NCBI GenBank assembly: GCA_035549195.1
Contig: DASZRK010000065.1
Span: 1 to 62,022, forward strand
Source: a bacterium
GTDB taxonomy: Bacteria; Oederibacteriota; Muellerivitia; Muellerivitales; Muellerivitaceae
Length of the DNA stretch: 62,022 nucleotides
Direction: 5' to 3'
Positions 1-62,022 of this stretch are shown here, piece after piece. The notes beneath the pieces were generated by a model, which was given only the letters and a program-made list of their open reading frames with translations, did no database searches and was not told the origin of the DNA. Both the position numbers and the translations under genes were made by a program. Position 1 is the stretch's first letter. Every line of letters begins with the position of its first letter.

Positions 1-2049
1 GAAGACCAGCGCCGAGACCGGATGCACGATGAGCTCCAGCCAGACCAGGTGGACCGGGAGGTAGAAGATCGGCATGCCCAGCAGGGGACAGAGCAGGGCC
101 AGCCCCACGATGGGGATGTGGAAGGCGATGAGGAAGAGGAAGGAGCGCTGGATATTGCCGAAGATGCGCCGCCCTTCGGCGATGGTGGCCACGATGCCGG
201 CGAAGCTGTCGTTCAAAAGCACCAGATGGGCCGAGGCCCGGGCCACCTCCGTCCCCTGGAGGCCCATGGCGATGCCGATGTCGGCTTTTTTCAGGGCCGG
301 CGCGTCGTTGATGCCGTCCCCTGTCATGGCCACCACCTCGCCCGCCTCTTTCAGGGCCTTCACCAGGGCGAACTTCTGCTCGGGCCGCACCCGGGCGAAG
401 ACCACGCCTTCGCGGGCCTTGCGGGCGAATTCCTGCGGCGGCAGGCGGTCCAGCCCGGCGGCGTTGAGCAGTTCCTCGGGCCGGTGGTCGATGCCCGCGG
501 CGTCCACCACCGCGTGGGCGGTGAGCAGGTGGTCCCCGGTGATGATCTTCAGGCGGATGCCCGCCTCCCGGCATTGGGCCGCCGCCGCCGGCACCTCGGG
601 GCGCAAGGGGTCCCGGAAGGCCAGCAGGCCGAAGAGCTTGAGGCCGCGCTCGTCCCGGGCGCGGTCGCCGGTGAAGGGGCCCCCGTCCCGCCCCGCCACC
701 GCCAGCACCCGGGCGCCGTGGGAGGCCAGGCGCTCGTTCTCCCGCTCGGCCGCCCGGCGTTCCTCCGGGGAAATGTCGCAATGCTCCAGGATCCCCTCCA
801 GCGCCCCCTTGGCCGCCAGCCGCCAGGCCTGGGGGTCGGCCGCCTTCCGCCAGACGTGGGACATGTGCTTGCCCACCGGATCGAAGTCGTAGTCGTGGAC
901 CAGTTCCCACCGCTCCTGCACCGTCCGCGTCCTGACCCCATGGGACCGGGCATGGATCAGGATGGCCTTCTCCATCGGGTCCGCCGGCGACCTCTCGCAG
1001 GCCAGCACCGACGCCTCCAGCACCGCCTCCTCGCTGGCCCAGGGGGTCAGGGGAAGGTGCGATTCCAGTTGGAACTGCCCGGCCGTGAGGGTGCCGGTCT
1101 TGTCCACGCAGAGCACGGTGGTGGAGCCCAGGGTCTCGACGCTGGCCAGGCGCTTGAGCAGCACCCCGTGGCGGGAAAGGCGCCAGGCGCCCAGGGAAAG
1201 GAAGAGGGTGAAGACCAGGGGGAATTCCTCCGGGATGGCCGCGATGGCCAGGCTGACCCCCGCCAGGAAGGCGGGCCCCCAGGCTTGGCCCCGGGAAAGT
1301 TCCAGTCCCACCACCGCCGCCGAGACCAGGAGCGCCACCCCGTAGAGCCGTTTCACCAAGGCGCCCACCTTGCGCTGGAGCGGGGTCTGCTCCATCGGTT
1401 CCCCGGCGACCAGTTGGGCGATCTTGCCGAAGCGGGTGTGGGGGCCGGTCTCCCCCACCTCGCCGATGCCTTGCCCGGTCAGCACCGTGGTCCCGGCGAA
1501 GAAACGGCTTTCAGGGCCGGGTCCATCGCCGTACGGTCTTTCCGGGTCCTTCCCAGGGACGGGGGCTGTCCTTGGCGTCTTGGCCACAGGTTCCGATTCG
1601 CCGGTGAGGGCGCTTTCATCGACCGAGAAATTCGCGCCTTCCCAAAGCACCCCATCGGCCAACACCCGGTCCCCTTCCTTTAATAGGAGGAGGTCGCCCG
1701 GGACCACCTCTTCCGAGGGGATGGAGCTTTCGACCCCGTCCCGCAGGACGCGGGCGCGCGGCTCCCAGGCTTGGGACAGTTTCTTGAGGGCCTCCCGGCT
1801 ACGGGCTTCCAACACCACGTCCACGCCCAGCACGGGAACGAGGGCGGCCAAAAGGATGGACCCGTCGCGCGGCTCCCCCAGCAAGAAATAGACGGCGGCG
1901 GCCGCCAGGAGCATGAGGGCCATGGGATCGGCCAGGAGTCGGGCCAGTTCCTTGAGCCGCCCATGGGGGTCCGGCGGGACCGGGAGGTTCGGTCCATAGC
2001 GGCGCAATCTTTCGCGGGCTTGGGAATTGGTCAGACCGGTCGGGGGCAT
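1..2049 (-). CDS. P-type cation-transporting ATPase (3' end cut by window)
   Basis: Reading the minus strand from ATG at 2049 gives an uninterrupted frame of 683 codons that runs off the window start. It holds the P-type ATPase signatures in order: actuator loop DESALTGESEP, membrane helix M4 with IPEEFP, phosphorylation site DKTGTLT, and hinge MTGDGINDAPALKKADIGIAMG, followed by the start of the C-terminal membrane helices. An AAAGAGG ribosome site precedes the ATG. There is no N-terminal metal-binding domain, which argues against the heavy-metal P1B class. The PEEFP version of M4 suggests a P2-like cation pump; the ion cannot be told from sequence. Very probable as an ATPase, substrate unknown. 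Confidence 0.9.
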   Translation of the reverse strand, partial: MPPTGLTNSQARERLRRYGPNLPVPPDPHGRLKELARLLADPMALMLLAAAAVYFLLGEPRDGSILLAALVPVLGVDVVLEARSREALKKLSQAWEPRARVLRDGVESSIPSEEVVPGDLLLLKEGDRVLADGVLWEGANFSVDESALTGESEPVAKTPRTAPVPGKDPERPYGDGPGPESRFFAGTTVLTGQGIGEVGETGPHTRFGKIAQLVAGEPMEQTPLQRKVGALVKRLYGVALLVSAAVVGLELSRGQAWGPAFLAGVSLAIAAIPEEFPLVFTLFLSLGAWRLSRHGVLLKRLASVETLGSTTVLCVDKTGTLTAGQFQLESHLPLTPWASEEAVLEASVLACERSPADPMEKAILIHARSHGVRTRTVQERWELVHDYDFDPVGKHMSHVWRKAADPQAWRLAAKGALEGILEHCDISPEERRAAERENERLASHGARVLAVAGRDGGPFTGDRARDERGLKLFGLLAFRDPLRPEVPAAAAQCREAGIRLKIITGDHLLTAHAVVDAAGIDHRPEELLNAAGLDRLPPQEFARKAREGVVFARVRPEQKFALVKALKEAGEVVAMTGDGINDAPALKKADIGIAMGLQGTEVARASAHLVLLNDSFAGIVATIAEGRRIFGNIQRSFLFLIAFHIPIVGLALLCPLLGMPIFYLPVHLVWLELIVHPVSALVF

Positions 2050-2175
2050 GGGGCCTCTTTCAGGGATGCTCCCTTGATCTTAGGCGTTTTTTTACAGGAG
2101 TTTTATGACCCGGGTCCAGCATCCGGGACGGATCTAGGGTAGAGTTAAGGTCGATCGGCCATCTTTGGGGGACCC

Positions 2176-2556
2176 ATGCCTGAAGGCTACTTGTATAAGG
2201 AAAGAAGGATCTCTCCCCGGACCAAGGTGGAGATCCCCATCCAATTCGGCCTGCTCGAGGATCCCCAGGCCGTCCAGGCCATCCGGGACCAGCACAAGAA
2301 GGCCCGCGGGGAAAAGGCCATCGACCTGAGTTTGGGCGGGCTCCAGGTCCTGGCGGCCCAACCCCTGAGGTCGGGGGATATGCTGGAGATGGAGATCTCC
2401 CTTCCCGGCCTGCCCATGGCCCTTCCCGCCACCGCCGAAGTGGTGTGGGCCGACGGGAACACGGGCGGGCTCCACTTCCTGCGCATGGACGGGGAGGACG
2501 TGCGGGTCCTGAAGGCCTTCCTGAACAAAGCCATGAAGAGCCGGGGCGGGGCCTGA
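2176..2556 (+). CDS. PilZ domain protein
   Basis: A 126-residue single-domain protein with both c-di-GMP contact motifs of PilZ: a basic RxxxR near the N terminus (ERRISPRTKV) and DLSLGG about 35 residues later. The rest is the short beta-barrel ending in a helix. Expected to be a cytoplasmic c-di-GMP receptor acting on a partner, since no output domain is attached. It lies alone between the ATPase and the Fur-box gene. A second PilZ protein (61136-61579) and an EAL protein (44611-45897) in this window suggest active c-di-GMP signalling in the organism. Confidence 0.85.
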   Translation: MPEGYLYKERRISPRTKVEIPIQFGLLEDPQAVQAIRDQHKKARGEKAIDLSLGGLQVLAAQPLRSGDMLEMEISLPGLPMALPATAEVVWADGNTGGLHFLRMDGEDVRVLKAFLNKAMKSRGGA

Positions 2557-2580
2557 TCTTTTTTTGAACTTTGGTTGTTG

Positions 2581-2603
2581 ATATTGATAATCATTATCAA
2601 TAT
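2581..2603. promoter_or_regulatory. Fur box
   Basis: A perfect 11-1-11 palindrome whose core GATAATCATTATC matches the classical Fur box. It ends 33 bases before the ATG of the barrel-cytochrome gene at 2636, where a repressor would cover the promoter. It is the only such site I found in the window. Iron-dependent repression of that gene is inferred from this position. Confidence 0.85.
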
Positions 2604-2635
2604 ACTCCCCGCCATTCCAATCGGGGAGGCCTCCC

Positions 2636-3646
2636 ATGAAACGTCGGACCCAAGCCGCGATCCTCTGCCTGGCGCTGTTGGCCGCGCCGGCCCTGGCCAG
2701 CGAACGCCATTTCACCTTCAGCTATGAATCGTCGGTCCTGGGCGAGGGCGAGAAGGAACTGGAGACCTATTCGGACTTCAAGTTCGGCCGCGACCTCTAT
2801 TATTCGGCCCTGGACGAGCGCCTGGAACTGGAGTGGGGCCTGGGCGGGGGCGTGCAGTCCTCCCTTTACCTGAACTTCGAGCAGGAAATGGCCGACGACG
2901 GCACCGGCGCCATCGGCACCGAGTTCCTGGCCGACGGCATCTCCAACGAGTGGAAGTTCAAGCTCTCCGACCGCTGGACCGAGGCCCTGGGGTTGGGCCT
3001 CTATTTCGAGAACGGCTTCAAACCCGACGAGTACGAACTGGAGACCAAAGTCATCGTCGACAAGCAGATGGGCGACTTCCTCTGGACCTTCAACCTGACG
3101 GCCGAGCCCGAGGTGCATTTCATCGACAACACCGTGGGCTTCTCCCTCACCCCCTCGGCCGGCGCCGGGTTCTTCCTGGTCCCCGAGAAGTTCTTCGTCG
3201 GGATCGAGGCCCAATACCTCAACGCCTGGGAGGACCTGGACCAGGGCAAGACCGCCTCCATGATTTCCGCCGGGCCCGTGCTGGCCTATACGGGCAAGGG
3301 CTGGTGGGCGGCGGTCACCTACCTGCCCCAACTGGCGAACCTGCAGGGGAGCGGCCTGGATTACGGGAACGGCCAGCGCCACCAGGTGCAGGTGGCCTTC
3401 TCGCTGGAACTGGGCGGCTCGCCCGAGCGTCCGGCGGCCTCCGCCTCGGTCCCCGCCGAATTCCAGGCCGGGCGATCCCTTTACGAAGCCCGCTGCCAGG
3501 AATGCCACAAGCTCCACGACCCGGGCGAGTTCACGCCGGAGTCCTGGGACGCCATCATGACCAAGATGAAGTACAAGGCGAACCTGGAGGGGGACGAGGA
3601 AGGTTCGATCCTGGGCTACCTGAAGGCCTTCGCCAAGAAGGGCTGA
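2636..3646 (+). CDS. Outer-membrane barrel with C-terminal heme-c site
   Basis: 336 residues. A Sec signal peptide (cleavage after ALA, about residue 21) is followed by roughly 240 residues of alternating amphipathic strands rich in aromatic residues, as in outer-membrane barrels. After a short Pro/Ala linker comes a compact tail with one heme-c attachment motif, CQECH, and a downstream methionine segment (IMTKMKY) that could give the distal ligand. The Fur box just upstream implies expression under iron limitation. A role in iron reduction or uptake at the outer membrane is inferred, not shown. I do not recognise a named family for the fusion. Convergent with the LOG gene, with 1 base between the two stop codons. 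Confidence 0.7.
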   Translation: MKRRTQAAILCLALLAAPALASERHFTFSYESSVLGEGEKELETYSDFKFGRDLYYSALDERLELEWGLGGGVQSSLYLNFEQEMADDGTGAIGTEFLADGISNEWKFKLSDRWTEALGLGLYFENGFKPDEYELETKVIVDKQMGDFLWTFNLTAEPEVHFIDNTVGFSLTPSAGAGFFLVPEKFFVGIEAQYLNAWEDLDQGKTASMISAGPVLAYTGKGWWAAVTYLPQLANLQGSGLDYGNGQRHQVQVAFSLELGGSPERPAASASVPAEFQAGRSLYEARCQECHKLHDPGEFTPESWDAIMTKMKYKANLEGDEEGSILGYLKAFAKKG

Positions 3647-3647
3647 A

Positions 3648-4442
3648 CTAGGGGGTTCGGGACTTCGGGGTCCACCAGCGCTCCAGGAAAAGGGGCCGGG
3701 GCCGCACCTTCGGCCGGTACCGCAGGCCGAAATGGCCGATGGCGCGCTTGCGGATATGGGCGGTGACCTCCCGCGGCGAATCCGAGACCAGGATGCGGTC
3801 GATGTCCCCCGGGTCGATGGCCCCTTCCTTCAACATGGATCCCTTGAGCATCCGGAGCAAAGGGCCCCAATAGCCCTTCCCCATGAGGACGATGGGGAAA
3901 TCCTGGGTCTTGCCGGTCTGGATGAGGGTGGCGATCTCGAAAAATTCGTCGGTGGTCCCGAACCCGCCCGGCATGGCGATGAAGGCGTAGGAATACTTGG
4001 CCAGCATCAGCTTGCGCACGAAGAAATAATGGAACTCCAGCCAAAGGTCCAGGTAGGGATTGGGCTTTTGTTCCTTCGGCAGGACGATGTTGCAGCCCAC
4101 CGACCGCCCCCCCGCCTCCTGGGCCCCCCGGTTGGCCGCTTCCATCAGGCCCGGGCCGCCCCCGGTCATGACGGTGAATCCCAGCTTGGCCATCTCGGCC
4201 CCCACGCGCCGGGCCAGGGCGTAATAGCGGTGGCCCTCGTTGAAGCGGGCGGACCCGAAGATGGTCACACAGGGTCCCACGAAGTGGAGCTTGCGGAAGC
4301 CCTTGAGGCATTCGAAGAAGACCAGCAAAAGCTGGCGCAGTTCCTCCAGGCGGGACAGGGGCCCGGAGAGGAAGCGGCTCTCCCGGGGCGAGGGAGTGGA
4401 CTTGCCCCAGAGGGAGCGGGAGGTCGATCGCTTGTTTTTCAT
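3648..4442 (-). CDS. LOG family protein (Rossmann-fold nucleotide-binding)
   Basis: 264 residues. The two family signatures are clear: GGGPGLMEAANRGAQEAGG near residue 100 and PGGFGTTDEFFE near residue 165. LOG proteins hydrolyse nucleoside 5'-monophosphates (cytokinin riboside monophosphates in the studied cases) to the free base and ribose 5-phosphate; many bacterial members have unknown substrates. The N terminus is about 50 residues longer than the shortest LOG proteins and is basic, as in the longer bacterial subgroup. It stands alone, convergent with the barrel-cytochrome gene. Confidence 0.85.
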   Translation of the reverse strand: MKNKRSTSRSLWGKSTPSPRESRFLSGPLSRLEELRQLLLVFFECLKGFRKLHFVGPCVTIFGSARFNEGHRYYALARRVGAEMAKLGFTVMTGGGPGLMEAANRGAQEAGGRSVGCNIVLPKEQKPNPYLDLWLEFHYFFVRKLMLAKYSYAFIAMPGGFGTTDEFFEIATLIQTGKTQDFPIVLMGKGYWGPLLRMLKGSMLKEGAIDPGDIDRILVSDSPREVTAHIRKRAIGHFGLRYRPKVRPRPLFLERWWTPKSRTP

Positions 4443-4542
4443 GGCTCGCCTTCCTTCCCCGGCCTAGGGTCCCCTAATATACCGCAGGCTTCCCGCCCGG
4501 CCGTCGTCGAACCGCATGGGACGGGATCCGGGGGATCCGACC

Positions 4543-5181
4543 ATGGACAAAAGTTTTTGGTACCAGAAATGGGAAAAGAACGAGATCGGCTTTCACGGCG
4601 GCGTTCCCAACCCGCTCCTCGTCGGACATTTCGAAAGGCTCTCGCTCCCCAAGGGGGCCCGCGTGTTCCTGCCCCTTTGCGGCAAGAGCCTGGACATCCA
4701 TTGGCTCCTGGCCCAGGGCTACCGGGTGGCGGGGGCCGAATTGAGCCGCCTAGCCGTCGACCAGTTGTTCCGGGAACTGGGGGTCGCGCCGGAGATATCG
4801 GGCGCCGGGGAGCTGGTCCATTACCGCGCGCAGAACATCGACCTCTTCGTCGGGGACATCTTCACCCTGTCCCGGGAAACCTTGGGACCCGTGGACGCGG
4901 TCTACGACCGGGCGGCCCTGGTCGCGCTCCCGGGCGAAATGCGCTCCCGCTACACCGGCCACTTGATGGGGATCACCGGCAAGGCCCCGCAACTGCTCAT
5001 CTGCTACGCCTACGACCAGGCCCTGGCCGCCGGCCCTCCCTTCTCGGTCAGCGACGAGGAGGTCCTCCGGCATTACCAGGATGTCTATGAGCCCCTGCTC
5101 GTTACCAGCCTGGAGGTCCCCGGCGGATTGCGGGGGCAATTCCCCGCCCGGGAGAATGTTTGGCTGTTGAAGAAGCCCTAA
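4543..5181 (+). CDS. tpm: Thiopurine S-methyltransferase family protein
   Basis: I start at ATG 4543 because family members begin directly with the motif MDKSFWYQKWEKNEIGFHGG, although an in-frame ATG lies nine codons upstream at 4516. The 212-residue protein keeps the SAM-binding segment VFLPLCGKSLDIHWLLAQGY, GAELSRLAV and the YDRAALVALP region of bacterial TPMT proteins. Such enzymes methylate thiopurines or detoxify chalcogens such as tellurite and selenite. No linked resistance genes are present, so the in vivo substrate is open. Confidence 0.88.
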   Translation: MDKSFWYQKWEKNEIGFHGGVPNPLLVGHFERLSLPKGARVFLPLCGKSLDIHWLLAQGYRVAGAELSRLAVDQLFRELGVAPEISGAGELVHYRAQNIDLFVGDIFTLSRETLGPVDAVYDRAALVALPGEMRSRYTGHLMGITGKAPQLLICYAYDQALAAGPPFSVSDEEVLRHYQDVYEPLLVTSLEVPGGLRGQFPARENVWLLKKP

Positions 5182-5316
5182 GGGCGGGCGGATGCGCGTC
5201 TTCTTTTTGAGGCCCCGCTACCTTGACCTGCCGGATTTCTGGAACTGAGGATTAAGGTGATTTTCAGTCGAGGCCATAAAATCGGGATAATGGGGACGAT
5301 CCTTTAAAGGTCCCGG

Positions 5317-6342
5317 TCAGTGGATGCGCCAAATGACTTGGTTGAGCGAATCGGCGACGTAGATGTCGCCGGACGGGCCGATCGCGATCCCTCCCAGCAT
5401 GGTCGGCTCTTTGGAGTCCGGATTCTTCTTTTGCCCTTCCGCCGACAGGATAGGCCCCTCGTAGGTGGACAACACACCTTCCGGCGTGATCTTCTGGATG
5501 ATGGCGCTCAACTGGCAGGAAACATAGAAATTACCCTTCTTGTCCATCGCCAAGCCCTGGGCATACTTTATCGCATCCCCCCCCTGGAACAGGGTGGTCA
5601 CTTTTCCCGAGGTATTCAACTTCCGCAGGGAATTATTGCCACCGTCGACAAAATAAAGGTTCCCTTCCGCGTCTGTCGTCATGGCCTCGATTTGGCTGAT
5701 GGAGGCATCCGTTCCGGTACCATCTTCGGCATTAGGCTTTCCCGAACCCACCAGGACAACGGCGTCCCCTAACGCAGAGACCCGTCGAATGACCTCGGAG
5801 ACATTGTCTGCGACGAAAAGTCCTCCCTTCCCGTCCGATGTCAGCGGGCCGGTCATAGTGACACCAACGGCATTCCCATAGGCATCGGGCCAGGAGACCG
5901 TACCGGAACCCGGAAAATTCGAGACTGTCCCGTCGGGAGCGACCTTGCGGATCCTGCCATCGGAGACGTCCCGGACGAAAAGATTCCCGTAAGGGTCCAG
6001 GCTTAGGCATCCAGGACCATTGAAGCGGGCTTTTGCCCCTCTTCCATTGGTCTTTCCTTGGGCCAGGGCCTTCCCCGCCAAAGTAGACACGGTCCCATCG
6101 GGATCGATCTTTCGAATCAACTGATTGGCATAATCCGCCACATAGACGTCCCCCTGGGGGTCCACCACCACATTGGAAGGAAAATTGAATGTCGCTTGAG
6201 CCGCCTTTCCGTCCTTGGAACCGGCCACGCCCAACTGGCCCGCGAAAAGGGTCAATTCCGCCGCGTGTACCTGTCCTGCTCCAACCGCCATCACCGTCAG
6301 GAAAAAAACATGGGATGCTATCTTCGCGATCGAACGATCCAT
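5317..6342 (-). CDS. Secreted NHL-repeat beta-propeller protein
   Basis: 341 residues. A signal peptide (hydrophobic stretch to about residue 28, ending VHA) precedes repeated NHL units with the typical phrases VVDPQGDVYVADYANQLIRK, LSLDPYGNLFVRD, MTTDAEGNLYFVDGGNNSLRK and IAIGPSGDIYVADSLNQVIWR, enough for a propeller. An AGGAGG ribosome site lies 6 bases before the ATG. No enzyme domain is attached, so a binding or scaffold role in the periplasm or outside is likely. It borders the accessory stretch on its 5' side. Confidence 0.8.
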   Translation of the reverse strand: MDRSIAKIASHVFFLTVMAVGAGQVHAAELTLFAGQLGVAGSKDGKAAQATFNFPSNVVVDPQGDVYVADYANQLIRKIDPDGTVSTLAGKALAQGKTNGRGAKARFNGPGCLSLDPYGNLFVRDVSDGRIRKVAPDGTVSNFPGSGTVSWPDAYGNAVGVTMTGPLTSDGKGGLFVADNVSEVIRRVSALGDAVVLVGSGKPNAEDGTGTDASISQIEAMTTDAEGNLYFVDGGNNSLRKLNTSGKVTTLFQGGDAIKYAQGLAMDKKGNFYVSCQLSAIIQKITPEGVLSTYEGPILSAEGQKKNPDSKEPTMLGGIAIGPSGDIYVADSLNQVIWRIH

Positions 6343-6480
6343 TCAATGCCTCCTAGCAATAAAAATTCAATGTCCAAGAATCTCCAAAATAACCTACACC
6401 GGAAACATCACAAGAGAATCCCATAATTTATATATAACGTTTCGTTTTCGCGCTGCTTTCGGGGGCCTATCCGAAACCAT

Positions 6481-6563
6481 TGTCCACGACGGCTCCTCAG
6501 ATTGGACGACCTATCATTTGCCCTGAGTAAGCGAAGCACATCGAAGGGTCCCCGTCGTGGACA
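6481..6563. repeat. 83-bp palindromic element (GTCCACGACGG family)
   Basis: TGTCCACGACGG at 6481-6492 is repeated inverted and without mismatch at 6552-6563. The interior holds a second palindrome, from CCCTGAG (6521) to TCGAAGGG (6548), of the widespread CCCTTCGA-n-CTCAGGG type. The right end stops 3 bases from the stop codon of the next minus-strand gene. Related half-copies occur in most spacers up to 11.65 kb. Confidence 0.8.
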
Positions 6564-6566
6564 GCC

Positions 6567-7013
6567 TCAGCCTTTGCCTTTTTGTTCTTCTTCAAGGTAA
6601 TCCATCAGCTTCTTTCTCGTTGGATCGTTATAACTCAATTTAAAATCACTGGTGTCTTCCGGCCAATTATCGTCGTAGGTGTACCCTTCCAACATGTCGA
6701 GGTATCCCGTTTGATCCAAAAACAGAACAAAACCGGCTCCATGTTTGACGCCTTTAATTTCGCCATTCACGTCACCAAATATTAACCGTCCATTGGGAGA
6801 TGGCACATGCGGAACCGTTTCAGGCACTCTGAAATAGGTGAAGAAACCCACTCCGGAAAATTGCCGGGATGAAATGGTGGCGTTCTCCAGTTGTTTTCTT
6901 AAAGCTGTAAGGATGGGATGCTCACCAGCTAAAAGCCGATCCATCACCGCTTGTTCCAAAGGGGTCAACGAGGGATTAAGGGGGTCCTCATGCTTTAAAC
7001 CCGAACTTGGCAT
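6567..7013 (-). CDS. Conserved hypothetical protein
   Basis: 148 residues, soluble, no signal peptide. The sequence has the layout of a family I have seen only as uncharacterised: PLTPLEQAVMDRLLAGEHP at the N terminus, GVGFFTYFRVPE in the middle, then GAGFVLFLDQTGYLDMLEGY and a Trp-Pro-Glu segment near the end. The start has a strong GGGGAGG ribosome site. Base composition is visibly more AT-rich than the core genes around it. Its place among small accessory genes resembles that of immunity-type proteins, but that is only a guess. Confidence 0.6.
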   Translation of the reverse strand: MPSSGLKHEDPLNPSLTPLEQAVMDRLLAGEHPILTALRKQLENATISSRQFSGVGFFTYFRVPETVPHVPSPNGRLIFGDVNGEIKGVKHGAGFVLFLDQTGYLDMLEGYTYDDNWPEDTSDFKLSYNDPTRKKLMDYLEEEQKGKG

Positions 7014-7036
7014 TATTGCCTCCCCATCATGTTACC

Positions 7037-7064
7037 TGTCCAATGCGGGACCCCGTCGTGGACA
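7037..7064. repeat. Short copy of the GTCCACGACGGGG spacer motif
   Basis: TGTCCA (7037-7042) and TGGACA (7059-7064) enclose a CCCCGTCG core; the right part CCCCGTCGTGGACA is identical to that at 6550-6563. As at 6563, the motif ends exactly 3 bases from the stop codon of the minus-strand gene at 7068. Confidence 0.7.
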
Positions 7065-7067
7065 AAC

Positions 7068-7562
7068 TTAGATAAGTTTTAATCCGCGCGCGATCCGTTT
7101 AACTCGCCATCGTAAAAACGGATTTAACGCCTTTAGATTATCCAGGACATACTGATCTGCCGCCTTGTCAAAACCACCGTTCTCTTTGTCAATTAGACCG
7201 TAAAATTCATCATCCGCCCCCTTGGCACCCGACTTTTTTTCCTTTGTCGACGCAATGAGGATTGAAGTTTTTTTCATGCCAATGGTCTCATAACCCTTAA
7301 TGGCGTCATGAACAACCACCCCTGTTGGGTTACTATAAAATTGACCAAATCCTCCGTTTTTTACTTCCGCTTCCAACCAACGGGCAGCAAAAAGGTTTCG
7401 TTCAATTTCACTCACTTTGTCGGCCTGCTCCCTATATACCTTCGCGCCTTTATAAATGCTTACTCTTTTCCAAGTGGATTCAATCACTATCTCACGAATA
7501 TATCCGGGCTTTGGTTTTCCAAATTTAAATTTTAACCACTGCTTGAATTGCCAAAATGTCAC
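7068..7562 (-). CDS. DUF4375 / DMP19-like protein
   Basis: 164 residues, GTG start. The central segment AEVKNGGFGQFYSNPTG followed by AIKGYETIGM matches the DUF4375 family, whose best known member, DMP19 of Neisseria, is a DNA-mimic protein; FDDEFY-like DDEFYGLID also fits. Unlike DMP19 this protein is not strongly acidic and its C terminus is basic (RWRVKRIARGLKLI), so DNA mimicry should not be assumed. The ribosome site GGGGAGG is partly made by the GTCCACGACGGGG motif at 7576-7589. Low-GC accessory gene. Confidence 0.6.
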   Translation of the reverse strand: MTFWQFKQWLKFKFGKPKPGYIREIVIESTWKRVSIYKGAKVYREQADKVSEIERNLFAARWLEAEVKNGGFGQFYSNPTGVVVHDAIKGYETIGMKKTSILIASTKEKKSGAKGADDEFYGLIDKENGGFDKAADQYVLDNLKALNPFLRWRVKRIARGLKLI

Positions 7563-7575
7563 TTTTTAAATACCT

Positions 7576-7589
7576 CCCCGTCGTGGACA
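7576..7589. repeat. Half-copy of the GTCCACGACGGGG spacer motif
   Basis: CCCCGTCGTGGACA, identical to the copies ending at 6563 and 7064. It lies about 90 bases from the end of hflX, with no gene between, so a gene may have been lost here. Confidence 0.65.
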
Positions 7590-7678
7590 AGCCTTACCCT
7601 TTTCTCGATCCCCCAGGGCGGCACTCAAATTCCCACTTCACGGGCAGATCTTTTCGGCCCGGACCTTCCCCTAGGGCA

Positions 7679-9037
7679 TTACTTCATCATTTTACCCAGT
7701 CGCTGAAGGTCGATCGGACGGGCGCGAACAAGCAGTCGAACGCCTTCTTCGGTAAAGCTCTCCTTCAAGATCTTCATATTCGGACGCATTTCACTCATGA
7801 CCCCTTGGGCCTTATAGGGAACGAGGATCTCCTTTTCGATCATGTCCTTCTCGAAAAATTGGACGATGCGTTCACTGACGACCCGCATGTCCTCGGGACT
7901 ACGGGTCGAGGTCAGAACGGCGTTCGGATACTCCGCCCCGAGGACCTGCTTCTGCCATTCGCTCAACCGGTCGGCCTTATTGAGGATAAGAAGATGCGGG
8001 ATCGTGTCGGCGCCGATATCGCCCAAGACTTCCCGGACCACCGCCAGTTGGGAACGGAAGTTGCGGTCGGCGGCATCCACCACGTAGAGCAACAGGGAGG
8101 CGCCGCGGGCTTCCTCCAGCGTGGAGCGGAAGGACGCCACCAGATCGTGCGGAAGCTTGTGGATGAACCCGACCGTATCGGTGATCAGGATCCTCGGCTG
8201 GGTCTCCGGTTGCAAGGCGCGCACCGTCGTATCCAGGGTCGCGAAGAGCTTGTCCTCCACCAGGACCTCGCTGCCGGTCAACGCCCGCATGAGGGAGGAT
8301 TTCCCAGCATTCGTGTAGCCCACCAGCGCGACGCCGAGCAGTTCGGCGCGTTTCATCCGGCGATGCTCTTCTTCCCTTTGGACCGCTTCCAACTCCTGCC
8401 TAAGCTCGGCCAGCCGGTCGCGGACCTTTCTCTTTTCCGTCTCGATGACGGTCTCCCCGGTCCCTTTGCCGGACTGGTGACCCTTTCCCACCCCCGTATC
8501 CCGGAGACGGGGCGCCTGATAGGTTTGGCGCGCGATATCGACCTGGAGCCGGGCCGCCCGGGTCTTCGCGTGCCGGTTGAAGATCTCGATGATCACCCCG
8601 GTCCGGTCGAGCACCGGAACCCCCACGGCCGTTTCGACGTTGCGGATCTGGGACGGGCTCAGTTCACAGTCAAAAATGACGACGGTCGCCGGTCCTTCAG
8701 GAGTTACGGCCGGGACTGGCGCCTGTTGAGTCCCTGAAAGGGGCGAGATCCCCGAACGAGGGGTTTGGGGCGCATCCGGGTCCCCCTGGACCCTATCCCG
8801 GGAACCCTTTCCTGCGGTGAGTTGGGCGATCTCCATCAATTTTCCCTCGCCCACCACAGCGATCCCTTTGGTGCTGGGTTGCCGCTGGGACATGGTCCCG
8901 GCCACCTCGTAACCCAAGGTCGTCACCAGCCGTTCGAGCTCGGTCATCGATTCCGTCGCTTCGGCATCGGTCATTTTGGGCGTTCGGACGGAGAACAGGA
9001 GCGCTCTCGGATGCGTGTTTGTCTGCGTGGATTCCAT
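7679..9037 (-). CDS. hflX: GTPase HflX
   Basis: 452 residues with the full HflX layout: N-terminal domain ending in VIFDCELSPSQIRNVE and VLDRTGVIIEIF, a coiled linker, and the GTPase domain with G1 GYTNAGKSS, G2 LFATLDTT, G3 DTVGFI and G4 NKAD. HflX binds the 50S subunit and splits or rescues stalled ribosomes, for example under heat stress. Residues of about 95-120, rich in Gly/Pro/Ser, form an insertion between the first beta-strand region and DCELSP. It is normal in GC content, unlike its small neighbours, so it may be the resident gene in an accessory stretch. Confidence 0.95.
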   Translation of the reverse strand: MESTQTNTHPRALLFSVRTPKMTDAEATESMTELERLVTTLGYEVAGTMSQRQPSTKGIAVVGEGKLMEIAQLTAGKGSRDRVQGDPDAPQTPRSGISPLSGTQQAPVPAVTPEGPATVVIFDCELSPSQIRNVETAVGVPVLDRTGVIIEIFNRHAKTRAARLQVDIARQTYQAPRLRDTGVGKGHQSGKGTGETVIETEKRKVRDRLAELRQELEAVQREEEHRRMKRAELLGVALVGYTNAGKSSLMRALTGSEVLVEDKLFATLDTTVRALQPETQPRILITDTVGFIHKLPHDLVASFRSTLEEARGASLLLYVVDAADRNFRSQLAVVREVLGDIGADTIPHLLILNKADRLSEWQKQVLGAEYPNAVLTSTRSPEDMRVVSERIVQFFEKDMIEKEILVPYKAQGVMSEMRPNMKILKESFTEEGVRLLVRARPIDLQRLGKMMK

Positions 9038-9149
9038 TGCCAGCCTCGATCGAATTCTATGAACTTTTTATTGGCTCGGCTTATCCGGTCGGCAAAGTTA
9101 GCTTACCGTTATTAAAGATCGAGGCCCAGCCCTGAGCCCGTCGGAAGAG

Positions 9150-9166
9150 TCCCCCTCTCGCGGACA
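9150..9166. repeat. Diverged copy of the spacer motif
   Basis: TCCCCCTCTCGCGGACA, a variant of the GTCCRCGA-GGGG motif, next to CCCTGAGCCCGTCGGAAGAG (9130-9149), which resembles the CTTCGA-CTCAGGG palindrome inside the 6481-6563 element. It lies 14 bases from the stop codon of the following minus-strand gene. Confidence 0.5.
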
Positions 9167-9179
9167 TCCAAAACCCATT

Positions 9180-9422
9180 TCATTTAGGGGCCGACTTACT
9201 GAACTTGAGCACAAGATATTGGATCAACGCCCAAACGACCAAAATCCAACCAATGAAAATAATACTTAGAATGATCCCCGCAAACCCACAGATCCAGAAT
9301 GGAACCTTCACGATTTTTTTCTGGAAATGGCCCATCCAATATTGAAGAAGGTATTGGAAAGCCTTGCCGACTATAAAAAATCCGGATCCCAAAATTAGCA
9401 ACAACTCAACTGACCGACCCAT
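9180..9422 (-). CDS. Small two-helix membrane protein
   Basis: 80 residues with two clear hydrophobic segments (about residues 6-27 and 42-70) separated by a basic loop HFQKKIVK. A GGAGG site 6 bases before the ATG supports expression. No family recognised. AT-rich compared with the core genes. Confidence 0.5.
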   Translation of the reverse strand: MGRSVELLLILGSGFFIVGKAFQYLLQYWMGHFQKKIVKVPFWICGFAGIILSIIFIGWILVVWALIQYLVLKFSKSAPK

Positions 9423-9560
9423 AAAGACCTCCCATCCGTTTTCTTGATCAGCCTTCGATTTTATTTCGAACTAAAACCCCGCACCGTCCAATGAACATGT
9501 GCCCGGGCACCAATTTCCCATAGCCGCCGTTTCAAGGACCAAAATTCCGGAAAAGAGTTG

Positions 9561-10604
9561 TTAGTATTTTACCCTGGAGGAACGGCGCACGACCAATTGG
9601 GTTGGCACGAGTATTTGGCGGGTTTTCCAACCGGTGGGGTTCTCGATCTTCTCGATGAGCAACCGGGCCGCCTGGGTGCTGGTTTCCCGATAGTCCTGTT
9701 TGTTGGTGGTGAGGGAATAGGGAGGGACCGAGGCTTGTGGGATATCGTCAAAGCCGACCAGCGCGATATCTTTTCCTACCTTCATGCCTTTTTCCACGAT
9801 GCTGTCCCAGGCGCCCAGGGCCATGAGATCGTTCGAGGCAAAAACCGCGGTGGGCCTGTCCTTGAGGGCTAACAGCTTATTCATCGCTTTCGCGCCGGAA
9901 CCCTTGCTGAAATCCCCCCCGACGATGTAAGGATCCGGCACCGAAAGCCCATGCCGTTCCATCGCTTGTTTAAATTCCCTTAAACGGTCCGCCGCGTCGG
10001 CTGAAATTTTTACTTCTCCTGTGATGCAGGCGATCTTTTGATGCCCCTTCTTGACCAGGTGATCCACCACTTCAACCACCGCTTTCGCGTTGTCGCAATC
10101 CACGAAATCCACGGAAGGATCGTTGGCCCTGCATCCGATCAAGACCAAGGGAACCCGGAAGTCCTTGAGCTGGTTCACCTCCTCTTCCTTGAGGTAGGGG
10201 GAAACCATCAAAACTCCGTCGACCGTGTTGCGGGAGACGCGTTTTTCGACTTCCTGCAGGTCGAAAACACCCGAGATGGTATTGATCAAAAGGCCGTACT
10301 GTTTTTCCTGTACGACATCGTTAATGCCGTTCAAAAGCCCGAGGTACCATTCATTTTCCAGGTTGATCTTGATGCTCGACCAGGAAAAACAAACTTCGAT
10401 CAGGTTGAACTGCTTTCCCACCAAGCCCCGGGCGAAGGGGTCGGTCTTGAAATCCAGGTCCGCGATGGCTTTTAACACCTTTTGGCGTGTTAAATCCGTC
10501 AGGTTGGATCTATTGTTCAAGGTGCGGGAGACGGTCGAAATGGAGACGCCCGCCCTGGCGGCGACATCATAAATGGTTGATTTGGGGTTCTTTTTACTTT
10601 TCAA
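9561..10604 (-). CDS. LacI family transcriptional regulator
   Basis: 347 residues. The N terminus has the LacI helix-turn-helix and hinge, TIYDVAARAGVSISTVSRTL followed by NNRSNLTDLTRQKVLKAI, then a periplasmic-binding-protein-like effector domain with the usual VLIGCR, GDFSKGSGAKAM and VGFDDIP segments. The only plausible start is a TTG at 10604 without a clear ribosome site. No sugar transport or catabolic genes are adjacent, so its regulon lies elsewhere or it was moved here alone. Confidence 0.85.
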   Translation of the reverse strand: MKSKKNPKSTIYDVAARAGVSISTVSRTLNNRSNLTDLTRQKVLKAIADLDFKTDPFARGLVGKQFNLIEVCFSWSSIKINLENEWYLGLLNGINDVVQEKQYGLLINTISGVFDLQEVEKRVSRNTVDGVLMVSPYLKEEEVNQLKDFRVPLVLIGCRANDPSVDFVDCDNAKAVVEVVDHLVKKGHQKIACITGEVKISADAADRLREFKQAMERHGLSVPDPYIVGGDFSKGSGAKAMNKLLALKDRPTAVFASNDLMALGAWDSIVEKGMKVGKDIALVGFDDIPQASVPPYSLTTNKQDYRETSTQAARLLIEKIENPTGWKTRQILVPTQLVVRRSSRVKY

Positions 10605-10857
10605 TTATTTCGCCGGTTCTTGGTCGGTCCATCGCCTATTATCCCGAATTTCACGGACGTCCTCTCCCTGCAACATCGCCGGTCAATTGGCTTCTCATTA
10701 TACGTCCCCCCCTTGGCGGTGGACGCCTCCCTCCAAATGGATCGTTCCTTCCGGGTCCCCCGTGGACGCCTTTCGAATGGGCATCCACTTGAAGTCGAGC
10801 CCCGCTTTTACGGGGCACACTTCAGGGGCACCCCGCCGTGGACAGCTAAAAGCCCGA
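10605..10857. repeat. Repeat-rich spacer
   Basis: A 253-base spacer without a credible gene. It holds CCCCGCCGTGGACA at 10831-10844 (spacer motif, 14 bases from the toxin stop), two looser copies near 10714-10725 and 10756-10768 that share GTGGACGCC, and a hairpin GCCCCG/CGGGGC near 10799-10816. Confidence 0.5.
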
Positions 10858-11289
10858 TCAAAGCCCCAATTTTTTAAGAAGTCGAGCCGTTGTATACCAT
10901 TCAATGCCGGTCCCCGAAAAATCACCATCGTTCGACCAAATAGGTATTTTTCGCTCAAGGGATAAAGCCAACAGATCGATATCGTCCGGGTCTCTTTTGC
11001 CGATCTTCCTCCGGGCGATGGCCATTGAGCCGTGATATTCCTTGGGCTCATACTCCCGGACAGCCAATAGTTGAAATTGGCTTTCCAAGAGCTCAACGGC
11101 TATTCCATATTTCCCGGCCATTACGGGGAGGTATTCCCGAACTTCTTTGATATTCAAGGACGTGGTCACGACTTCAAGGTGGGAATGTGTGAAAACTTTG
11201 AGGGCGGCCCTTCCGGTTGCGGCGGAAAGAAGGACATTAGCGTCCGCGGCGATTTGTCCGGCGGCGTTTTCTCCATGTTTCAAAGTCAT
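10858..11289 (-). CDS. PIN-domain toxin
   Basis: 143 residues. The acidic PIN-nuclease residues appear in order: DANVLLSA near the N terminus, a Glu in NIKEVREYL, DPDDIDLLAL and finally WSNDGDF. PIN toxins of VapC type are Mg-dependent endoribonucleases cutting tRNA or rRNA. It overlaps the upstream antitoxin gene by 53 bases, so the two are translationally coupled; a later start would shorten the overlap but the ATG shown keeps the whole first strand. Confidence 0.8.
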   Translation of the reverse strand: MTLKHGENAAGQIAADANVLLSAATGRAALKVFTHSHLEVVTTSLNIKEVREYLPVMAGKYGIAVELLESQFQLLAVREYEPKEYHGSMAIARRKIGKRDPDDIDLLALSLERKIPIWSNDGDFSGTGIEWYTTARLLKKLGL

Positions 11290-11515
11290 GTGTTACCGTC
11301 CGCTCAGTGACGCCTGATTTTTTGAGGTGATTGGAAATGGCCGAACCCAGGTTCGATAAAAGTTCCCTGCGCAATTCCAGGGGGAGCTCCTGGGACTTGG
11401 ACATCGGGACCAAAAGACTGGCCACCTTCCCGTGTTTGGTCACAAACACGAGGTCGCCGCCGCTCAGGAATTCCGGCGCGTGATCCCTAAATTCCCTTAC
11501 TCCCGCGACTCGCAT
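11237..11515 (-). CDS. Phd/YefM-type antitoxin
   Basis: 92 residues starting MRVAGVREFRDHAPEFL, the typical Phd/YefM beginning, then VFVTKHGKVASLLVP. I prefer ATG 11515 over the upstream ATG at 11554: it has an AAGGTGG ribosome site, matches the family N terminus, and lies 38 bases downstream of the transcription start predicted from the promoter at 11561-11590, whereas 11554 would sit at that start. The C-terminal half is basic and would bind the PIN toxin. Such antitoxins repress their own operon. Confidence 0.78.
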   Translation of the reverse strand: MRVAGVREFRDHAPEFLSGGDLVFVTKHGKVASLLVPMSKSQELPLELRRELLSNLGSAISNHLKKSGVTERTVTHDFETWRKRRRTNRRGR

Positions 11516-11560
11516 AAATCCACCTTCGTTACGGCTCGTAATGACCTTCGACACCCCTCA

Positions 11561-11607
11561 TCCTATGGGAGTTCTCATTATTATGTCAATAATTGTGTAC
11601 ACAATTC
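11561..11607 (-). promoter_or_regulatory. Toxin-antitoxin promoter with palindromic operator
   Basis: On the minus strand TTGACA (11585-11590) and TAGGAT (11561-11566) are 18 bases apart, a good sigma-70 pair. Directly upstream lies the perfect 16-base palindrome AATTGTGTACACAATT (11592-11607), a natural operator for Phd-type autoregulation. Confidence 0.65.
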
Positions 11608-11631
11608 CGGTTTGCCTTGTCCGCCCAGGAC

Positions 11632-11645
11632 CCCCGTCGCGGACG
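11632..11645. repeat. Last copy of the spacer motif
   Basis: CCCCCGTCGCGGAC, with TCCGCCC slightly upstream (11620-11626) as a partial inverted partner. It marks the edge of the accessory stretch next to mobA. Confidence 0.5.
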
Positions 11646-11661
11646 ACCGGTCCCACGCCCC

Positions 11662-12249
11662 CTAAACGAACCGTTCCCATTCGGTGCGGGTGTTGAAACC
11701 CGCCAGGCACCAGAGGGAAGGGTCGAATTTCCGCAGTTCCCCGGGCAGGACCGGGTTCACCCGCAGGGGACCTTCGTTGATCAGGTCCTGGAAGCCCCGA
11801 TAGGCGCCGGGTTCGAGTTTGCGCAGGGCCTGGTAGCTCCAGATGGAGCAGAGCGGTTCCCAACGGCCCTCATAGCGCGGGACCACCGCGTCCGGGCATC
11901 CCTCGGATCTCCAAAGGTGGAAGAGGCCCTCCACCGCTTCCCTTTTGAGGAAGGGCATGTCCACCCCGGTGAGGAAGAGGACCTGTTCCTTGGCCGAGGT
12001 CAGGGCCGCGTGGAGGCCCGCCAGGGGACCTTCCTGCTCCCATTGGTCGGTCACGATCCGGAATTCGACGGCCGCGTCGGGCGGCACCTGGTCGGCCTGG
12101 CGGCAGACCGCGAAGGCGTCGGCGGAGAACTGGGAGGCTTCCCGCAAAAGATGGGCGGCCAGGCTGGCGCCCCGGAAGGGCAGGAAGGCCTTGGGCGAAC
12201 CGAAACGGGTGCTCTTCCCGCCCATGAGGACGGCGACGGAAAGGGGCAA
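11662..12249 (-). CDS. mobA: Molybdenum cofactor guanylyltransferase MobA
   Basis: 195 residues. The nucleotidyltransferase signature LMGGKSTRFGSPKAFLPF is at the N terminus, FLTGVDMPFL near residue 95 gives the metal-binding aspartate, and GRWEPLCSIW follows. MobA attaches GMP to molybdopterin to form the MGD cofactor, the form needed by NarB-type nitrate reductases encoded in this cluster. It is the last gene of the molybdenum-cofactor series. Confidence 0.9.
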   Translation of the reverse strand: MPLSVAVLMGGKSTRFGSPKAFLPFRGASLAAHLLREASQFSADAFAVCRQADQVPPDAAVEFRIVTDQWEQEGPLAGLHAALTSAKEQVLFLTGVDMPFLKREAVEGLFHLWRSEGCPDAVVPRYEGRWEPLCSIWSYQALRKLEPGAYRGFQDLINEGPLRVNPVLPGELRKFDPSLWCLAGFNTRTEWERFV

Positions 12250-12294
12250 TAAGGGGGTTTTCGTTTGGCTGGACAGGTCAGGGCCTCGGGCTTT

Positions 12295-12732
12295 TCAAAG
12301 ATGATGCCGGTGTCCTGGAACGCAGTTGTCCTCGACCCAGGTCCGGGTCCCATCCGCATAGGTCTCCTTCTTCCAGATGGGAGCCCTTAGTTTGACCTCA
12401 TCCATGGCCCAGGCGCAAGCCTCGAAGGCCTCCTTCCGGTGGACCGAAGAGGCTCCCACCCAGACCGCCGCCTCGCCCAAGGGCACCACCCCCACCCGGT
12501 GGGCGATCCAAAGGTCGTGAAGGGGCCATCGTTCCAGGGCTTCCCGCCGGATAAGTCCCAGTTCCTTCAGGGCCATGGGTCCGTAACATTCATAGCGCAG
12601 TTCGGCCACCTGTTTGCCGTCGTGGTGGTCGCGCACCCGTCCCTCGAAGGCGACCACCGCCCCGCAGGTCACGTCGGCGATCTTGGCTTGCCGCTCGGTG
12701 GTTTTTAACGGTTCCTGGGTTATCTCTATCAT
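12295..12732 (-). CDS. moaE: Molybdopterin synthase catalytic subunit MoaE
   Basis: 145 residues with GAVVAFEGRVRDHHDGK, LRYECYGPMA, SSVHRKEAFEAC and the active-site lysine motif PIWKKE. MoaE with thiocarboxylated MoaD converts cyclic pyranopterin phosphate into molybdopterin. The MoaD gene lies just upstream. The 56-base spacer between them carries a half-copy of the CTCCGTGTCTCCGTGGT repeat. Confidence 0.95.
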   Translation of the reverse strand: MIEITQEPLKTTERQAKIADVTCGAVVAFEGRVRDHHDGKQVAELRYECYGPMALKELGLIRREALERWPLHDLWIAHRVGVVPLGEAAVWVGASSVHRKEAFEACAWAMDEVKLRAPIWKKETYADGTRTWVEDNCVPGHRHHL

Positions 12733-12749
12733 GCCGATGCCTTCAAGGT

Positions 12750-12779
12750 TTTTCTCCGTGCGCTCCGTGTCTCCGTGGT
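12750..12779. repeat. Half-copy of the CTCTGTG/CTCCGTGGT repeat
   Basis: The run of CTCCGTG units between moaD and moaE matches the right arms of the repeats at 21341-21426 and 23146-23230. No left arm is present. Confidence 0.5.
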
Positions 12780-12788
12780 GGATCCCTT

Positions 12789-13028
12789 CTATCCCCCCGC
12801 CACCGGCGGGATGAGCGCCACCTCATCCCCCTCGCGGAGGGCTTGGGTCTCGGACACGTAATCCTGGTTCACCGCGTATCGGAGGGATTTCGGCGGAATG
12901 ACCATCTCGGCCCCGAACACGCGGCCCGGCACCTCCCGGACGGTCACGCCCGGTTCCAGTTCCAGGTCCATCTCGCCCCGACCGGCCCTTTCCCGGAGCC
13001 CCGCGAATAGGAGGACCTTGACCCTCAT
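12789..13028 (-). CDS. moaD: Molybdopterin synthase sulfur carrier MoaD
   Basis: 79 residues, ubiquitin-like, ending in the required VAGG whose terminal glycine is adenylated and thiocarboxylated. LLFAGLRERAG at the start is typical. It overlaps the end of moeA by four bases (ATGA), so the two are translationally coupled. Confidence 0.93.
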   Translation of the reverse strand: MRVKVLLFAGLRERAGRGEMDLELEPGVTVREVPGRVFGAEMVIPPKSLRYAVNQDYVSETQALREGDEVALIPPVAGG

Positions 13029-14206
13029 ATTTTCGTCCCAGGGAACGGGTGGAAGTTCAGGCGGGTTCCCACGGGTAAAACTTTTTTTCCCGGCGGGACT
13101 TCCAGAAGCCCATCCCCCAAGGCCATCATCTCCAACAAATGGGAACCTTGGCCGCCCAGGACCCGGGCCCTTCCCTTTCCATCCAGCTTCGATTTCACGA
13201 AATGGGTCTTCCGGCCCAAGGGCTTATAGGGATGCCGAAGGGCCGCCGCGACCGGGCGCGGGGCGGGGCGACACTGGAGCCTCATCAAGAGGGGGAGCAC
13301 ATAGAGCAGGAAACAGGAATAGACCGCCGCCGGATTGCCCGGAAGCCCGAAGACATGCTTCTTCCCCTGGCGTCCGTAATAGAGCGGCCCACCCGGCTTT
13401 TGCGCCACCCGCCAGAAGACCTGCCGAACGCCCGCCTGGCGCAGGGCTTCCCGGGTCGGGTCATGGTCCCCCACCGAGACCCCGCCCGTCACGATCAACA
13501 GATCGCTGTCCCGCAGGGCCGCCACCGCCTCCAACGCCAGGCGATGGGGCCGGTCGCCCACCCACTCGACCGGGGCTTCGAGCCCCTCTTCACGGAGGGC
13601 GGCCTGGAGCATCGATCCATTGGACTCGAAGACACCCGCGTCGCCCGGCCTGTCCCCCGGCGCCACCAGTTCGTCGCCCGTGACCAGCACCGACACCCGG
13701 GGAGGTCGGATGACCCCCACTCGAGGCACTCCCAGGGAAGCCAGGAATCCCAGGGTCCGCGCGGAGAGCGGGCCGGCGGGCAGGGTCAAGCGGCGGCCCT
13801 TTCGCACACCTTCACCCCGGTAGCGGATGTGCCCCCCCTTCTCGGGGCGCTCCATATATAGAAGGTTCCTCTCGACCCGGACCTTTTCCTTGGGGACCAC
13901 GCTGTCGGCCCCCGGGGGAATGGGTGCCCCGGTCATGATGCGCAGCGCATGGCCTTTCCCGACCCCTTTTCCGGCGGTGTCCCCCGCCGACCTTTCCCCG
14001 GTGATGCGCAGGGGCCTTCCCGCCCCGCAGTCCCGGAAGCGGAAAGCGAACCCGTCCATGGCGGAGACGTCCCGCAGGGGATAGTCGTAAGGGGCCTTGA
14101 GCTTCTCCCGCGCTTCCCGGCCCAAGGCCTGGGCCAACGGGACCCGTTCCGTTCCCAAAGGCTTCACGCCTTGTAGGATCTTTTGGAGCGCTTCTTTAGG
14201 ATTCAT
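13025..14206 (-). CDS. moeA: Molybdopterin molybdenumtransferase MoeA
   Basis: 393 residues. Clear MoeA landmarks: VSAMDGFAFR, ALRIMTGAPIPPGADSVVP, VLVTGDELV, ESNGSML, TGGVSVGDHD and VFGLPGNPAAVYSCF. It inserts molybdate into adenylated molybdopterin. It starts the moeA-moaD pair, with a 102-base spacer to the moaCB gene that contains a CATTGCGAGG-type repeat copy. Confidence 0.95.
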   Translation of the reverse strand: MNPKEALQKILQGVKPLGTERVPLAQALGREAREKLKAPYDYPLRDVSAMDGFAFRFRDCGAGRPLRITGERSAGDTAGKGVGKGHALRIMTGAPIPPGADSVVPKEKVRVERNLLYMERPEKGGHIRYRGEGVRKGRRLTLPAGPLSARTLGFLASLGVPRVGVIRPPRVSVLVTGDELVAPGDRPGDAGVFESNGSMLQAALREEGLEAPVEWVGDRPHRLALEAVAALRDSDLLIVTGGVSVGDHDPTREALRQAGVRQVFWRVAQKPGGPLYYGRQGKKHVFGLPGNPAAVYSCFLLYVLPLLMRLQCRPAPRPVAAALRHPYKPLGRKTHFVKSKLDGKGRARVLGGQGSHLLEMMALGDGLLEVPPGKKVLPVGTRLNFHPFPGTKI

Positions 14207-14224
14207 TCTTGATCCCTTTTTCCG

Positions 14225-14282
14225 TCATCGCGAGGAGTGCCCCGCGAATAGCGGGGCGATCACGACGCGGCGACCCCAGTTC
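14225..14282. repeat. Partial CATTGCGAGGAG repeat
   Basis: TCATCGCGAGGAGTGCCCCG, continuing to GGCGACCCCAGTTC, matches the left half of the element at 41108-41247. The right arm is missing, so this is a decayed copy. Confidence 0.65.
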
Positions 14283-14308
14283 AGATAAGCCTTTTCCCAA
14301 AGCACACT

Positions 14309-15253
14309 TCAATCACATTTCTCCCCTTTCCCATCCACGGCGGTGGGCCGGGGCTTGCCGGTCTTCATGGGTTTGAAGGCATGGAGCAGGGCGGGAAAGA
14401 GGGCCTGCACCGTCTCCTCGCAACCGGACCGGGAGCCGGGCAGGGTCACCAGCAGGGTCTTGCCTCTTTGTCCCGCCACGCCGCGCGACAGCATGGCGTA
14501 GGGCGTCTTCTTCTGCCCGAAGGCCCGGGCCGCTTCCATGACCCCGGGAACCTCCCGCTCGATGACCGCTTGGGCGGCTTCCACCGTCACGTCCCGGGGC
14601 GATAACCCCGTGCCGCCGGTGGTCAGGATGAGGTCCACCCCCGCCTCGCAAAGCTGGGTGAGCTTGGAGACCAGCAGGGTCTTGTCGTCGGGCAGGAGGT
14701 CATAGGAAGGTTCAACGACCCCCAGGCCCTTCAGCACTTCGACCAGGTAAGGGCCCGAGACGTCCTCGCGCAGGCCCTGATGGGAGCGATCGGAGGAAGT
14801 GACCACCGCCGCCCGGAATCCCGCGGGGACCTGGTGCCGGAAGTCGGACTTACCGCCGGTCTTCTCCAGGAGTTTAATGCCGGTGATCTCCATATTCTTA
14901 TCCAATGGTTTGAGCATGTCGTAGATGGTGAGACAGGCCGCCGATACCGCGGCGAGCGCTTCCATCTCTACGCCCGTCTTGGAGGTGCAGGCGACCTCGG
15001 CGGTCACCTTCACCGAATCTTCTAAGGGATCGACGGTCACCTCGACCTTTTCCAGAAGGAGAGGATGGCAATCGGGGATCAGGTCCGGCGTGCGTTTGGC
15101 CGCCATCATGCCGGCGACCCTCGCGGTCACGAAGACGTCCTTCTTCGGGCCTTCGTTGTTCACGGCCTTTTTCACCGTCCCCGGGGCCATCTTGACGAAG
15201 CCTTCCGCCTTGGCGGTCCGGTGTGTTTCGATCTTGTGCTCGATGGAGATCAT
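14309..15253 (-). CDS. Bifunctional MoaC-MoaB fusion
   Basis: 314 residues. The first ~150 are MoaC: AGMMAAKRTPDLIPDCHPL, EVACTSKTGVEMEALAAVS, IYDMLKPLDKNMEI. From about residue 155 a MoaB/MogA domain follows: AAVVTSSDRSHQG, DVDLILTTGGTGLSPRDVT-like LILTTGGTGLSPRDVT and VTLPGSRSGCEE. MoaC forms cyclic pyranopterin phosphate with MoaA; MoaB/MogA adenylates molybdopterin before metal insertion. Fusing an early and a late step is known from some bacteria. The start codon shares one base with the stop of the permease gene (TGATG). Confidence 0.93.
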   Translation of the reverse strand: MISIEHKIETHRTAKAEGFVKMAPGTVKKAVNNEGPKKDVFVTARVAGMMAAKRTPDLIPDCHPLLLEKVEVTVDPLEDSVKVTAEVACTSKTGVEMEALAAVSAACLTIYDMLKPLDKNMEITGIKLLEKTGGKSDFRHQVPAGFRAAVVTSSDRSHQGLREDVSGPYLVEVLKGLGVVEPSYDLLPDDKTLLVSKLTQLCEAGVDLILTTGGTGLSPRDVTVEAAQAVIEREVPGVMEAARAFGQKKTPYAMLSRGVAGQRGKTLLVTLPGSRSGCEETVQALFPALLHAFKPMKTGKPRPTAVDGKGEKCD

Positions 15254-15999
15254 CAGATGCCTTTCGCGCCCATCAGGATCAATTTACAGGCCGCCATCAG
15301 GAGGACCGCCGCCAGGGCCTGCCGCAGGCGTACCTCGCCCAGGCGCTTCGCCCCTACGTTCGCCCCCAGGAACCCGCCCGCCATGGAGGGCAGGATCCAT
15401 TCCCAGGGAAGGTGGGGAAGACCGGAGGTCCCGGTGGAAAGTCCCAGGAGCCCCGCGGCCGAATTGAGCCAGATGAACCAGGCCGAGGCCGCGGCCGTTT
15501 CCTTGACCGAGGCCCACCCGGCCAAGAGCAGGAGGGGGCTCAGGTAGATGCCGCCGCCCACGCCCGTGAGCCCCGAAAGGAACCCCAGGCCCGAACCCAC
15601 CAGGGCCAGGACCCCGGGCGGCGGGGCTTTCCGGTCCGCGCTTTCCGCCTTCTTCACCAGCCAAAAATGGAAGAGCATCCGCCAAGAGGCCGCCGCCAGG
15701 CAGGCACCCAGGAGGAGCTTGGCCAAGGCGGGATGGAGCGGCAGCTTGGCCCCCCAATAGGCCGCCGGCATGGAAAAGACGACGAGGGGAACGAGGAGTT
15801 TGGGCCGCAGGAACCCGGCCCGGGTGAAACTATAGGAGGAAAAAGCGGCCACCAATAGGTTCAGGACCAGGGCCTGGCCCTTGAGCACGCCCGGATCGAG
15901 ACCCGCGAGGGATCCGACCGCCAGGTAACCGGAGGCTCCGCCGTGGCCCACCATGGCGTAGAGGAAAGCGACCGCGCCGAAGAACAGTCCGAGCGTCAT
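15253..15999 (-). CDS. TSUP (TauE/SafE) family permease
   Basis: 248 residues from ATG 15999, which has AAAGGA 7 bases before it; the frame extends to 16053, but that part is inside a repeat. About eight hydrophobic helices in two halves, with the family repeats MVGHGGASGYLAVGSLAGL and GFLSGLTGVGGGIYLSPLLL. TSUP proteins move sulfite, sulfonates or other organic anions. It is coupled to moaCB by a TGATG overlap, so a link to sulfur or molybdenum supply for the cofactor is possible but unproven. Confidence 0.85.
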   Translation of the reverse strand: MTLGLFFGAVAFLYAMVGHGGASGYLAVGSLAGLDPGVLKGQALVLNLLVAAFSSYSFTRAGFLRPKLLVPLVVFSMPAAYWGAKLPLHPALAKLLLGACLAAASWRMLFHFWLVKKAESADRKAPPPGVLALVGSGLGFLSGLTGVGGGIYLSPLLLLAGWASVKETAAASAWFIWLNSAAGLLGLSTGTSGLPHLPWEWILPSMAGGFLGANVGAKRLGEVRLRQALAAVLLMAACKLILMGAKGI

Positions 16000-16019
16000 A
16001 TGCAGATCCTTTCTTACGT

Positions 16020-16221
16020 TGTCATTGCGAGGAATGCCTGCCGATCCCCACATCGTCCTTTTTTAGGATCAAAGGAATGTGGGGGTAGGCCAGGCGTTCA
16101 TGACAAGCGTGATGGGCCGCAGGCCCATTACAACCCCAGTTTAAATACACCTCTCACCAAGGATCTTAACCACCCATGAACTGAGATTGCTTCGTCGCGA
16201 AATTCGTTCCTCGCAATGACA
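16020..16221. repeat. 202-bp palindromic CATTGCGAGGAA element
   Basis: Perfect 15-base terminal inverted repeats: TGTCATTGCGAGGAA (16020-16034) and TTCCTCGCAATGACA (16207-16221). It fills the spacer between moaA and the permease gene. Related copies at 40509-40649 and 41108-41247 share the ends and the phrase CTGAGATTGCTTCG/CGAAGCAATCTCAG. Confidence 0.85.
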
Positions 16222-16229
16222 CCTAACCC

Positions 16230-17204
16230 CTACCCCCCAATTCGAGCTAACGGAAAGGGTTCCTTCACCGGCCCGGCCACATGGGGGTTGAAGGTCCACT
16301 TCTGCGACAGGAAACCTTGGATCACTTCGGTCATCTCCCCGATGGGCGCTCCCCTTCTCAAGAGGGGTTTCAGGTCGAGCCCGCCGGGCTCGAAGAGGCA
16401 GCGTTTCAGGAAACCCTCCGAGGTCAGCCGCAGGCGCTGGCAGGAATCGCAGAATCCCTCGCAGGAGGCCCCGATGAAGCCCACCCGGGCCCGGCTTCCC
16501 GTCACCCGGAAGCGGCGCGAGGGCCCGCCCAGGGGGTCCCTCTCGACGGGTTCCAACCCGAAGGCATCCCGCAAACGGCGCTGGACCTCGATGACGGGAA
16601 TGAAATGATCCCGAAAATAGGCGTCGTTGCTTCCGGTAGGCATCAGCTCGATGAAACGGACCTCGACCCCTTCCCGATCGGAGAAGCCGATGAAGTCCTC
16701 GGCTTCCTGGTCGTTCGCGCCCCGCATCAACACCACGTTCACCTTGGGGGAAAGGCCGGCGGCTTTCGCCGCCCGGATCCCCGCCAAGACCCGTTCAAAA
16801 AGCCCTTGGGTCTGGGAGGCCCGGTCGAACCCTTGCGGGTCGAGGGAATCCAAATGCACGTTCACCCGGGTCAGGCCCCGGCTTTTCATTTCAGGCGCCA
16901 TCTTTTCCAGGCGGAACCCGTTGGTGGTGAGGGCCGTTTCCTCGAAACCGCTTTGAGCGAGGAGTTCCACCATCTCCAGCACTCGGGGATGGAGGGTGGG
17001 CTCGCCCCCGGTGAGCCGGACCTTCCGGATACCCAGGGTCCTCATCAGGGGGACGAGCCTGTTCCAGTCCGCCCACTGGAGGGTCTTTTCGGAAGGATGA
17101 AAGGCCTGGACCGCCTCGGGCAGGCAATAGACACAGCGGAAATTACATCGGTCCGTCAGGGAAAGGCGAAGATAGCGAAAAGGTTGGAACTGGATGTCCG
17201 GCAT
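16230..17204 (-). CDS. moaA: GTP 3',8-cyclase MoaA
   Basis: 324 residues starting MPDIQF at ATG 17204; the frame is open further upstream, but those residues are unlike MoaA and fall in the leader. The radical-SAM cluster is TDRCNFRCVYC, followed by KVRLTGGEPTLH. The C-terminal second cluster is EGFCDSCQRLRLTSEGFLKRC. MoaA makes the first committed intermediate of molybdopterin. Most MoaA proteins end in Gly-Gly; this one ends ARIGG, matching. Expression appears to depend on the sigma-54 promoter and terminator leader just upstream. Confidence 0.95.
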   Translation of the reverse strand: MPDIQFQPFRYLRLSLTDRCNFRCVYCLPEAVQAFHPSEKTLQWADWNRLVPLMRTLGIRKVRLTGGEPTLHPRVLEMVELLAQSGFEETALTTNGFRLEKMAPEMKSRGLTRVNVHLDSLDPQGFDRASQTQGLFERVLAGIRAAKAAGLSPKVNVVLMRGANDQEAEDFIGFSDREGVEVRFIELMPTGSNDAYFRDHFIPVIEVQRRLRDAFGLEPVERDPLGGPSRRFRVTGSRARVGFIGASCEGFCDSCQRLRLTSEGFLKRCLFEPGGLDLKPLLRRGAPIGEMTEVIQGFLSQKWTFNPHVAGPVKEPFPLARIGG

Positions 17205-17221
17205 GGGGCCCGCTTCCTGCC

Positions 17222-17541
17222 ACAAAATAAAAGGCGGAGTCCACCTTGGGGAAAAGGGTAGGCTCCGCCTGTCGCGGGTTCCTGTCCTCCTTTCCAAAAG
17301 GGAGGCGTCGGTCTTTCGGCCGGCACCCTTCACGGCCCGAAGGCCGTACCGCCCGTGGGCCTCGCGGCTTGAGGGCGCGGTCCGGAAGCCTTGCCCTTTT
17401 GGGTTTAGGCCGGCCGGACTCGGAGAATTCGATCTGGTCTTTCGGTCGCTGCACCTCGCCATAAAAAGGAGCGGGCCCCCGGACCGTTTGGGGCGGCCCG
17501 GGGACCCGGAGAGAGAAGGAAGAAGAAAGACCTTCCTTCAG
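17222..17541 (-). ncRNA. Structured moaA leader; candidate Moco riboswitch
   Basis: About 320 bases between the predicted sigma-54 start and moaA, rich in stems (for example ACGGCC-TTCG-GGCCGT at 17333-17348). Near the 3' end a CGCCTCCC ... TGGAAAGG segment (about 17285-17305) resembles what I recall of the conserved core of the Moco RNA motif found upstream of moaA in other bacteria. The leader ends in a terminator 13 bases before the moaA ATG, a common layout for riboswitch attenuation. An alternative is an independent sigma-54-driven small RNA. Confidence 0.45.
17223..17270 (-). terminator. Intrinsic terminator inside the moaA leader
   Basis: On the minus strand AGGCGGAG (17263-17270) pairs with CTCCGCCT (17232-17239), and the stem continues with one mismatch through CCTACC/GGTGGA. 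It is followed by TTTTATTTT. Only 18 bases separate it from the moaA ATG, so it must be bypassed for moaA to be transcribed from the upstream promoter. Confidence 0.75.
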
Positions 17542-17550
17542 GACTGTCTT

Positions 17551-17568
17551 TTGCAACCCCTGTGCCAA
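17551..17568 (-). promoter_or_regulatory. Sigma-54 promoter upstream of moaA
   Basis: TTGGCACAGGGGTTGCAA on the minus strand has GG and GC exactly ten bases apart and matches the -24/-12 consensus TGGCAC-N5-TTGC at every fixed base. Predicted start near 17541. Confidence 0.85.
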
Positions 17569-17612
17569 CTCAACACCCCGGGGTTTGGCCTTTTTCCGGC
17601 GGATGTCCCTTA

Positions 17613-17639
17613 CCAAAATGGTGCATTGCACCATTTTGG
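17613..17639. promoter_or_regulatory. Perfect palindrome upstream of the sigma-54 promoter
   Basis: CCAAAATGGTGCA and its exact inverse TGCACCATTTTGG flank a single base. Centred about 85 bases upstream of the predicted start, where enhancer-binding proteins act. It contains TGCACC half-sites as used by NtrC, but arranged outward rather than in the canonical order, so the binder is uncertain. No T-run follows, so it is not a porin terminator. Confidence 0.6.
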
Positions 17640-17652
17640 GGGTCCTTCCCGC

Positions 17653-18750
17653 TCAGAAGGTGACCTGGGTCTGGAGGATCGTTTTCCCGCTGGTCAGGTG
17701 GGAGGGGTCGGCCGAGACCAACCCGGTGCCTTCCCCGACGACCTCCAGGGTCAACCGGAGAGCCGGGAGGGTGCGGGGATACCAGTTCACCCCGCCTCCC
17801 ATCCGGGACGCGCTGGCGGCGGGCGTCAAATGGTTCTCGAAGTAATCGTAAAGAACGAAGGGTTGCAGGTCCGGCACGGCCCAGGCATCGGCCTGGATGT
17901 TCACACCCGCCGCCTCGCCCGCGGAAAGGGTCCCGGTCTCCCGCCCGATGAATTCGGCCTCGACCTCATAGGTCTTGGGGGCGCCTTTCCACTTGGCGTG
18001 GACCCCGAACCAGCTCTTGGGCGCCAGGAACCCCTGGGTACCGGGGGTGCTGAAATGGGTGCCATAGTAATAGGAAGCGCCCAGGGCCAACTGGCCCTCG
18101 AAGAGCGGGACCTCCACCCGGCCCAGGTAGTCCTGGTTGGAGGTGGAAAGACCCAGCGGGGTGGTCGCGGCGTAGGCCGCGGTGAAGAGGTTGGGCCCCA
18201 ATCCTTTCACGACCGCCAGGTCCACCCGCAGGTCCTTGCCCTTGTAGGTGGCCATCAAGCCGTCGTCCCAGGAACTTTTATCCCCGAAGACCGCGCCCGA
18301 AATGATGGAATACTCCACCCCGGTGAGCTGGGAGGGAAGGTACATCCGGTCCAGGCCGAAAGGAGTCTTGAACTGGCCGGCGGTCAGGGACAATTCCCCG
18401 GGCGCCTCGCCCTTCAAGAAGGCCTGGTTCAGGTCCAGCCACGCATAGCCGTCCAACAGGGTGAAGGCGCCGGCCAGTTCGGGGACCATCACCACCTGCA
18501 CCCCGGGCAAGGGTTCGGCCTGGATCTTGATGCGGAAATGCTTCAGGTAATCCCCGGCCAGGTTGTAATCATGGCCCGGGGCGGTGGTGGGTGAATTCCC
18601 GGCCCCCATCCAGGCCTGCAGGAACCCGTTGATCTTCACCGGCGGAGCGGTGGGCGCCGGGGTGGGGGCGGCCTCTTCGGCCGAACCTTTCCCGAGGGAT
18701 CCGATCATCCACCCGGCCACGGCCATCGCGACGATCCATTGCTTTTTCAT
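17653..18750 (-). CDS. Outer-membrane porin
   Basis: 365 residues with a signal peptide (to about residue 24, GSAEE) and then strand-rich sequence ending in a C-terminal phenylalanine (QTQVTF), the usual barrel end. Phrases such as LTAGQFKTPFGLDRMY and GVNWYPR resemble phosphate-selective-porin-like proteins. Directly downstream of narK, it probably lets nitrate and nitrite through the outer membrane; the substrate is inferred from location. Confidence 0.75.
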   Translation of the reverse strand: MKKQWIVAMAVAGWMIGSLGKGSAEEAAPTPAPTAPPVKINGFLQAWMGAGNSPTTAPGHDYNLAGDYLKHFRIKIQAEPLPGVQVVMVPELAGAFTLLDGYAWLDLNQAFLKGEAPGELSLTAGQFKTPFGLDRMYLPSQLTGVEYSIISGAVFGDKSSWDDGLMATYKGKDLRVDLAVVKGLGPNLFTAAYAATTPLGLSTSNQDYLGRVEVPLFEGQLALGASYYYGTHFSTPGTQGFLAPKSWFGVHAKWKGAPKTYEVEAEFIGRETGTLSAGEAAGVNIQADAWAVPDLQPFVLYDYFENHLTPAASASRMGGGVNWYPRTLPALRLTLEVVGEGTGLVSADPSHLTSGKTILQTQVTF

Positions 18751-18774
18751 CTTCGACCTTTCTTTCTCGTTTTT

Positions 18775-18807
18775 GGCAAGGCTCCGCCCGGGAGCCTTGC
18801 CTTTTTT
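18775..18807 (+). other. Strong hairpin between narK and porin
   Basis: GGCAAGGCTCC (18775-18785) pairs with GGAGCCTTGCC (18791-18801) around a 5-base loop. The T-run (18802-18807) is on the plus strand, opposite to the flanking minus-strand genes, so it is a terminator only for antisense transcription; on the sense RNA it may act as a processing or stability stem. Confidence 0.6.
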
Positions 18808-18840
18808 GTTTTCGGCGGAAGAACGGCTTGACGGCGGACT

Positions 18841-20289
18841 TCAGCAGGGAACTTCGGCGTCCTTGCGGGAGTAATACCACCAGGTCACGTAGAGGCAGGT
18901 CCCGTAAAAGACCAGGAAGGTGACGAGGGCCAGGAGCGGGCTGCCGGTCAGGCTGATGGAGGTCCCGTAGCTCTTGGGCACGAAGAAGGCGCCGTAGGCC
19001 GCCATGGAGGAGACGATGGCGATGATGGCTGAGGAATCCTTGTTGGCTTCCTTCAAGGCCTCGTTGTGGGCGGCGGACCCTTCCTTGACCCCTTTCAAAC
19101 CCCGCATCTTGAGCGTACGGAAGATGACCGGGATCATCCGGAAGGTGGAGCCGTTCCCGATCCCCGAGCAGAAGAACAGGATGAGGAACATGACGAAGAA
19201 GCCGGTGAAGGCGCCCGGGTCCGCCTTGTGGGCCACGAAGTAGATGACCCCGGAAAGGGCCACGGCCATGGCGGCGAAGTTCCAGAAGGTCACCACCGCG
19301 CCGCCGATCTTATCGGCCAGCCAGCCCCCCACGGGCCGGATGATGGATCCCACGAAGGGCCCCAGGAAGGCATATTGCAGGGGATTCACCCCGGGGAACT
19401 GGGACTTGATGAGCAGGGGGAACCCGGCGGAGTAACCGATGAAGGAGCCGAAGGTCCCCAGGTAGATCCAGCTCATGATCCAGTTGTGCTTGTTCTTGAG
19501 GATGGGGAGCTGGTCGGCGAAGGTGGCCTTGGCCACATGCAGGTTGTTCATGAAGAACCAGGAAGTGACCAGGGAGATGAGGATGAAGGGGATCCAGATC
19601 AGGGCCGCGTTCTGGAGCCAGAGGGTCTTGGCGACCCCGTTCACCATGGCCGTCTGGGGGTTGCCGCCGAGGGCCCCGAACAGGGACCCGGTGATGACGA
19701 TGGGCACCAGGAACTGCACCACGCTGACCCCGATGTTTCCTCCCGCCGCGTTGAGCCCCAGGGCCAGGCCCTTCTTCTTCTGGGGATAGAAGAACTGGAT
19801 ATTGGCCATGCTGGAAGCGAAATTCCCGCCGCCGAAACCCGTCACGAAGGCCAGGAAGAGGAAAAGCCCGTAGGGGGTCGTGGGGTCCTGGATGGCCAGC
19901 GCCAGGCCGGTCGCCGGGATCAGGAGCAGGGCCGCGCTCACCAGGGTCCAGTTGCGTCCCCCGAACCAGGAGACCGCCAGCCCGTAGGGCATGCGGAGCG
20001 TCGCCCCGGAGAGCCCGGGGAGGGCCGCCAGCCAGAAGAGCTGGTTCACGCTGAAATTGAAACCGATGTTGGGCAGTTGGGCGGCGACGGCGCTCCAGAC
20101 CTGCCAGACGCTGAAACCCAGGAACTCGACGAGGATGGAGAAGACCAGGTTCCGGCGGGCGATCTTGCTCCCCTTCGTCCTCCAAAAGGTCTCATCCTCC
20201 GGTTCCCAATGTTCGATCGTGTAAGGTGAGGGTGATGCGGTGATGCGCTTGCCCAACGGGAGGGCTTTCTCTTCCGAAAGGGATGGCAT
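18841..20289 (-). CDS. narK: Nitrate/nitrite transporter NarK family
   Basis: 482 residues from ATG 20289, which has TTGGAGG 5 bases upstream. Twelve hydrophobic segments of the major facilitator type and the nitrate signature GGGNFASSMANIQFFYPQ plus GLALGLNAAGGNIGVS; a second signature is partly seen in GNGSTFRMIP. Depending on subtype NarK imports nitrate with protons or exchanges it with nitrite. A sigma-54 promoter lies 44 bases upstream of the ATG. Within the nitrate-assimilation block it most likely supplies NarB. Confidence 0.92.
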   Translation of the reverse strand: MPSLSEEKALPLGKRITASPSPYTIEHWEPEDETFWRTKGSKIARRNLVFSILVEFLGFSVWQVWSAVAAQLPNIGFNFSVNQLFWLAALPGLSGATLRMPYGLAVSWFGGRNWTLVSAALLLIPATGLALAIQDPTTPYGLFLFLAFVTGFGGGNFASSMANIQFFYPQKKKGLALGLNAAGGNIGVSVVQFLVPIVITGSLFGALGGNPQTAMVNGVAKTLWLQNAALIWIPFILISLVTSWFFMNNLHVAKATFADQLPILKNKHNWIMSWIYLGTFGSFIGYSAGFPLLIKSQFPGVNPLQYAFLGPFVGSIIRPVGGWLADKIGGAVVTFWNFAAMAVALSGVIYFVAHKADPGAFTGFFVMFLILFFCSGIGNGSTFRMIPVIFRTLKMRGLKGVKEGSAAHNEALKEANKDSSAIIAIVSSMAAYGAFFVPKSYGTSISLTGSPLLALVTFLVFYGTCLYVTWWYYSRKDAEVPC

Positions 20290-20332
20290 GACGGCCTCCA
20301 AAAAAGATTTGATGCGAGACAGGTCCCTTCAA

Positions 20333-20348
20333 AGCAAAAGACATGCCA
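20333..20348 (-). promoter_or_regulatory. Sigma-54 promoter of narK
   Basis: TGGCATGTCTTTTGCT on the minus strand: GG and GC ten bases apart, one deviation from TGGCAC-N5-TTGC. Predicted start near 20322, giving a leader of about 33 bases. Confidence 0.75.
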
Positions 20349-20502
20349 TCGAATTGTTTCGTGAATTTAACATCCGGGGTTCAAAAGTGTAGCAACGGTG
20401 GCGCCGCATTCCGACCAAAGGGCTCCCGCGACACGGTCCCGTTCAGCGGGCTTTTCGCGCGTGGAGGACATGAAAATGTTTTTCGTCGTGGAAGAAAAGG
20501 GA

Positions 20503-20979
20503 TCAGGCGCCGGCGGAGGAGGGGGAAAGCCCGAGGAATTCCTGGACCGCCTGACGGATGGATTCCTTGTCCGCGTTCTCCTTGCAGAGCTTGAACAAGG
20601 TGTAGCGTTCCATGTCGTCCAACTTGATCCACTCGGGCCAGAAGAGGGGAAGGTCCATGTCGCGCATCTTCTGGGCGACCTCGGCCGGGAGCCGGCTGAT
20701 GTCCTCCCAAGGTTTCTTCGGACCGGCCGTTCCGGCGGGGGCCGGGAGCGCGATCCGATCGCGCTGGAGCACATAGGTGAGGTACTGGAGGTAGCATTCC
20801 CTTTCCCCCCGGCTGCGGATGGAAAGATGACAGAAGACCCATCGCTCCGGCAGGGCCAGGGCCTTCCAGGCCTCCAAAGGCAGGGACACCCCCAGGCTGT
20901 CCAGCTTGAACTGGGTGGACACCGGGATGCGGTCCAATGGCCCGTAGAGGGCTTCCTCGAACTTGAACTGGCGGAACAT
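20503..20979 (-). CDS. Nitrate-reductase-associated protein (Nitr_red_assoc-like)
   Basis: 158 residues from ATG 20979, chosen because it has GAAAGGG upstream and avoids overlap with the P-II gene. The beginning FKFEEALYGPLDRIPVSTQF followed by KLDSLGVSLPLEAW fits the family known from cyanobacterial nitrate-assimilation clusters. Function of that family is not established; linkage to nitrate reductase is its main clue and is reproduced here. Soluble, no cofactor motif. Confidence 0.6.
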   Translation of the reverse strand: MFRQFKFEEALYGPLDRIPVSTQFKLDSLGVSLPLEAWKALALPERWVFCHLSIRSRGERECYLQYLTYVLQRDRIALPAPAGTAGPKKPWEDISRLPAEVAQKMRDMDLPLFWPEWIKLDDMERYTLFKLCKENADKESIRQAVQEFLGLSPSSAGA

Positions 20980-20998
20980 GGCGACCCTTTCGCGGCCG

Positions 20999-21316
20999 TT
21001 AAAGCGCCTTTTCACCCGTGCGGATGGTGATGGCCTCGTCCACTTCGGTCACGAAGATCTTCCCATCCCCTGGATTGCCGGTCCGGGCGCCCACCTTCAG
21101 GGCGTCCAGGGCCCGTGGATATTCCTCGTCCTCCACCACCAGCATGAACATGGTCTTGGCCAGTTCGTCGTACTTGGCCGATCCCACCTGGATGCCCTTC
21201 TGTTTCCCCCGGCCCAGGACGTCCATCTTGGTCAGGGCGGTGAAACCCGACTTTTCCAGGTTCTTCACCACATCCGCTTCCTTCTCGGGCCGGACGATGC
21301 ATCGGATCATTTTCAT
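20999..21316 (-). CDS. P-II signalling protein, NifI1-like
   Basis: 105 residues. MIRCIVRPEKEADVVKNLEK, ALTKMDVLGRGKQKGI and ARTGNPGDGKIFV are P-II landmarks. The T-loop is NifI-like (KQKGIQVGSAKYDELAK) and lacks the uridylylated tyrosine of GlnB/GlnK, so signalling would be by direct 2-oxoglutarate/ATP binding. NifI1 and NifI2 normally work as a pair to switch off nitrogenase; here the pair flanks nirA, suggesting control of nitrate/nitrite reduction. Confidence 0.8.
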   Translation of the reverse strand: MKMIRCIVRPEKEADVVKNLEKSGFTALTKMDVLGRGKQKGIQVGSAKYDELAKTMFMLVVEDEEYPRALDALKVGARTGNPGDGKIFVTEVDEAITIRTGEKAL

Positions 21317-21340
21317 TTCAAGGCTCCTTTGAGATTTTCA

Positions 21341-21426
21341 ACCACAGCGGGCCCAGGGAACGGAGAAGGCTTTTCTCCGCCAGATCCCAAGGGATTTTCT
21401 CTGTGCTCTCCGTGTTCTCCGTGGTT
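21341..21426. repeat. ACCACAG/CTCCGTGGT palindromic repeat
   Basis: Starts ACCACAGCGG and ends with CTCTGTGCTCTCCGTG units and GTGGTT. It fills the spacer between nirA and the NifI1-like gene and is related to 23146-23230. Confidence 0.65.
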
Positions 21427-21435
21427 CGAACGGTC

Positions 21436-23127
21436 TTAACCTCCCGGGATCATGCGCAGGCCCTCCATGGGCGAGGCACTGACCCGGTTGTAGGTGTTGG
21501 GGCTCAGGCCCCGCTCGACCAGCAGGGCGTCCAGGCATTTCACCGTCTCGGGGATGGTCAGGCGGGTCAGGAACCCCTGGAACCCCTCCCCTTCCTGCCG
21601 GTCCCGCTTGAAGACCGTGAAAAGGGCGTCGGCCACCGGCACCACCATTTCGTCGGCGATGGCCTTCTTGGCCATGGTGCCCAATTGGGCGTTGGTCCCC
21701 AGGCGGCCTCCCAGCCAGAGCTGGTAGGCGAAACGCTGGTCCTCCCCCACCTTGACCATGCCCCCGGAGAAGCCGATGTCGGCGCCCTGGTGCTGGGTAC
21801 AACTGTTGGGGCAGCCCGAGATGTGGAGCTTCAGGGGCCTCAGGTCCGGATCGGCCAGGGCCCGCTTGTCCCGCAGGTACTGCAGCAGGCTGCCCGCCGC
21901 GCCCTGGGAGGAAGTGATGGCCAGCGCGCAGAAACTGGTGCCCGGGCAGGATTGGATGTCCACGATGGAACGCACCCCATAGGCGTGGAGCCCCATCTTG
22001 TCGGCCATGCTCCAGAGCTCCTGCACCCGGTTGCCCGGCACCCACTGCAGCTCCAGGTTCTGTTCCTTGGTCACGTGGACCCGTCCGAAACAGTTGTCCC
22101 GGGCCCATTCGGCCACCCGGCGGAAATGGGAATGGTGGATCTCCCCCAGGCTCACCAGGAGCGGAATGCGGTAGAAACCTTTTTGGCGTTGGACCTCGAC
22201 GCCCTCGGGGACCGAGTCCATCACCACCCCGCCCGGGGGATCGAACTCGGGCCAGGGATCGGGCAGGAACCCCTTGGGCAGGTCCTTGTCGGGCTTGCGC
22301 ATGGAGGGGAGCATCTTGCGGAACTCCTCGCGGAACTTCTCCAGGCCCCAGGCCTCCACCAGGAACTTCAGGCGTCCCTTGGCCGGCGAGGACCGGTCGC
22401 CATGGAGGATGTAGAGCTGGGCGACGGTCTTGACGGCCGGGAGCCCGTCGGCCAAGGGGAGGAACTCCTCCAAAAGCCAGCCCATCTTGGGGGTGACCCC
22501 CATGCTCCCGCCGATATGGAGGGAGAACCCGGTCTGCCCTTCCGCGTTCTTCACGGCGGAAAGGCCGATATCGTTGACCAAGGCCGGGTTCTCGCAGGAG
22601 GTGCAGCCCGCCAGGGAGACGTTCAGCCGCTTGGGCAGGCGGTGGTTGTAGTGGTCCGACTGGGCCACCACCATTCTCGAGAGGGCCTCCACCCAGGGCC
22701 GCGTATCCACCAATTCATCCGGGCAGGTCCCCGCGCAGGCGCTGGCGAGGATGTTGCGGAAGGTATGGCCACAGGAGGAACGGGTGGTGATGCCCACGCC
22801 CTGCAGTTGGCGCAGGATCTCGGGGATGTTCTCGATCTTGACCGAATGGAGCTCCAGGTTCTGGCGGGTCGAGAGGTGGACGTAGCCGCTGGCGTAGCGG
22901 CTGGCCAGTTCGGCCACCTTTTCCATCTGTTCGGGGTTCATCCGCCCGCCGAAGACCCGGAAGCGCAGCATGAAGAAACCCTCGTGCCTCTGGGCGCAGA
23001 CCCCGTGCATCTTCAGGCGGTAATGATCGTCCTTGGGGATGGACTGGTATCCCTCCCGGGCGAACCTGTCCAGGTCCACCATCAGCCCTTCCCGCTTCAC
23101 TTTTTCAATGTCGATCCCAGGCGCCAT
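21436..23127 (-). CDS. nirA: Ferredoxin-type nitrite (or sulfite) reductase
   Basis: 563 residues from ATG 23127 (GGAGG 7 bases upstream, start MAPGID); the open frame further upstream lies in a repeat. Two ferrodoxin-like halves with STRQNLELHSV and VTKEQNLELQWVP, and siroheme/4Fe-4S cysteines in CPGTSFCALAI and SGCPNSCTQHQ. Such enzymes reduce nitrite to ammonium with six electrons from ferredoxin. Position between the nitrate reductase and P-II genes favours nitrite over sulfite as substrate. Confidence 0.88.
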   Translation of the reverse strand: MAPGIDIEKVKREGLMVDLDRFAREGYQSIPKDDHYRLKMHGVCAQRHEGFFMLRFRVFGGRMNPEQMEKVAELASRYASGYVHLSTRQNLELHSVKIENIPEILRQLQGVGITTRSSCGHTFRNILASACAGTCPDELVDTRPWVEALSRMVVAQSDHYNHRLPKRLNVSLAGCTSCENPALVNDIGLSAVKNAEGQTGFSLHIGGSMGVTPKMGWLLEEFLPLADGLPAVKTVAQLYILHGDRSSPAKGRLKFLVEAWGLEKFREEFRKMLPSMRKPDKDLPKGFLPDPWPEFDPPGGVVMDSVPEGVEVQRQKGFYRIPLLVSLGEIHHSHFRRVAEWARDNCFGRVHVTKEQNLELQWVPGNRVQELWSMADKMGLHAYGVRSIVDIQSCPGTSFCALAITSSQGAAGSLLQYLRDKRALADPDLRPLKLHISGCPNSCTQHQGADIGFSGGMVKVGEDQRFAYQLWLGGRLGTNAQLGTMAKKAIADEMVVPVADALFTVFKRDRQEGEGFQGFLTRLTIPETVKCLDALLVERGLSPNTYNRVSASPMEGLRMIPGG

Positions 23128-23145
23128 AGATCCTCCAAATCCTTT

Positions 23146-23230
23146 AACCACAGAGATCACGGAGAACGCAGAGAAAATATTCCCCGACTTCCTCAAGCCT
23201 TACTCGGTGCCCTCTGTGTCCTCTGTGGTT
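23146..23230. repeat. AACCACAGAG/CTCTGTGGTT palindromic repeat
   Basis: Perfect 10-base ends AACCACAGAG (23146-23155) and CTCTGTGGTT (23221-23230) fill the spacer between the NifI2-like gene and nirA. Same family as 21341-21426. Confidence 0.75.
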
Positions 23231-23236
23231 CGTAAT

Positions 23237-23584
23237 TCAATTCAACGCGTACTCTTCGCTCTCGTTGGTCCGGATCCGGATGGAGGACGAAACAGGGCAG
23301 ACGAAGATCTTCCCGTCCCCGATATCCCCCGTCTTGTTCGAGGCCATCAGGGCGGCCACCACCGCGTCCACCTTCGAATCCTCCACCACCACCGTCACCA
23401 TCCACTTGGGCAGGAAGCTGATGCCCCGGTTCTCCTCTCCCTCCGCCGAATAGCGCAGGCCGCGCTGTTTGCCCCGGCCATAGACCCGTTGGCGGGTGAA
23501 CCCCGCGATACCGATCTGCTCGAGCTTCACCAGGGTCTCGGCCCATTTCCCGGGCCGGATGATGGCGACGATCTCTTTGATCAT
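23237..23584 (-). CDS. P-II signalling protein, NifI2-like
   Basis: 115 residues. MIKEIVAIIRPGKW, GFTRQRVYGRGKQRGLRY and the stretch GISFLPKWMVTVVVEDSKVD followed by NKTGDIGDGKIFV are typical of NifI2, with the longer T-loop (about ten extra residues) that separates NifI2 from NifI1. No uridylylation tyrosine. AAAGGA precedes the ATG. With the NifI1-like protein 2 kb downstream it forms a complete NifI pair without any nitrogenase gene nearby. Confidence 0.82.
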   Translation of the reverse strand: MIKEIVAIIRPGKWAETLVKLEQIGIAGFTRQRVYGRGKQRGLRYSAEGEENRGISFLPKWMVTVVVEDSKVDAVVAALMASNKTGDIGDGKIFVCPVSSSIRIRTNESEEYALN

Positions 23585-23608
23585 GATGTGGTTCCTTTAA
23601 GAGAATTA

Positions 23609-23692
23609 GCCACCGACGAAGGGGATGGACTCCGATGGCTCCGAGACTTCAACGACCTTTCCCATCCGTGTTTATCGGTGTTCATTGGTGGC
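23609..23692. repeat. GCCACC...GGTGGC palindromic repeat reaching into narB
   Basis: Starts GCCACCGA and ends with ATCCGTGTTTATCGGTGTTC then ATTGGTGGC, a common dispersed repeat type. The last 20 bases overlap the 3' end of narB, so the final residues of that protein (GFATNEHR) come from the repeat. Confidence 0.65.
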
Positions 23693-25855
23693 AAAACCGC
23701 CTTTCGCCGCATCTTCACGGTCCAAATCCTTCCCATCCTGGCTCAACTGCGCGGCGCAGACCTTGAACTCGGGCATGCGGCAGACCGGGTCCAGGGCTTC
23801 CTGGGTCAGAAGGTTGGCCGCCAGGTCGCCCCCCCAATGGAAGGGCACGAAAAGGGTGGATTCCTCCTGTTCGGGGTTCGACTTCCAGTCGTAGAGCACC
23901 TCGCCCCGGCGGGTGGCCACCTTCACCTTCCGCCCGGGCTCGAGCCCCAACCGCTTCACCAGCTTCTCGCTCAACTCCACGAAGGGTTCGGGGACCGCCT
24001 CCTTCAACGGCTGGATGCGGCGGGTCTGGTTCCCCGACAGGTAATGCTCCAGCACCCGGCCGGTGGTGAGCCGGTAAGGATATTGGTCGTCGGGCATTTC
24101 GGCGCTGTCGTGATAGGCGACCCCCTTCATGCGGGCCTTGCCGTCCGGGTGGAAGAAGGAATATTCGAAGAGGCGGGGGGTGCCGCTGTGGTTCACCTCC
24201 GGGCAGGGCCAAAAAAGGCCCTTGTTGCGCTCCAACTTGCTGTAGTTCATCCCGCTGTAGTCCGCCCGGGACCCGGCCGTGACGCGGGCGAACTCCGCGA
24301 AGATGGCCTCGCTGTCCGCGAAGGGAAAGAACCGGCCGGCGCCGAGGCGCTCGGCGACCCCCCGCAGGGCCATCCAATCGGGCCGGGCCTCGCCCGGGGG
24401 CCTCACCCCCTTGCGGCGCAGTACGCAGCGGCCCTCGATGTTGGTCATGGTGCCGTCCTCCTCGGCGAACAGCGTCGAGGGAAGGACCACCTGGGCCGTC
24501 CGGCAGGTCTCGGAGAAGAAGAAATCGCTGACCACCAGGAAGGAAAGCTTGGAAAGTCCCCGGGCCACCCGGTTCCCGTTGGCGGCGGATACCGCCGGGT
24601 TGGAACCCATCACCCACATGGCCTTGATGCTTCCCTCGTCGGCCGCCTGCAGGATCTCCTGGGCGGAAAGGCCCTTCCCTGGCAGTTCCTTCTCCGGGAT
24701 GCCCCAGGCCTGGGCCACCCAACTGCGGTCCTTGGGGCTTTCGATGGAACGGTAGCCGGGAAGTTGGTCGGCCTTCTGGCCGTGTTCCCGCCCGCCCTGG
24801 CCGTTGCCCTGGCCGGTGAGGGTGCCGAATCCCCCGCCCATCTTGCCCACCTGCCCCAGGGCCAAGGCCAGGTTGATGAAGGATTGCACCGTCTCCACGC
24901 CCTTGCTGTGCTGTTCGGCCCCCCGACCGGTGAGGATCAGGGCGGGCTTGGAACGGATGAGCCAGCGGGCGACCTGCCGGATGAGCACGTCGGGCACCCC
25001 GGTGATGGACTCGCCCCAGGAAGCGTTGAAACCCTTGGCCGACTCCAGGACCTCCTCGAACCCGTTGACCCTTTGGGCCAGATAGTCGTAATCCACGCCC
25101 CCTTCGGCCAGCACCTCGCCCAACAGGGCCAGACCCAGGGCCGAATCGGTGCCGGGCCGGGGCCGGAGCTCCAGGTCGGCGATCTCGGCGGTCTTGGAAC
25201 GGCGCGGGTCCACGACGATGAGCTTGGCGCCGAGCTTTTGGGCCCTTTTCAGGAAGACCAGGATGGGCGGAAGGCATTCGGCCACGTTGGCGCCCACCAA
25301 CAGGATGCAACGGGATTCGAAGAGGTCCGAAAGGGGGAAATTGAGGCCCCGGTCCACGCCGAAGGTGGCGTTCTGGGCGGCGGCGGCGGCGGACATGCAG
25401 AAACGGCCGTTGTAGTCGATGTTGCGGGTCTTCAGGGCGACCCGGGCGAACTTGCCCAGCAGGTAGGCCGTCTCGTTGGTGAGGGCCCCGCCCCCATAGA
25501 CCGCAGCCGAATCGGCGCCGTGTTCCCGTTGGACCTCCCCGAGCCGACGGGCGACCAGGTCCAGCGCCTCGTCCCAGGACGTTTCCCGGAAGGGGCCTTC
25601 CTGGCTGTCGCGCACCAGCGGCCGCGTCAGACGGTCGGCATGGTTCAACTGCTGGTGGGCCGTCTGGCCCTTGACGCAGCTGAGGCCCCGGTTGGTCGGG
25701 AAGTCCCGCCTTCCCCATACCTTGACCACCCGGTTCTTTTCCTGGTCCACCTTCATGCGCAGGGCGCATTGGAGGGCGCAATAACTGCAATGGGTGTTGA
25801 AGCGGCTAAGTCCCTGTTCCCATCCCGGTAAGACCGGTTGCATGGAGAGTGTCAT
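23672..25855 (-). CDS. narB: Assimilatory nitrate reductase, molybdopterin subunit
   Basis: 727 residues, no Tat signal, so cytoplasmic. Cys23, Cys26, Cys30 (CSYCALQC) and Cys60 bind one 4Fe-4S cluster; NGRFCMSAAAAAQN carries the probable molybdenum-ligating cysteine. The C-terminal cofactor domain has YPYRLTTGRVLEHYLSGNQT and FVPFHWGG. This layout is that of NasA/NarB nitrate reductases, which receive electrons from ferredoxin or a separate NADH subunit; no such subunit is encoded nearby. A sigma-54 promoter lies 33 bases before the ATG. A repeat supplies the last few residues. Confidence 0.9.
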   Translation of the reverse strand: MTLSMQPVLPGWEQGLSRFNTHCSYCALQCALRMKVDQEKNRVVKVWGRRDFPTNRGLSCVKGQTAHQQLNHADRLTRPLVRDSQEGPFRETSWDEALDLVARRLGEVQREHGADSAAVYGGGALTNETAYLLGKFARVALKTRNIDYNGRFCMSAAAAAQNATFGVDRGLNFPLSDLFESRCILLVGANVAECLPPILVFLKRAQKLGAKLIVVDPRRSKTAEIADLELRPRPGTDSALGLALLGEVLAEGGVDYDYLAQRVNGFEEVLESAKGFNASWGESITGVPDVLIRQVARWLIRSKPALILTGRGAEQHSKGVETVQSFINLALALGQVGKMGGGFGTLTGQGNGQGGREHGQKADQLPGYRSIESPKDRSWVAQAWGIPEKELPGKGLSAQEILQAADEGSIKAMWVMGSNPAVSAANGNRVARGLSKLSFLVVSDFFFSETCRTAQVVLPSTLFAEEDGTMTNIEGRCVLRRKGVRPPGEARPDWMALRGVAERLGAGRFFPFADSEAIFAEFARVTAGSRADYSGMNYSKLERNKGLFWPCPEVNHSGTPRLFEYSFFHPDGKARMKGVAYHDSAEMPDDQYPYRLTTGRVLEHYLSGNQTRRIQPLKEAVPEPFVELSEKLVKRLGLEPGRKVKVATRRGEVLYDWKSNPEQEESTLFVPFHWGGDLAANLLTQEALDPVCRMPEFKVCAAQLSQDGKDLDREDAAKGGFATNEHR

Positions 25856-25886
25856 GGTGGCCCTCGATCATCTTCGGACCATGTAG

Positions 25887-25903
25887 AGCAAAACCTGTAC
25901 CAA
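25887..25903 (-). promoter_or_regulatory. Sigma-54 promoter of narB
   Basis: TTGGTACAGGTTTTGCT on the minus strand: GG and GC ten bases apart with one deviation (T for C) from TTGGCAC-N5-TTGC. Predicted start near 25876, 21 bases before the ATG. It probably drives narB, both P-II genes, nirA and the associated protein as one operon. Confidence 0.75.
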
Positions 25904-26101
25904 GAGGGAAAGAGACGAGAACCGGAATGGAAAATGCAAAAGTCAGCTCTTGAGGAAGCAAAAGCCGAGGAAAGGTTCGGTCCAGGCCTTCGAACCCCTC
26001 ACGGCGCGGAAGAAGAGACCAAGGTGGATACAAATATGTAGAAACAATATGGTTCTGTCGAAACTAAACTGTGACCTTGGACGCTTTAAAAACAGGACGC
26101 C

Positions 26102-26554
26102 TTAAGAAGGGCAGGATTTCCCCGCCGCATCTCGGAGGATCTTTTCCACTGAACCCCGGTCCGGGTCGCCAAAAACCCTCTCCCATCCTGGGAACAATTC
26201 CTCCTCCTCAAAGCGGATATGGGCGGTGAGCGTCTCGGCGAAAGCCAGCAGGCTTTCCCGGTCCCCTTGCTTCATCAGCATTTCCAAGGACCGATGGTCC
26301 TTCCGGATCCTCTCGGGCATGGGTTCTCCGGTCCCCAGTTGGGCCTCATAAAGGGCCAGGATCCTCTCTTCGTCCCAAAAGTGCTGGCGCAATTCCCCTT
26401 CATAGGCCCCACGGACCTCCTCCAGGGCGGCCTTCACCCGGGTCCCTTCTTCCCCCCTCGGGCAGTCCACCAGCTTTTCCCGGATATGTTTGGCCAGGAC
26501 CAGGCCCCGGTGGTGGGACTGGGTCAGGGGCCAAAGGAATTTCTCACGTTTCAT
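26102..26554 (-). CDS. Hemerythrin HHE-domain protein
   Basis: 150 residues, all-helical. The iron-ligand pattern is present: SHHRGLVLAKH, LRQHFWDEE, RKDHRSLE and HIRFEEEELFP. HHE proteins bind a di-iron centre and take part in oxygen or nitric-oxide sensing, repair or storage. It is divergent from the radical-SAM gene (98 bases apart) and adjacent to the nitrate block, so a role in nitrosative stress is possible. Confidence 0.85.
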   Translation of the reverse strand: MKREKFLWPLTQSHHRGLVLAKHIREKLVDCPRGEEGTRVKAALEEVRGAYEGELRQHFWDEERILALYEAQLGTGEPMPERIRKDHRSLEMLMKQGDRESLLAFAETLTAHIRFEEEELFPGWERVFGDPDRGSVEKILRDAAGKSCPS

Positions 26555-26652
26555 GGATCCTCTCCCAGAGCCGCATGATGACCCACCTCATAGAGAGGCG
26601 TCCCCGCGTCCCCTACTTTAAGGCGGCAAGGAATAAAACCAAAGGACCCTCC

Positions 26653-27768
26653 ATGCACGACCACCCTCAAGCCCTTCGGCCCCAGGACCTTTATCGGGAC
26701 CGGCCCTATATCGCCATTTGGGAAGTGACCCGGGCCTGCGACCTGGCTTGCGTGCATTGCCGTGCCGAGGCCCAGGACCGGGCCTATCCGGGGGAGTTGG
26801 ACACCGAACAGGCGCTCGACCTGATCCGCCAGGTGGCCGAATGGAAGGTGCCACTCTTCGTGATGACCGGGGGCGATCCCCTGAAACGCCCGGATCTTTC
26901 CACCCTGGTGGCCGAATGTTCCCGGCTCAAGATGAACTTCGCCCTGGCCCCCTCCATCACGCCCCTTCTGACCCGGGAGCGCCTGAAAGAGTTGAAGGAC
27001 GCCGGGGTCCATCGCATCTCCCTTTCCCTCGACGGCTCCAACCCGGCCACCTTCGACGCCTTCCGGGGAGTGCCCGGGACCTTCGACCGCTTCCTGGACG
27101 CCGCCCACCAGATCCGGGACCTGGGCATCCGCCTTCAGATCAATACCACCATCGGGCGCCACAACCGCTTCCAGGTGCCCGCCATGGCGGACCTCATCCG
27201 CCGTTTCGACATCGACCTTTGGTCGGTCTTCTTCCTCGTCCCGACGGGACGGGCCCAACGGGACCAGGCCCTGAACGCCACCGACACCGAGATCATCCTC
27301 AACCAGCTCTATGATGTGATGGAAAAGGGTTGGTTCGACGTGAAGACCACCGAGGCCCACCACTTCCGCCGCATCATCCTCCAACGGCGCGGGGTGACAC
27401 CTGAACAGTTGATGCGTGGGGATATCCCCCCTCATGACGTCCCGTTAAGAAGGGTCGCCCGGGGCGTGTCCGACGGGCGGGGCTTCGTCTTCATCTCCCA
27501 TACCGGGGACGTGTGCCCCAGCGGGTTCCTGCCGCTCTCCGGGGGGAATGTGAAGTCCCTGCCGCTCTCCGACATCTACCGCCACAGCCCCCTCTTCCAG
27601 CGCCTGCGGGACGCCGATTCCCTGCAGGGCAAATGCGGCCGGTGCGACTACCGCCAGTTCTGCGGCGGGTCGCGGGCGAGGGGTTACGCCCTCACGGGCA
27701 ACGTCATGGGCGCCGACCCCTACTGTTCCTACCAGCCCCAGGAACAGGAACCCGTGGCCCTGTTCTGA
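26653..27768 (+). CDS. Radical SAM/SPASM protein (TIGR04053-like)
   Basis: 371 residues from ATG 26653 (AAAGGA upstream). EVTRACDLACVHC gives the radical-SAM cluster and FVMTGGDPLKRPDL the SAM motif. The C-terminal SPASM-type region has GFVFISHTGDVCPSGFLPLS and CGRCDYRQFCGGSRARGYA, which I recognise from the TIGR04053 group, related to heme-synthesis enzymes AhbC/AhbD and peptide-modifying enzymes. No short precursor peptide gene was found nearby. Substrate unknown. Confidence 0.8.
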   Translation: MHDHPQALRPQDLYRDRPYIAIWEVTRACDLACVHCRAEAQDRAYPGELDTEQALDLIRQVAEWKVPLFVMTGGDPLKRPDLSTLVAECSRLKMNFALAPSITPLLTRERLKELKDAGVHRISLSLDGSNPATFDAFRGVPGTFDRFLDAAHQIRDLGIRLQINTTIGRHNRFQVPAMADLIRRFDIDLWSVFFLVPTGRAQRDQALNATDTEIILNQLYDVMEKGWFDVKTTEAHHFRRIILQRRGVTPEQLMRGDIPPHDVPLRRVARGVSDGRGFVFISHTGDVCPSGFLPLSGGNVKSLPLSDIYRHSPLFQRLRDADSLQGKCGRCDYRQFCGGSRARGYALTGNVMGADPYCSYQPQEQEPVALF

Positions 27769-27856
27769 TCCCACTTGCCCCGGCGGGCAACTCGAGACCC
27801 TGATTTTTCCCCCCTTCCTTCCTATGGTCATGGGAACCTTGATCAGGAGGTTTCCC

Positions 27857-28867
27857 ATGCCCGCTTTCCATTGGACCGTTTCCGACAACCTGCCCGCCAA
27901 AATGGGCACCCATGAGATCACTTATTATGACAACGAGGGCCTGCTGGACGCCTATTCCAGCGCGGTCATCTATGCCTCCGAGAGGATCTCCCCCTCGGTG
28001 GTGAACATCGATGTCTATAAGAAGGTAAGGAACGAATCGACCCGCGCCGGGAGCGGCTCCGGGTTCTTCTTCACGCCCGACGGCTTCCTTTTGACCAACA
28101 GCCACGTGGTGCATGGGGCCGCGGAACTGGAGGTCACCCTCCTGGACGGCCAATCCCACCAGGCCCGGCTCATCGGCGAGGACCCGGATTCGGACCTGGC
28201 CGTCCTCAAGGTGGACGACGGCGGACCCTTTCCCCCCGCGGCGCTGGGGAACGCCCGCGCCCTTCGGCCCGGCCAGCTGGTGGCGGCCGTCGGGAGCCCC
28301 CTGGGTTTCCAGGCCACGGTGACCGCCGGCGTGGTCTCGGCCCTGGGCCGGTCGCTCCGGTCCCAATCCGGGCGGCTGATCGACAACATCATCCAGACCG
28401 ACGCGGCGCTCAATCCCGGCAATTCGGGCGGGCCCTTGGTCAACAGCCGCGGCGAGGTGGTGGGCGTCAACACCGCCACCATCCCCTCGGCCCAGGGCCT
28501 CTGCTTCGCCATCGCCATCGAGACCGCCCAGCGGGCCGCCACCCAGATCCTGAAATACGGGAAGGTCCTTCGCAGTTTCATCGGCATCGCCGGCCAGACC
28601 ATCGCCATCCCCCGGCGGGTGGTGCGGCACTTCGGCCTGAGGGTGGAGAAGGGCATCCTGGTGGTCGGACTGGAGGCGGGCGGACCCGCCGAGAAGGCGG
28701 GGATCCGGGAAGGCGACGCCATCGTGGGGCTGGAGGGCCAGCCGGTGGAGGGCATGGACGACCTGCACCGACTCCTCACCGAGGAACGGGTGGGCGTGGG
28801 GACGCGCCTGGAGGTGATCCGCCGTTCCGAGAAGCTGGAGCCGGTGGTCGTCCCCGGCCCGCGTTGA
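27857..28867 (+). CDS. HtrA/DegP-type serine protease with PDZ domain
   Basis: 336 residues from ATG 27857, with AGGAGG 6 bases upstream. The triad is visible: His in LTNSHVVHG, Asp in DPDSDLAVLKV and Ser in NPGNSGGPLV. One PDZ domain follows, with GILVVGLEAGGPAEKAGI. Unlike DegP or DegS it has no signal peptide or membrane anchor, so it appears cytoplasmic. It stands alone on the plus strand. Confidence 0.9.
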   Translation: MPAFHWTVSDNLPAKMGTHEITYYDNEGLLDAYSSAVIYASERISPSVVNIDVYKKVRNESTRAGSGSGFFFTPDGFLLTNSHVVHGAAELEVTLLDGQSHQARLIGEDPDSDLAVLKVDDGGPFPPAALGNARALRPGQLVAAVGSPLGFQATVTAGVVSALGRSLRSQSGRLIDNIIQTDAALNPGNSGGPLVNSRGEVVGVNTATIPSAQGLCFAIAIETAQRAATQILKYGKVLRSFIGIAGQTIAIPRRVVRHFGLRVEKGILVVGLEAGGPAEKAGIREGDAIVGLEGQPVEGMDDLHRLLTEERVGVGTRLEVIRRSEKLEPVVVPGPR

Positions 28868-28973
28868 AAGGACGTCCGGGCCCCGTCGGGTCGATTTCGA
28901 TCGCCCGCTCAATTCATTAGACCGGCTTCCCGGACGCCACTAAAATCCTCCTGCCGTTCCTTCAAGAGGTCCC

Positions 28974-31025
28974 ATGGCGAACCACGGATCCCCAGCCGAA
29001 AAGCCGAAGGCAGGCCCGGACGCGGCCGCCGGGATCCCCGGTCCCCGGCCCTGGACCTTCGCCTTGGCCGCTGGTTTGGCGACCTTCCTCTTTTACCTGC
29101 CCACCCTCACCTACGATTTCGTCAACTTGGACGATCCGCAGGTCGTCCTGAACAATCCCCTCATCCACGATCTTTCGCCGTCGGGCCTGGGCCGGATGTT
29201 CACCACCTTCCATGCCGCCGACTGGATGCCCCTCACCTGGCTTTCCCTCGCGCTCAACGACCTGGCCGCCGGCCACCAACCCTGGATCTACCATCTCACC
29301 AACGATCTCCTGCACGCGGCGAACTCGGTCTTGGTCTTCCTGGCTGTCCGGGCGCTCCTGCGGTCCTCCCGAAGGACCCAGGATCCCTCCCCGGCCTCGC
29401 GGTCCGCCGAGGAGGATTGGACGGCCTTCCTATCGTCCATCCTTTTCGGACTTCATCCCCTCCATGTGGAATCGGTGGCCTGGGTGACCGAACGCAAGGA
29501 CGTCCTCTACGGCCTTTTTTTCCTGGCCACGATCCTGGCTTACTTGCGTTATGGCACCCGCGCGGACCATCCTTTGCGGCGCTACGTCCTTTGCCTGGTG
29601 TTTTTCCTTTGTTCCGCCCTGAGCAAGACCGCCGCCGTGGCCCTGCCCGTCCTCCTGCTGGGCCTCGACCTTTGGCCCCTTCGACGCTTCCCAAGGGTGG
29701 GTTGGAAAAGACCTCTCCTGGAAAAGATCCCGTTCTTCCTGGCGGCCCTTGGGGTGGGGATGCTTTCCATCCTGTCCCACGATCAAGGGTCGGCCGGTCT
29801 TCCCTGGTTGCGGGCCCTCCTGAAGCCCTTGTTCGCCCTTTTCTTCTATCTTTGGAAAGCCATCGTCCCCTTCGGCCTGTCCCCCCTCTACCCCTCCCCG
29901 GCCCTGACCCCCGTTTACATCGGAGGCACCTGCCTCCTGGGCCTTTTGCTGTTGGGCGCATGTTGGGCCGCCTTCCGGTCACGGAGGGAGCGGCCGGAAC
30001 TCCTGGCGGCCCTTCTCTTTTACCTGGTGACCATGGCGCCCAACCTGGCCAGCCTGCTCCAATCGGGGCACGAGGGGATCGCCGCGGCCGACCATTACAC
30101 CTACCTGCCCCTCTTGGGGCTTTTCGTCCCCCTGAGCGCCTGGGCCGTGGGGAAACTCGCGCCCCGCACCCGTCCCATCCTTGCCTTGGCCATGATCGGG
30201 GGCCTCGGCTCCTTGACCCTGTCCCAGGCCTCCCTCTGGAAGGACGGAGCGTCCCTTTGGACCGGGGCCGCGAAGTCCTATCCCGACTCGGCCCTGATCC
30301 GCCTGGAGTTGGGGAACATCGCCTTGAACCAGGGCCGCCTCGAGGAAGCCCGTAGCGACTTCGAGTTCGTCCAAGCGCGAAGGCCCAACCTTCCCACCGC
30401 CTACCGGGGACTGGCGGTGGTGGATATGCGGGAAGGCCGGTTCGCGGAGGCCGTCCCGAACCTCCAAAAGGCCTTGTCGCTCAATGGGCACGACCCCCAG
30501 GTCTGGATCTACCTATGGAAAGCCCTGACCGAAACGGACCGTCACGTGGAAGCCCTGGAGGGGATCAAGGCGGCCGTCCAGCAGGATCCGGATTCGGCCC
30601 TGCTTTGGGAGATGGTGGGGTCCAGCTATGGGTCCCTGGGCCGTTACGCCGATGCGGTGCCGGCCTTCCAAAGGGCCCTGCAATTGGACCCGGACGATCC
30701 CGATTACCTGCTCAACCTGGGCGAGGCCTACTTGGACTCCGGCAAGGAAACGGAAGCCGAAAGGACCTTTGAGGAATCCCTTCGGAAATTCCCCGGGTCC
30801 GAAACCGTCCCCTGCCGGGTGGGGGAAGCCTACCTGGGAGTGAAGATGGGGAAGAAAGCCCTGGGAGCCTTGGAAGCGGCCTGGGAGATCAAGCACAACT
30901 CCCGGATCGCGGCCGGCCTCGCCCAAGCCTATCGGCTCCTGGGCCAAAGGAAAAAAGCGGTCGAGTATGACCGGCTATCCAAGGAGTTGGATTCGGCCCA
31001 AGGGGACCCGGGATCCTCAAAATGA
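28974..31025 (+). CDS. TMTC-like membrane protein with C-terminal TPR repeats
   Basis: 683 residues. Residues ~25-430 hold about ten hydrophobic helices with the GT-C feature FVNLDDPQVVLNNP in the first outer loop and FGLHPLHVESVAWVTERKD, typical of TMTC/O-mannosyltransferase-like proteins. Residues ~430-680 are TPR repeats (for example LDPDDPDYLLNLGEAYLDSG). Such proteins are thought to transfer mannose or other lipid-linked sugars to proteins; in bacteria they are mostly uncharacterised. Confidence 0.8.
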   Translation: MANHGSPAEKPKAGPDAAAGIPGPRPWTFALAAGLATFLFYLPTLTYDFVNLDDPQVVLNNPLIHDLSPSGLGRMFTTFHAADWMPLTWLSLALNDLAAGHQPWIYHLTNDLLHAANSVLVFLAVRALLRSSRRTQDPSPASRSAEEDWTAFLSSILFGLHPLHVESVAWVTERKDVLYGLFFLATILAYLRYGTRADHPLRRYVLCLVFFLCSALSKTAAVALPVLLLGLDLWPLRRFPRVGWKRPLLEKIPFFLAALGVGMLSILSHDQGSAGLPWLRALLKPLFALFFYLWKAIVPFGLSPLYPSPALTPVYIGGTCLLGLLLLGACWAAFRSRRERPELLAALLFYLVTMAPNLASLLQSGHEGIAAADHYTYLPLLGLFVPLSAWAVGKLAPRTRPILALAMIGGLGSLTLSQASLWKDGASLWTGAAKSYPDSALIRLELGNIALNQGRLEEARSDFEFVQARRPNLPTAYRGLAVVDMREGRFAEAVPNLQKALSLNGHDPQVWIYLWKALTETDRHVEALEGIKAAVQQDPDSALLWEMVGSSYGSLGRYADAVPAFQRALQLDPDDPDYLLNLGEAYLDSGKETEAERTFEESLRKFPGSETVPCRVGEAYLGVKMGKKALGALEAAWEIKHNSRIAAGLAQAYRLLGQRKKAVEYDRLSKELDSAQGDPGSSK

Positions 31026-31170
31026 CCCTGGCCGTCCTGGTCGCTCAGGGTCTCCAGGGACCGCAGGATCCACCCAGGCGATGCTCGATCGGGATCTTCG
31101 CCGGTTATGCCCCCTTCCGTTTGGAACCCATCCATTTGGGGCAGGACATCCGGCGTGATAAACTGCCGCC

Positions 31171-31860
31171 ATGTCCGCCCAGACCCTTCCCTTTCCTTAT
31201 ATATGGAACCTTTTCCCCTCCTGGGTGTCCTACCTCCTAGAAAGGGCCCTGCTTTGGCGGGCGGTCACGGACGGCGAGAGGTCCGCGGACCGGGAAGAGG
31301 ACCGTGCCTTGATCGAGGCGGCCTTGAAGGATGAGAACGGCTTCGAAAAGCTCGTGCGCGCCTACGAAAAGATGGTCTTCCGGGTGGCTTTCCGGTTCCT
31401 CTCCGACGAGACCGACGCCTGCGACGTGGCCCAGGAGGTCTTCCTAAGGGTCCACAAGGCCCTCAAGGATTTCCGGGGCGACAGTTCCCTTTCCACCTGG
31501 ATCTACGCCATCACGGCCAACCTCAGCCGCAACGCCTTAAGGTCCCGGAAGAACCGCTCCAAGGTGCAGGTGCTGGCGCCCAAGGAAGAGGAGGAGGGGT
31601 CCGGCTTTTGGGACCGGGTGGCCGACCCCCGGGGCACCACCGCCCACCAGGGGGCCGAAGGCAAGGACCTGGGATCCGCCATCCAACGGGCCGTGCGGGC
31701 CCTGCCGGAGGATTACCGGGAGGCGGTCATCCTGCGCGATCTGGAGGACCTGGATTACCAGCAGATCGCTGTCATCCTGAAGACCGGGGTGGGCACCGTG
31801 AAGTCCCGCATCGCCCGGGGCCGGGCCCTCTTGCGGGAAGAACTGAAGGAATGGGTATGA
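31171..31860 (+). CDS. ECF RNA polymerase sigma factor
   Basis: 229 residues. Region 2 is AYEKMVFRVAFRFLSDETDA, then DVAQEVFLRVHKAL and STWIYAITANLSRN; region 4 is ALPEDYREAVILRDLEDLDY followed by GVGTVKSRIARGRALLREEL. The first ~30 residues are hydrophobic and not typical; no better start with a ribosome site was found, so the N terminus is uncertain. An anti-sigma gene follows after a repeat-filled spacer. Confidence 0.9.
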   Translation: MSAQTLPFPYIWNLFPSWVSYLLERALLWRAVTDGERSADREEDRALIEAALKDENGFEKLVRAYEKMVFRVAFRFLSDETDACDVAQEVFLRVHKALKDFRGDSSLSTWIYAITANLSRNALRSRKNRSKVQVLAPKEEEEGSGFWDRVADPRGTTAHQGAEGKDLGSAIQRAVRALPEDYREAVILRDLEDLDYQQIAVILKTGVGTVKSRIARGRALLREELKEWV

Positions 31861-31870
31861 AGACGGGATC

Positions 31871-31965
31871 TCACCGCGAAGAAGCGAAGAAGCGAATGGG
31901 TCCGAGGTCCTCGACTTTGGGGGAACGGGTTTTTTCGCCCCTTCGCCCCTTCGTGGTAAAAGGTG
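31871..31965. repeat. CACCGCGAAGAAGCGAAG/CTTCGTGGT repeat
   Basis: Runs of GCGAAGAA on the left and TTCGCCCC on the right form an imperfect palindrome between the sigma and anti-sigma genes. A short relative, CTTCGCGATCTTCGCGGTGA, is at 38697-38716. Confidence 0.55.
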
Positions 31966-31972
31966 CCAAAAA

Positions 31973-33136
31973 ATGAAGGACTGTAAAAAGATACATCCTC
32001 TCCTGTCCCTTTACGCCGAGGGGGCGCTCACGCCCGCCGAGGCCAAAAAGGTGGAGGCTCATCTGGCCTCCTGCGCCGACGCGCGCCGGGAACTGGAGCA
32101 ACATCGCAAGGTCCGCCAGGCCCTGTTGGCCCTGCCGGAGCCCGCCTATCCCAAGGACCTTCACGAAAGGATCATGGGCCGGGTCACGGGCAAGGTCCGT
32201 CCCTTGAAGACCCACCGGCCTTTCCTGAACTTCCCCATGGCCACCCTCGTGGTGGCGGCCAGCCTGGTGCTCTATGTCCTGGTGGCCAACCCCGAGTTGA
32301 TGAGGCTGGGGCATCCTCCCGCGACCGAAAAAAACCAGGAAGCCCTGAAGAATGAGATCGTCGCGTCCGCCAACGCCCCCGCTCCGGCCCAGGAAGTTGG
32401 AAAGGCCGCCCGGACCTCGGTGGCCCAAAAGGACAAGAACCTCGACCATGTCACGGCCAATTACGGTTACTCGAACGCCTCCGACACCATGAAAGAAGCG
32501 GAGGAAAAACCTGGACTGCCCCCACCCCAACCCTTCGCATCGGCAAAGCGGGTAAAGAAGTCTGAAGCGCCAAGGGCCATGGCGGTCGAAAACAACGTAA
32601 GGGACGAAGCCCAACCTTCGACCCAGGCCGACTTCAAGAAAACCTTGTCGGAAACTGGATCCGCCAACCTGGGTCTGATGAGCGCGGGAGCCCCGGCGAA
32701 AGCGGCGCCGGAAGCCCGATCCGCCCTGGCCCCTCCCACCCCCGTCCCGACCGAAGGCTCCATGGCCAACATCGCCTTCTCAAAACAGATCACCGCTTCC
32801 ACCTGGTCGGGGGACAACGGGCCCTCCTCGGTCGAGGGCGGCCGATTGGTCACCGACGCGGCCCAATTCGAGGCCCTTTGGAAGACCCTACGGCCCAATG
32901 AAACGGTGCCGACCGTGGACTTCACCACCCAGGCGGTCGTTCTCTTGGAGGCGGGGGAGGAACCGACGGGCGGCTACAAGGTCTCCCTGGCCCAAATGGA
33001 GGACAAGGGGAATGACCTATTGCTTCATTATCGCATCGAGCCCCCGGTGGGTCGGGCCACCCAAGTCCTGACCCATCCCTGGAGCCTCCAGGTCATCCCC
33101 AAGCCTTCCTTGCCCGTGCTTTTCCAGAAGGACTGA
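31973..33136 (+). CDS. Anti-sigma factor with C-terminal PrcB-type domain
   Basis: 387 residues in four parts. Residues 1-45 are a zinc-finger-like anti-sigma domain, but the usual HxxxCxxC is HLASCADA, lacking the second cysteine. One membrane helix (about 83-103) follows, then a long Ala/Pro-rich periplasmic linker. The last ~100 residues (AAQFEALWKTL, EEPTGGYKVSLAQ, VIPKPSLPV) match the PrcB_C domain of protease-complex subunits. It should hold the ECF sigma factor at the membrane until a periplasmic signal arrives, with the PrcB-like domain as candidate sensor. Confidence 0.75.
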   Translation: MKDCKKIHPLLSLYAEGALTPAEAKKVEAHLASCADARRELEQHRKVRQALLALPEPAYPKDLHERIMGRVTGKVRPLKTHRPFLNFPMATLVVAASLVLYVLVANPELMRLGHPPATEKNQEALKNEIVASANAPAPAQEVGKAARTSVAQKDKNLDHVTANYGYSNASDTMKEAEEKPGLPPPQPFASAKRVKKSEAPRAMAVENNVRDEAQPSTQADFKKTLSETGSANLGLMSAGAPAKAAPEARSALAPPTPVPTEGSMANIAFSKQITASTWSGDNGPSSVEGGRLVTDAAQFEALWKTLRPNETVPTVDFTTQAVVLLEAGEEPTGGYKVSLAQMEDKGNDLLLHYRIEPPVGRATQVLTHPWSLQVIPKPSLPVLFQKD

Positions 33137-33139
33137 CGG

Positions 33140-33604
33140 TCACTCTGCCTGGGCTTTATAGACATCCACCAATTGCAGTTGGAGCGCGTTCAGGCGCTGG
33201 ATCACGATGGGCATGAGGTGCTTCAGGACCTCGTGCTCGAAGGCCGGATGGGTCGTGAAAAGTCCCCGAAGGCGCTTCGCGTCCACTTTCACGGCATCCA
33301 CATGGGTCAGGGCCCGGGCCTTCAGCACCCAACGGTAGGGTGGGAGCATCCAGGACCAGCCTAAAAGATCCCCCTGGTAGAGCTTTTGGACCTCGATGGC
33401 GCCGTGTTCATAGGGCACCACCAATCCGACCTCCCCGGCCCGTAGGATATGGAAGCTGTCCGCCTCCTCCCCCGGGCCGAAAAGCACCTGCCCTTCCTCA
33501 TAGGAAACGTTCCGGGCGCAATCGCCCAGGATCTCGAGACTGCGGGGGGTCATCCCCTTCAAGACCGGGTTGTCGTTCAACACCGTCGCGATGGCTTTCA
33601 TCAT
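33140..33604 (-). CDS. Cyclic-nucleotide-binding domain protein
   Basis: 154 residues forming one cNMP-binding beta-roll: GQVLFGPGEEADSFHILRAG, then a phosphate-binding-cassette-like stretch around LYQGDLLGWSWM. No DNA-binding domain follows, unlike Crp/Fnr regulators, so it must act through partners. The usual Arg of cAMP-binding cassettes is not seen, so the ligand is uncertain. Its stop is 3 bases from the convergent anti-sigma gene. Confidence 0.8.
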   Translation of the reverse strand: MMKAIATVLNDNPVLKGMTPRSLEILGDCARNVSYEEGQVLFGPGEEADSFHILRAGEVGLVVPYEHGAIEVQKLYQGDLLGWSWMLPPYRWVLKARALTHVDAVKVDAKRLRGLFTTHPAFEHEVLKHLMPIVIQRLNALQLQLVDVYKAQAE

Positions 33605-33772
33605 GGCCTCCTTTCAGGGATCCCACGCTCCCACCCTAGGGGTCCTCCCGGACCGCCTCCATGACCCGGGTCATGGGCCGTTCCCTTTTTACCCACTTGT
33701 CCCGAACGACCCACTTCCCGCTTTTTCCCGCCCCTAAAACCCGCCTGAACAAAGGGATTTTCCGGCCCCCTC

Positions 33773-33790
33773 TTGGCACCACTCCTGCCT
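33773..33790 (+). promoter_or_regulatory. Sigma-54 promoter of the NHL lipoprotein
   Basis: TTGGCACCACTCCTGCCT: GG and GC ten bases apart, with a perfect TGGCAC and CTGC instead of TTGC. Predicted start about 24 bases before the ATG at 33824. Confidence 0.65.
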
Positions 33791-33823
33791 TATTCAATGC
33801 CAGATCATCCAAGGAGGCTGGCC

Positions 33824-34813
33824 ATGACGAACCTTTCCCTCAAAATGCACGCGGGGATCCTGATGGGGGCCTTCCTGGTCCTGTCGGGGTGCGGGAAACA
33901 GATGAACCCGACCAGCCCTTCCCCGGCGGCCCCCGAACCGACCCCGACCGGCCCCCTGACCTTCGTCTACCAGGCCCAATTCGGCACGGCGGGTTCCGCC
34001 GCCGGCCAGTTCAACGGCAACTGGGGCATCGCCTCCGACGCCTCCGGCAACCTCTATGTGGCCGACTGTCTGAACAGCCGCATCCAGAAGTTCTCGTCCG
34101 ACGGCACCTTCCTCACCCAATGGGGCTCCTACGGCACCGGTGAGGGCCAGTTCGTGAACCTGAGCAACATCGCGGTGGACGCCCACGGCAACGTGGTGGC
34201 CATCGACGGGGCCCGGGGCCTGATCATCACCTTCTCCCCCACCGGGACCCTGGTGGGCGCCTGGGGTTCCCTGGGATCCGGCGACGGCCAGTTCGGCTAC
34301 CCCTACGGGGTCGCCTTCGACGCCTCCAACAACGCCTATGTGACCGACTTCACCCTGCACCGCGTGCAGAAGTTCGATGCCACCGGGACCTACCAGGCCC
34401 AATGGGGCGGCAATGGGAGCGGCGACGGCCAACTGCACGAGCCCATCGGCATCACCGTGGACAAGAACAACACCGTCCATGTGGCGGACGCAGGCAACAA
34501 CCGGGTGGAAAACTTCACGACCAGCGGGACCTACCAAGGCCAGATCGGCGGGGCGGGGACCGGCGCCGGGCAGTTCAACTGGCCTTACGGGGTGGCGACC
34601 GACGCCTCGGCCAACCTCTATGTGGTGGACCAGGGCAATCGCCGGGTGCAGGTCTTCGACAACGCGGGCGCCTTCGTCACCCAATGGACCGGGGATCCCA
34701 CCCAGGGCCAGATGCTCCTCCAGCCCACCGGGATCACCCTCATCCCCAACGGCCAGGTCTTCGTGGCCGACTCGGGCAACCACCGGGTGGAGGCCTTCAA
34801 GCCCACCCACTGA
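33824..34813 (+). CDS. NHL-repeat lipoprotein
   Basis: 329 residues from ATG 33824 (AGGAGG site upstream). The signal ends in the lipobox LSGC, so the protein is lipid-anchored. After a Pro-rich linker, six NHL repeats of ~47 residues share GQFxxPxGVAxDASxNxYVxD and NRVQ-type endings, forming a closed six-bladed propeller. Closely repeated codons suggest recent internal duplication. The sigma-54 promoter is unusual for such a protein. Function unknown; likely binding at the envelope. Confidence 0.85.
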   Translation: MTNLSLKMHAGILMGAFLVLSGCGKQMNPTSPSPAAPEPTPTGPLTFVYQAQFGTAGSAAGQFNGNWGIASDASGNLYVADCLNSRIQKFSSDGTFLTQWGSYGTGEGQFVNLSNIAVDAHGNVVAIDGARGLIITFSPTGTLVGAWGSLGSGDGQFGYPYGVAFDASNNAYVTDFTLHRVQKFDATGTYQAQWGGNGSGDGQLHEPIGITVDKNNTVHVADAGNNRVENFTTSGTYQGQIGGAGTGAGQFNWPYGVATDASANLYVVDQGNRRVQVFDNAGAFVTQWTGDPTQGQMLLQPTGITLIPNGQVFVADSGNHRVEAFKPTH

Positions 34814-34830
34814 TCCTTCCGAAAATAAAA

Positions 34831-34859
34831 AAGGCCCGCCGAAAGGCGGGCCTTTTTTT
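34831..34859. terminator. Bidirectional intrinsic terminator
   Basis: AAGGCCCGCC-GAAA-GGCGGGCCTT with T-runs on both strands, between the convergent NHL lipoprotein and DUF2330 genes. Confidence 0.9.
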
Positions 34860-34868
34860 GTTCCTCGC

Positions 34869-36236
34869 TCATTCCGTCCAGATCTTGTTCCACCACTGGT
34901 GGCCCTGCCCCTTTTCCAGGCCCATCTTGTCCCGGATCTTGTCCAGGTCCCAGCCCGTCAAACCCGCCAAGGTGACCGCCTCGGTCTCCTGCCGCTGCTT
35001 CACTTGCTTGTAGTAGGCCTTGGCCTCGGCGCAATCCTCGCGGCCCTTGAAGGCGTGCTGGAGGATATAACGGGCCTGGAAGTTCTCCTGGTCCTTGGTC
35101 TCCTGGAAGACCAGGTCCTCGGGGAAGGTGGCGCGGCTATAGCGGATGTGCAGGCGGGTGAGGAAGACCTCCTGGCTGCCGCCCGCGATACCGTAGCTCG
35201 CGTTGGTCTGGGCGTCGCCCAGCCAGAAGACCCCCAGCTTTTGGAGCTCCTCCGGGGTCAGGGGAGTTCCCGCGCAAGGATCGCACCAGTTCATGTTCCA
35301 GAAATACTCGGTGAAGGCGGTGTTGCGCCCTTCCTTCTCCCATTGGCGAAGGAAGGTGTCCCGGTAGAAGTCCCCGAAGTTCCCCTGGACGTACTCGGGG
35401 ATGTTCATGCCGCTGGGCATCTTCACGGTGCGGTAGTTGGTGGTCTCCACCCGCCCTCCTGCTGTGATGGCGTAGACCACCAGGTCCTGGGGCCCATGGG
35501 CGTTCACCATGCCGAGGCGGATGGGCAGGCCGAAACGGGGGCTTTCGAAGGCGAATTGAAGGGGCCGCAGGTATTTGGCCCCGGTCTTGGCTTGTTCGCC
35601 CAGGTTCACCTTGGCCACGAAGAACTTCATGTCCTGCTTGATGAAGGGTTTGAGGGATCCGCCGATGCCGCTGGGAAGCTTGTAGCCGTTCTCATGGAGC
35701 CAGGTCTCCAGGCCGTCGGACTGCTTGGCCGAGAGGATGAGGATGTCGTATTCCCCCACCGTGTATTTGGCCTCGATGGAGACCCCCAGGGCCTTGTCCC
35801 TCTCCTCGTTCCTTGATTCCTTGGCCATTTGGGCCTTGGGCGCGGCGGCCCCTAGCCTCATATCGAACCCGTCATATCGGACACCGCAAGGGTCCGGGTC
35901 GAAATATTCCACCAGCCGGGGCGTGCTGTAGGCGTCCAGTTTCTCGAAAAGATCCCGGTCGCCGATATGGATCTGGTCCTTCTTGAGCAACACCGGGACC
36001 GGCACCACCAGCGCGAAGTCCTTCAGGTCCCCCTTGAATTCGTTGAGCATGCTGATGACGGTTCGGTTGTCCTTGCGCACCAGCACCACCTGGGACTTCT
36101 CGTTGGACAGCGCTCCGTCGGCCTTCCCCACGTAGAAACCGCAGAAAGCCCGCCCTTTATCGGGGAGTGATGCCGCCAAGAGGAGCAGGCACAAGACCGC
36201 CCCCCACGTTCTTTTGCCTTTCCTGAACCTTTCCAT
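34869..36236 (-). CDS. Secreted DUF2330 protein
   Basis: 455 residues from ATG 36236. A signal peptide ends at GRA, giving a mature start FCGFYVGKADGAL, characteristic of DUF2330. The domain continues with VVLVRKDNRTVISMLNEFKG and VVPVPVLL. A CDPCAG motif lies near the C terminus. Several cysteines suggest disulfides. Function is unknown. The gene overlaps the end of the RnfD-like gene by 80 bases, so the two are expressed together, suggesting a shared membrane redox or transport role. Confidence 0.8.
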   Translation of the reverse strand: MERFRKGKRTWGAVLCLLLLAASLPDKGRAFCGFYVGKADGALSNEKSQVVLVRKDNRTVISMLNEFKGDLKDFALVVPVPVLLKKDQIHIGDRDLFEKLDAYSTPRLVEYFDPDPCGVRYDGFDMRLGAAAPKAQMAKESRNEERDKALGVSIEAKYTVGEYDILILSAKQSDGLETWLHENGYKLPSGIGGSLKPFIKQDMKFFVAKVNLGEQAKTGAKYLRPLQFAFESPRFGLPIRLGMVNAHGPQDLVVYAITAGGRVETTNYRTVKMPSGMNIPEYVQGNFGDFYRDTFLRQWEKEGRNTAFTEYFWNMNWCDPCAGTPLTPEELQKLGVFWLGDAQTNASYGIAGGSQEVFLTRLHIRYSRATFPEDLVFQETKDQENFQARYILQHAFKGREDCAEAKAYYKQVKQRQETEAVTLAGLTGWDLDKIRDKMGLEKGQGHQWWNKIWTE

Positions 36237-37044
36237 CTTCCTTCTCCTTCTTCCACTGATATTTCGGCCCGGGCAGGAGCAGGTCCCACAGGGGCACGAG
36301 GGTGGTCGCCGCGAAGAGGGCCCAATAGAGGCCGTTGACGCGGTAGAGGCCGTATTGCCAAAGGAAGGCCCCCGCCGCCACCAGCAGGCAATGGAGGACC
36401 TTGGCGGCACGGTGGTTGGGGCTGGTCACGGGGTCGGAGATCATGAAAAAGGCGAAATGGATGAGCGAGCCCGTCTCCAGGGCGTGCAGGAGGACGGACG
36501 CGGGCTGGCCCAGGTAGAGGACCCGCGCGCTTAGGAGGAGGAAATAGAAGCCCAGGAAGGTCCAGCTGATGTCCCGTGTTCCCGCGCGATTGACCACGGT
36601 GCCGCCCAGGGTGAGGATCCAGGCGGCCAGCGCCATGTCGTTGCCCCACTGCCCCGCCGAGGCCCAGGCCCCGGGAAGGAGGGTGAGACCCAGCATCACC
36701 GCCAGGTTGGTGGGGTTATAAACGTGCTTGCCCCGGACGCGAAGGAGGAACTTGGCCGAGAGGGCCAGGAAGACGGCCAGCGGATGGACCCAAAGGTTGT
36801 CGGCCCGTAGCAGGGTGGCGACGCCCAGGCAGGTGACCAAGGCGCTCAGATAACCGGCTTGGGGGATCTTGAGGAGGCGGAGGAAAAGGCCTTGGGTGGC
36901 GAGGCCCGCCGCGAAGGTCAGCAGGACCTGCGGGAAGCCGATGGAAAAATCCCTGAGCAGGGCCCCGGAGAGGAGCAGGATGCCGAGGAAGAGGATCTGG
37001 TAGACCCTGGGGTCTTTGGAGCGGGGCTTGGGGATGATATCCAC
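36157..37044 (-). CDS. RnfD/NqrB-family membrane protein
   Basis: 295 residues, GTG start with GGAAGG upstream. About nine helices with KHVYNPTNLAVMLG, which in NqrB/RnfD includes the flavin-attachment or substrate region, and HFAFFMISDPVTSPNHR near the C terminus, another family landmark. The covalent-FMN threonine motif (S/TGAT) is not obvious. No other rnf/nqr subunits are present, so this is a stand-alone member, paired with DUF2330. Confidence 0.75.
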   Translation of the reverse strand: MDIIPKPRSKDPRVYQILFLGILLLSGALLRDFSIGFPQVLLTFAAGLATQGLFLRLLKIPQAGYLSALVTCLGVATLLRADNLWVHPLAVFLALSAKFLLRVRGKHVYNPTNLAVMLGLTLLPGAWASAGQWGNDMALAAWILTLGGTVVNRAGTRDISWTFLGFYFLLLSARVLYLGQPASVLLHALETGSLIHFAFFMISDPVTSPNHRAAKVLHCLLVAAGAFLWQYGLYRVNGLYWALFAATTLVPLWDLLLPGPKYQWKKEKEDGKVQERQKNVGGGLVPAPLGGITPR

Positions 37045-37111
37045 GGGAACCTTCCTTTCGCCCTTAGGACACGGGCGGAAGGGATCGGTTCCCGGAAAAT
37101 CAGGTCATCGG

Positions 37112-37504
37112 TCAGCCCAGGGAAAGGGCCTCGGAACGGGCGGGTTCGGAGCCGCGCTTGGAGACCGAATGGCGCTGGAGTTCGACCCCCACGTCGGCGA
37201 TGGACTTCAGGATGGGGTCCAGCTTGAGGCCCAGGGGCGTCAGGGCATATTCCACCGTGGGGGGTGAGGTGTGTTTCACCTCGCGGGTCAGCACCCCCCG
37301 CTTCTCCAGTTCTTTCAGGCGGGTGGTCAGGACCTTGGCGGACACGTTCCCCAAGTCCCTTTTCAGGTCGCCGAAGCGGCGCGGTTCCACCCGTAGGTAC
37401 CAGAGGATCTGGGGGGTCCAGGCCCCGGCGAGGAGCTTGAGGCTCGATTCCAGCGGACAGCCTTGCGGGACGGGCCCGGATTTGTTGGCGCGATGGCGGA
37501 TCAT
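37112..37504 (-). CDS. HxlR family transcriptional regulator
   Basis: 130 residues with one conserved cysteine near the N terminus (PQGCPLESSLKLLAGAWTPQ) and the winged helix RFGDLKRDLGNVSAKVLTTR followed by LKELEKRGVL. HxlR regulators respond to aldehydes, quinones or disulfide stress. It is divergent from yceI, with an inverted repeat in the 145-base gap. Confidence 0.88.
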   Translation of the reverse strand: MIRHRANKSGPVPQGCPLESSLKLLAGAWTPQILWYLRVEPRRFGDLKRDLGNVSAKVLTTRLKELEKRGVLTREVKHTSPPTVEYALTPLGLKLDPILKSIADVGVELQRHSVSKRGSEPARSEALSLG

Positions 37505-37564
37505 GGGAAGTTTCCTTTGCTGGGGCGTCCAAACCCCGTCCTGGGTTGACCAACCGGCAACTGG

Positions 37565-37595
37565 TTACCAAAAGGTATCTACTTTCTTTTGGTAA
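37565..37595. promoter_or_regulatory. Inverted repeat in the hxlR-yceI gap
   Basis: TTACCAAAAG (37565-37574) and CTTTTGGTAA (37586-37595), perfect arms 11 bases apart, near an AT-rich TATATATA (37605-37612). A good candidate operator for the HxlR regulator controlling yceI and itself. Confidence 0.6.
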
Positions 37596-37649
37596 TCACG
37601 TTCGTATATATAGACCTGGTCCGCTTACAAATCAATAAGGAGCTTCGCC

Positions 37650-38309
37650 ATGAAGAAGATACTGTTGGGTCTGGCCGCCGCCGCACTGCTGTCCGCCTCC
37701 GCCGTGAACGCCACCGAGTACGGGTTCGATAAAGCCCATACCCATATCGGTTTCTCGGTGAAGCATATCCTCAGCAAGGTCCCGGGCGAGTTCAAGGATT
37801 ACGATGGGACCTTCAGCTTCGACCCGGCCAAGCCGGAGGCCTCGAAGATCGATGTCACCATCCAGGCTTCCAGCATCAATACGGACAACGAGATGCGGGA
37901 CCACCATCTCCAGTCCAAGGACTTCTTCGACGCGGAGAAGTACCCCACCCTCACCTTCAAGAGCACCAGCGTCGCCAAGGGGACCGGGGACAACCATTAC
38001 AAGGTCGTCGGGGACCTGACCATGCACGGCGTGACCAAGTCCGTCACCCTGGACGTGGATTACATGGGCGAGGACAAGATGCAGATGGGCAAGGACGGCC
38101 CCACGGCCAAGGTCGCCGGTTTCTCCGCCACCACCACCCTGGACCGCCGGGATTTCGGCCTGTCCTGGGGCCAGGACAAGCTGACCGCCGCCGGGAACCT
38201 GATGGTCGCCAACGAGGTCAACGTCCAATTGGACATCGCCGGCATGGACAAGGCCAGCCTGGACGGCATGAAGAAGATGATGGGCAAGAAGAAGGACGAG
38301 AAAAAATAA
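37650..38309 (+). CDS. yceI: YceI family periplasmic protein
   Basis: 219 residues. Signal peptide ending VNA, then the YceI lipocalin-like fold: EYGFDKAHTHIGFSVKHILS, INTDNEMRDHHLQSKDFFD, GDLTMHGVTKSVTL, DRRDFGLSW. YceI proteins bind polyisoprenoid lipids such as ubiquinone precursors. The tail ends in a basic Lys-rich stretch. Probably controlled by the divergent HxlR regulator. Confidence 0.92.
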   Translation: MKKILLGLAAAALLSASAVNATEYGFDKAHTHIGFSVKHILSKVPGEFKDYDGTFSFDPAKPEASKIDVTIQASSINTDNEMRDHHLQSKDFFDAEKYPTLTFKSTSVAKGTGDNHYKVVGDLTMHGVTKSVTLDVDYMGEDKMQMGKDGPTAKVAGFSATTTLDRRDFGLSWGQDKLTAAGNLMVANEVNVQLDIAGMDKASLDGMKKMMGKKKDEKK

Positions 38310-38323
38310 CAAGAAACCCGCTC

Positions 38324-38357
38324 AAGGCCGTGGCGCCACCGCCACGGCCTTTTTTTA
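38324..38357 (+). terminator. Intrinsic terminator of yceI
   Basis: AAGGCCGTGGC (38324-38334) pairs with GCCACGGCCTT (38341-38351), followed by a T-run. Confidence 0.9.
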
Positions 38358-38409
38358 TTGGGGTCCTCCCCTCCTGCGATAAACTATGGGCGGAGGGAAA
38401 GGAGCGGTC

Positions 38410-38625
38410 ATGTCGGAATCACAGTACAAAGCGAACGACGAAGTGTTCAACATCCTCACCCGCAAGGTGGGGGTCGTCATCAACGCCAAGGAGATCTCCT
38501 CGTCCGTGGCCCGGGGCAAGCGCTACGTCCGGGTCCATATCCTTCCCCACCTTCCCGATGAGATCTGGAGCGAGGACGAGACCTGCCTCTGGAACCGCCA
38601 GCGAAGGATGATGGTGGAAGAATGA
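38410..38625 (+). CDS. Small conserved hypothetical protein
   Basis: 71 residues from ATG 38410, with AAAGGAG 6 bases before it. Soluble, mixed charge; the middle KRYVRVHILPHLPDEIW and EDETCLWNRQRRM show no motif I can name. Preceded by the yceI terminator, so it has its own promoter. Confidence 0.55.
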   Translation: MSESQYKANDEVFNILTRKVGVVINAKEISSSVARGKRYVRVHILPHLPDEIWSEDETCLWNRQRRMMVEE

Positions 38626-38725
38626 AAAGCAGGTGTCAGCTGTCAGGTCCCAGGTTTCAGGAAGATCTTCCTGTCGTTCCATCAAGATCCTTTAACTTCG
38701 CGATCTTCGCGGTGAGATCGGACCT

Positions 38726-39412
38726 ATGAAACGTTCCTACTTCCAACCGCCCTTCTTCAAGTTCCTGCGCCAGCTCAAGACCCACAACAACCGGGCCTGG
38801 TTCCAGGCCAACAAGGAACGCTATGAGCGCGAGGTCCGGGACCCACTGCTCGACTTCATCGGCGACCTGGGACCTTCGTTAAGGAAGATCAGCAAGAACC
38901 TCATCGTGGACAACAGTCCCTCGGGCGGCTCCATGTTCCGCATCTACCGGGACACCCGTTTCTCCAAGGACAAATCCCCCTACAAGACCCACGTGGCCGC
39001 CCAATTCCGCCTCGGCCGCTCCAAGGACGTGCATACCCCGGGCTTTTACCTGCACCTGGCCCCCGACGAGGTCTTCGCCGGTGGCGGCATCTGGCGCCCC
39101 GAGCCCCCCGTGCTGGGCCAAATCCGCGATTACCTGGTCCACCACCCCGCCGCCTGGAAAGCGGTGCTGAAGGACAAGAAGTTCAACAAGCACTGCAAGA
39201 TCGAGGGAGAGAAGCTTGTGCGCCCGCCCAAGGGCTACGACCCCGACCATGAGCTCATCGAATACGTCAAATACAAGGATTACATCTTCTTCACGCAGTT
39301 CACGGAGAAACAGGCGGGTTCCCCGGATTTCATGGAGCGTTATGTGGAATCCTGCGCCGCCGCCGCGCCCTACATGGAGTTCCTCTGCCAAGCCTTGATG
39401 GTGGCGTGGTAA
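38726..39412 (+). CDS. DUF2461 (TIGR02453) family protein
   Basis: 228 residues. The family motifs are FFKFLRQLKTHNNRAWFQAN, then KER near the start, FRIYRDTRFSKDKSPYKTH in the middle and PGFYLHLAPDEVFAGGGIW. Biochemical role is unknown. The upstream spacer holds GTCAGCTGTCAGGTCCCAGG-type and CTTCGCG-type repeat fragments; the downstream spacer is AT-rich with TTAAGAATTTAAC-like words. Confidence 0.88.
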   Translation: MKRSYFQPPFFKFLRQLKTHNNRAWFQANKERYEREVRDPLLDFIGDLGPSLRKISKNLIVDNSPSGGSMFRIYRDTRFSKDKSPYKTHVAAQFRLGRSKDVHTPGFYLHLAPDEVFAGGGIWRPEPPVLGQIRDYLVHHPAAWKAVLKDKKFNKHCKIEGEKLVRPPKGYDPDHELIEYVKYKDYIFFTQFTEKQAGSPDFMERYVESCAAAAPYMEFLCQALMVAW

Positions 39413-39507
39413 AGGCAATTCTCAATTCTTAGTTCTTAATTTTTAATGCCGAAAACTTCGATCATTAAGAATTTAACATTCAAAAATAAAAATTCCGGTC
39501 CTTCCCC

Positions 39508-40506
39508 ATGAACAAACCAAAACGCGAACTTCCCGGCGAATTCACGGAAAAGCTGAAAAACCTTGTTCCGGCCCCTCACTGGTCCAAGGTCCTCAAGTCC
39601 TTCTCCCAGGAAAAACCCTGCACCTTCCGGGTGAACGCCCTCAAGCTCGCTTCCTCTTCGCTCAAGGAAAGGCTGGAACCCCTGGGCTTCAAGGTCGAGA
39701 ACGTCCTCTGGTACCGGGACGCTTTCCTGCTTCGCAAAGGGGAACAAAAGGACCTGGAAAAGACCCCCTTCTATAAGAACGGCGAGATCTATGTGCAGGG
39801 CCTCTCCAGCATGATCCCGCCCCTGGTGCTGGACCCGAGACCCGGCGACCGGGTGCTGGACCTCACCGCCGCGCCCGGCAGTAAGACCACCCAGATGGCG
39901 GCCCTGATGAAGGGCCAGGGTTCGGTGACCGCCAACGACAACAACCCCATCCGGGTGGAGAAGCTCAAGGCCAACGCCGCCCTCCAGGGCGCTTCCAACG
40001 TGGAGGTCCTGCCCGCGGGCGATGGGGGCCTGGTCTGGAAGGAGCGCTTCGAGGCCTTCGACAAGGTGCTTTTGGACGCGCCCTGCAGTTCGGAAGGCCG
40101 GTTCCTGGTGGAGGTTCCCTCCACCTACGGCTACTGGCGGGAGGACACCAACCGCAAGATGGCCAAGGACCAGCGGCGGCTCTTCAAGTCCGCCTTCCTC
40201 GCCCTGAAACCCGGCGGGACCATGGTCTATTCCACCTGTACCTTCGCTCCCGAGGAGAACGAAATGGTCCTCCAATGGGCCCTGGAGACCTACGGCGACG
40301 CCCTGAAGTTGGAGAAGATATCCATGCCCCTGCCCGCCATGACCGGAGGGCTGGCCCGTTGGGGGGATTTGAATTTCGACCCGCAGGTGCTAAGTTCGCT
40401 GCGGGTGCTTCCCAATCAGGATATGGAAGGTTTCTTCGTCGCCAAATTGACGAAGCTGAAGAGCGTGGAAGCCCCCGAACCCTTTGTGCCAAGTAGCAAG
40501 AATTAA
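39508..40506 (+). CDS. RsmB/NOP-family RNA (cytosine-5) methyltransferase
   Basis: 332 residues. The SAM motif is VLDLTAAPGSKTTQMAALM; the two catalytic cysteines are in LLDAPCSSEGRF (motif IV) and VYSTCTFAPEENE (motif VI). Such enzymes methylate C5 of cytosine in rRNA or tRNA. There is no NusB-like N-terminal domain as in RsmB itself, so the exact target (16S rRNA like RsmF, or tRNA) is not clear. Confidence 0.9.
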   Translation: MNKPKRELPGEFTEKLKNLVPAPHWSKVLKSFSQEKPCTFRVNALKLASSSLKERLEPLGFKVENVLWYRDAFLLRKGEQKDLEKTPFYKNGEIYVQGLSSMIPPLVLDPRPGDRVLDLTAAPGSKTTQMAALMKGQGSVTANDNNPIRVEKLKANAALQGASNVEVLPAGDGGLVWKERFEAFDKVLLDAPCSSEGRFLVEVPSTYGYWREDTNRKMAKDQRRLFKSAFLALKPGGTMVYSTCTFAPEENEMVLQWALETYGDALKLEKISMPLPAMTGGLARWGDLNFDPQVLSSLRVLPNQDMEGFFVAKLTKLKSVEAPEPFVPSSKN

Positions 40507-40508
40507 GC

Positions 40509-40649
40509 TGTCATTGCGAGACGCGAATCTTGCGGCGAAGCAATCTCAGTTCATGGGTGGGTTTGCGATGTTCGGGGAAGATGTTTATTTGGACTGAGGT
40601 TGCCACGTCGTAAACGTCCCGCAGTCGCGGGCCACTCCTCGCAATGACA
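40509..40649. repeat. 141-bp CATTGCGAG palindromic element
   Basis: Ends TGTCATTGCGAG (40509-40520) and CTCGCAATGACA (40638-40649), 12 perfect bases. Interior contains GAAGCAATCTCAGTTCATGG. Directly follows the methyltransferase stop. Confidence 0.85.
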
Positions 40650-40670
40650 GAAAGACCTAAAAGGACTCTC

Positions 40671-41105
40671 ATGCCCCGGGACCTGCGCTGTAAGAACATC
40701 CAGGACATCCGCGCCGAGCTGGACCGCTTGGGGACCGGCGTCGTGGAGACCACCGGCAATTGGTCCTATTTCCAGATCATCGACCATTTGGCCCAGGCCG
40801 TGGAAGGCAGCATGAAGGGCGTGAAACGGGAAATGCCTTGGTGGAAGAAACGCCTGGTCGGGCCCCTGGCCCACTTCTTCTTCGTGCTTCGGGGCTACAT
40901 CCCCCGGGGCATCAAGGGGCGCCCGCCCGAGAGGATCGAGGGGGACGCGGCGGTCGCCGTCGCGCGGTTACGGAAGGCTTTGGAGGATTTCGAGAGGCAC
41001 CATGGCCCCTGGAGCGACCATCCCTTGTTGGGGGCCTTGACCAAGACCCAATGGGCCCAATTCCACCGGATGCATTTCAACAACCATGTGAGCAACACGA
41101 AGTAG
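40671..41105 (+). CDS. DUF1569 (DinB-like) protein
   Basis: 144 residues from ATG 40671 (AAAAGGA site); an upstream in-frame ATG at 40644 lies inside the repeat. TGNWSYFQIIDHLAQAVEGS near the N terminus and FHRMHFNNHV at the C terminus provide the three histidines expected of DinB-like metal sites. Function not known. It is flanked on both sides by CATTGCGAGG elements. Confidence 0.8.
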   Translation: MPRDLRCKNIQDIRAELDRLGTGVVETTGNWSYFQIIDHLAQAVEGSMKGVKREMPWWKKRLVGPLAHFFFVLRGYIPRGIKGRPPERIEGDAAVAVARLRKALEDFERHHGPWSDHPLLGALTKTQWAQFHRMHFNNHVSNTK

Positions 41106-41107
41106 GA

Positions 41108-41247
41108 TGTCATTGCGAGGAGTGGCCCGCGAATGCGGGACGGTTACGACGTGGCAATCCCAGTCTTAATATGCATCTTCCCCATACACCTGAACCCACC
41201 CAGGAACTGAGATTGCTTCGGAGCCAAATTCGCTCCTCGCAATGACA
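41108..41247. repeat. 140-bp CATTGCGAGGAG palindromic element
   Basis: Ends TGTCATTGCGAGGAG (41108-41122) and CTCCTCGCAATGACA (41233-41247), 15 perfect bases. It occupies the whole gap between the convergent DUF1569 and livM stops. Confidence 0.85.
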
Positions 41248-41248
41248 A

Positions 41249-42208
41249 CTAGGCCTTTTTCTTTTGGACCATCTCCCACAATTCCTTACGTCCGAACAAC
41301 CCTTTCGGCCGCCAGATCATCATGAGGATGAGCGCCAAGGAATAGATCACCATCCGAAGGTCCACGCCCGTCCAGTTCTGCAGGGGCCGCAAGGCCTCCG
41401 GCAAAAGGGTCAGCAGGAAGGCCGCCAGGATGGAACCCGAGATGGACCCCATCCCGCCCAGGACCACCATGATGACGATCTCCACCGATTTCATGAAATC
41501 GAAGGAACTGGGATTGATGTATTGCAGGTAGTGGGCGAAGAGCCCGCCGGCCACCCCGGTCACCGCCGAGGAAATGACGAAGATATTCACCTTGAAGGCG
41601 GTGGTGTTGACCCCCATGGCCTCCGCGGCGATCTCGTTCTCCCGCACCGCCAAGAGCGCCCGCCCGTGGGAGGAATGGATGAAGCGGTGGGTGGCCAGCA
41701 CACAAAGCCCCAGGATGAAGATCACCAGGAAGGCCGTGGTGGTGCCCGGGATCCCGATGAAACCCCTGGCCCCGCCCACCGACTGGATATTGAGGATGAC
41801 GACCCGGATGATCTCCCCGAACCCCAGGGTCACGATGGCCAGGTAATCCCCCCGCAGGCGGAGGGTCGGGAGGCCCACCAAGTAGCCGACCCCGGCGCTG
41901 ACCAAGGCGGCCGCCAGGAGCGAGATCACCAGCGCCGTTTGGTCGCCCAGGAAGGTGCCGTGAAGGCCGGAGAGCAGGAACACGTTCACCGAGGCCGCCG
42001 TATAGGCCCCGACCGCCATGAACCCGGCGGGCCCCAGGGAGAACTGGCCCGAGAGGCCGTTCACCCAGTTGAGCGCCACCGCCAGGATGGCATTGATGCA
42101 GCCATAGACCAGGATCTGGGAGAAATAATCGGGCAGGACCATGGAGAGCCCTTGGGCCGCTCCGGCAACGACGATGAGAATGAGGGTCCATTTAAGGTTG
42201 TTTTTCAA
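41249..42208 (-). CDS. livM: Branched-chain amino-acid ABC permease LivM
   Basis: 319 residues, about nine helices. LivM landmarks: NWVNGLSGQFSLGPAGFMAV, GDYLAIVTLGFGEIIRVVIL, ALLAVRENEIAAEAMGVNTT and VLGGMGSISGSILAAFLLTL. It is downstream of livH with a 33-base spacer. The ATPases LivG and LivF, usually next, are missing here. Confidence 0.93.
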   Translation of the reverse strand: MKNNLKWTLILIVVAGAAQGLSMVLPDYFSQILVYGCINAILAVALNWVNGLSGQFSLGPAGFMAVGAYTAASVNVFLLSGLHGTFLGDQTALVISLLAAALVSAGVGYLVGLPTLRLRGDYLAIVTLGFGEIIRVVILNIQSVGGARGFIGIPGTTTAFLVIFILGLCVLATHRFIHSSHGRALLAVRENEIAAEAMGVNTTAFKVNIFVISSAVTGVAGGLFAHYLQYINPSSFDFMKSVEIVIMVVLGGMGSISGSILAAFLLTLLPEALRPLQNWTGVDLRMVIYSLALILMMIWRPKGLFGRKELWEMVQKKKA

Positions 42209-42241
42209 CTTCCAACTCCTCGCTCCTAATTCCTGACTGCC

Positions 42242-43144
42242 TTAGACCTTCTCCGGCTGGTATTTGCCGAACAATCCGGCGGGTTTGAAGATGAGGATGA
42301 GGATCAGGATGCCGAAGGCCAGCGCGTCACGGTAGGTGGAGGAGCCGTAACCCACCACCATGGATTCGGAGATGCCCATCAGGAACCCGCCCACCACCGC
42401 CCCCCGGATACTGCCGATGCCCCCCAGGACCGCCGCCACGAAGGCCTTGATCCCGATCATGACGCCCATCAGGGGCTCCACTTTCGGATAGGAGATGCAC
42501 ACCAGGATCCCCGCGGCGGCCGCCAAGGCGGAGCCCAGGACGAAGGTGAAGCTGATGATGAGGTTGGTGGGGATGCCCACCAGGGCGGCGGTCTCGTGGG
42601 AATGGGACACGGCCCGCATGGCCCGTCCCAGTTTGGTCCTCTGGACGATCCATTCCAGGACCACCATGAGGAAGATCGAGGTCCCGAACACCGTCACTTG
42701 CTGGTTCGTGACCGACACGTCGCCCGTTCGGAAGAGGGTGACGCTGGGCAGGATGTCGGGAAAGACCCGGGGCGTGGCCCCGAAGATCACCTGGCCCAGG
42801 TTCTCCAAAAGGAGGGAGACCCCCACCGCCGTGATGAGCAGGTTCAGGCGCGGCACATCCCGCAGGGGCCGGTAGGCGAACCTTTCGATGACGTATCCGA
42901 GCAGGGCCGAGGCCGCCATGGCGGCCAGGAGGACGAGCAGGAAGGTAAGGACGTTGGGATGGTCCGGGGCGTTCAAGCCCAGGGCCGCGAAGAGGCCCAC
43001 ATAGGCCCCCACCATGACGATGTCGCCGTGGGCGAAATTGATGAGCCTCAGGATGCCATAGACCATGGTGTAACCCAGGGCGATCAGGGCGTAGATGGAC
43101 CCGAGGGCGGTGCCGTTGAGCAGCAGTTGGAAAAAACCTTCCAT
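42242..43144 (-). CDS. livH: Branched-chain amino-acid ABC permease LivH
   Basis: 300 residues. LLLNGTALGSIYALIALGYT, MVYGILRLINFAHGDIVMVG and VLGGIGSIRGAVVGGFLMG are typical of LivH. With LivM it forms the membrane channel; the binding protein at 46110-47243 is likely its partner. Confidence 0.94.
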   Translation of the reverse strand: MEGFFQLLLNGTALGSIYALIALGYTMVYGILRLINFAHGDIVMVGAYVGLFAALGLNAPDHPNVLTFLLVLLAAMAASALLGYVIERFAYRPLRDVPRLNLLITAVGVSLLLENLGQVIFGATPRVFPDILPSVTLFRTGDVSVTNQQVTVFGTSIFLMVVLEWIVQRTKLGRAMRAVSHSHETAALVGIPTNLIISFTFVLGSALAAAAGILVCISYPKVEPLMGVMIGIKAFVAAVLGGIGSIRGAVVGGFLMGISESMVVGYGSSTYRDALAFGILILILIFKPAGLFGKYQPEKV

Positions 43145-43232
43145 GGGGCGATTCTACCCAAGGACCCCAAAGCGCTAAACACAAAAACAAGCATGACCCC
43201 CGCCCTTGACTTCCCCTTTCTCCCCCTGAATA

Positions 43233-43371
43233 TTGAGGTCGCTCTCGCCTTCTCCCTCGAGGGAGAAGGTCGGGATGAGGGTGATGTTTCCTTTTCCCGC
43301 CATGAACTAAAACGGCGTCCTCACCCTGCCCTCTCCCCTCCCGGCAGAGGGTGGCTTAAACTAAAGATCCC
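43233..43371. repeat. CCTTCTCCCTCGAGGGAGAAGG and CTCACCCTGCCCTCTCCC repeat
   Basis: Two related pieces between divergent livH and the phosphoesterase gene: a near-perfect palindrome around CCTCGAGG (about 43249-43270) and a second GCCCTCTCCC-n-GGCAGAGGG stretch (43328-43353). A common class of dispersed palindromes. Confidence 0.6.
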
Positions 43372-43398
43372 GAGCCCCTTGGCCTTGAAAGGATAACC

Positions 43399-44571
43399 GT
43401 GGCAACCCGGCGCACCGTCCTCGTCGTCAACCTCGTCCTGAGCCTCTTCTTCCTGATGAACGTGGTCTTCATCTGGGCGGGCTATTCCATCTATCCCTCC
43501 CAATGGCATTTCGTCCTCTTCGCCTCCGCCATCCTGGGCAACCTGCTCTGGCTCCTGATCCCCGTCATCTTCACCCGACACTCCTCCGGACCCTTCCGCT
43601 TGGCCCGGGCGGTCCTGGCCCCCTTCTGGGTCTTCTGGAACCTGCTGATCTTCCTCTACTCCTCCTTCATGGTGCTTCTGGTCGTCCTCTGGGCCCTGGC
43701 CTTCGCCTGGCGCTGGGTGCCCTTCACCTCTTTCGCCATCATCCCCTCCACGGTCTTTTTGGGGCTCATCGGGGCCGTCACCCTTTGGGGCCTGTTCCAG
43801 AACCTTTTCACCCTCAAGTTGGAACACGTCCGAGTGCCCATCCCCGGCCTCCCCAAGGAATTCGACGGTTTCAGGATCGCCATGGTCTCGGACCTGCACG
43901 TGGGCCTTTTCTCCCGGCGGTCCCGCCTGAAGCAATTCGCCCGCGCGGCCCAAGGAGCGAAGCCCGACCTCTTCGTGGTCTGCGGCGACATCACGGATGA
44001 CGACCCCATCTATCTGCCCAAATACCTGGAGAGCCTGGAGGTGTTGGACCCCTACCTGCCCGCCATAGGGGTGCTGGGCAATCACGACGTCTACGCCGAT
44101 CCCGAAAAGACCCTGCACGTCCTGGAGGACAGCCGCCTCCAGATGCTCGTGAACGAGGGGATGACGATCGAACGGGGGAAAGCCAAGCTTTGGCTGGCCG
44201 GGGTCGGCGACGCGGGCGCGCGCCGGATCGGCAAATGGGGCTCCATGGCCCCGGATTTCGACAAGGCCTTGGAGGGGAAACCCGAGGGGGCTCCGGTGGT
44301 CCTCCTGTGCCATCAGCCCCAAGGCTTCCAGGAAGCCCTGAAAAGGAACGTGCAGCTGACCTTGAGCGGCCACACCCACGGGGGACAAGTGGGCTTCAAG
44401 TCCCTGGACTGGTCCCTGGCCAAGCTCTTCATGGAATACCACATGGGATTGTTCAAGGAAGGGGAAAGCCATCTCTATGTGACGCCGGGCACGGGCTATT
44501 GGGCCCTGCCGGTGCGCTTCGGGATAAGCCCCGAGGTTTCCCTCATTGAGCTGCAGGTTCCAGCTCAATAA
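43399..44571 (+). CDS. Membrane-anchored metallophosphoesterase
   Basis: 390 residues, GTG start with AAAGGA upstream. Four N-terminal helices (to about residue 135) are followed by a calcineurin-like phosphoesterase: VSDLHVGLF, VVCGDITDD, GVLGNHDVYA and LSGHTHGGQ provide all metal ligands. Related YkuE/YaeI-type enzymes act on lipids or UDP-sugars at the membrane. Confidence 0.9.
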   Translation: MATRRTVLVVNLVLSLFFLMNVVFIWAGYSIYPSQWHFVLFASAILGNLLWLLIPVIFTRHSSGPFRLARAVLAPFWVFWNLLIFLYSSFMVLLVVLWALAFAWRWVPFTSFAIIPSTVFLGLIGAVTLWGLFQNLFTLKLEHVRVPIPGLPKEFDGFRIAMVSDLHVGLFSRRSRLKQFARAAQGAKPDLFVVCGDITDDDPIYLPKYLESLEVLDPYLPAIGVLGNHDVYADPEKTLHVLEDSRLQMLVNEGMTIERGKAKLWLAGVGDAGARRIGKWGSMAPDFDKALEGKPEGAPVVLLCHQPQGFQEALKRNVQLTLSGHTHGGQVGFKSLDWSLAKLFMEYHMGLFKEGESHLYVTPGTGYWALPVRFGISPEVSLIELQVPAQ

Positions 44572-44593
44572 TTAAGAATTTAGAACTCTAAAT

Positions 44594-44620
44594 TGTCGAA
44601 TGACCTTTGGTCATTCGACA
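44594..44620. other. Perfect hairpin at the EAL gene stop
   Basis: TGTCGAATGACC and GGTCATTCGACA, 12 bases each with a 3-base loop, overlap the last codons and stop (44611-44613) of the EAL gene. Only a weak AATTT follows, so it may be a terminator remnant or a stabilising stem. Confidence 0.6.
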
Positions 44621-45897
44621 GATTCCTGGGAGAGCGCCTCGGTGCTGAGGTCCAGGCAAAGGATGTACTTCTTCCCGCCCTTGCCCTTGAAGGGCGCCGA
44701 GAGCGTCACGCAGCTTCGGCCCGTGACCATGGAGAGGTAGGGATCGGTCACGAAGCTGGTCTTGTTCTGGCCCGGCTCGGTGAGGAAATAATAATAGTCC
44801 TTCATCGAATGGTCGGTCCCCTTCGGCGGCGGCCGGAAGACGATGGCGTTGCGGTGGGACCGCCCCAGGGCCTGGGTCAGGCACTCGGAGGCCTGGAGCC
44901 CCCCCTCGTCCAATACGTAGAAACTGTCCACCCCGGGGAACTTGGCGGCCACCGCCTTCAACCCCTCGTCCAGGGCCTCTTCGTCCTTCTTCGCCAGCTC
45001 GATCTGGATCTCCATCAGGGCCGCGTAGTAGCGGGAGATGCGCGAACGCCGGATCCCCACGTTCTTCAGGCGCTTCTCCTTGAAGGACTTCACCAGCCCC
45101 TCCACCTGTCCATGGATGGTCTCGCGCTCGATCTTTTCGAAGGGGAAGGGTTTGGAGAAGTAATAGCCCTGGATCATGTCCACGTCCATGTCCAACAGGC
45201 AAAGGGCCTCGCTCTCCTCCTCCACGCCCTCGGCGATGATGAGGGTGCCCAGGCGCCGGGCCATGTTCACCAGCGACCGGAGGACCTCCTGCTTGTAGGA
45301 ATCATCCTGGATGCCCTGCACCAGGTAGCGGTCCACCTTGAGGATGTCGGGCTTGATGAGGGGGATGCGGTTGAGGTTCGAGTGGCCGGCGCCCACGTCA
45401 TCGAGCGCGATGAGGAAGCCCAGGCCCCGGTAGGTGTCCACGAAGCGCCGCAGTTCGTCCAGGTCCCGCACGGCCGATTCGATGACCTCCAGGGCCACAT
45501 GCCGGGGCTCCAGGCCCAGTTCCATCACCTGGGTCTTGAGGTAACCGGACCCCACGACCCCGGGGTCGAAATTGGCCGAATCCAGGTTGAGGGTCAGGAA
45601 CAGGTCGGGATTCTCCGCCCGCGCACGGCTGAAGCCCTCCAGGACCTTCTTGCGGCAAAGACGGTCCAACTCCAGGGAATAACCTTCGATGGCCGCCTGA
45701 TGGAAAAGATCCACGGGCGGGATGATCTGTTGGGTCCCGGGCAGGAGGCCCCGGCTGAGGCCTTCGACGCCGGCGATGGTGCGCCGGTCGATGGAAACGA
45801 TGGGTTGGAAATAGGCCAGGACGCTCTCGTTGAGCAGGATCTCCCGCAGGTCGAAAGATGGCTTGGGGGTGTTCCGGGATGAAGGTCCTGGTTTCAT
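44611..45897 (-). CDS. EAL-domain c-di-GMP phosphodiesterase-like protein
   Basis: 428 residues from ATG 45897 (GGAG upstream; an earlier ATG at 45951 has no ribosome site). The EAL signature is EGLSRG (A to G, which some active enzymes tolerate). Other catalytic residues are in LTLNLDSANF, ALEVIES, ALDDVGAGHSN, LKVDRYL and IIAEGVEEE. The C-terminal ~150 residues form a separate domain (SFYVLDEGGLQASECLTQAL, FVTDPYLSMVTGRSCVTLS) resembling a PDC/Cache sensor without membrane helices. Expected to degrade c-di-GMP in response to a ligand. Confidence 0.85.
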   Translation of the reverse strand: MKPGPSSRNTPKPSFDLREILLNESVLAYFQPIVSIDRRTIAGVEGLSRGLLPGTQQIIPPVDLFHQAAIEGYSLELDRLCRKKVLEGFSRARAENPDLFLTLNLDSANFDPGVVGSGYLKTQVMELGLEPRHVALEVIESAVRDLDELRRFVDTYRGLGFLIALDDVGAGHSNLNRIPLIKPDILKVDRYLVQGIQDDSYKQEVLRSLVNMARRLGTLIIAEGVEEESEALCLLDMDVDMIQGYYFSKPFPFEKIERETIHGQVEGLVKSFKEKRLKNVGIRRSRISRYYAALMEIQIELAKKDEEALDEGLKAVAAKFPGVDSFYVLDEGGLQASECLTQALGRSHRNAIVFRPPPKGTDHSMKDYYYFLTEPGQNKTSFVTDPYLSMVTGRSCVTLSAPFKGKGGKKYILCLDLSTEALSQESVE

Positions 45898-46035
45898 TCG
45901 TGCTCCGCTTTTTCGGTCCCGACGGAGGACCGGGGAATCAGGATAATCCATCGATCTTGGGTCCGTGCAAGTTAAATGGGGCTTAAACCCTTGGTTCCGG
46001 GCCCCTCATGATAGGTCCACGAACGTGAACCCGCC

Positions 46036-46066
46036 AAAAAGAAAAAGGCCCGGGATGCCCGGGCCT
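46036..46066 (-). terminator. Intrinsic terminator of the binding-protein gene
   Basis: On the minus strand AGGCCCGGG-CAT-CCCGGGCCT is followed by TTTTTCTTTTT, about 45 bases after the stop at 46110. Confidence 0.88.
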
Positions 46067-46109
46067 CTTAAAAAAGCCTAAATATAGTCCGATAAAAAAG
46101 CCGGTCAAC

Positions 46110-47243
46110 TTAAGGATTGACGGTGGTCACGAAGGAGGACTTGCCGCCCTGGATCTTGAGCACCACCGCCGGCTTCACGGCGTTGCGGTCCTGGTCCAGG
46201 CTGATGGAACCGGTGACGCCCGGATAGTTCTTGGTGGCCGCGATGGCGTCCCGGATATCGGCTCCGCCCAGGCTTTTGGCGCTCTTCAAGGCCGCCACCA
46301 GCACCCCGCCCGCGTCGTAGCCGAGCGTCGCCAAGGCGTCGGGCACCTCACCGTACTTGGCCTTGTACTTACCAACAAGATCCTTCACCTTCGGATCGTT
46401 CGATTCGGAGGAATAATGGGTGGAGAAGTAGCAACCATCCAGGGCCTTTCCACCGATCTCGTAGAGCTTGGAGGAATCCCAACCATCGCCGCCCAAGAGG
46501 GGCGCCTTGATCCCCAGTTCCCGGGCCTGCTTCGCGATAAGGCCGACCTCACCGTAGTAACCCGGCACGAAGATGACGTCGGGCTTTTTTTCCCGGATGG
46601 TGGTGAGCTGGCTCTTGAAGTCCACATCACCCGCCACATAGCTCTGGTCCAGCACGATGGTCCCGCCCTTTTCCTGGAAGCGTTTGATGAAGAATTCGGC
46701 CAGGCCCATGCTGTAATCGCTCTTCTGGTCGCGCAGGACCGCCGCCCTCTTGGCCTTCAGGTGGCCCATGGCGAAGTCGGCCATGACCTGTCCCTGGAAG
46801 GGGTCGATGAAACACACGCGGAAGATATAGTCGCCCATCTGGGTGACCTTGGGATTCGTGGAGGAGGGCGAGATCATGGGGACCTTGCGTTCCTGGCAGA
46901 TGGGAGCGGCGGCGAGGGAAAGCGAACTGGCCACCTCGCCCAACACGACCTGCACCTTGTCCTGGGTGATGAGCTTGGTCACCGCCAGGGCCGCCTCTTC
47001 GGGTTTTCCCTGGTCGTCCAGGGCGATGACGCGCAGCTTCTTGCCGTTCACCCCCCCCGCGGCGTTGGCCTCGTCGATGGCGAGCTGCACGCCGTTCTGG
47101 GTGGAGACCCCGAAGGTGGCCTGGGCGCCGGTGAGGGAGCCGTAGACCCCGACGCGGATCTCGTTGGGATCGAGCTTGGGGCCGCAGGACGCGAAAAGCC
47201 AAAGGGTCGCCAGGACCGTGGCGGTCCAGAAATTCTTACGCAT
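46110..47243 (-). CDS. Branched-chain amino-acid ABC binding protein
   Basis: 377 residues. A lipoprotein signal (LFASCGPK; cysteine near residue 20) anchors it to the membrane. The fold has IRVGVYGSLTGAQATFGVST, GVQLAIDEANAAGGVNGKKL, SPSSTNPKVTQMG and FVPGYYGEVGLIAKQARELG, typical of LivJ/LivK-type receptors. Nearest partners are LivH/LivM 3-5 kb away; the ATPases are not in the window. Confidence 0.92.
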   Translation of the reverse strand: MRKNFWTATVLATLWLFASCGPKLDPNEIRVGVYGSLTGAQATFGVSTQNGVQLAIDEANAAGGVNGKKLRVIALDDQGKPEEAALAVTKLITQDKVQVVLGEVASSLSLAAAPICQERKVPMISPSSTNPKVTQMGDYIFRVCFIDPFQGQVMADFAMGHLKAKRAAVLRDQKSDYSMGLAEFFIKRFQEKGGTIVLDQSYVAGDVDFKSQLTTIREKKPDVIFVPGYYGEVGLIAKQARELGIKAPLLGGDGWDSSKLYEIGGKALDGCYFSTHYSSESNDPKVKDLVGKYKAKYGEVPDALATLGYDAGGVLVAALKSAKSLGGADIRDAIAATKNYPGVTGSISLDQDRNAVKPAVVLKIQGGKSSFVTTVNP

Positions 47244-47509
47244 GAGGTTCTCCTAAAAGCACGGGATGGGCCGGGGCCATGAAGCCGCGGGCCGGCAGTT
47301 AGGATAGCAAGGTTACGGGGAGCGTCAAGAATGGTCCATGGGGACGCCACCAACGCACGGGAAGGGCGATGGAAGTACTAGGAGAGGACAAGGAAAGAGG
47401 ATGGAACAACACTCCGCTGGGAACATCCCAGACCCTTGGCCCTCCCCAGCGGATCCAAGAACCCTCTTGGGAATGGAGCCCCATCTTCCCCCGACCGTTT
47501 TTCTCCAGT

Positions 47510-47887
47510 TCAAGGATCGCGAACAACGGCTTGAGGCCTGGTCGATAGGGGCGGCCGGGATTGGGTCCCCGCCGTGGGGAGGCCCGCCTCGACCCAGCCT
47601 TTCATGCCGCTCAGGAAAACATCGCCCTTGAAGCCGTCCCTGCGTAAAGCCTCCGTCGCGTCGATCCCCGCGCGACTGGTGATATTGGAACCATGAACGA
47701 TTAAAAACATTTCCTTACCGAACTGTTTTTCCACTTCCTGGACGAAGGCCCCTCGGTCCAGGGTCCAAGGAACGTTCTTGGACCCCTCAATATGAAGACG
47801 TTGGAACTCTTCCTTGGGCAGGACGTTCAAAGCCACGGCATGGCGGTTCTTCATGATCTCGAGCACATCTTGTTGGTTCAGTGACAT
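47510..47887 (-). CDS. Rhodanese-like protein lacking the active cysteine
   Basis: 125 residues from ATG 47887 (AGAAGG site). The fold matches rhodanese: ALNVLPKEEFQRLHIEGSKN, KEMFLIVHG and FLSGMKGWVEAGLP. In the active loop the catalytic cysteine position reads HGSNITSRAG, so sulfur transfer is unlikely; a binding role is probable. It lies downstream of a tiny membrane protein gene. Confidence 0.75.
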   Translation of the reverse strand: MSLNQQDVLEIMKNRHAVALNVLPKEEFQRLHIEGSKNVPWTLDRGAFVQEVEKQFGKEMFLIVHGSNITSRAGIDATEALRRDGFKGDVFLSGMKGWVEAGLPTAGTQSRPPLSTRPQAVVRDP

Positions 47888-47912
47888 CAAAACCTTCTTT
47901 CCGGGGTCCGGA

Positions 47913-48059
47913 TCAGCCCCGCCGACCTTGGAGAAAACCAACGACCAGGACGATCAACGCGACCACAAGGACCAGATGGATAAGGCCCCCCAGGGTATAG
48001 GAACTCACCCAACCCAGGGCCCAGAGGATCAATAGGACTGCCGCTATCGTGTAGAACAT
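47913..48059 (-). CDS. Small membrane protein, lmo0937-like
   Basis: A 48-residue gene found by direct translation: MFYTIAAVLLILWALGWVSS, then YTLGGLIHLVLVVALIVLVV and a basic end. Two hydrophobic segments around YTLGG match the lmo0937 family of tiny membrane proteins, often stress-induced. GGAAGAG lies before the ATG. 25 bases separate it from the rhodanese-like gene. Confidence 0.75.
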   Translation of the reverse strand: MFYTIAAVLLILWALGWVSSYTLGGLIHLVLVVALIVLVVGFLQGRRG

Positions 48060-48083
48060 TCGCTCTTCCTTTCGGCCCGCTTA

Positions 48084-48590
48084 TCAGAAGTAATAATGGG
48101 CGCCCAATTCACCGTAAACATCGAAGGAGGTCAGCCCGCCGCTGAAGAACCAAAGGGTCGGGACCGCCTGCAGGTAAATGTCCACCGGGACGTTCTTCTT
48201 ATCGAAAATGTAGGAAATGCCGACGGGCACCCGCCCGGCGATCTGGACCGTGTTTTGAAGGAGCAGGTCGCCCCCCAATCCGATATAAAGCGGCATTTCA
48301 CCGTCGGTCCCCTTCATCCGGATGATGTCGAAGTTGTGCCATAAATAATCCAACTGCAGGAGAGCATCGTTGGCGGCGGTGAATTTCACGGCCGGCTGGA
48401 AAGCATTCGCCCGGTCGACCCAGATCTTCCCGGTCGCTCCCCAGGTACCCGGCTCACCGACCTCAAGCCCCAAGCCGAAATTACCCCCGTCGTTCGTGGG
48501 ATGATATCCCGTATCCGCCTTGGATAGGACCGGCAACGACAACAGACCGACCAGCATCGGACCGAACAAAAAACATTTTTTCATCGTCAT
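48084..48590 (-). CDS. Small outer-membrane-barrel-like protein
   Basis: 168 residues from ATG 48590 (AAAGGGAG upstream). Signal peptide with LVGLLSLPVLSKA, then strand-like alternating sequence ending HYYF, as expected of a barrel. GGNFGLGLEVGEPGTWGATG and YIGLGGDLLLQ are reminiscent of uncharacterised small OM proteins. Function unknown. Confidence 0.6.
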   Translation of the reverse strand: MTMKKCFLFGPMLVGLLSLPVLSKADTGYHPTNDGGNFGLGLEVGEPGTWGATGKIWVDRANAFQPAVKFTAANDALLQLDYLWHNFDIIRMKGTDGEMPLYIGLGGDLLLQNTVQIAGRVPVGISYIFDKKNVPVDIYLQAVPTLWFFSGGLTSFDVYGELGAHYYF

Positions 48591-48948
48591 GGACAGATCT
48601 CCCTTTTCGAGTACGAATTCATTCAAAACGGCCCTCAAGGGCCCTTTGGATGGAGAACAAATGGATTTGGATGGTTTTTTGAAGGGGCCGGGTGGGTTGA
48701 ACCAAATAGGGGTTGGATCTTGGTTCGGATTCGAGGAGGACATTCTCCCCGGCCGTGGGACAGCGGTTATGGACCGACTGAACGCTTCCACCCTACTCGA
48801 GATTGGGCGTCAAAAGGGGAATAGTTTTATTTTTATCCGGAGCCTTGTCGCGGTGCCTTTTCCCGCCGACCGGACTAATCGGCTTTTCAAGGGCTGGCGC
48901 AAAATAAAGTCCCGGCCATCTCGAGGATCAACAACGGCCTTCTCCCGC
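48591..48948. other. Non-coding gap (358 bases)
   Basis: No credible gene on either strand. It is the upstream region of the small OM protein; a weak GCCGA/TCGGC stem lies near 48868-48886. No promoter could be fixed with confidence. Confidence 0.5.
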
Positions 48949-49617
48949 TCACTTGCTCTGGGCGGGCCGGCGGGATCGAATGGGTCGTCTTTTTTTCCGG
49001 ACCAGTCCCCGTTGAGCGGGTCCGCCGAAAAAACTCTTGAGGGATCCGCGCAGGAACAGGCCCAGGATCCCCAAGGCGGCGACGATGAGGATCCCGTAGA
49101 GGGCCACGGGACCGATCCAGGTCTTGAACAACTCCCATTTTTGCCCGAAAAAATATCCCAACAGGACGTAGAGCGTGGAATAGGCGAAGGCCCCGGCGAG
49201 GTTGTAGACCAGGAAAGGCCGCAGGGGTGTCCGCCAGATGCCCGTCAAAAGCCCGGTCACGGGATGGAGCAGGGCCACGAAACGGGCGAAGAAGACGAAC
49301 TTGGGGCCGAACCTTTCGAAGAAAAGTTCCCAGTGCCTGGCCGTTCGCGGCGTGATGGGAAGCCACCGGTTCCGGGCCAAGAACCTCCGGCCGAACCGAA
49401 AACCGATCCAATAGCCCCCGCACCCTCCCAGGAAACACCCCGCGGTACCCGACGCCACCACGCCCCAGAAGGCGAGGACCCCTTTTTGGGCCAGGAAGCC
49501 GGCTCCCACCAAGGTGGAATCCCCGGGGATCGGGAGCAGAAGGTTGTTCAGGAACACCACCAGGAAGACCGCCCCATAACCATATTGGGCCAGCATGGTT
49601 TGGAACCAATGGAACAT
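48949..49617 (-). CDS. DedA family membrane protein
   Basis: 222 residues, five or six helices. FLNNLLLPIPGDSTLVGAGF, GGYWIGFRFGRRFL and FVFFARFVALLHPVTGLLTG are DedA/VTT-domain landmarks; the conserved Arg and Gly of F-x-R-x(3)-P/H are kept. DedA proteins are lipid flippases or scramblases. The C terminus is a basic tail. Confidence 0.9.
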   Translation of the reverse strand: MFHWFQTMLAQYGYGAVFLVVFLNNLLLPIPGDSTLVGAGFLAQKGVLAFWGVVASGTAGCFLGGCGGYWIGFRFGRRFLARNRWLPITPRTARHWELFFERFGPKFVFFARFVALLHPVTGLLTGIWRTPLRPFLVYNLAGAFAYSTLYVLLGYFFGQKWELFKTWIGPVALYGILIVAALGILGLFLRGSLKSFFGGPAQRGLVRKKRRPIRSRRPAQSK

Positions 49618-49694
49618 CGGGGACCCTTTCCGGGCATTATGGACCTGGGACTAAATTACCATTCCACCCAGGGAAACAGGACAGGCGGGAGGTC

Positions 49695-51821
49695 TTAAAA
49701 TTTCTTCCCGTAAAGCCTCAAGGCGTTCAACACCACCGTGACCGAGGACATCGCCATGGCCCCCGCGGCCAAGGCCGGAGGGACCGGGGCCAGGGCCGCC
49801 AGGGGCAGGGCCAGCAGGTTATAGGCGAAGGCCCAGAAGAGGTTCTGGCGGATGACGGCGAAGACGCCCCGGGAAAGCTGGATGGCCTCGATGACCTTAT
49901 GCAGTCCCCCTTGGGTGAGCACCATGTCCCCCGCTTCCTTGGCCGCGTCCACCGCCGATCCCACTGCGATCCCTAAGTCCGCCGCGGTCAGGGCCGCCGC
50001 ATCGTTGTAACCGTCCCCCACCATGGCCACCTTGAGGCCCTTGGCCTGCAGCTCCCGCAGGTATTGGAGCTTGCCTTCCGGGGCCATGCCCGCCTTCACC
50101 ACATCGACCCCGACCCGCTCCGCGACCCGCCGGGCCACCACTTCCCCATCCCCGGTCAAGAGGTGGACTTGGAGCCCCAGGCCCTTCAGGCCCTGGACCA
50201 CTTCCTTCGAATCGGACCGGGGGGGATCCTCCATCACCAGGATGGCCATGATCTTCCGGTCCACCGCCATCAAGGAGACCGTCTGGCCCCCCTGCCGGTA
50301 GGCTTCCACATTGGACCGCACCTGGGCCGAGGGCACCACCCCTTCGAGCGATTCGACGAAGGCCTTGGTGCCTATGGCCACCTCGTGGCTTTCCACCATC
50401 CCCTTCAAACCCGCCCCGGGGACCTCCTCCAGGCCCTCCACCTTGGGAAGGATGAGGTCCAGGACCATCACCTCCTTCAGGACGGCGGATGCCAGCGGGT
50501 GATTGCTCCCCAGTTCCAGGGCCCCGGCATAGCGGAGCATCTTCTCCTCCTCCGCGCCCTCGAAGACCAGCAGGTCCACGAGGCGGGGCTTACCCTCGGT
50601 CAAGGTCCCGGTCTTGTCGAAAAGCAGGACGTCCAGGGTCTGGGTCCTTTCCAGCACCTCCGCCCGGCGGATCAGGATGCCCCGCCGCGCCGCCACGCCC
50701 AACCCGGCCATGAGGGCGATGGGGGTCGCCAGGCCGAGCGCGCAGGGACAGGCCACCACCAGCACCGCCACGGCCCGCTGCAGGGCAAAGGCCGTCGTGG
50801 AATGGCCCCAGGCCATCCAGGCCCCGAAGGTCAAGAGTGCCAAAAAGAGCACGATCGGCACGAAGATCGAAGCCGCCCGGTCCGCCAAGCGCTGGACGGG
50901 AGCCTTGGACCCCTGCGCCTCTTCCACCATGCGGATGACCTGGGCCAGGGCGGTATGTTCTCCCACCTCCCGGGCCTTGATGCTCAGGGTGGCGTTCCCG
51001 TTCACGGTCCCCGCATAGACCGGCTCGCCCGGACGTTTCTCCACGGGACGGGATTCCCCGGTCAGCAGGGATTCGTCGGCCCATCCCTTCCCTTCCTTGA
51101 TATAGCCGTCCACGGGGATGGCCTCTCCCGGGCGCACGCTCAAAGTATCGCCGGGCGCCACCATCTCCACCGGCAGGTCCTCCTGGTGGGTCTCCTTGAT
51201 CACATGGGCGACGCGGGGCTGGAGGTCCATCAGGAGCTCGAGCGCCCGGTTGGCCCTCCGCTTGGCGAGGATCTCGAGGTAGCGGCCCAGGGTCACGAAA
51301 AGGATGATGAGGGACGCCGCGTCGAAATAGGTCTCCCCGGAGCGGGTCAGGAAGGCGGCCAGGGACGCGAAGAAGGCGGCCCCGGACCCGAGCGAGACGA
51401 GGCTGTCCATGAGGACCTCGCCCTTCATCAAGCCCCGGAAGGCGGCCCGGTGGAACGGGGACCCGGCGAGAAGGAAGACCGGCGCGGCCAGCGCCAGTTG
51501 CAGGCCCGGGGACAGCATGGGGATATGCCCCATCCTCAAGTGTTCCAACAGGAAGGGGAGCGAACAAAGGGCGGCGAGCCCGAGGCGCCAACCCAGCCGC
51601 ATCTTCTCGTTCTCGTAAAGCGCCTGGGTCTTGGCCGTGGGTTGGTAGGGCTGGGCCGAATAGCCGGCCTCGCGGACCGCCTCTTCCAACCGGCCCGGAT
51701 CGACGGTCCCTTGGGTGCGGACGTAGGCCCTTTGGGCGGCGAAGTTGACGGTGGCTTCCTTCACCCCCGGGACCTTCCGGAGCTTGCGTTCGATGCGGGC
51801 CGCGCAGGACGCGCAGGTCAT
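49695..51821 (-). CDS. copA: Copper-exporting P1B ATPase CopA (5' part joins copZ frame)
   Basis: The frame from ATG 51821 gives 708 residues: MTCASC metal site, TGES actuator loop, CPC helix motif VACPCALGLATPIALMAG, DKTGTLTEGKP, and GDGYNDAAALTAADLGIAVG. The first possible start lies inside the metal-binding domain, so its first strand (AILSIEG) would be missing. That strand is encoded just upstream, in frame, back to the copZ stop. The full protein therefore probably begins in copZ and enters this frame by a +1 shift at CCC-TGA, giving the usual two N-terminal metal-binding domains. Confidence 0.85.
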   Translation of the reverse strand: MTCASCAARIERKLRKVPGVKEATVNFAAQRAYVRTQGTVDPGRLEEAVREAGYSAQPYQPTAKTQALYENEKMRLGWRLGLAALCSLPFLLEHLRMGHIPMLSPGLQLALAAPVFLLAGSPFHRAAFRGLMKGEVLMDSLVSLGSGAAFFASLAAFLTRSGETYFDAASLIILFVTLGRYLEILAKRRANRALELLMDLQPRVAHVIKETHQEDLPVEMVAPGDTLSVRPGEAIPVDGYIKEGKGWADESLLTGESRPVEKRPGEPVYAGTVNGNATLSIKAREVGEHTALAQVIRMVEEAQGSKAPVQRLADRAASIFVPIVLFLALLTFGAWMAWGHSTTAFALQRAVAVLVVACPCALGLATPIALMAGLGVAARRGILIRRAEVLERTQTLDVLLFDKTGTLTEGKPRLVDLLVFEGAEEEKMLRYAGALELGSNHPLASAVLKEVMVLDLILPKVEGLEEVPGAGLKGMVESHEVAIGTKAFVESLEGVVPSAQVRSNVEAYRQGGQTVSLMAVDRKIMAILVMEDPPRSDSKEVVQGLKGLGLQVHLLTGDGEVVARRVAERVGVDVVKAGMAPEGKLQYLRELQAKGLKVAMVGDGYNDAAALTAADLGIAVGSAVDAAKEAGDMVLTQGGLHKVIEAIQLSRGVFAVIRQNLFWAFAYNLLALPLAALAPVPPALAAGAMAMSSVTVVLNALRLYGKKF

Positions 51822-51865
51822 GCCTTCGATGGAAAGGATGGCGGAATCGGCCGGGCCCGCCGGGG

Positions 51866-51874
51866 CCTCAGGGG
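51866..51874 (-). promoter_or_regulatory. Candidate +1 frameshift site CCC-TGA
   Basis: On the minus strand GTC CCC TGA GGC: slipping one base at CCC-T moves the ribosome past the stop into the copA frame (GAG GCC CCG). CCC-TGA is a recognised +1 slippery site. Purine-rich GGAGGAAGAGGG lies some 15-27 bases upstream. Confidence 0.6.
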
Positions 51875-52077
51875 ACGTGGGCGTGGTATCCCTCTTCCTC
51901 CACCGCCTGGAAGGCGGTGGGAAGGTCCAGGTCCTGTTCGGTCGTCACGACCGCCCGGCCGGGGCTCAGTTGGACCTTCACGCGGGTGACCCCGGGCAAT
52001 CGGGACAGGGCCTTCTCGACGGACCGGACACAATGGTTGCAGGTCATGCCATCCACGCTTAAAACGGTTTCTTTCAT
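51868..52077 (-). CDS. copZ: Copper chaperone CopZ / first HMA domain of CopA
   Basis: 69 residues from ATG 52077 (GGGAGG 6 bases upstream). MKETVLSVDGMTCNHCVRSV is a typical metal-binding HMA start and EEEGYHAHVP its end. The stop TGA (51868-51870) follows a CCC codon. Without a shift the product is a soluble CopZ; with a +1 shift it continues into CopA. In E. coli, copA makes a CopZ-like product by -1 frameshifting, so the dual product has a precedent. Confidence 0.85.
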   Translation of the reverse strand: MKETVLSVDGMTCNHCVRSVEKALSRLPGVTRVKVQLSPGRAVVTTEQDLDLPTAFQAVEEEGYHAHVP

Positions 52078-52295
52078 GACAAACCTCCCCAGGGCCTCTT
52101 TCCAAACATAAACAGGCGGGTTTGAAAAGAAAAGCCCGCAGATCATAGGGGTCCCGGCTTTTTTGGAAGACGTGAAACCAACCCCTCCCCATGAAACCTC
52201 ATAGGGGTTGCATTGAAATGCGCCGGGGAGGAAAATACCCCCTCATTTCGCCTCTCTTTCTTCTTATATATACCCAAAACCCTTCGGAGGTTGTC

Positions 52296-54284
52296 ATGGC
52301 CGCGAACGAAAAGCGATTGAACCTGGTCCAGAAGATCATCCAAGCCCACCTGGTCTCCGGCAACATGGTCGCCGGCGAGGAGGTCGGCATCCGCATCGAC
52401 CAGACCCTGACCCAGGACGCCACCGGCACCATGGCTTACCTGCAATTCGAGGCCATCGGCGTGCCCCAGGTCAAGACCAAGCTCTCGGTCTCCTATGTGG
52501 ACCATAACATGCTCCAGACCGGCTTCGAGAACGCCGACGACCACCGCTACTTGCAAAGCGTCGCCGCCAAGCACGGCATCTACTTCTCCCGTCCCGGCAA
52601 CGGCATCTGCCACCAGGTCCACCTGGAGCGCTTCGCCATCCCCGGGCAGACCCTCTTGGGCTCCGACTCCCACACCCCCACCTGCGGCGGGTTGGCCGAA
52701 CTCTCCATCGGCGCGGGCGGCCTGGACGTGGCCGTCGCCATGGGCGGCGGTCCCTTTTACATGACCATGCCCAAGGTGCTCCGGGTGGAGCTCAAGGGCA
52801 AGCTCCAGCCCTGGGTCACCGCCAAGGACATCATCCTGGAAGTGTTGCGCAAGCTGACCGTGAAGGGCGGCGTGGGCCGCATCTTGGAGTATACCGGCCA
52901 GGGCGTGAAGAGCCTGTCGGCCACGGCCCGGGCCACCATCACCAACATGGGGGCCGAACTGGGCGCCACCACCTCCATCTTCCCGTCGGATGAGAACACC
53001 CGCGAATACATGAAGGCCCAGGGCCGGGGCAAGGACTGGACCCCCTTGGCCGCCGACGCCGGGGCCACCTATGATGAGGAGCTCATCATCGACCTCAACA
53101 AGCTCCAGCCCCTCATCGCCCAGCCCCACAGCCCGGACAACGTGATCGAGGTCTCCAAGCTCAAGAACATCGACGTCCAGCAGGTCTGCGTGGGAAGCTG
53201 CACCAACAGCTCCTACAGCGACCTGATGATGGTGGCCAAGATGCTCAAGGGCAAGCACGTGCACCCCAGCGTGTCCATGACGGTCACCCCCGGTTCCAAG
53301 CAGGTCTTCGAGATGATCGCCAAGAACGGGGCGCTCGCCGACATCATCGCCTCGGGCGCGCGCATCATCGAATCCGCCTGCGGACCCTGCATCGGCATGG
53401 GCCAGGCCCCCTCCTCGGGCGCCGTTTCCATCCGCAGCTTCAACCGCAACTTCGAGGGCCGTTCCGGGACCCAGGACGCCAAGGTCTACCTGGCCTCCCC
53501 CGAGACCTGCGTGGCCTGCGCCCTGACCGGCAAGATCACCGATCCGGCCACCCTGGGCAAAGCCCCCAAGATCGAGATCCCCGACAAGTTCGTGTGGGAC
53601 GACGAGGGCATCATCCCCCCCGCCAAGGACCCCAAGAAGGTGGAGGTCGTCCGCGGACCGAACATCAAGCCTCTCCCGGTGAACGAGCCCCTGGCCGATT
53701 CGCTCTCCGGCCCGGCCATCCTGAAGGTCGGCGACAACATCACCACCGACCACATCATGCCCGCCGGCTCCAAGGTGCTGCCCCTTCGTTCCAACATCCC
53801 GGCCATCTCGAAATTCGTGTTCAATAAGGTGGACGAGACCTTCCCCGACCGCGCCAAGGCCGCGGGCAAGAGCTTCGTGGTGGGCGGCGAGAACTACGGG
53901 CAAGGCTCGAGCCGCGAGCACGCGGCCCTGGCCCCCATGTACCTGGGCCTCAAGGCGGTCATCGTCAAGAGCTTCGCCCGCATCCACCGGGCCAACCTCA
54001 TCAACTTCGGCATCCTGCCGCTGACCTTCGTGCAGGCCGCCGAATACGATCTGGTGAACCAGGGCGACCAATTGGAGATCCCGGACCTCAAACAGGTCAT
54101 GAAGGTGGACCATCCTTTCCCGGTGAAGGATGTCACCAACGGCAAGACCTTCCAGGTGGTGCACGGTCTTTCCGCCCGGCAGAAGGAGATCATCCTGGCC
54201 GGCGGCCTCCTCAACTGGACCAAGCAACAGGGCGCCGCAGGCGCTCCCAAGGCCAAGGCCGGTAAAAAAGAAAAAGTAAAGTAA
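52296..54284 (+). CDS. acnA: Aconitate hydratase
   Basis: 662 residues from ATG 52296, with CGGAGG upstream. The cluster cysteines are in VCVGSCTNSSYSD and SACGPCIGMGQ; GSDSHTPTCGGLAELSIGAG and GENYGQGSSREHAALAP are other active-site regions. The C-terminal swivel domain starts near NITTDHIMPAGS. It interconverts citrate and isocitrate in the TCA cycle. Length suits the shorter, mitochondrial-type aconitases. A terminator follows. Confidence 0.93.
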   Translation: MAANEKRLNLVQKIIQAHLVSGNMVAGEEVGIRIDQTLTQDATGTMAYLQFEAIGVPQVKTKLSVSYVDHNMLQTGFENADDHRYLQSVAAKHGIYFSRPGNGICHQVHLERFAIPGQTLLGSDSHTPTCGGLAELSIGAGGLDVAVAMGGGPFYMTMPKVLRVELKGKLQPWVTAKDIILEVLRKLTVKGGVGRILEYTGQGVKSLSATARATITNMGAELGATTSIFPSDENTREYMKAQGRGKDWTPLAADAGATYDEELIIDLNKLQPLIAQPHSPDNVIEVSKLKNIDVQQVCVGSCTNSSYSDLMMVAKMLKGKHVHPSVSMTVTPGSKQVFEMIAKNGALADIIASGARIIESACGPCIGMGQAPSSGAVSIRSFNRNFEGRSGTQDAKVYLASPETCVACALTGKITDPATLGKAPKIEIPDKFVWDDEGIIPPAKDPKKVEVVRGPNIKPLPVNEPLADSLSGPAILKVGDNITTDHIMPAGSKVLPLRSNIPAISKFVFNKVDETFPDRAKAAGKSFVVGGENYGQGSSREHAALAPMYLGLKAVIVKSFARIHRANLINFGILPLTFVQAAEYDLVNQGDQLEIPDLKQVMKVDHPFPVKDVTNGKTFQVVHGLSARQKEIILAGGLLNWTKQQGAAGAPKAKAGKKEKVK

Positions 54285-54301
54285 GCGAAAAGCTGAACCC
54301 G

Positions 54302-54330
54302 GCCCCGCCCCTCCAGGGCGGGGCTTTTTT
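54302..54330 (+). terminator. Intrinsic terminator of the aconitase gene
   Basis: GCCCCGCCC-CTCCA-GGGCGGGGC followed by TTTTTT. Confidence 0.92.
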
Positions 54331-54435
54331 ATTTAAGAAGCTAAGGAAAACGGGAACTTGGAAACACTGCCCTCGGGAACGCCCTTGGACCCCCAAAGCG
54401 ACCCTTCCCTTTCCAGGGGAAAGGAAGCGGCCCGC

Positions 54436-54606
54436 ATGAACATCGACATCTCCGCCCGGAAGCCCGGCGAGAAGTTCCTCTACACGGGTCCCCATCTCTG
54501 CGTGACCTGCGCGGGCGAGGACCGGATCATGAACCGCCACTTCACGGCGGGTGAAACCGCTCCCGAATGCCCCCACTGCGGTCCCCGGGCCCTTTGGGAG
54601 CCCTGA
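54436..54606 (+). CDS. Small zinc-ribbon-like protein
   Basis: 56 residues from ATG 54436 (AAGGAAG site). Two cysteine pairs, LCVTC and CPHCG, 26 residues apart could hold one zinc. Basic and otherwise featureless; family not recognised. Confidence 0.55.
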   Translation: MNIDISARKPGEKFLYTGPHLCVTCAGEDRIMNRHFTAGETAPECPHCGPRALWEP

Positions 54607-54741
54607 TCTCTTGACGCCCCCACCAATGGGGGTGCTGAAAGCGTTTTACGCCGGTTTAGAACGGGCCTTTTCGTTGAAACTGGGTGTCTTTTCTTAAATA
54701 ATAATCACGACGCAACGCTGTAATACGCCAAAAGAGGTCGA

Positions 54742-55674
54742 ATGGCTCACGATTTCACCGTCACCTTCCGGGGGGTCCGGGGGAGCATCCCCGTGCCCGG
54801 CCCGTCCACGCTCAAGATCGGGGGCAATTCTTCCTGCGTCCAGGTCAACGTGCTGGACCATGACATCTTCTTGGACGCCGGCACGGGCATCGTGGCCGCG
54901 GGCCAGCAGATGGTGCGCAACTTTTTCTCCAACCGCGACAAGATCAAGCGCCTCAAGGCGACCATCCTTATTTCCCACACCCACCACGACCACATCATGG
55001 GGCTTCCCTTCTTCCCGCCCCTCTACATCGGCGACTCCGCCCTTTCCATCTTCGGCCCCTCGGTCTATGGCCCCGTGGGCGCGGACACCGGCCTGGAATA
55101 CGTGCTGGCCATGATGATGGACCAGATGTTCTTCCCCATCGACCTCAAGGAGACCCATTCGATCAAGCGCATCACCACCTTGAAGCCCTTCGACCAGGTG
55201 CTTTTGGCGGAGGGGGGCGAAGCGGAAGTGGTGAACCTGCAGACCGACTTTAGGGCCACCTTCAAGGACAAGGTCATCATCAGCCAGTACCGGGCCTACA
55301 ACCACCCCAAGAACGGGACCCTGGTCTATAAGCTCCAGTACGCGGGAAAATCCATCGTTTACGCCACCGACCTGGAAGGCTATGTGGACGGCGACCGCCG
55401 GCTGATCCAGTTCGCCAAGGGTGCGGACCTCCTGATCCACGACGCCCAATACACCCAGGAGCAGTACACCGGCCCCGTCTCCACCCAGGGCTTCGGCCAT
55501 TCCACTCCCGAGATGGCCTGCCTGGTCGCCAAGGAGGCGGGCGTGAAGCAATTGGCGCTCTACCATCACGATCCCAACCACGACGACGCTTTCCTGGCCC
55601 AGAAGGAGGAGAAGGCCAAGGCCCTCTTCACCAACACCATCACCGCGGCCGAGGGTCTCATCCTCACCATTTAG
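54742..55674 (+). CDS. MBL-fold metallo-hydrolase
   Basis: 310 residues. FRGVRGSIPVPG at the start and HTHHDH in ISHTHHDHIMGLPFF give the metallo-beta-lactamase fold; YATDLEG supplies the bridging aspartate and YHHDPNHDD the last histidine. Members of this group include cyclic-nucleotide phosphodiesterase-like and RNase-Z-like enzymes; the substrate is not clear. A near-copy of the last 24 coding bases lies 65 bases downstream. Confidence 0.88.
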   Translation: MAHDFTVTFRGVRGSIPVPGPSTLKIGGNSSCVQVNVLDHDIFLDAGTGIVAAGQQMVRNFFSNRDKIKRLKATILISHTHHDHIMGLPFFPPLYIGDSALSIFGPSVYGPVGADTGLEYVLAMMMDQMFFPIDLKETHSIKRITTLKPFDQVLLAEGGEAEVVNLQTDFRATFKDKVIISQYRAYNHPKNGTLVYKLQYAGKSIVYATDLEGYVDGDRRLIQFAKGADLLIHDAQYTQEQYTGPVSTQGFGHSTPEMACLVAKEAGVKQLALYHHDPNHDDAFLAQKEEKAKALFTNTITAAEGLILTI

Positions 55675-55714
55675 GTATAAAAGACCCCTCTGTCCTTGAG
55701 CGCAGCTCAATGGG

Positions 55715-55738
55715 CGAGGGTCTTATCCTTGCCATTTA
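55715..55738 (+). pseudogene. Echo of the metallo-hydrolase gene 3' end
   Basis: 24 bases matching 55650-55673 at 21 positions. In the same reading frame it encodes EGLILAI-stop versus EGLILTI-stop; two of three differences are silent. Looks like the remnant of a former tandem duplicate. Confidence 0.55.
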
Positions 55739-55786
55739 AGGACCTCCGGGGCGCAAAAAGGCCCGGGCCCTTCCCCGTTCTTCCCG

Positions 55787-56467
55787 TCAGTTGTTCTTAT
55801 ATTTTTGAATCTTCTCGTGCAGGTCCCGCAGCTCATCGGCCGTGGGCTCGATCGACAGGCTCTCCATCTCCCCCACTTGGTTGTAGACGTCGAAGAGGAT
55901 GGACCAAAGTTCCTCGTTCGAAAAACTCTTTTTCACCATGAAATATTGCAGGAAAAGCTGGAATCGGATGCAGGCCTCATAGAGGTCCACGCATTGGATG
56001 CCCGACAGGTCCCCGCTCACCAGGGAAAAGGACTGCAGGACGACCTCCACTTCCTCGATGATCTTCTTCAGGAGTTCCCGCAATTCGATGTTCTGGATGG
56101 CGTCGTAATAGACCGTATCGAACTGGTCCTGGGTGAGGGCCGAGCGGGTCACCTCGTCGTAAGCCTGGAAGACCGTTTTGTACTGGCGGCCCGCCCGCTG
56201 GACGGCGTGGACGAGGCCCACCAACTGGGCCACTTGGGGCAGGAAGTTGCTGCGGTCGATGACCTTCGTGGTGGCCAGTTCATGGATGAACTGGATATAG
56301 GCATAGGTCGCCTGGGAACATTCCTGGAAGGCTTTCGCCAATCCGGGGACCTGTTCGGCGGGGGCATGGCCCGCTTTCAGTTGCTTTTCGACCTTCTCGA
56401 GGAAATGACCCTCGGGTTTCCAGGCTTGGGTGCTTTGGAGGAATTGTTCGGCCGTGATCTCTTCCAT
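55787..56467 (-). CDS. Hypothetical all-helical protein
   Basis: 226 residues, hydrophilic and strongly helical, no signal peptide or known motif. Segments such as LRELLKKIIEEVEVVLQSFS and ELRDLHEKIQKYKNN suggest a helical bundle or coiled coil. It lies 8 bases downstream of the yfhO stop, so it may be the last gene of a cysC-yfhO operon. Confidence 0.6.
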   Translation of the reverse strand: MEEITAEQFLQSTQAWKPEGHFLEKVEKQLKAGHAPAEQVPGLAKAFQECSQATYAYIQFIHELATTKVIDRSNFLPQVAQLVGLVHAVQRAGRQYKTVFQAYDEVTRSALTQDQFDTVYYDAIQNIELRELLKKIIEEVEVVLQSFSLVSGDLSGIQCVDLYEACIRFQLFLQYFMVKKSFSNEELWSILFDVYNQVGEMESLSIEPTADELRDLHEKIQKYKNN

Positions 56468-56475
56468 GGGAAATA

Positions 56476-58734
56476 TTATAGGCCCCGCCGTTCAGGGGCG
56501 GATAGGACGAAAAAAAGCATCAGGGGAAGGAATAGGACCCAGGAGACAACGGAGATCCATTTTCCGGCGCCAAAGGCCGACGGCCGGTACTCCAGGATGA
56601 AATCATGCTCCCCCGCCCCCAAGGGAATGCCCCGCTGGAATCCGTTGGCGGGCAACACCGAAGGAACGGGACTTGGGGGTCCCGAGATCGGCTCGACCTT
56701 CCAGCCCTTGGCGTAATTGTCCGTGATGACCAAGAGGCAGGGTTTCGCGTTCCGGACCCGGACCTCCACATGGTCGCTGTCGAGGTCCTTCAAACGCACG
56801 GTCCCTTTCACCGGACCCTTCCCTGCGGGAAAGCCCGGGTCCTTTTCCAGAAGGGCCGTCTTGAGCGGATCGAAATCCAATTGGGCGGCCTCCTCGATGG
56901 CCTTCTCCTCGGGAAGGATGCGGTAGTCCCCCACCAGAAGGGCCCGGGGCATTTCCTTCAAGCCGGTCCTCTTCGACACCAGCCCGTCGGGGTCCTCATG
57001 AAAAATGTAACGCCATCGCAGGAGACCCAGGGCCGGGGGGAAGCGGACGAAAAAGGGCCGCCGCAAAAGATCGTTGGAAAGATCGTAGCCCTGGGTCAGG
57101 ACCGCGAAACGGGTATAGCGGCCCAACATCATCGGGTCCTCCCCCCAGACATCGAGCCCCGAAGGCGCGCCCAGGGTATAGTTCGCCAGGTCCATCCAGA
57201 CCCGGTGATCCCCCGGGTCCTTCTCGTAGGTCCGCTGGATGGCGGCCGTCCTCTCTTTCAGGGCTTCCAGGTCGAAGCTCGAACGGTTGGCGAGGGCGAA
57301 GGCCGCGCATTCCACGGCCACCAGACCCCACCAGACCCACCTCAGGCCCTGTCGACGTGGCGTTTCCCGGCTGAGCAGGGCCAAAGCCGCTAAAAAGAGT
57401 CCCGTCCCGAGGAGGTTCCCCGCCATGGAATCCGCGTGGGGCAGGAATTGCCGGAAGATCCGCTGGCCGCCGAAATGGGCGGCCGTGAAAAAGATCCCCG
57501 CCAAGAGGAGAAAGAGCCCGCTCCCCATCGCCAGGGGTTTGGATACGTCCCTTAGTTTCTCAGGCTCCCGGAGGATGGCCTCGAAGGCCCCCGCGGCCAG
57601 GAGCGTCAGGCAGAGCGCGGTGAGGATGTTGAGTTTTCCGATACCCCGGAAATGATCGAAGAGGGGGAAATGGTCGCAAAAGAGGAGGAACAGGGGCGTC
57701 CGGCGCCCCACCATCAGGACCGTCAGGAAGAGGATCATGCCCCAAAGGACCTTCCGGTCCTGGTCCGCCGAGATCTTCCAGGCCATCAGGGCGAGCAGGA
57801 ACCCCGTCACGGTCACGAAGAGATTCGCCTCGAAATAGATCCCGCCGCCCCAATAGTCCTTCCATCCGCCGTAGAAATAAGGCATGAGGAGGGTGCAAAG
57901 CCGCTCGGGGGTCAGGTCCAGCATGTCCAGGACGCCGATGGAGAGCTTCACCGAACGGACGCTCTCCTGGGACGCCTCCCACCCGGGCAAAAGCTGGATG
58001 GCCGAGAGCAGGACCGCCCCGGTCCCCATGGCCAGGAACCCGAAAAGGACCCGGGCCTTTCCGTTCTTCCCGGGAGCGGGAGCCGCCAGGCAGAGCGCAC
58101 CGGCAAAAAGGACCGTGTAATAAACGTATTGGGGATGCCCGGAAAGGACCTGCATGGCCAACCCGAAGATCCCCCAAAGGATCCAAAGCGGTTTCCCCTC
58201 CCGGCGCCATCCCTCCAGCGCCCAAAGGATGAAAGGGATCCAGGCCATGGCGCAAAGGTTGGAAAGATGTCCTTCCAGGATGCGGGGATAGAAGGCGCCG
58301 CTGAACATGAAGATCAAGCCGGCCAGGGAGGAGGCCGCCCGACCGTTCCCCCGGCATCGGGCCAGGAGATAGGTGAAGGCCCCGGCCAGGAACAGGTGGA
58401 GGACCATGCTCAGGTTCAGGGCGAAGGCCATGGGCAGGAAAAGGAAGGTCCAATTCGGCGGATAGAGCAGGGCCGATTGGAACCCTCCCAGGAAGGGCGT
58501 GCCGCAGAAGAGCTTCGGGTCCCAAAGGGCCAGGCGGCCCTGCCGCAATTCGCCGAAACCGAACTCACGCCACCAGACGAACTGGGTGGAAAGATCCCCC
58601 AGGCGGGAGATCACCCCGTGGGTGGATGGCCGAAGGAATGGACCGAAAAGGAAAAGGATGGGGACGGCGAAAAGGAGAAGAGGACCCAGGGCCCGGGCCC
58701 AAGGAGGAAGTTTTGAAAAAGGGACGGGGATCAC
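56476..58734 (-). CDS. YfhO family membrane protein
   Basis: 752 residues, GTG start. About twelve helices with the YfhO features DLSTQFVWW, LWDPKLFCGTPFLGGFQSAL and PPNWTFLFLP, then a C-terminal soluble part with VRVRNAKPCLLVITDNYAKG. YfhO proteins are thought to be GT-C-like glycosyltransferases in teichoic acid or glycan decoration. Starts directly after the cysC stop (TAG-GTG). Confidence 0.85.
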   Translation of the reverse strand: MIPVPFSKLPPWARALGPLLLFAVPILFLFGPFLRPSTHGVISRLGDLSTQFVWWREFGFGELRQGRLALWDPKLFCGTPFLGGFQSALLYPPNWTFLFLPMAFALNLSMVLHLFLAGAFTYLLARCRGNGRAASSLAGLIFMFSGAFYPRILEGHLSNLCAMAWIPFILWALEGWRREGKPLWILWGIFGLAMQVLSGHPQYVYYTVLFAGALCLAAPAPGKNGKARVLFGFLAMGTGAVLLSAIQLLPGWEASQESVRSVKLSIGVLDMLDLTPERLCTLLMPYFYGGWKDYWGGGIYFEANLFVTVTGFLLALMAWKISADQDRKVLWGMILFLTVLMVGRRTPLFLLFCDHFPLFDHFRGIGKLNILTALCLTLLAAGAFEAILREPEKLRDVSKPLAMGSGLFLLLAGIFFTAAHFGGQRIFRQFLPHADSMAGNLLGTGLFLAALALLSRETPRRQGLRWVWWGLVAVECAAFALANRSSFDLEALKERTAAIQRTYEKDPGDHRVWMDLANYTLGAPSGLDVWGEDPMMLGRYTRFAVLTQGYDLSNDLLRRPFFVRFPPALGLLRWRYIFHEDPDGLVSKRTGLKEMPRALLVGDYRILPEEKAIEEAAQLDFDPLKTALLEKDPGFPAGKGPVKGTVRLKDLDSDHVEVRVRNAKPCLLVITDNYAKGWKVEPISGPPSPVPSVLPANGFQRGIPLGAGEHDFILEYRPSAFGAGKWISVVSWVLFLPLMLFFVLSAPERRGL

Positions 58735-59277
<543 letters not shown>

Positions 59278-59460
59278 GGTGTCTCCTGGGCCGTCCGCCT
59301 CAAACTAAACAGGGGGGCTGTGGATGTCAATGGTTCGATGCGCCGTGCTTGCCCGCCATCCCCCTGGATCCACCGTGCTGACCCAGCTCATGGACTTCAA
59401 AAAGGACCTTGGATAGACTACTGCCTCGTTCGAGGGCCCAAAAAAATCCAGGAGGCAAAC

Positions 59461-60396
59461 ATGTCCAACCGTCCGAAGATCACCGTCGTGGGAGCCGGAA
59501 ACGTGGGGGCCTCCTGCGCCGCCTGGATGGCCGAGCGGGACCTGGGCGACATCGTCCTGGTCGATATTCCCATGGAAGGCAAGGACCTGCCGGCCGGCAA
59601 GTCCCTGGATATCCTCCAAGTGGGTCCCATTTCGGGCTTCAACGCCCGCCTGACCGGATCCACCGACTATGCCGCCACCGCGGGCTCGGACGTTTGCGTC
59701 ATCACCGCCGGGATGCCCCGCAAGCCCGGCATGAGCCGCGAGGACCTGGTGGCCATCAACCAGAAGATCGTGGCCGATGTGGCCAAGAAGATCGTGGCCC
59801 AAAGCCCCAACGTCATCCTGATCGTCGTGACCAACCCCTTGGACACCATGTGCTACGTGGCCTACAAGGCCTCCGGCCTCCCCAAGCACCGGGTCATCGG
59901 CCAGGCCGGGGTGCTCGATTCCGCCCGCATGCGCACCTTCCTGGCGCTGGCCGCCGACGTGGCGGTGCAGAACGTCAACGCTTCGGTCATCGGCGGGCAC
60001 GGCGACGAGATGGTGCCCCTGGTGCGCTACTGCAACATCGCCGGCATCCCCATCACCCACATCCTCAAGGCCGACCAGATCGCAGCCATCGTCGAGCGCA
60101 CCCGTAAAGGGGGCGGTGAGTTGGTGAACCTGCTGGGCGTCTCGGCCTGGCTGGCGCCCGGCGCGGCCGCCGGCTCCATGGTGGAGGCCATCCTGAAGGA
60201 TTCCAAACTGGTCATCCCCGCCTCCTGCTACCTGGAGGGCGAGTACGGCTTGAAGGACATGTACTTCGGCGTCTATTCGAAGCTCAGCCGCAAGGGGTTG
60301 GAACAGATCATCGAGGTACCCCTGAACGATGAGGAGAAGGCCATGGTGCAGAAGTCGGCCGATCTCATCAAAGATACGATGAAGGCCTTGAAATAG
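59461..60396 (+). CDS. mdh: Malate dehydrogenase
   Basis: 311 residues from ATG 59461 (AGGAGG site); upstream residues in frame are not family-like. NAD-binding VVGAGNVGASCAAW, active-site GMPRKPGMSREDL, VTNPLDTMCYVAYK and catalytic His in IGGHGDEMVPLVRY. This is the LDH-like type of malate dehydrogenase. A near-copy of its last 35 coding bases follows 60 bases after the gene, before the terminator. Confidence 0.94.
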   Translation: MSNRPKITVVGAGNVGASCAAWMAERDLGDIVLVDIPMEGKDLPAGKSLDILQVGPISGFNARLTGSTDYAATAGSDVCVITAGMPRKPGMSREDLVAINQKIVADVAKKIVAQSPNVILIVVTNPLDTMCYVAYKASGLPKHRVIGQAGVLDSARMRTFLALAADVAVQNVNASVIGGHGDEMVPLVRYCNIAGIPITHILKADQIAAIVERTRKGGGELVNLLGVSAWLAPGAAAGSMVEAILKDSKLVIPASCYLEGEYGLKDMYFGVYSKLSRKGLEQIIEVPLNDEEKAMVQKSADLIKDTMKALK

Positions 60397-60452
60397 GGAG
60401 ATCGGCCGTCGCGAGGTCCGAATGGACCGTGGCGACCTCGCCTTTCGACTTT

Positions 60453-60487
60453 GCCGATCTCGTCAAAGATACGATGAAGGCCCTGAA
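60453..60487 (+). pseudogene. Echo of the mdh 3' end
   Basis: 35 bases matching 60358-60392 at 33 positions (ATC to GTC, TTG to CTG). Between the copies lies GAGATCGGCC (60398-60407), the inverse of the start of the repeated part, plus a GC-rich palindrome. Confidence 0.6.
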
Positions 60488-60510
60488 GCGATCTCGTTGC
60501 GGCGATCTCG

Positions 60511-60541
60511 GGGCGGAAGGACAACCTTCCGCCCTTTTTTT
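60511..60541 (+). terminator. Intrinsic terminator of mdh
   Basis: GGGCGGAAGG-ACAA-CCTTCCGCCC followed by seven T. Confidence 0.93.
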
Positions 60542-60642
60542 ATGCCCAAAAACCGGGTTAACCCATAACCCTCATTTAACCTTGTTCGGAACCTAGCCAG
60601 GTTAGAATGTCCCCGCCGTTCATTCCGTTCCCGGAGGTTTTC

Positions 60643-61077
60643 ATGGAAGTCCATTACAATTGGGTCGCCATCTTCGTATCCGCCCTGGTCTGCTTCTTTC
60701 TAGGGTGGGCCTGGCATTCGCCGCTCCTGTTCATGAAGGCCTGGATGAAGGAAATGGGCATGAAGGAGCCCAGCAAGAAGGAACGGGACAAGGCCATGAA
60801 GGGCATGTGGAAGCCCATGATCGGCAACTTCCTGGCCCTGTTGGTGACCGCCTGGGTCCTGACCACGGTGGCCCAATTCGCGGGCGGGTTCCTCCACAAG
60901 GAAGGCTTCCTGCACGGCATGATCACCGGTTTCTACGTGTGGTTGGGCTTTGTCGCCGCGCCCACCTTGAACATCGTTTTCTGGGAGAAGCGGTCCTTGA
61001 AACTCTACGCCATCCAGACCGGCCATCACCTGGTGAGCCTGGCCTTGATGGGAGGGATCCTGGCCGCCTGGCAATGA
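60643..61077 (+). CDS. DUF1761 membrane protein
   Basis: 144 residues from ATG 60643 (GGAGG site). Four helices; NWVAIFVSALVCFFLGWAWH and YVWLGFVAAPTLNIVFWEKR fit DUF1761, of unknown function. Confidence 0.85.
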   Translation: MEVHYNWVAIFVSALVCFFLGWAWHSPLLFMKAWMKEMGMKEPSKKERDKAMKGMWKPMIGNFLALLVTAWVLTTVAQFAGGFLHKEGFLHGMITGFYVWLGFVAAPTLNIVFWEKRSLKLYAIQTGHHLVSLALMGGILAAWQ

Positions 61078-61091
61078 CCGATGGGGGACAA

Positions 61092-61125
61092 AAGGCGGTC
61101 CGGGTCTTCCGGGCCGCCTTTTTTT
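61092..61125 (+). terminator. Intrinsic terminator
   Basis: AAGGCGGTCCGG pairs with CCGGGCCGCCTT (one G-U pair), followed by T-run. On the minus strand it could also serve the convergent PilZ gene (shorter T-run). Confidence 0.85.
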
Positions 61126-61135
61126 GTTCGGGATC

Positions 61136-61579
61136 TTACAGGTCGAGGTTCTTCGGGTCCGTCAGATAGTGGGCGATGCGATCCACATCCCCCTTGTGGA
61201 TGGCCAGGGTACGGATGCCCGCGTGATGGAGGGTCTTCCCCATCTCCACCGTGGTCTCCACGTGCCGGATCTCGGCCAGGAACTTCAGGTCCACTTTATA
61301 GTTGGGAAGATGCAGGGACACTTCCAGGAGCATCCCGGGCTTGAGGGTGTTCTGGGAGACCAAGGCCAGCCCGCCCATGGAGATGTCCTTGGTGACGGCC
61401 CGATAGAGCGAGGACCTTTCCGAAAGCTTCGGCAGTTGGTCGACGGTGGTCTGGCTGTAATCGGCCTGGGAGAGGAGTCTCTGGGCATCGGGCCCGGAAA
61501 CGATGTGGTATTCCATCTTGAGGGTCGCTACGACCCGCTCATGCTGGCGTTTCTCGGCCCAACCCGATCGCTTGTCCAT
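61136..61579 (-). CDS. PilZ domain protein
   Basis: 147 residues from ATG 61579 (GGAGG 7 bases upstream). RQHERVVATLKMEY contains the RxxxR motif and DISMGGLALVS the D/NxSxxG motif. A ~40-residue stretch between them (LLSQADYSQTTVDQLPKLSE) is longer than in the minimal PilZ protein at 2176. Probable c-di-GMP receptor without attached output. Confidence 0.85.
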   Translation of the reverse strand: MDKRSGWAEKRQHERVVATLKMEYHIVSGPDAQRLLSQADYSQTTVDQLPKLSERSSLYRAVTKDISMGGLALVSQNTLKPGMLLEVSLHLPNYKVDLKFLAEIRHVETTVEMGKTLHHAGIRTLAIHKGDVDRIAHYLTDPKNLDL

Positions 61580-61667
61580 GGTCATCCTCCCCCCGTTCCT
61601 CAAAGGGAAAAACAGGATATCAAAGGACGGGCCTTTCCAAAAAGTCCACCCCTGCCGAAAGTCCGCC

Positions 61668-62022
61668 TCAGGGAACGTATTTCAAAAGGGCCGTCAGGTC
61701 CCGGGTCTTGAGGTCCCGGTCGGCCAAGGGGGTCAGGAACCCGTCCTGGTTCAAGGCGATCCGGAAGCCCGCCGCCTTGAAGACCTCGCGGTCCGAACGG
61801 CTGTCCCCCACCGCGACCGTTCGGGACAATGGGATGCCCCGCTCCCGGGCCATGCGCTTGAGGAAAAGGGCTTTCTCATGCTCCTGGAAGATCCGCATCC
61901 CCTTCCCCGTCAGGACGCCCCGCTGAACGCCCAGAGTGGTCCCCCGTACCTCGTCGAAACCATAGCGTTTTTGGAAATAGCGGGCGCAGAGCTCATAACC
62001 CAGGGTGGCCAGGGCCACATAA
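61668..62022 (-). CDS. HAD-superfamily phosphatase, C-terminal part
   Basis: The frame enters from beyond the window end; 118 residues are visible. GVLTGKG and VGDSRSDREVFKAAGFRIAL (HAD motif IV) are typical of SerB-like HAD-IB phosphatases. The catalytic DxDxT is outside the window. Substrate unknown. Confidence 0.8.
   Translation of the reverse strand, partial: YVALATLGYELCARYFQKRYGFDEVRGTTLGVQRGVLTGKGMRIFQEHEKALFLKRMARERGIPLSRTVAVGDSRSDREVFKAAGFRIALNQDGFLTPLADRDLKTRDLTALLKYVP

Follow-up and report, generated by a model that had tools for sequence, protein, structure and literature searches.

The 62,022-nucleotide stretch of bacterial DNA analyzed here (the window) contains a complete copper chaperone gene, copZ, that ends in CCC-TGA, followed by a copper-exporting ATPase gene, copA, that is open in the +1 frame across this stop and has no start codon ahead of its metal-binding motif. 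Tentatively, we propose that the pump is made only via a +1 slip at CCC-UGA, with CopZ as the major and a two-domain CopA as the minor product of one start, and that this arrangement was born of a deletion that turned Pro-Glu codons of the copA leader into a slip site and a stop. Taken with a −1 pair of junctions at A9 runs in two other genomes (G187 and G324) and with copA of Escherichia coli, this equally tentative reading would mean that frameshift-coupled production of CopZ and CopA has been built at least three times in bacteria, in both directions.

Both genes lie on the minus strand, a point missing from the preliminary description of this DNA, whose coordinates were correct. copZ (51868..52077, minus strand) begins at the ATG at 52077 and encodes a 69-amino-acid copper chaperone with an HMA domain, as judged from its translation and profile match. 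Its 3′ end reads GGA TAC CAC GCC CAC GTC CCC TGA, in which CCC occupies 51873-51871 and TGA occupies 51870-51868. A slip-prone codon therefore directly precedes the zero-frame stop; the candidate +1 slip codon and the copZ stop together span 51868..51873 (minus strand), and the run of C's covers 51871-51874. From 51944 onward, the +1 frame stays open into copA, with no ATG, GTG, or TTG before the ATG at 51821. Ahead of the motif MTCASC, this frame encodes PEAPAGPADSAILSIEG; from the TGA to ATG 51821, it encodes EAPAGPADSAILSIEG, preceded by a P from CCT. The resulting startless segment, P-EAPAGPADSAILSIEG (51822..51872, minus strand), would comprise a truncated copA leader and the first strand of the HMA domain, an assignment based on codon bias and alignment with copA leaders. 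Codon usage between 51867 and 51822 favors the copA frame (+4.0; the other two frames score −3.7 and −5.9), and upstream of the stop it favors the copZ frame (+22.0). Among the approximately 38 distinct HMA-motif copA genes in the loci first compared, the window's copA is the only one that is startless upstream of the HMA motif.

CopZ matches the Pfam HMA model with 57.7 bits over residues 5 to 65 (cutoff, 24.8) and scores 79.5 bits against the NCBIfam CopZ model, just under its cutoff of 85. It consists of a stand-alone HMA domain with the GMTCxxC motif of a copper chaperone, here GMTCNHC. The gene is preceded by the Shine-Dalgarno (SD) sequence GGGGAGG (52084..52090, minus strand; duplex energy, −11.1 kcal/mol), which is among the strongest in the sampled genome, where about 98% of first ATGs have none stronger. 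From its internal ATG, copA (49695..51821, minus strand) encodes 708 amino acids of a Cu(+)-translocating P1B-type ATPase that scores 554.2 bits against TIGR01511 (cutoff, 397), contains the Pfam domains E1-E2_ATPase, Hydrolase, and HMA, and shows the motifs DKTGTLT and ACPCALGLATP. The gene is intact over these 708 codons and is 55 to 70% identical to its relatives. Genome-wide, there are two matches to the HMA domain, both at the copZ-copA junction (window positions 51660-52065), and no other HMA-type copper chaperone is evident in the genome.

If copA were translated from ATG 51821, the first strand of its metal-binding domain would be lost. Including the upstream segment, the HMA domain of CopA scores 60.7 bits and aligns from profile position 2; begun at ATG 51821, it scores 52.5 bits and aligns from profile position 7. 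These scores bear out the view that the missing first strand of the second metal-binding domain is encoded upstream of the in-domain ATG. The preliminary description had also stated that copZ ends in CCC-TGA with copA open in the +1 frame and that no copA-frame start precedes that ATG, and the sequence agrees on both points. The SD energy at ATG 51821 is +1.0 kcal/mol, and 94% of the internal ATGs sampled from this genome have a stronger one; ordinary initiation of copA therefore looks poor. Ribosomes that terminate on copZ might instead reinitiate, either at ATG 51821, with loss of the first HMA strand, or at a rare AUC start at 51839. The ATG lies 46 nucleotides past the copZ stop and is reachable for reinitiation, the truncated product still matches the HMA model at its 52.5 bits, and the SD-like energy at the AUC is average (−3.5). 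We nevertheless consider translation of copA by this route improbable: an SD is lacking at ATG 51821, no other copA among the approximately 38 relies on that internal methionine, and the upstream segment retains both the codon bias of copA and the conserved ILSIEG strand. AUC start codons, moreover, are very weak. Because the copA frame has no start, ATG 51821 has no SD, and the domain strand would otherwise be cut, a frameshift would be the simplest route to a complete CopA from the sequence as given.

In the proposed mechanism, translation would begin at the strong copZ ribosome-binding site, and most ribosomes would stop at CCC-TGA, yielding CopZ on its own. A minority would instead slip +1 on CCC (to CCU), pass the TGA, and produce a CopA bearing two metal-binding domains at its N terminus. 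Slippage by +1 at CCC_UGA has been documented: it reaches 15% at the end of E. coli pheL, it exceeds 1% in roughly half of the 19 E. coli genes with this ending, and the tsh genes of Listeria phages make use of it (PMC5009743). The suggestion that a slip could occur at CCC-T is thus in keeping with a site type for which +1 slippage is documented (PMC5009743). We regard it as an evenly balanced possibility, judging from the sequence, that a +1 slip at CCC-TGA is in fact used here, whether programmed or merely tolerated.

The surroundings of the site bear on which of these two it might be. RNA structure predicted from the TGA downstream is no better than in shuffled sequences (z, +0.53), and no SD-like element is found at the 3-nucleotide spacing of prfB; the nearest SD-like run lies about 15 nucleotides upstream of the CCC. 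Neither kind of stimulatory element thus accompanies the site, which lowers the case for a programmed event and not the case for slippage. An unstimulated slip of a few percent would yield more chaperone than pump, which seems biologically reasonable. CCC-TGA is not a rare ending in this genome (G000): it closes 16 of 784 ORFs of at least 150 amino acids in 1.12 Mb (about 2%) and is not avoided. General +1 leakage at CCC-TGA, if there is any, would touch about 2% of genes. A missing tRNA-Pro was considered as a cause of slippage and rejected, as the UGG, CGG, and GGG isoacceptors are all present.

The relatives show how the junction may have arisen. The copA N terminus is readable in seven relatives from this family or order (G001, G002, and G004 to G008), and in all seven copA has its own ATG. 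Wherever copZ is present upstream in these relatives, it is a separate gene followed by a spacer. The preliminary description had proposed looking for the same CCC-TGA junction in related genomes and had held that separate copZ and copA genes with a proper copA start would speak against it. None of the seven relatives shares the junction, and the separate arrangement is present in every readable close relative. A second genome of the same genus was not found, and the junction is known from one genome. Since the arrangement is private to that genome, no case can be made for selection acting on the slip site. The pairs of the FCPU426 relatives (L004, L006, L007, L008, and L010) resemble the window's in having copZ upstream of a homologous copA (55 to 70% identity); they differ in that a spacer separates the two genes and copA has a regular start codon.

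Alignment shows that the window's upstream segment matches the copA leaders of these relatives and keeps the conserved ILSIEG strand. In G001, where copA starts from its own ATG with MDSEIKTDAFPEAPSRSVILSVEGMTC, the leader contains CCT GAA GCC CC (PEAP) in the copA frame, and the window's equivalent is CCT GAG GCC CC; this match is short, and MAFFT does not put the four residues in one column. Shifted by one base, C-CCT-GAG reads CCC-TGA, and the copZ stop would therefore most simply be copA leader sequence. This correspondence suggests that a deletion left part of the copA leader to be read in the wrong frame, as the CCC-TGA ending of copZ. Ancestrally, copZ and copA would have been separate neighbors. 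A deletion in this lineage would then have taken the spacer, the copA start codon, and approximately the first ten leader codons, so that copZ ran into copA with the frame offset by one base. We infer this deletion history from the short PEAP match. Elsewhere, in a set of genes chosen for containing CCTGA, copA leaders often use this sequence to encode Pro-Glu, and a slip site of this kind could therefore be easily created by fusion.

Alternatively, copZ and copA could be an in-frame fusion whose sequence is off by one base, through either an assembly error or a recent mutation. Removal of a single C would give the reading ...HAHV-PEAPAGPADSAILSIEG-MTCASC, an ordinary two-domain CopA with no separate CopZ. 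The frame break does fall within the CCCC run, and fused two-domain CopA proteins are common, with in-frame spacing in 11 of 14 two-motif matches. Further, the genome is a draft of 80 contigs from an uncultured organism. To gauge assembly quality, we searched it for indels in two ways. Stretches of the genome were compared with the proteins of G004 by tblastn, covering 274 orthologs and 98,131 aligned residues with a simulated sensitivity of 56%; no genuine frameshift was seen in the 274 orthologs. Three strong candidates from this comparison were rejected as spurious out-of-frame ORFs of the relative, and there were two weaker, short candidates besides. A codon-based hidden Markov model (HMM) run over 1.12 Mb, with a sensitivity of about 19%, returned 11 calls, of which copZ-copA was the one genuine startless junction; the other 10 were ordinary gene boundaries or repeats. 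The assembly is not riddled with indels, although these screens leave room for as many as roughly one in every 55 kb. A random indel would also have to hit a linker of about 50 nucleotides and leave a complete CopZ that ends at a known slip codon, and a run of four C's is short for a sequencing error. We consider a one-base error or mutation less likely than not, though by no means remote.

A true +1 slip at this junction would have a close functional parallel. In E. coli, a programmed −1 frameshift within copA yields a CopZ-like chaperone alongside CopA (Meydan et al. 2017; see also PMC5009743 and PMC9548414). As in the arrangement proposed here, one start serves both a small HMA chaperone and a CopA that carries two HMA domains at its N terminus, and the frame changes between the first of these domains and the second. 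The roles of the frames differ: in E. coli the pump is read in the zero frame and the −1 shift gives the chaperone, whereas in the window copZ is the zero frame and copA is in the +1 frame, so that slippage would give the pump. The E. coli slip site is a different one and is accompanied by a stimulatory structure, whereas none was found at the window junction. The +1 slip on CCC before UGA is shared with Listeria phage tsh and E. coli pheL, which differ in being phage structural genes or leader-peptide leakage and involve no metal pump (PMC5009743). A +1 slip at a sense codon just before UGA is also what links the window junction to prfB (RF2) and antizyme. Those genes carry conserved stimulators, namely an SD-like element, a pseudoknot, and a regulator of their own. 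The window site differs in that no stimulator was found and the site is not conserved. The junction plausibly represents a credible +1 variant of a known theme, seen in a single genome. If the proposal is true, the junction would mirror E. coli copA frameshifting in the +1 direction, with pump and chaperone trading roles, and it would offer a snapshot of a frameshift switch as it arises, in which a deletion fuses neighbors out of frame and leader codons supply both slip site and stop.

Startless copA genes behind copZ are found in other genomes as well. A pattern survey of 384 genomes led to G187 (L212/L202, G187:C44, approximately 8650-8900, minus strand), where copZ ends GTT AAA AAA AAA CCG TAG, which includes an A9 run, and the −1 frame leads on into copA without any ATG, GTG, or TTG before GMTC. 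In G324 (L213, G324:C35), copZ ends GTA AAA AAA AAC TGA, with the A9 run at L213:1366-1374, and copA is likewise −1 and startless. The two genomes represent two genera of one family, and their copA genes are 62% identical. Both have the A9 run, a copA in the −1 frame, and no copA start; they differ in codon register and linker. These features suggest that the A9 junction makes copZ-copA fusions by −1 frameshifting or by transcriptional slippage. As in the window, a complete copZ is followed by a startless copA in another frame; the shift in this pair is −1 at an A9 run and is found in two genera, whereas the window's is +1. Conservation across two genera makes a stronger case for frameshift-coupled copZ-copA than does the one instance in the window, and it raises the prior for a functional junction there. 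Frameshifted copZ-copA pairs thus appear to recur, and the −1 junction in G187 and G324 suggests that frameshift coupling of CopZ and CopA is a recurrent solution.

A pattern survey that covered 400 genomes from another phylum turned up 11 copA genes, none of them startless. Odd-spaced two-HMA or adjacent pairs in G048 and G306 were rejected as startless cases on account of their proper ATG or TTG starts. G348 (L194, G348:C13, approximately 73300-73850, minus strand) has the order copZ-csoR-copA; copA there follows the csoR stop with no ATG, GTG, or TTG before GMTC, and csoR itself contains an in-frame TAG.
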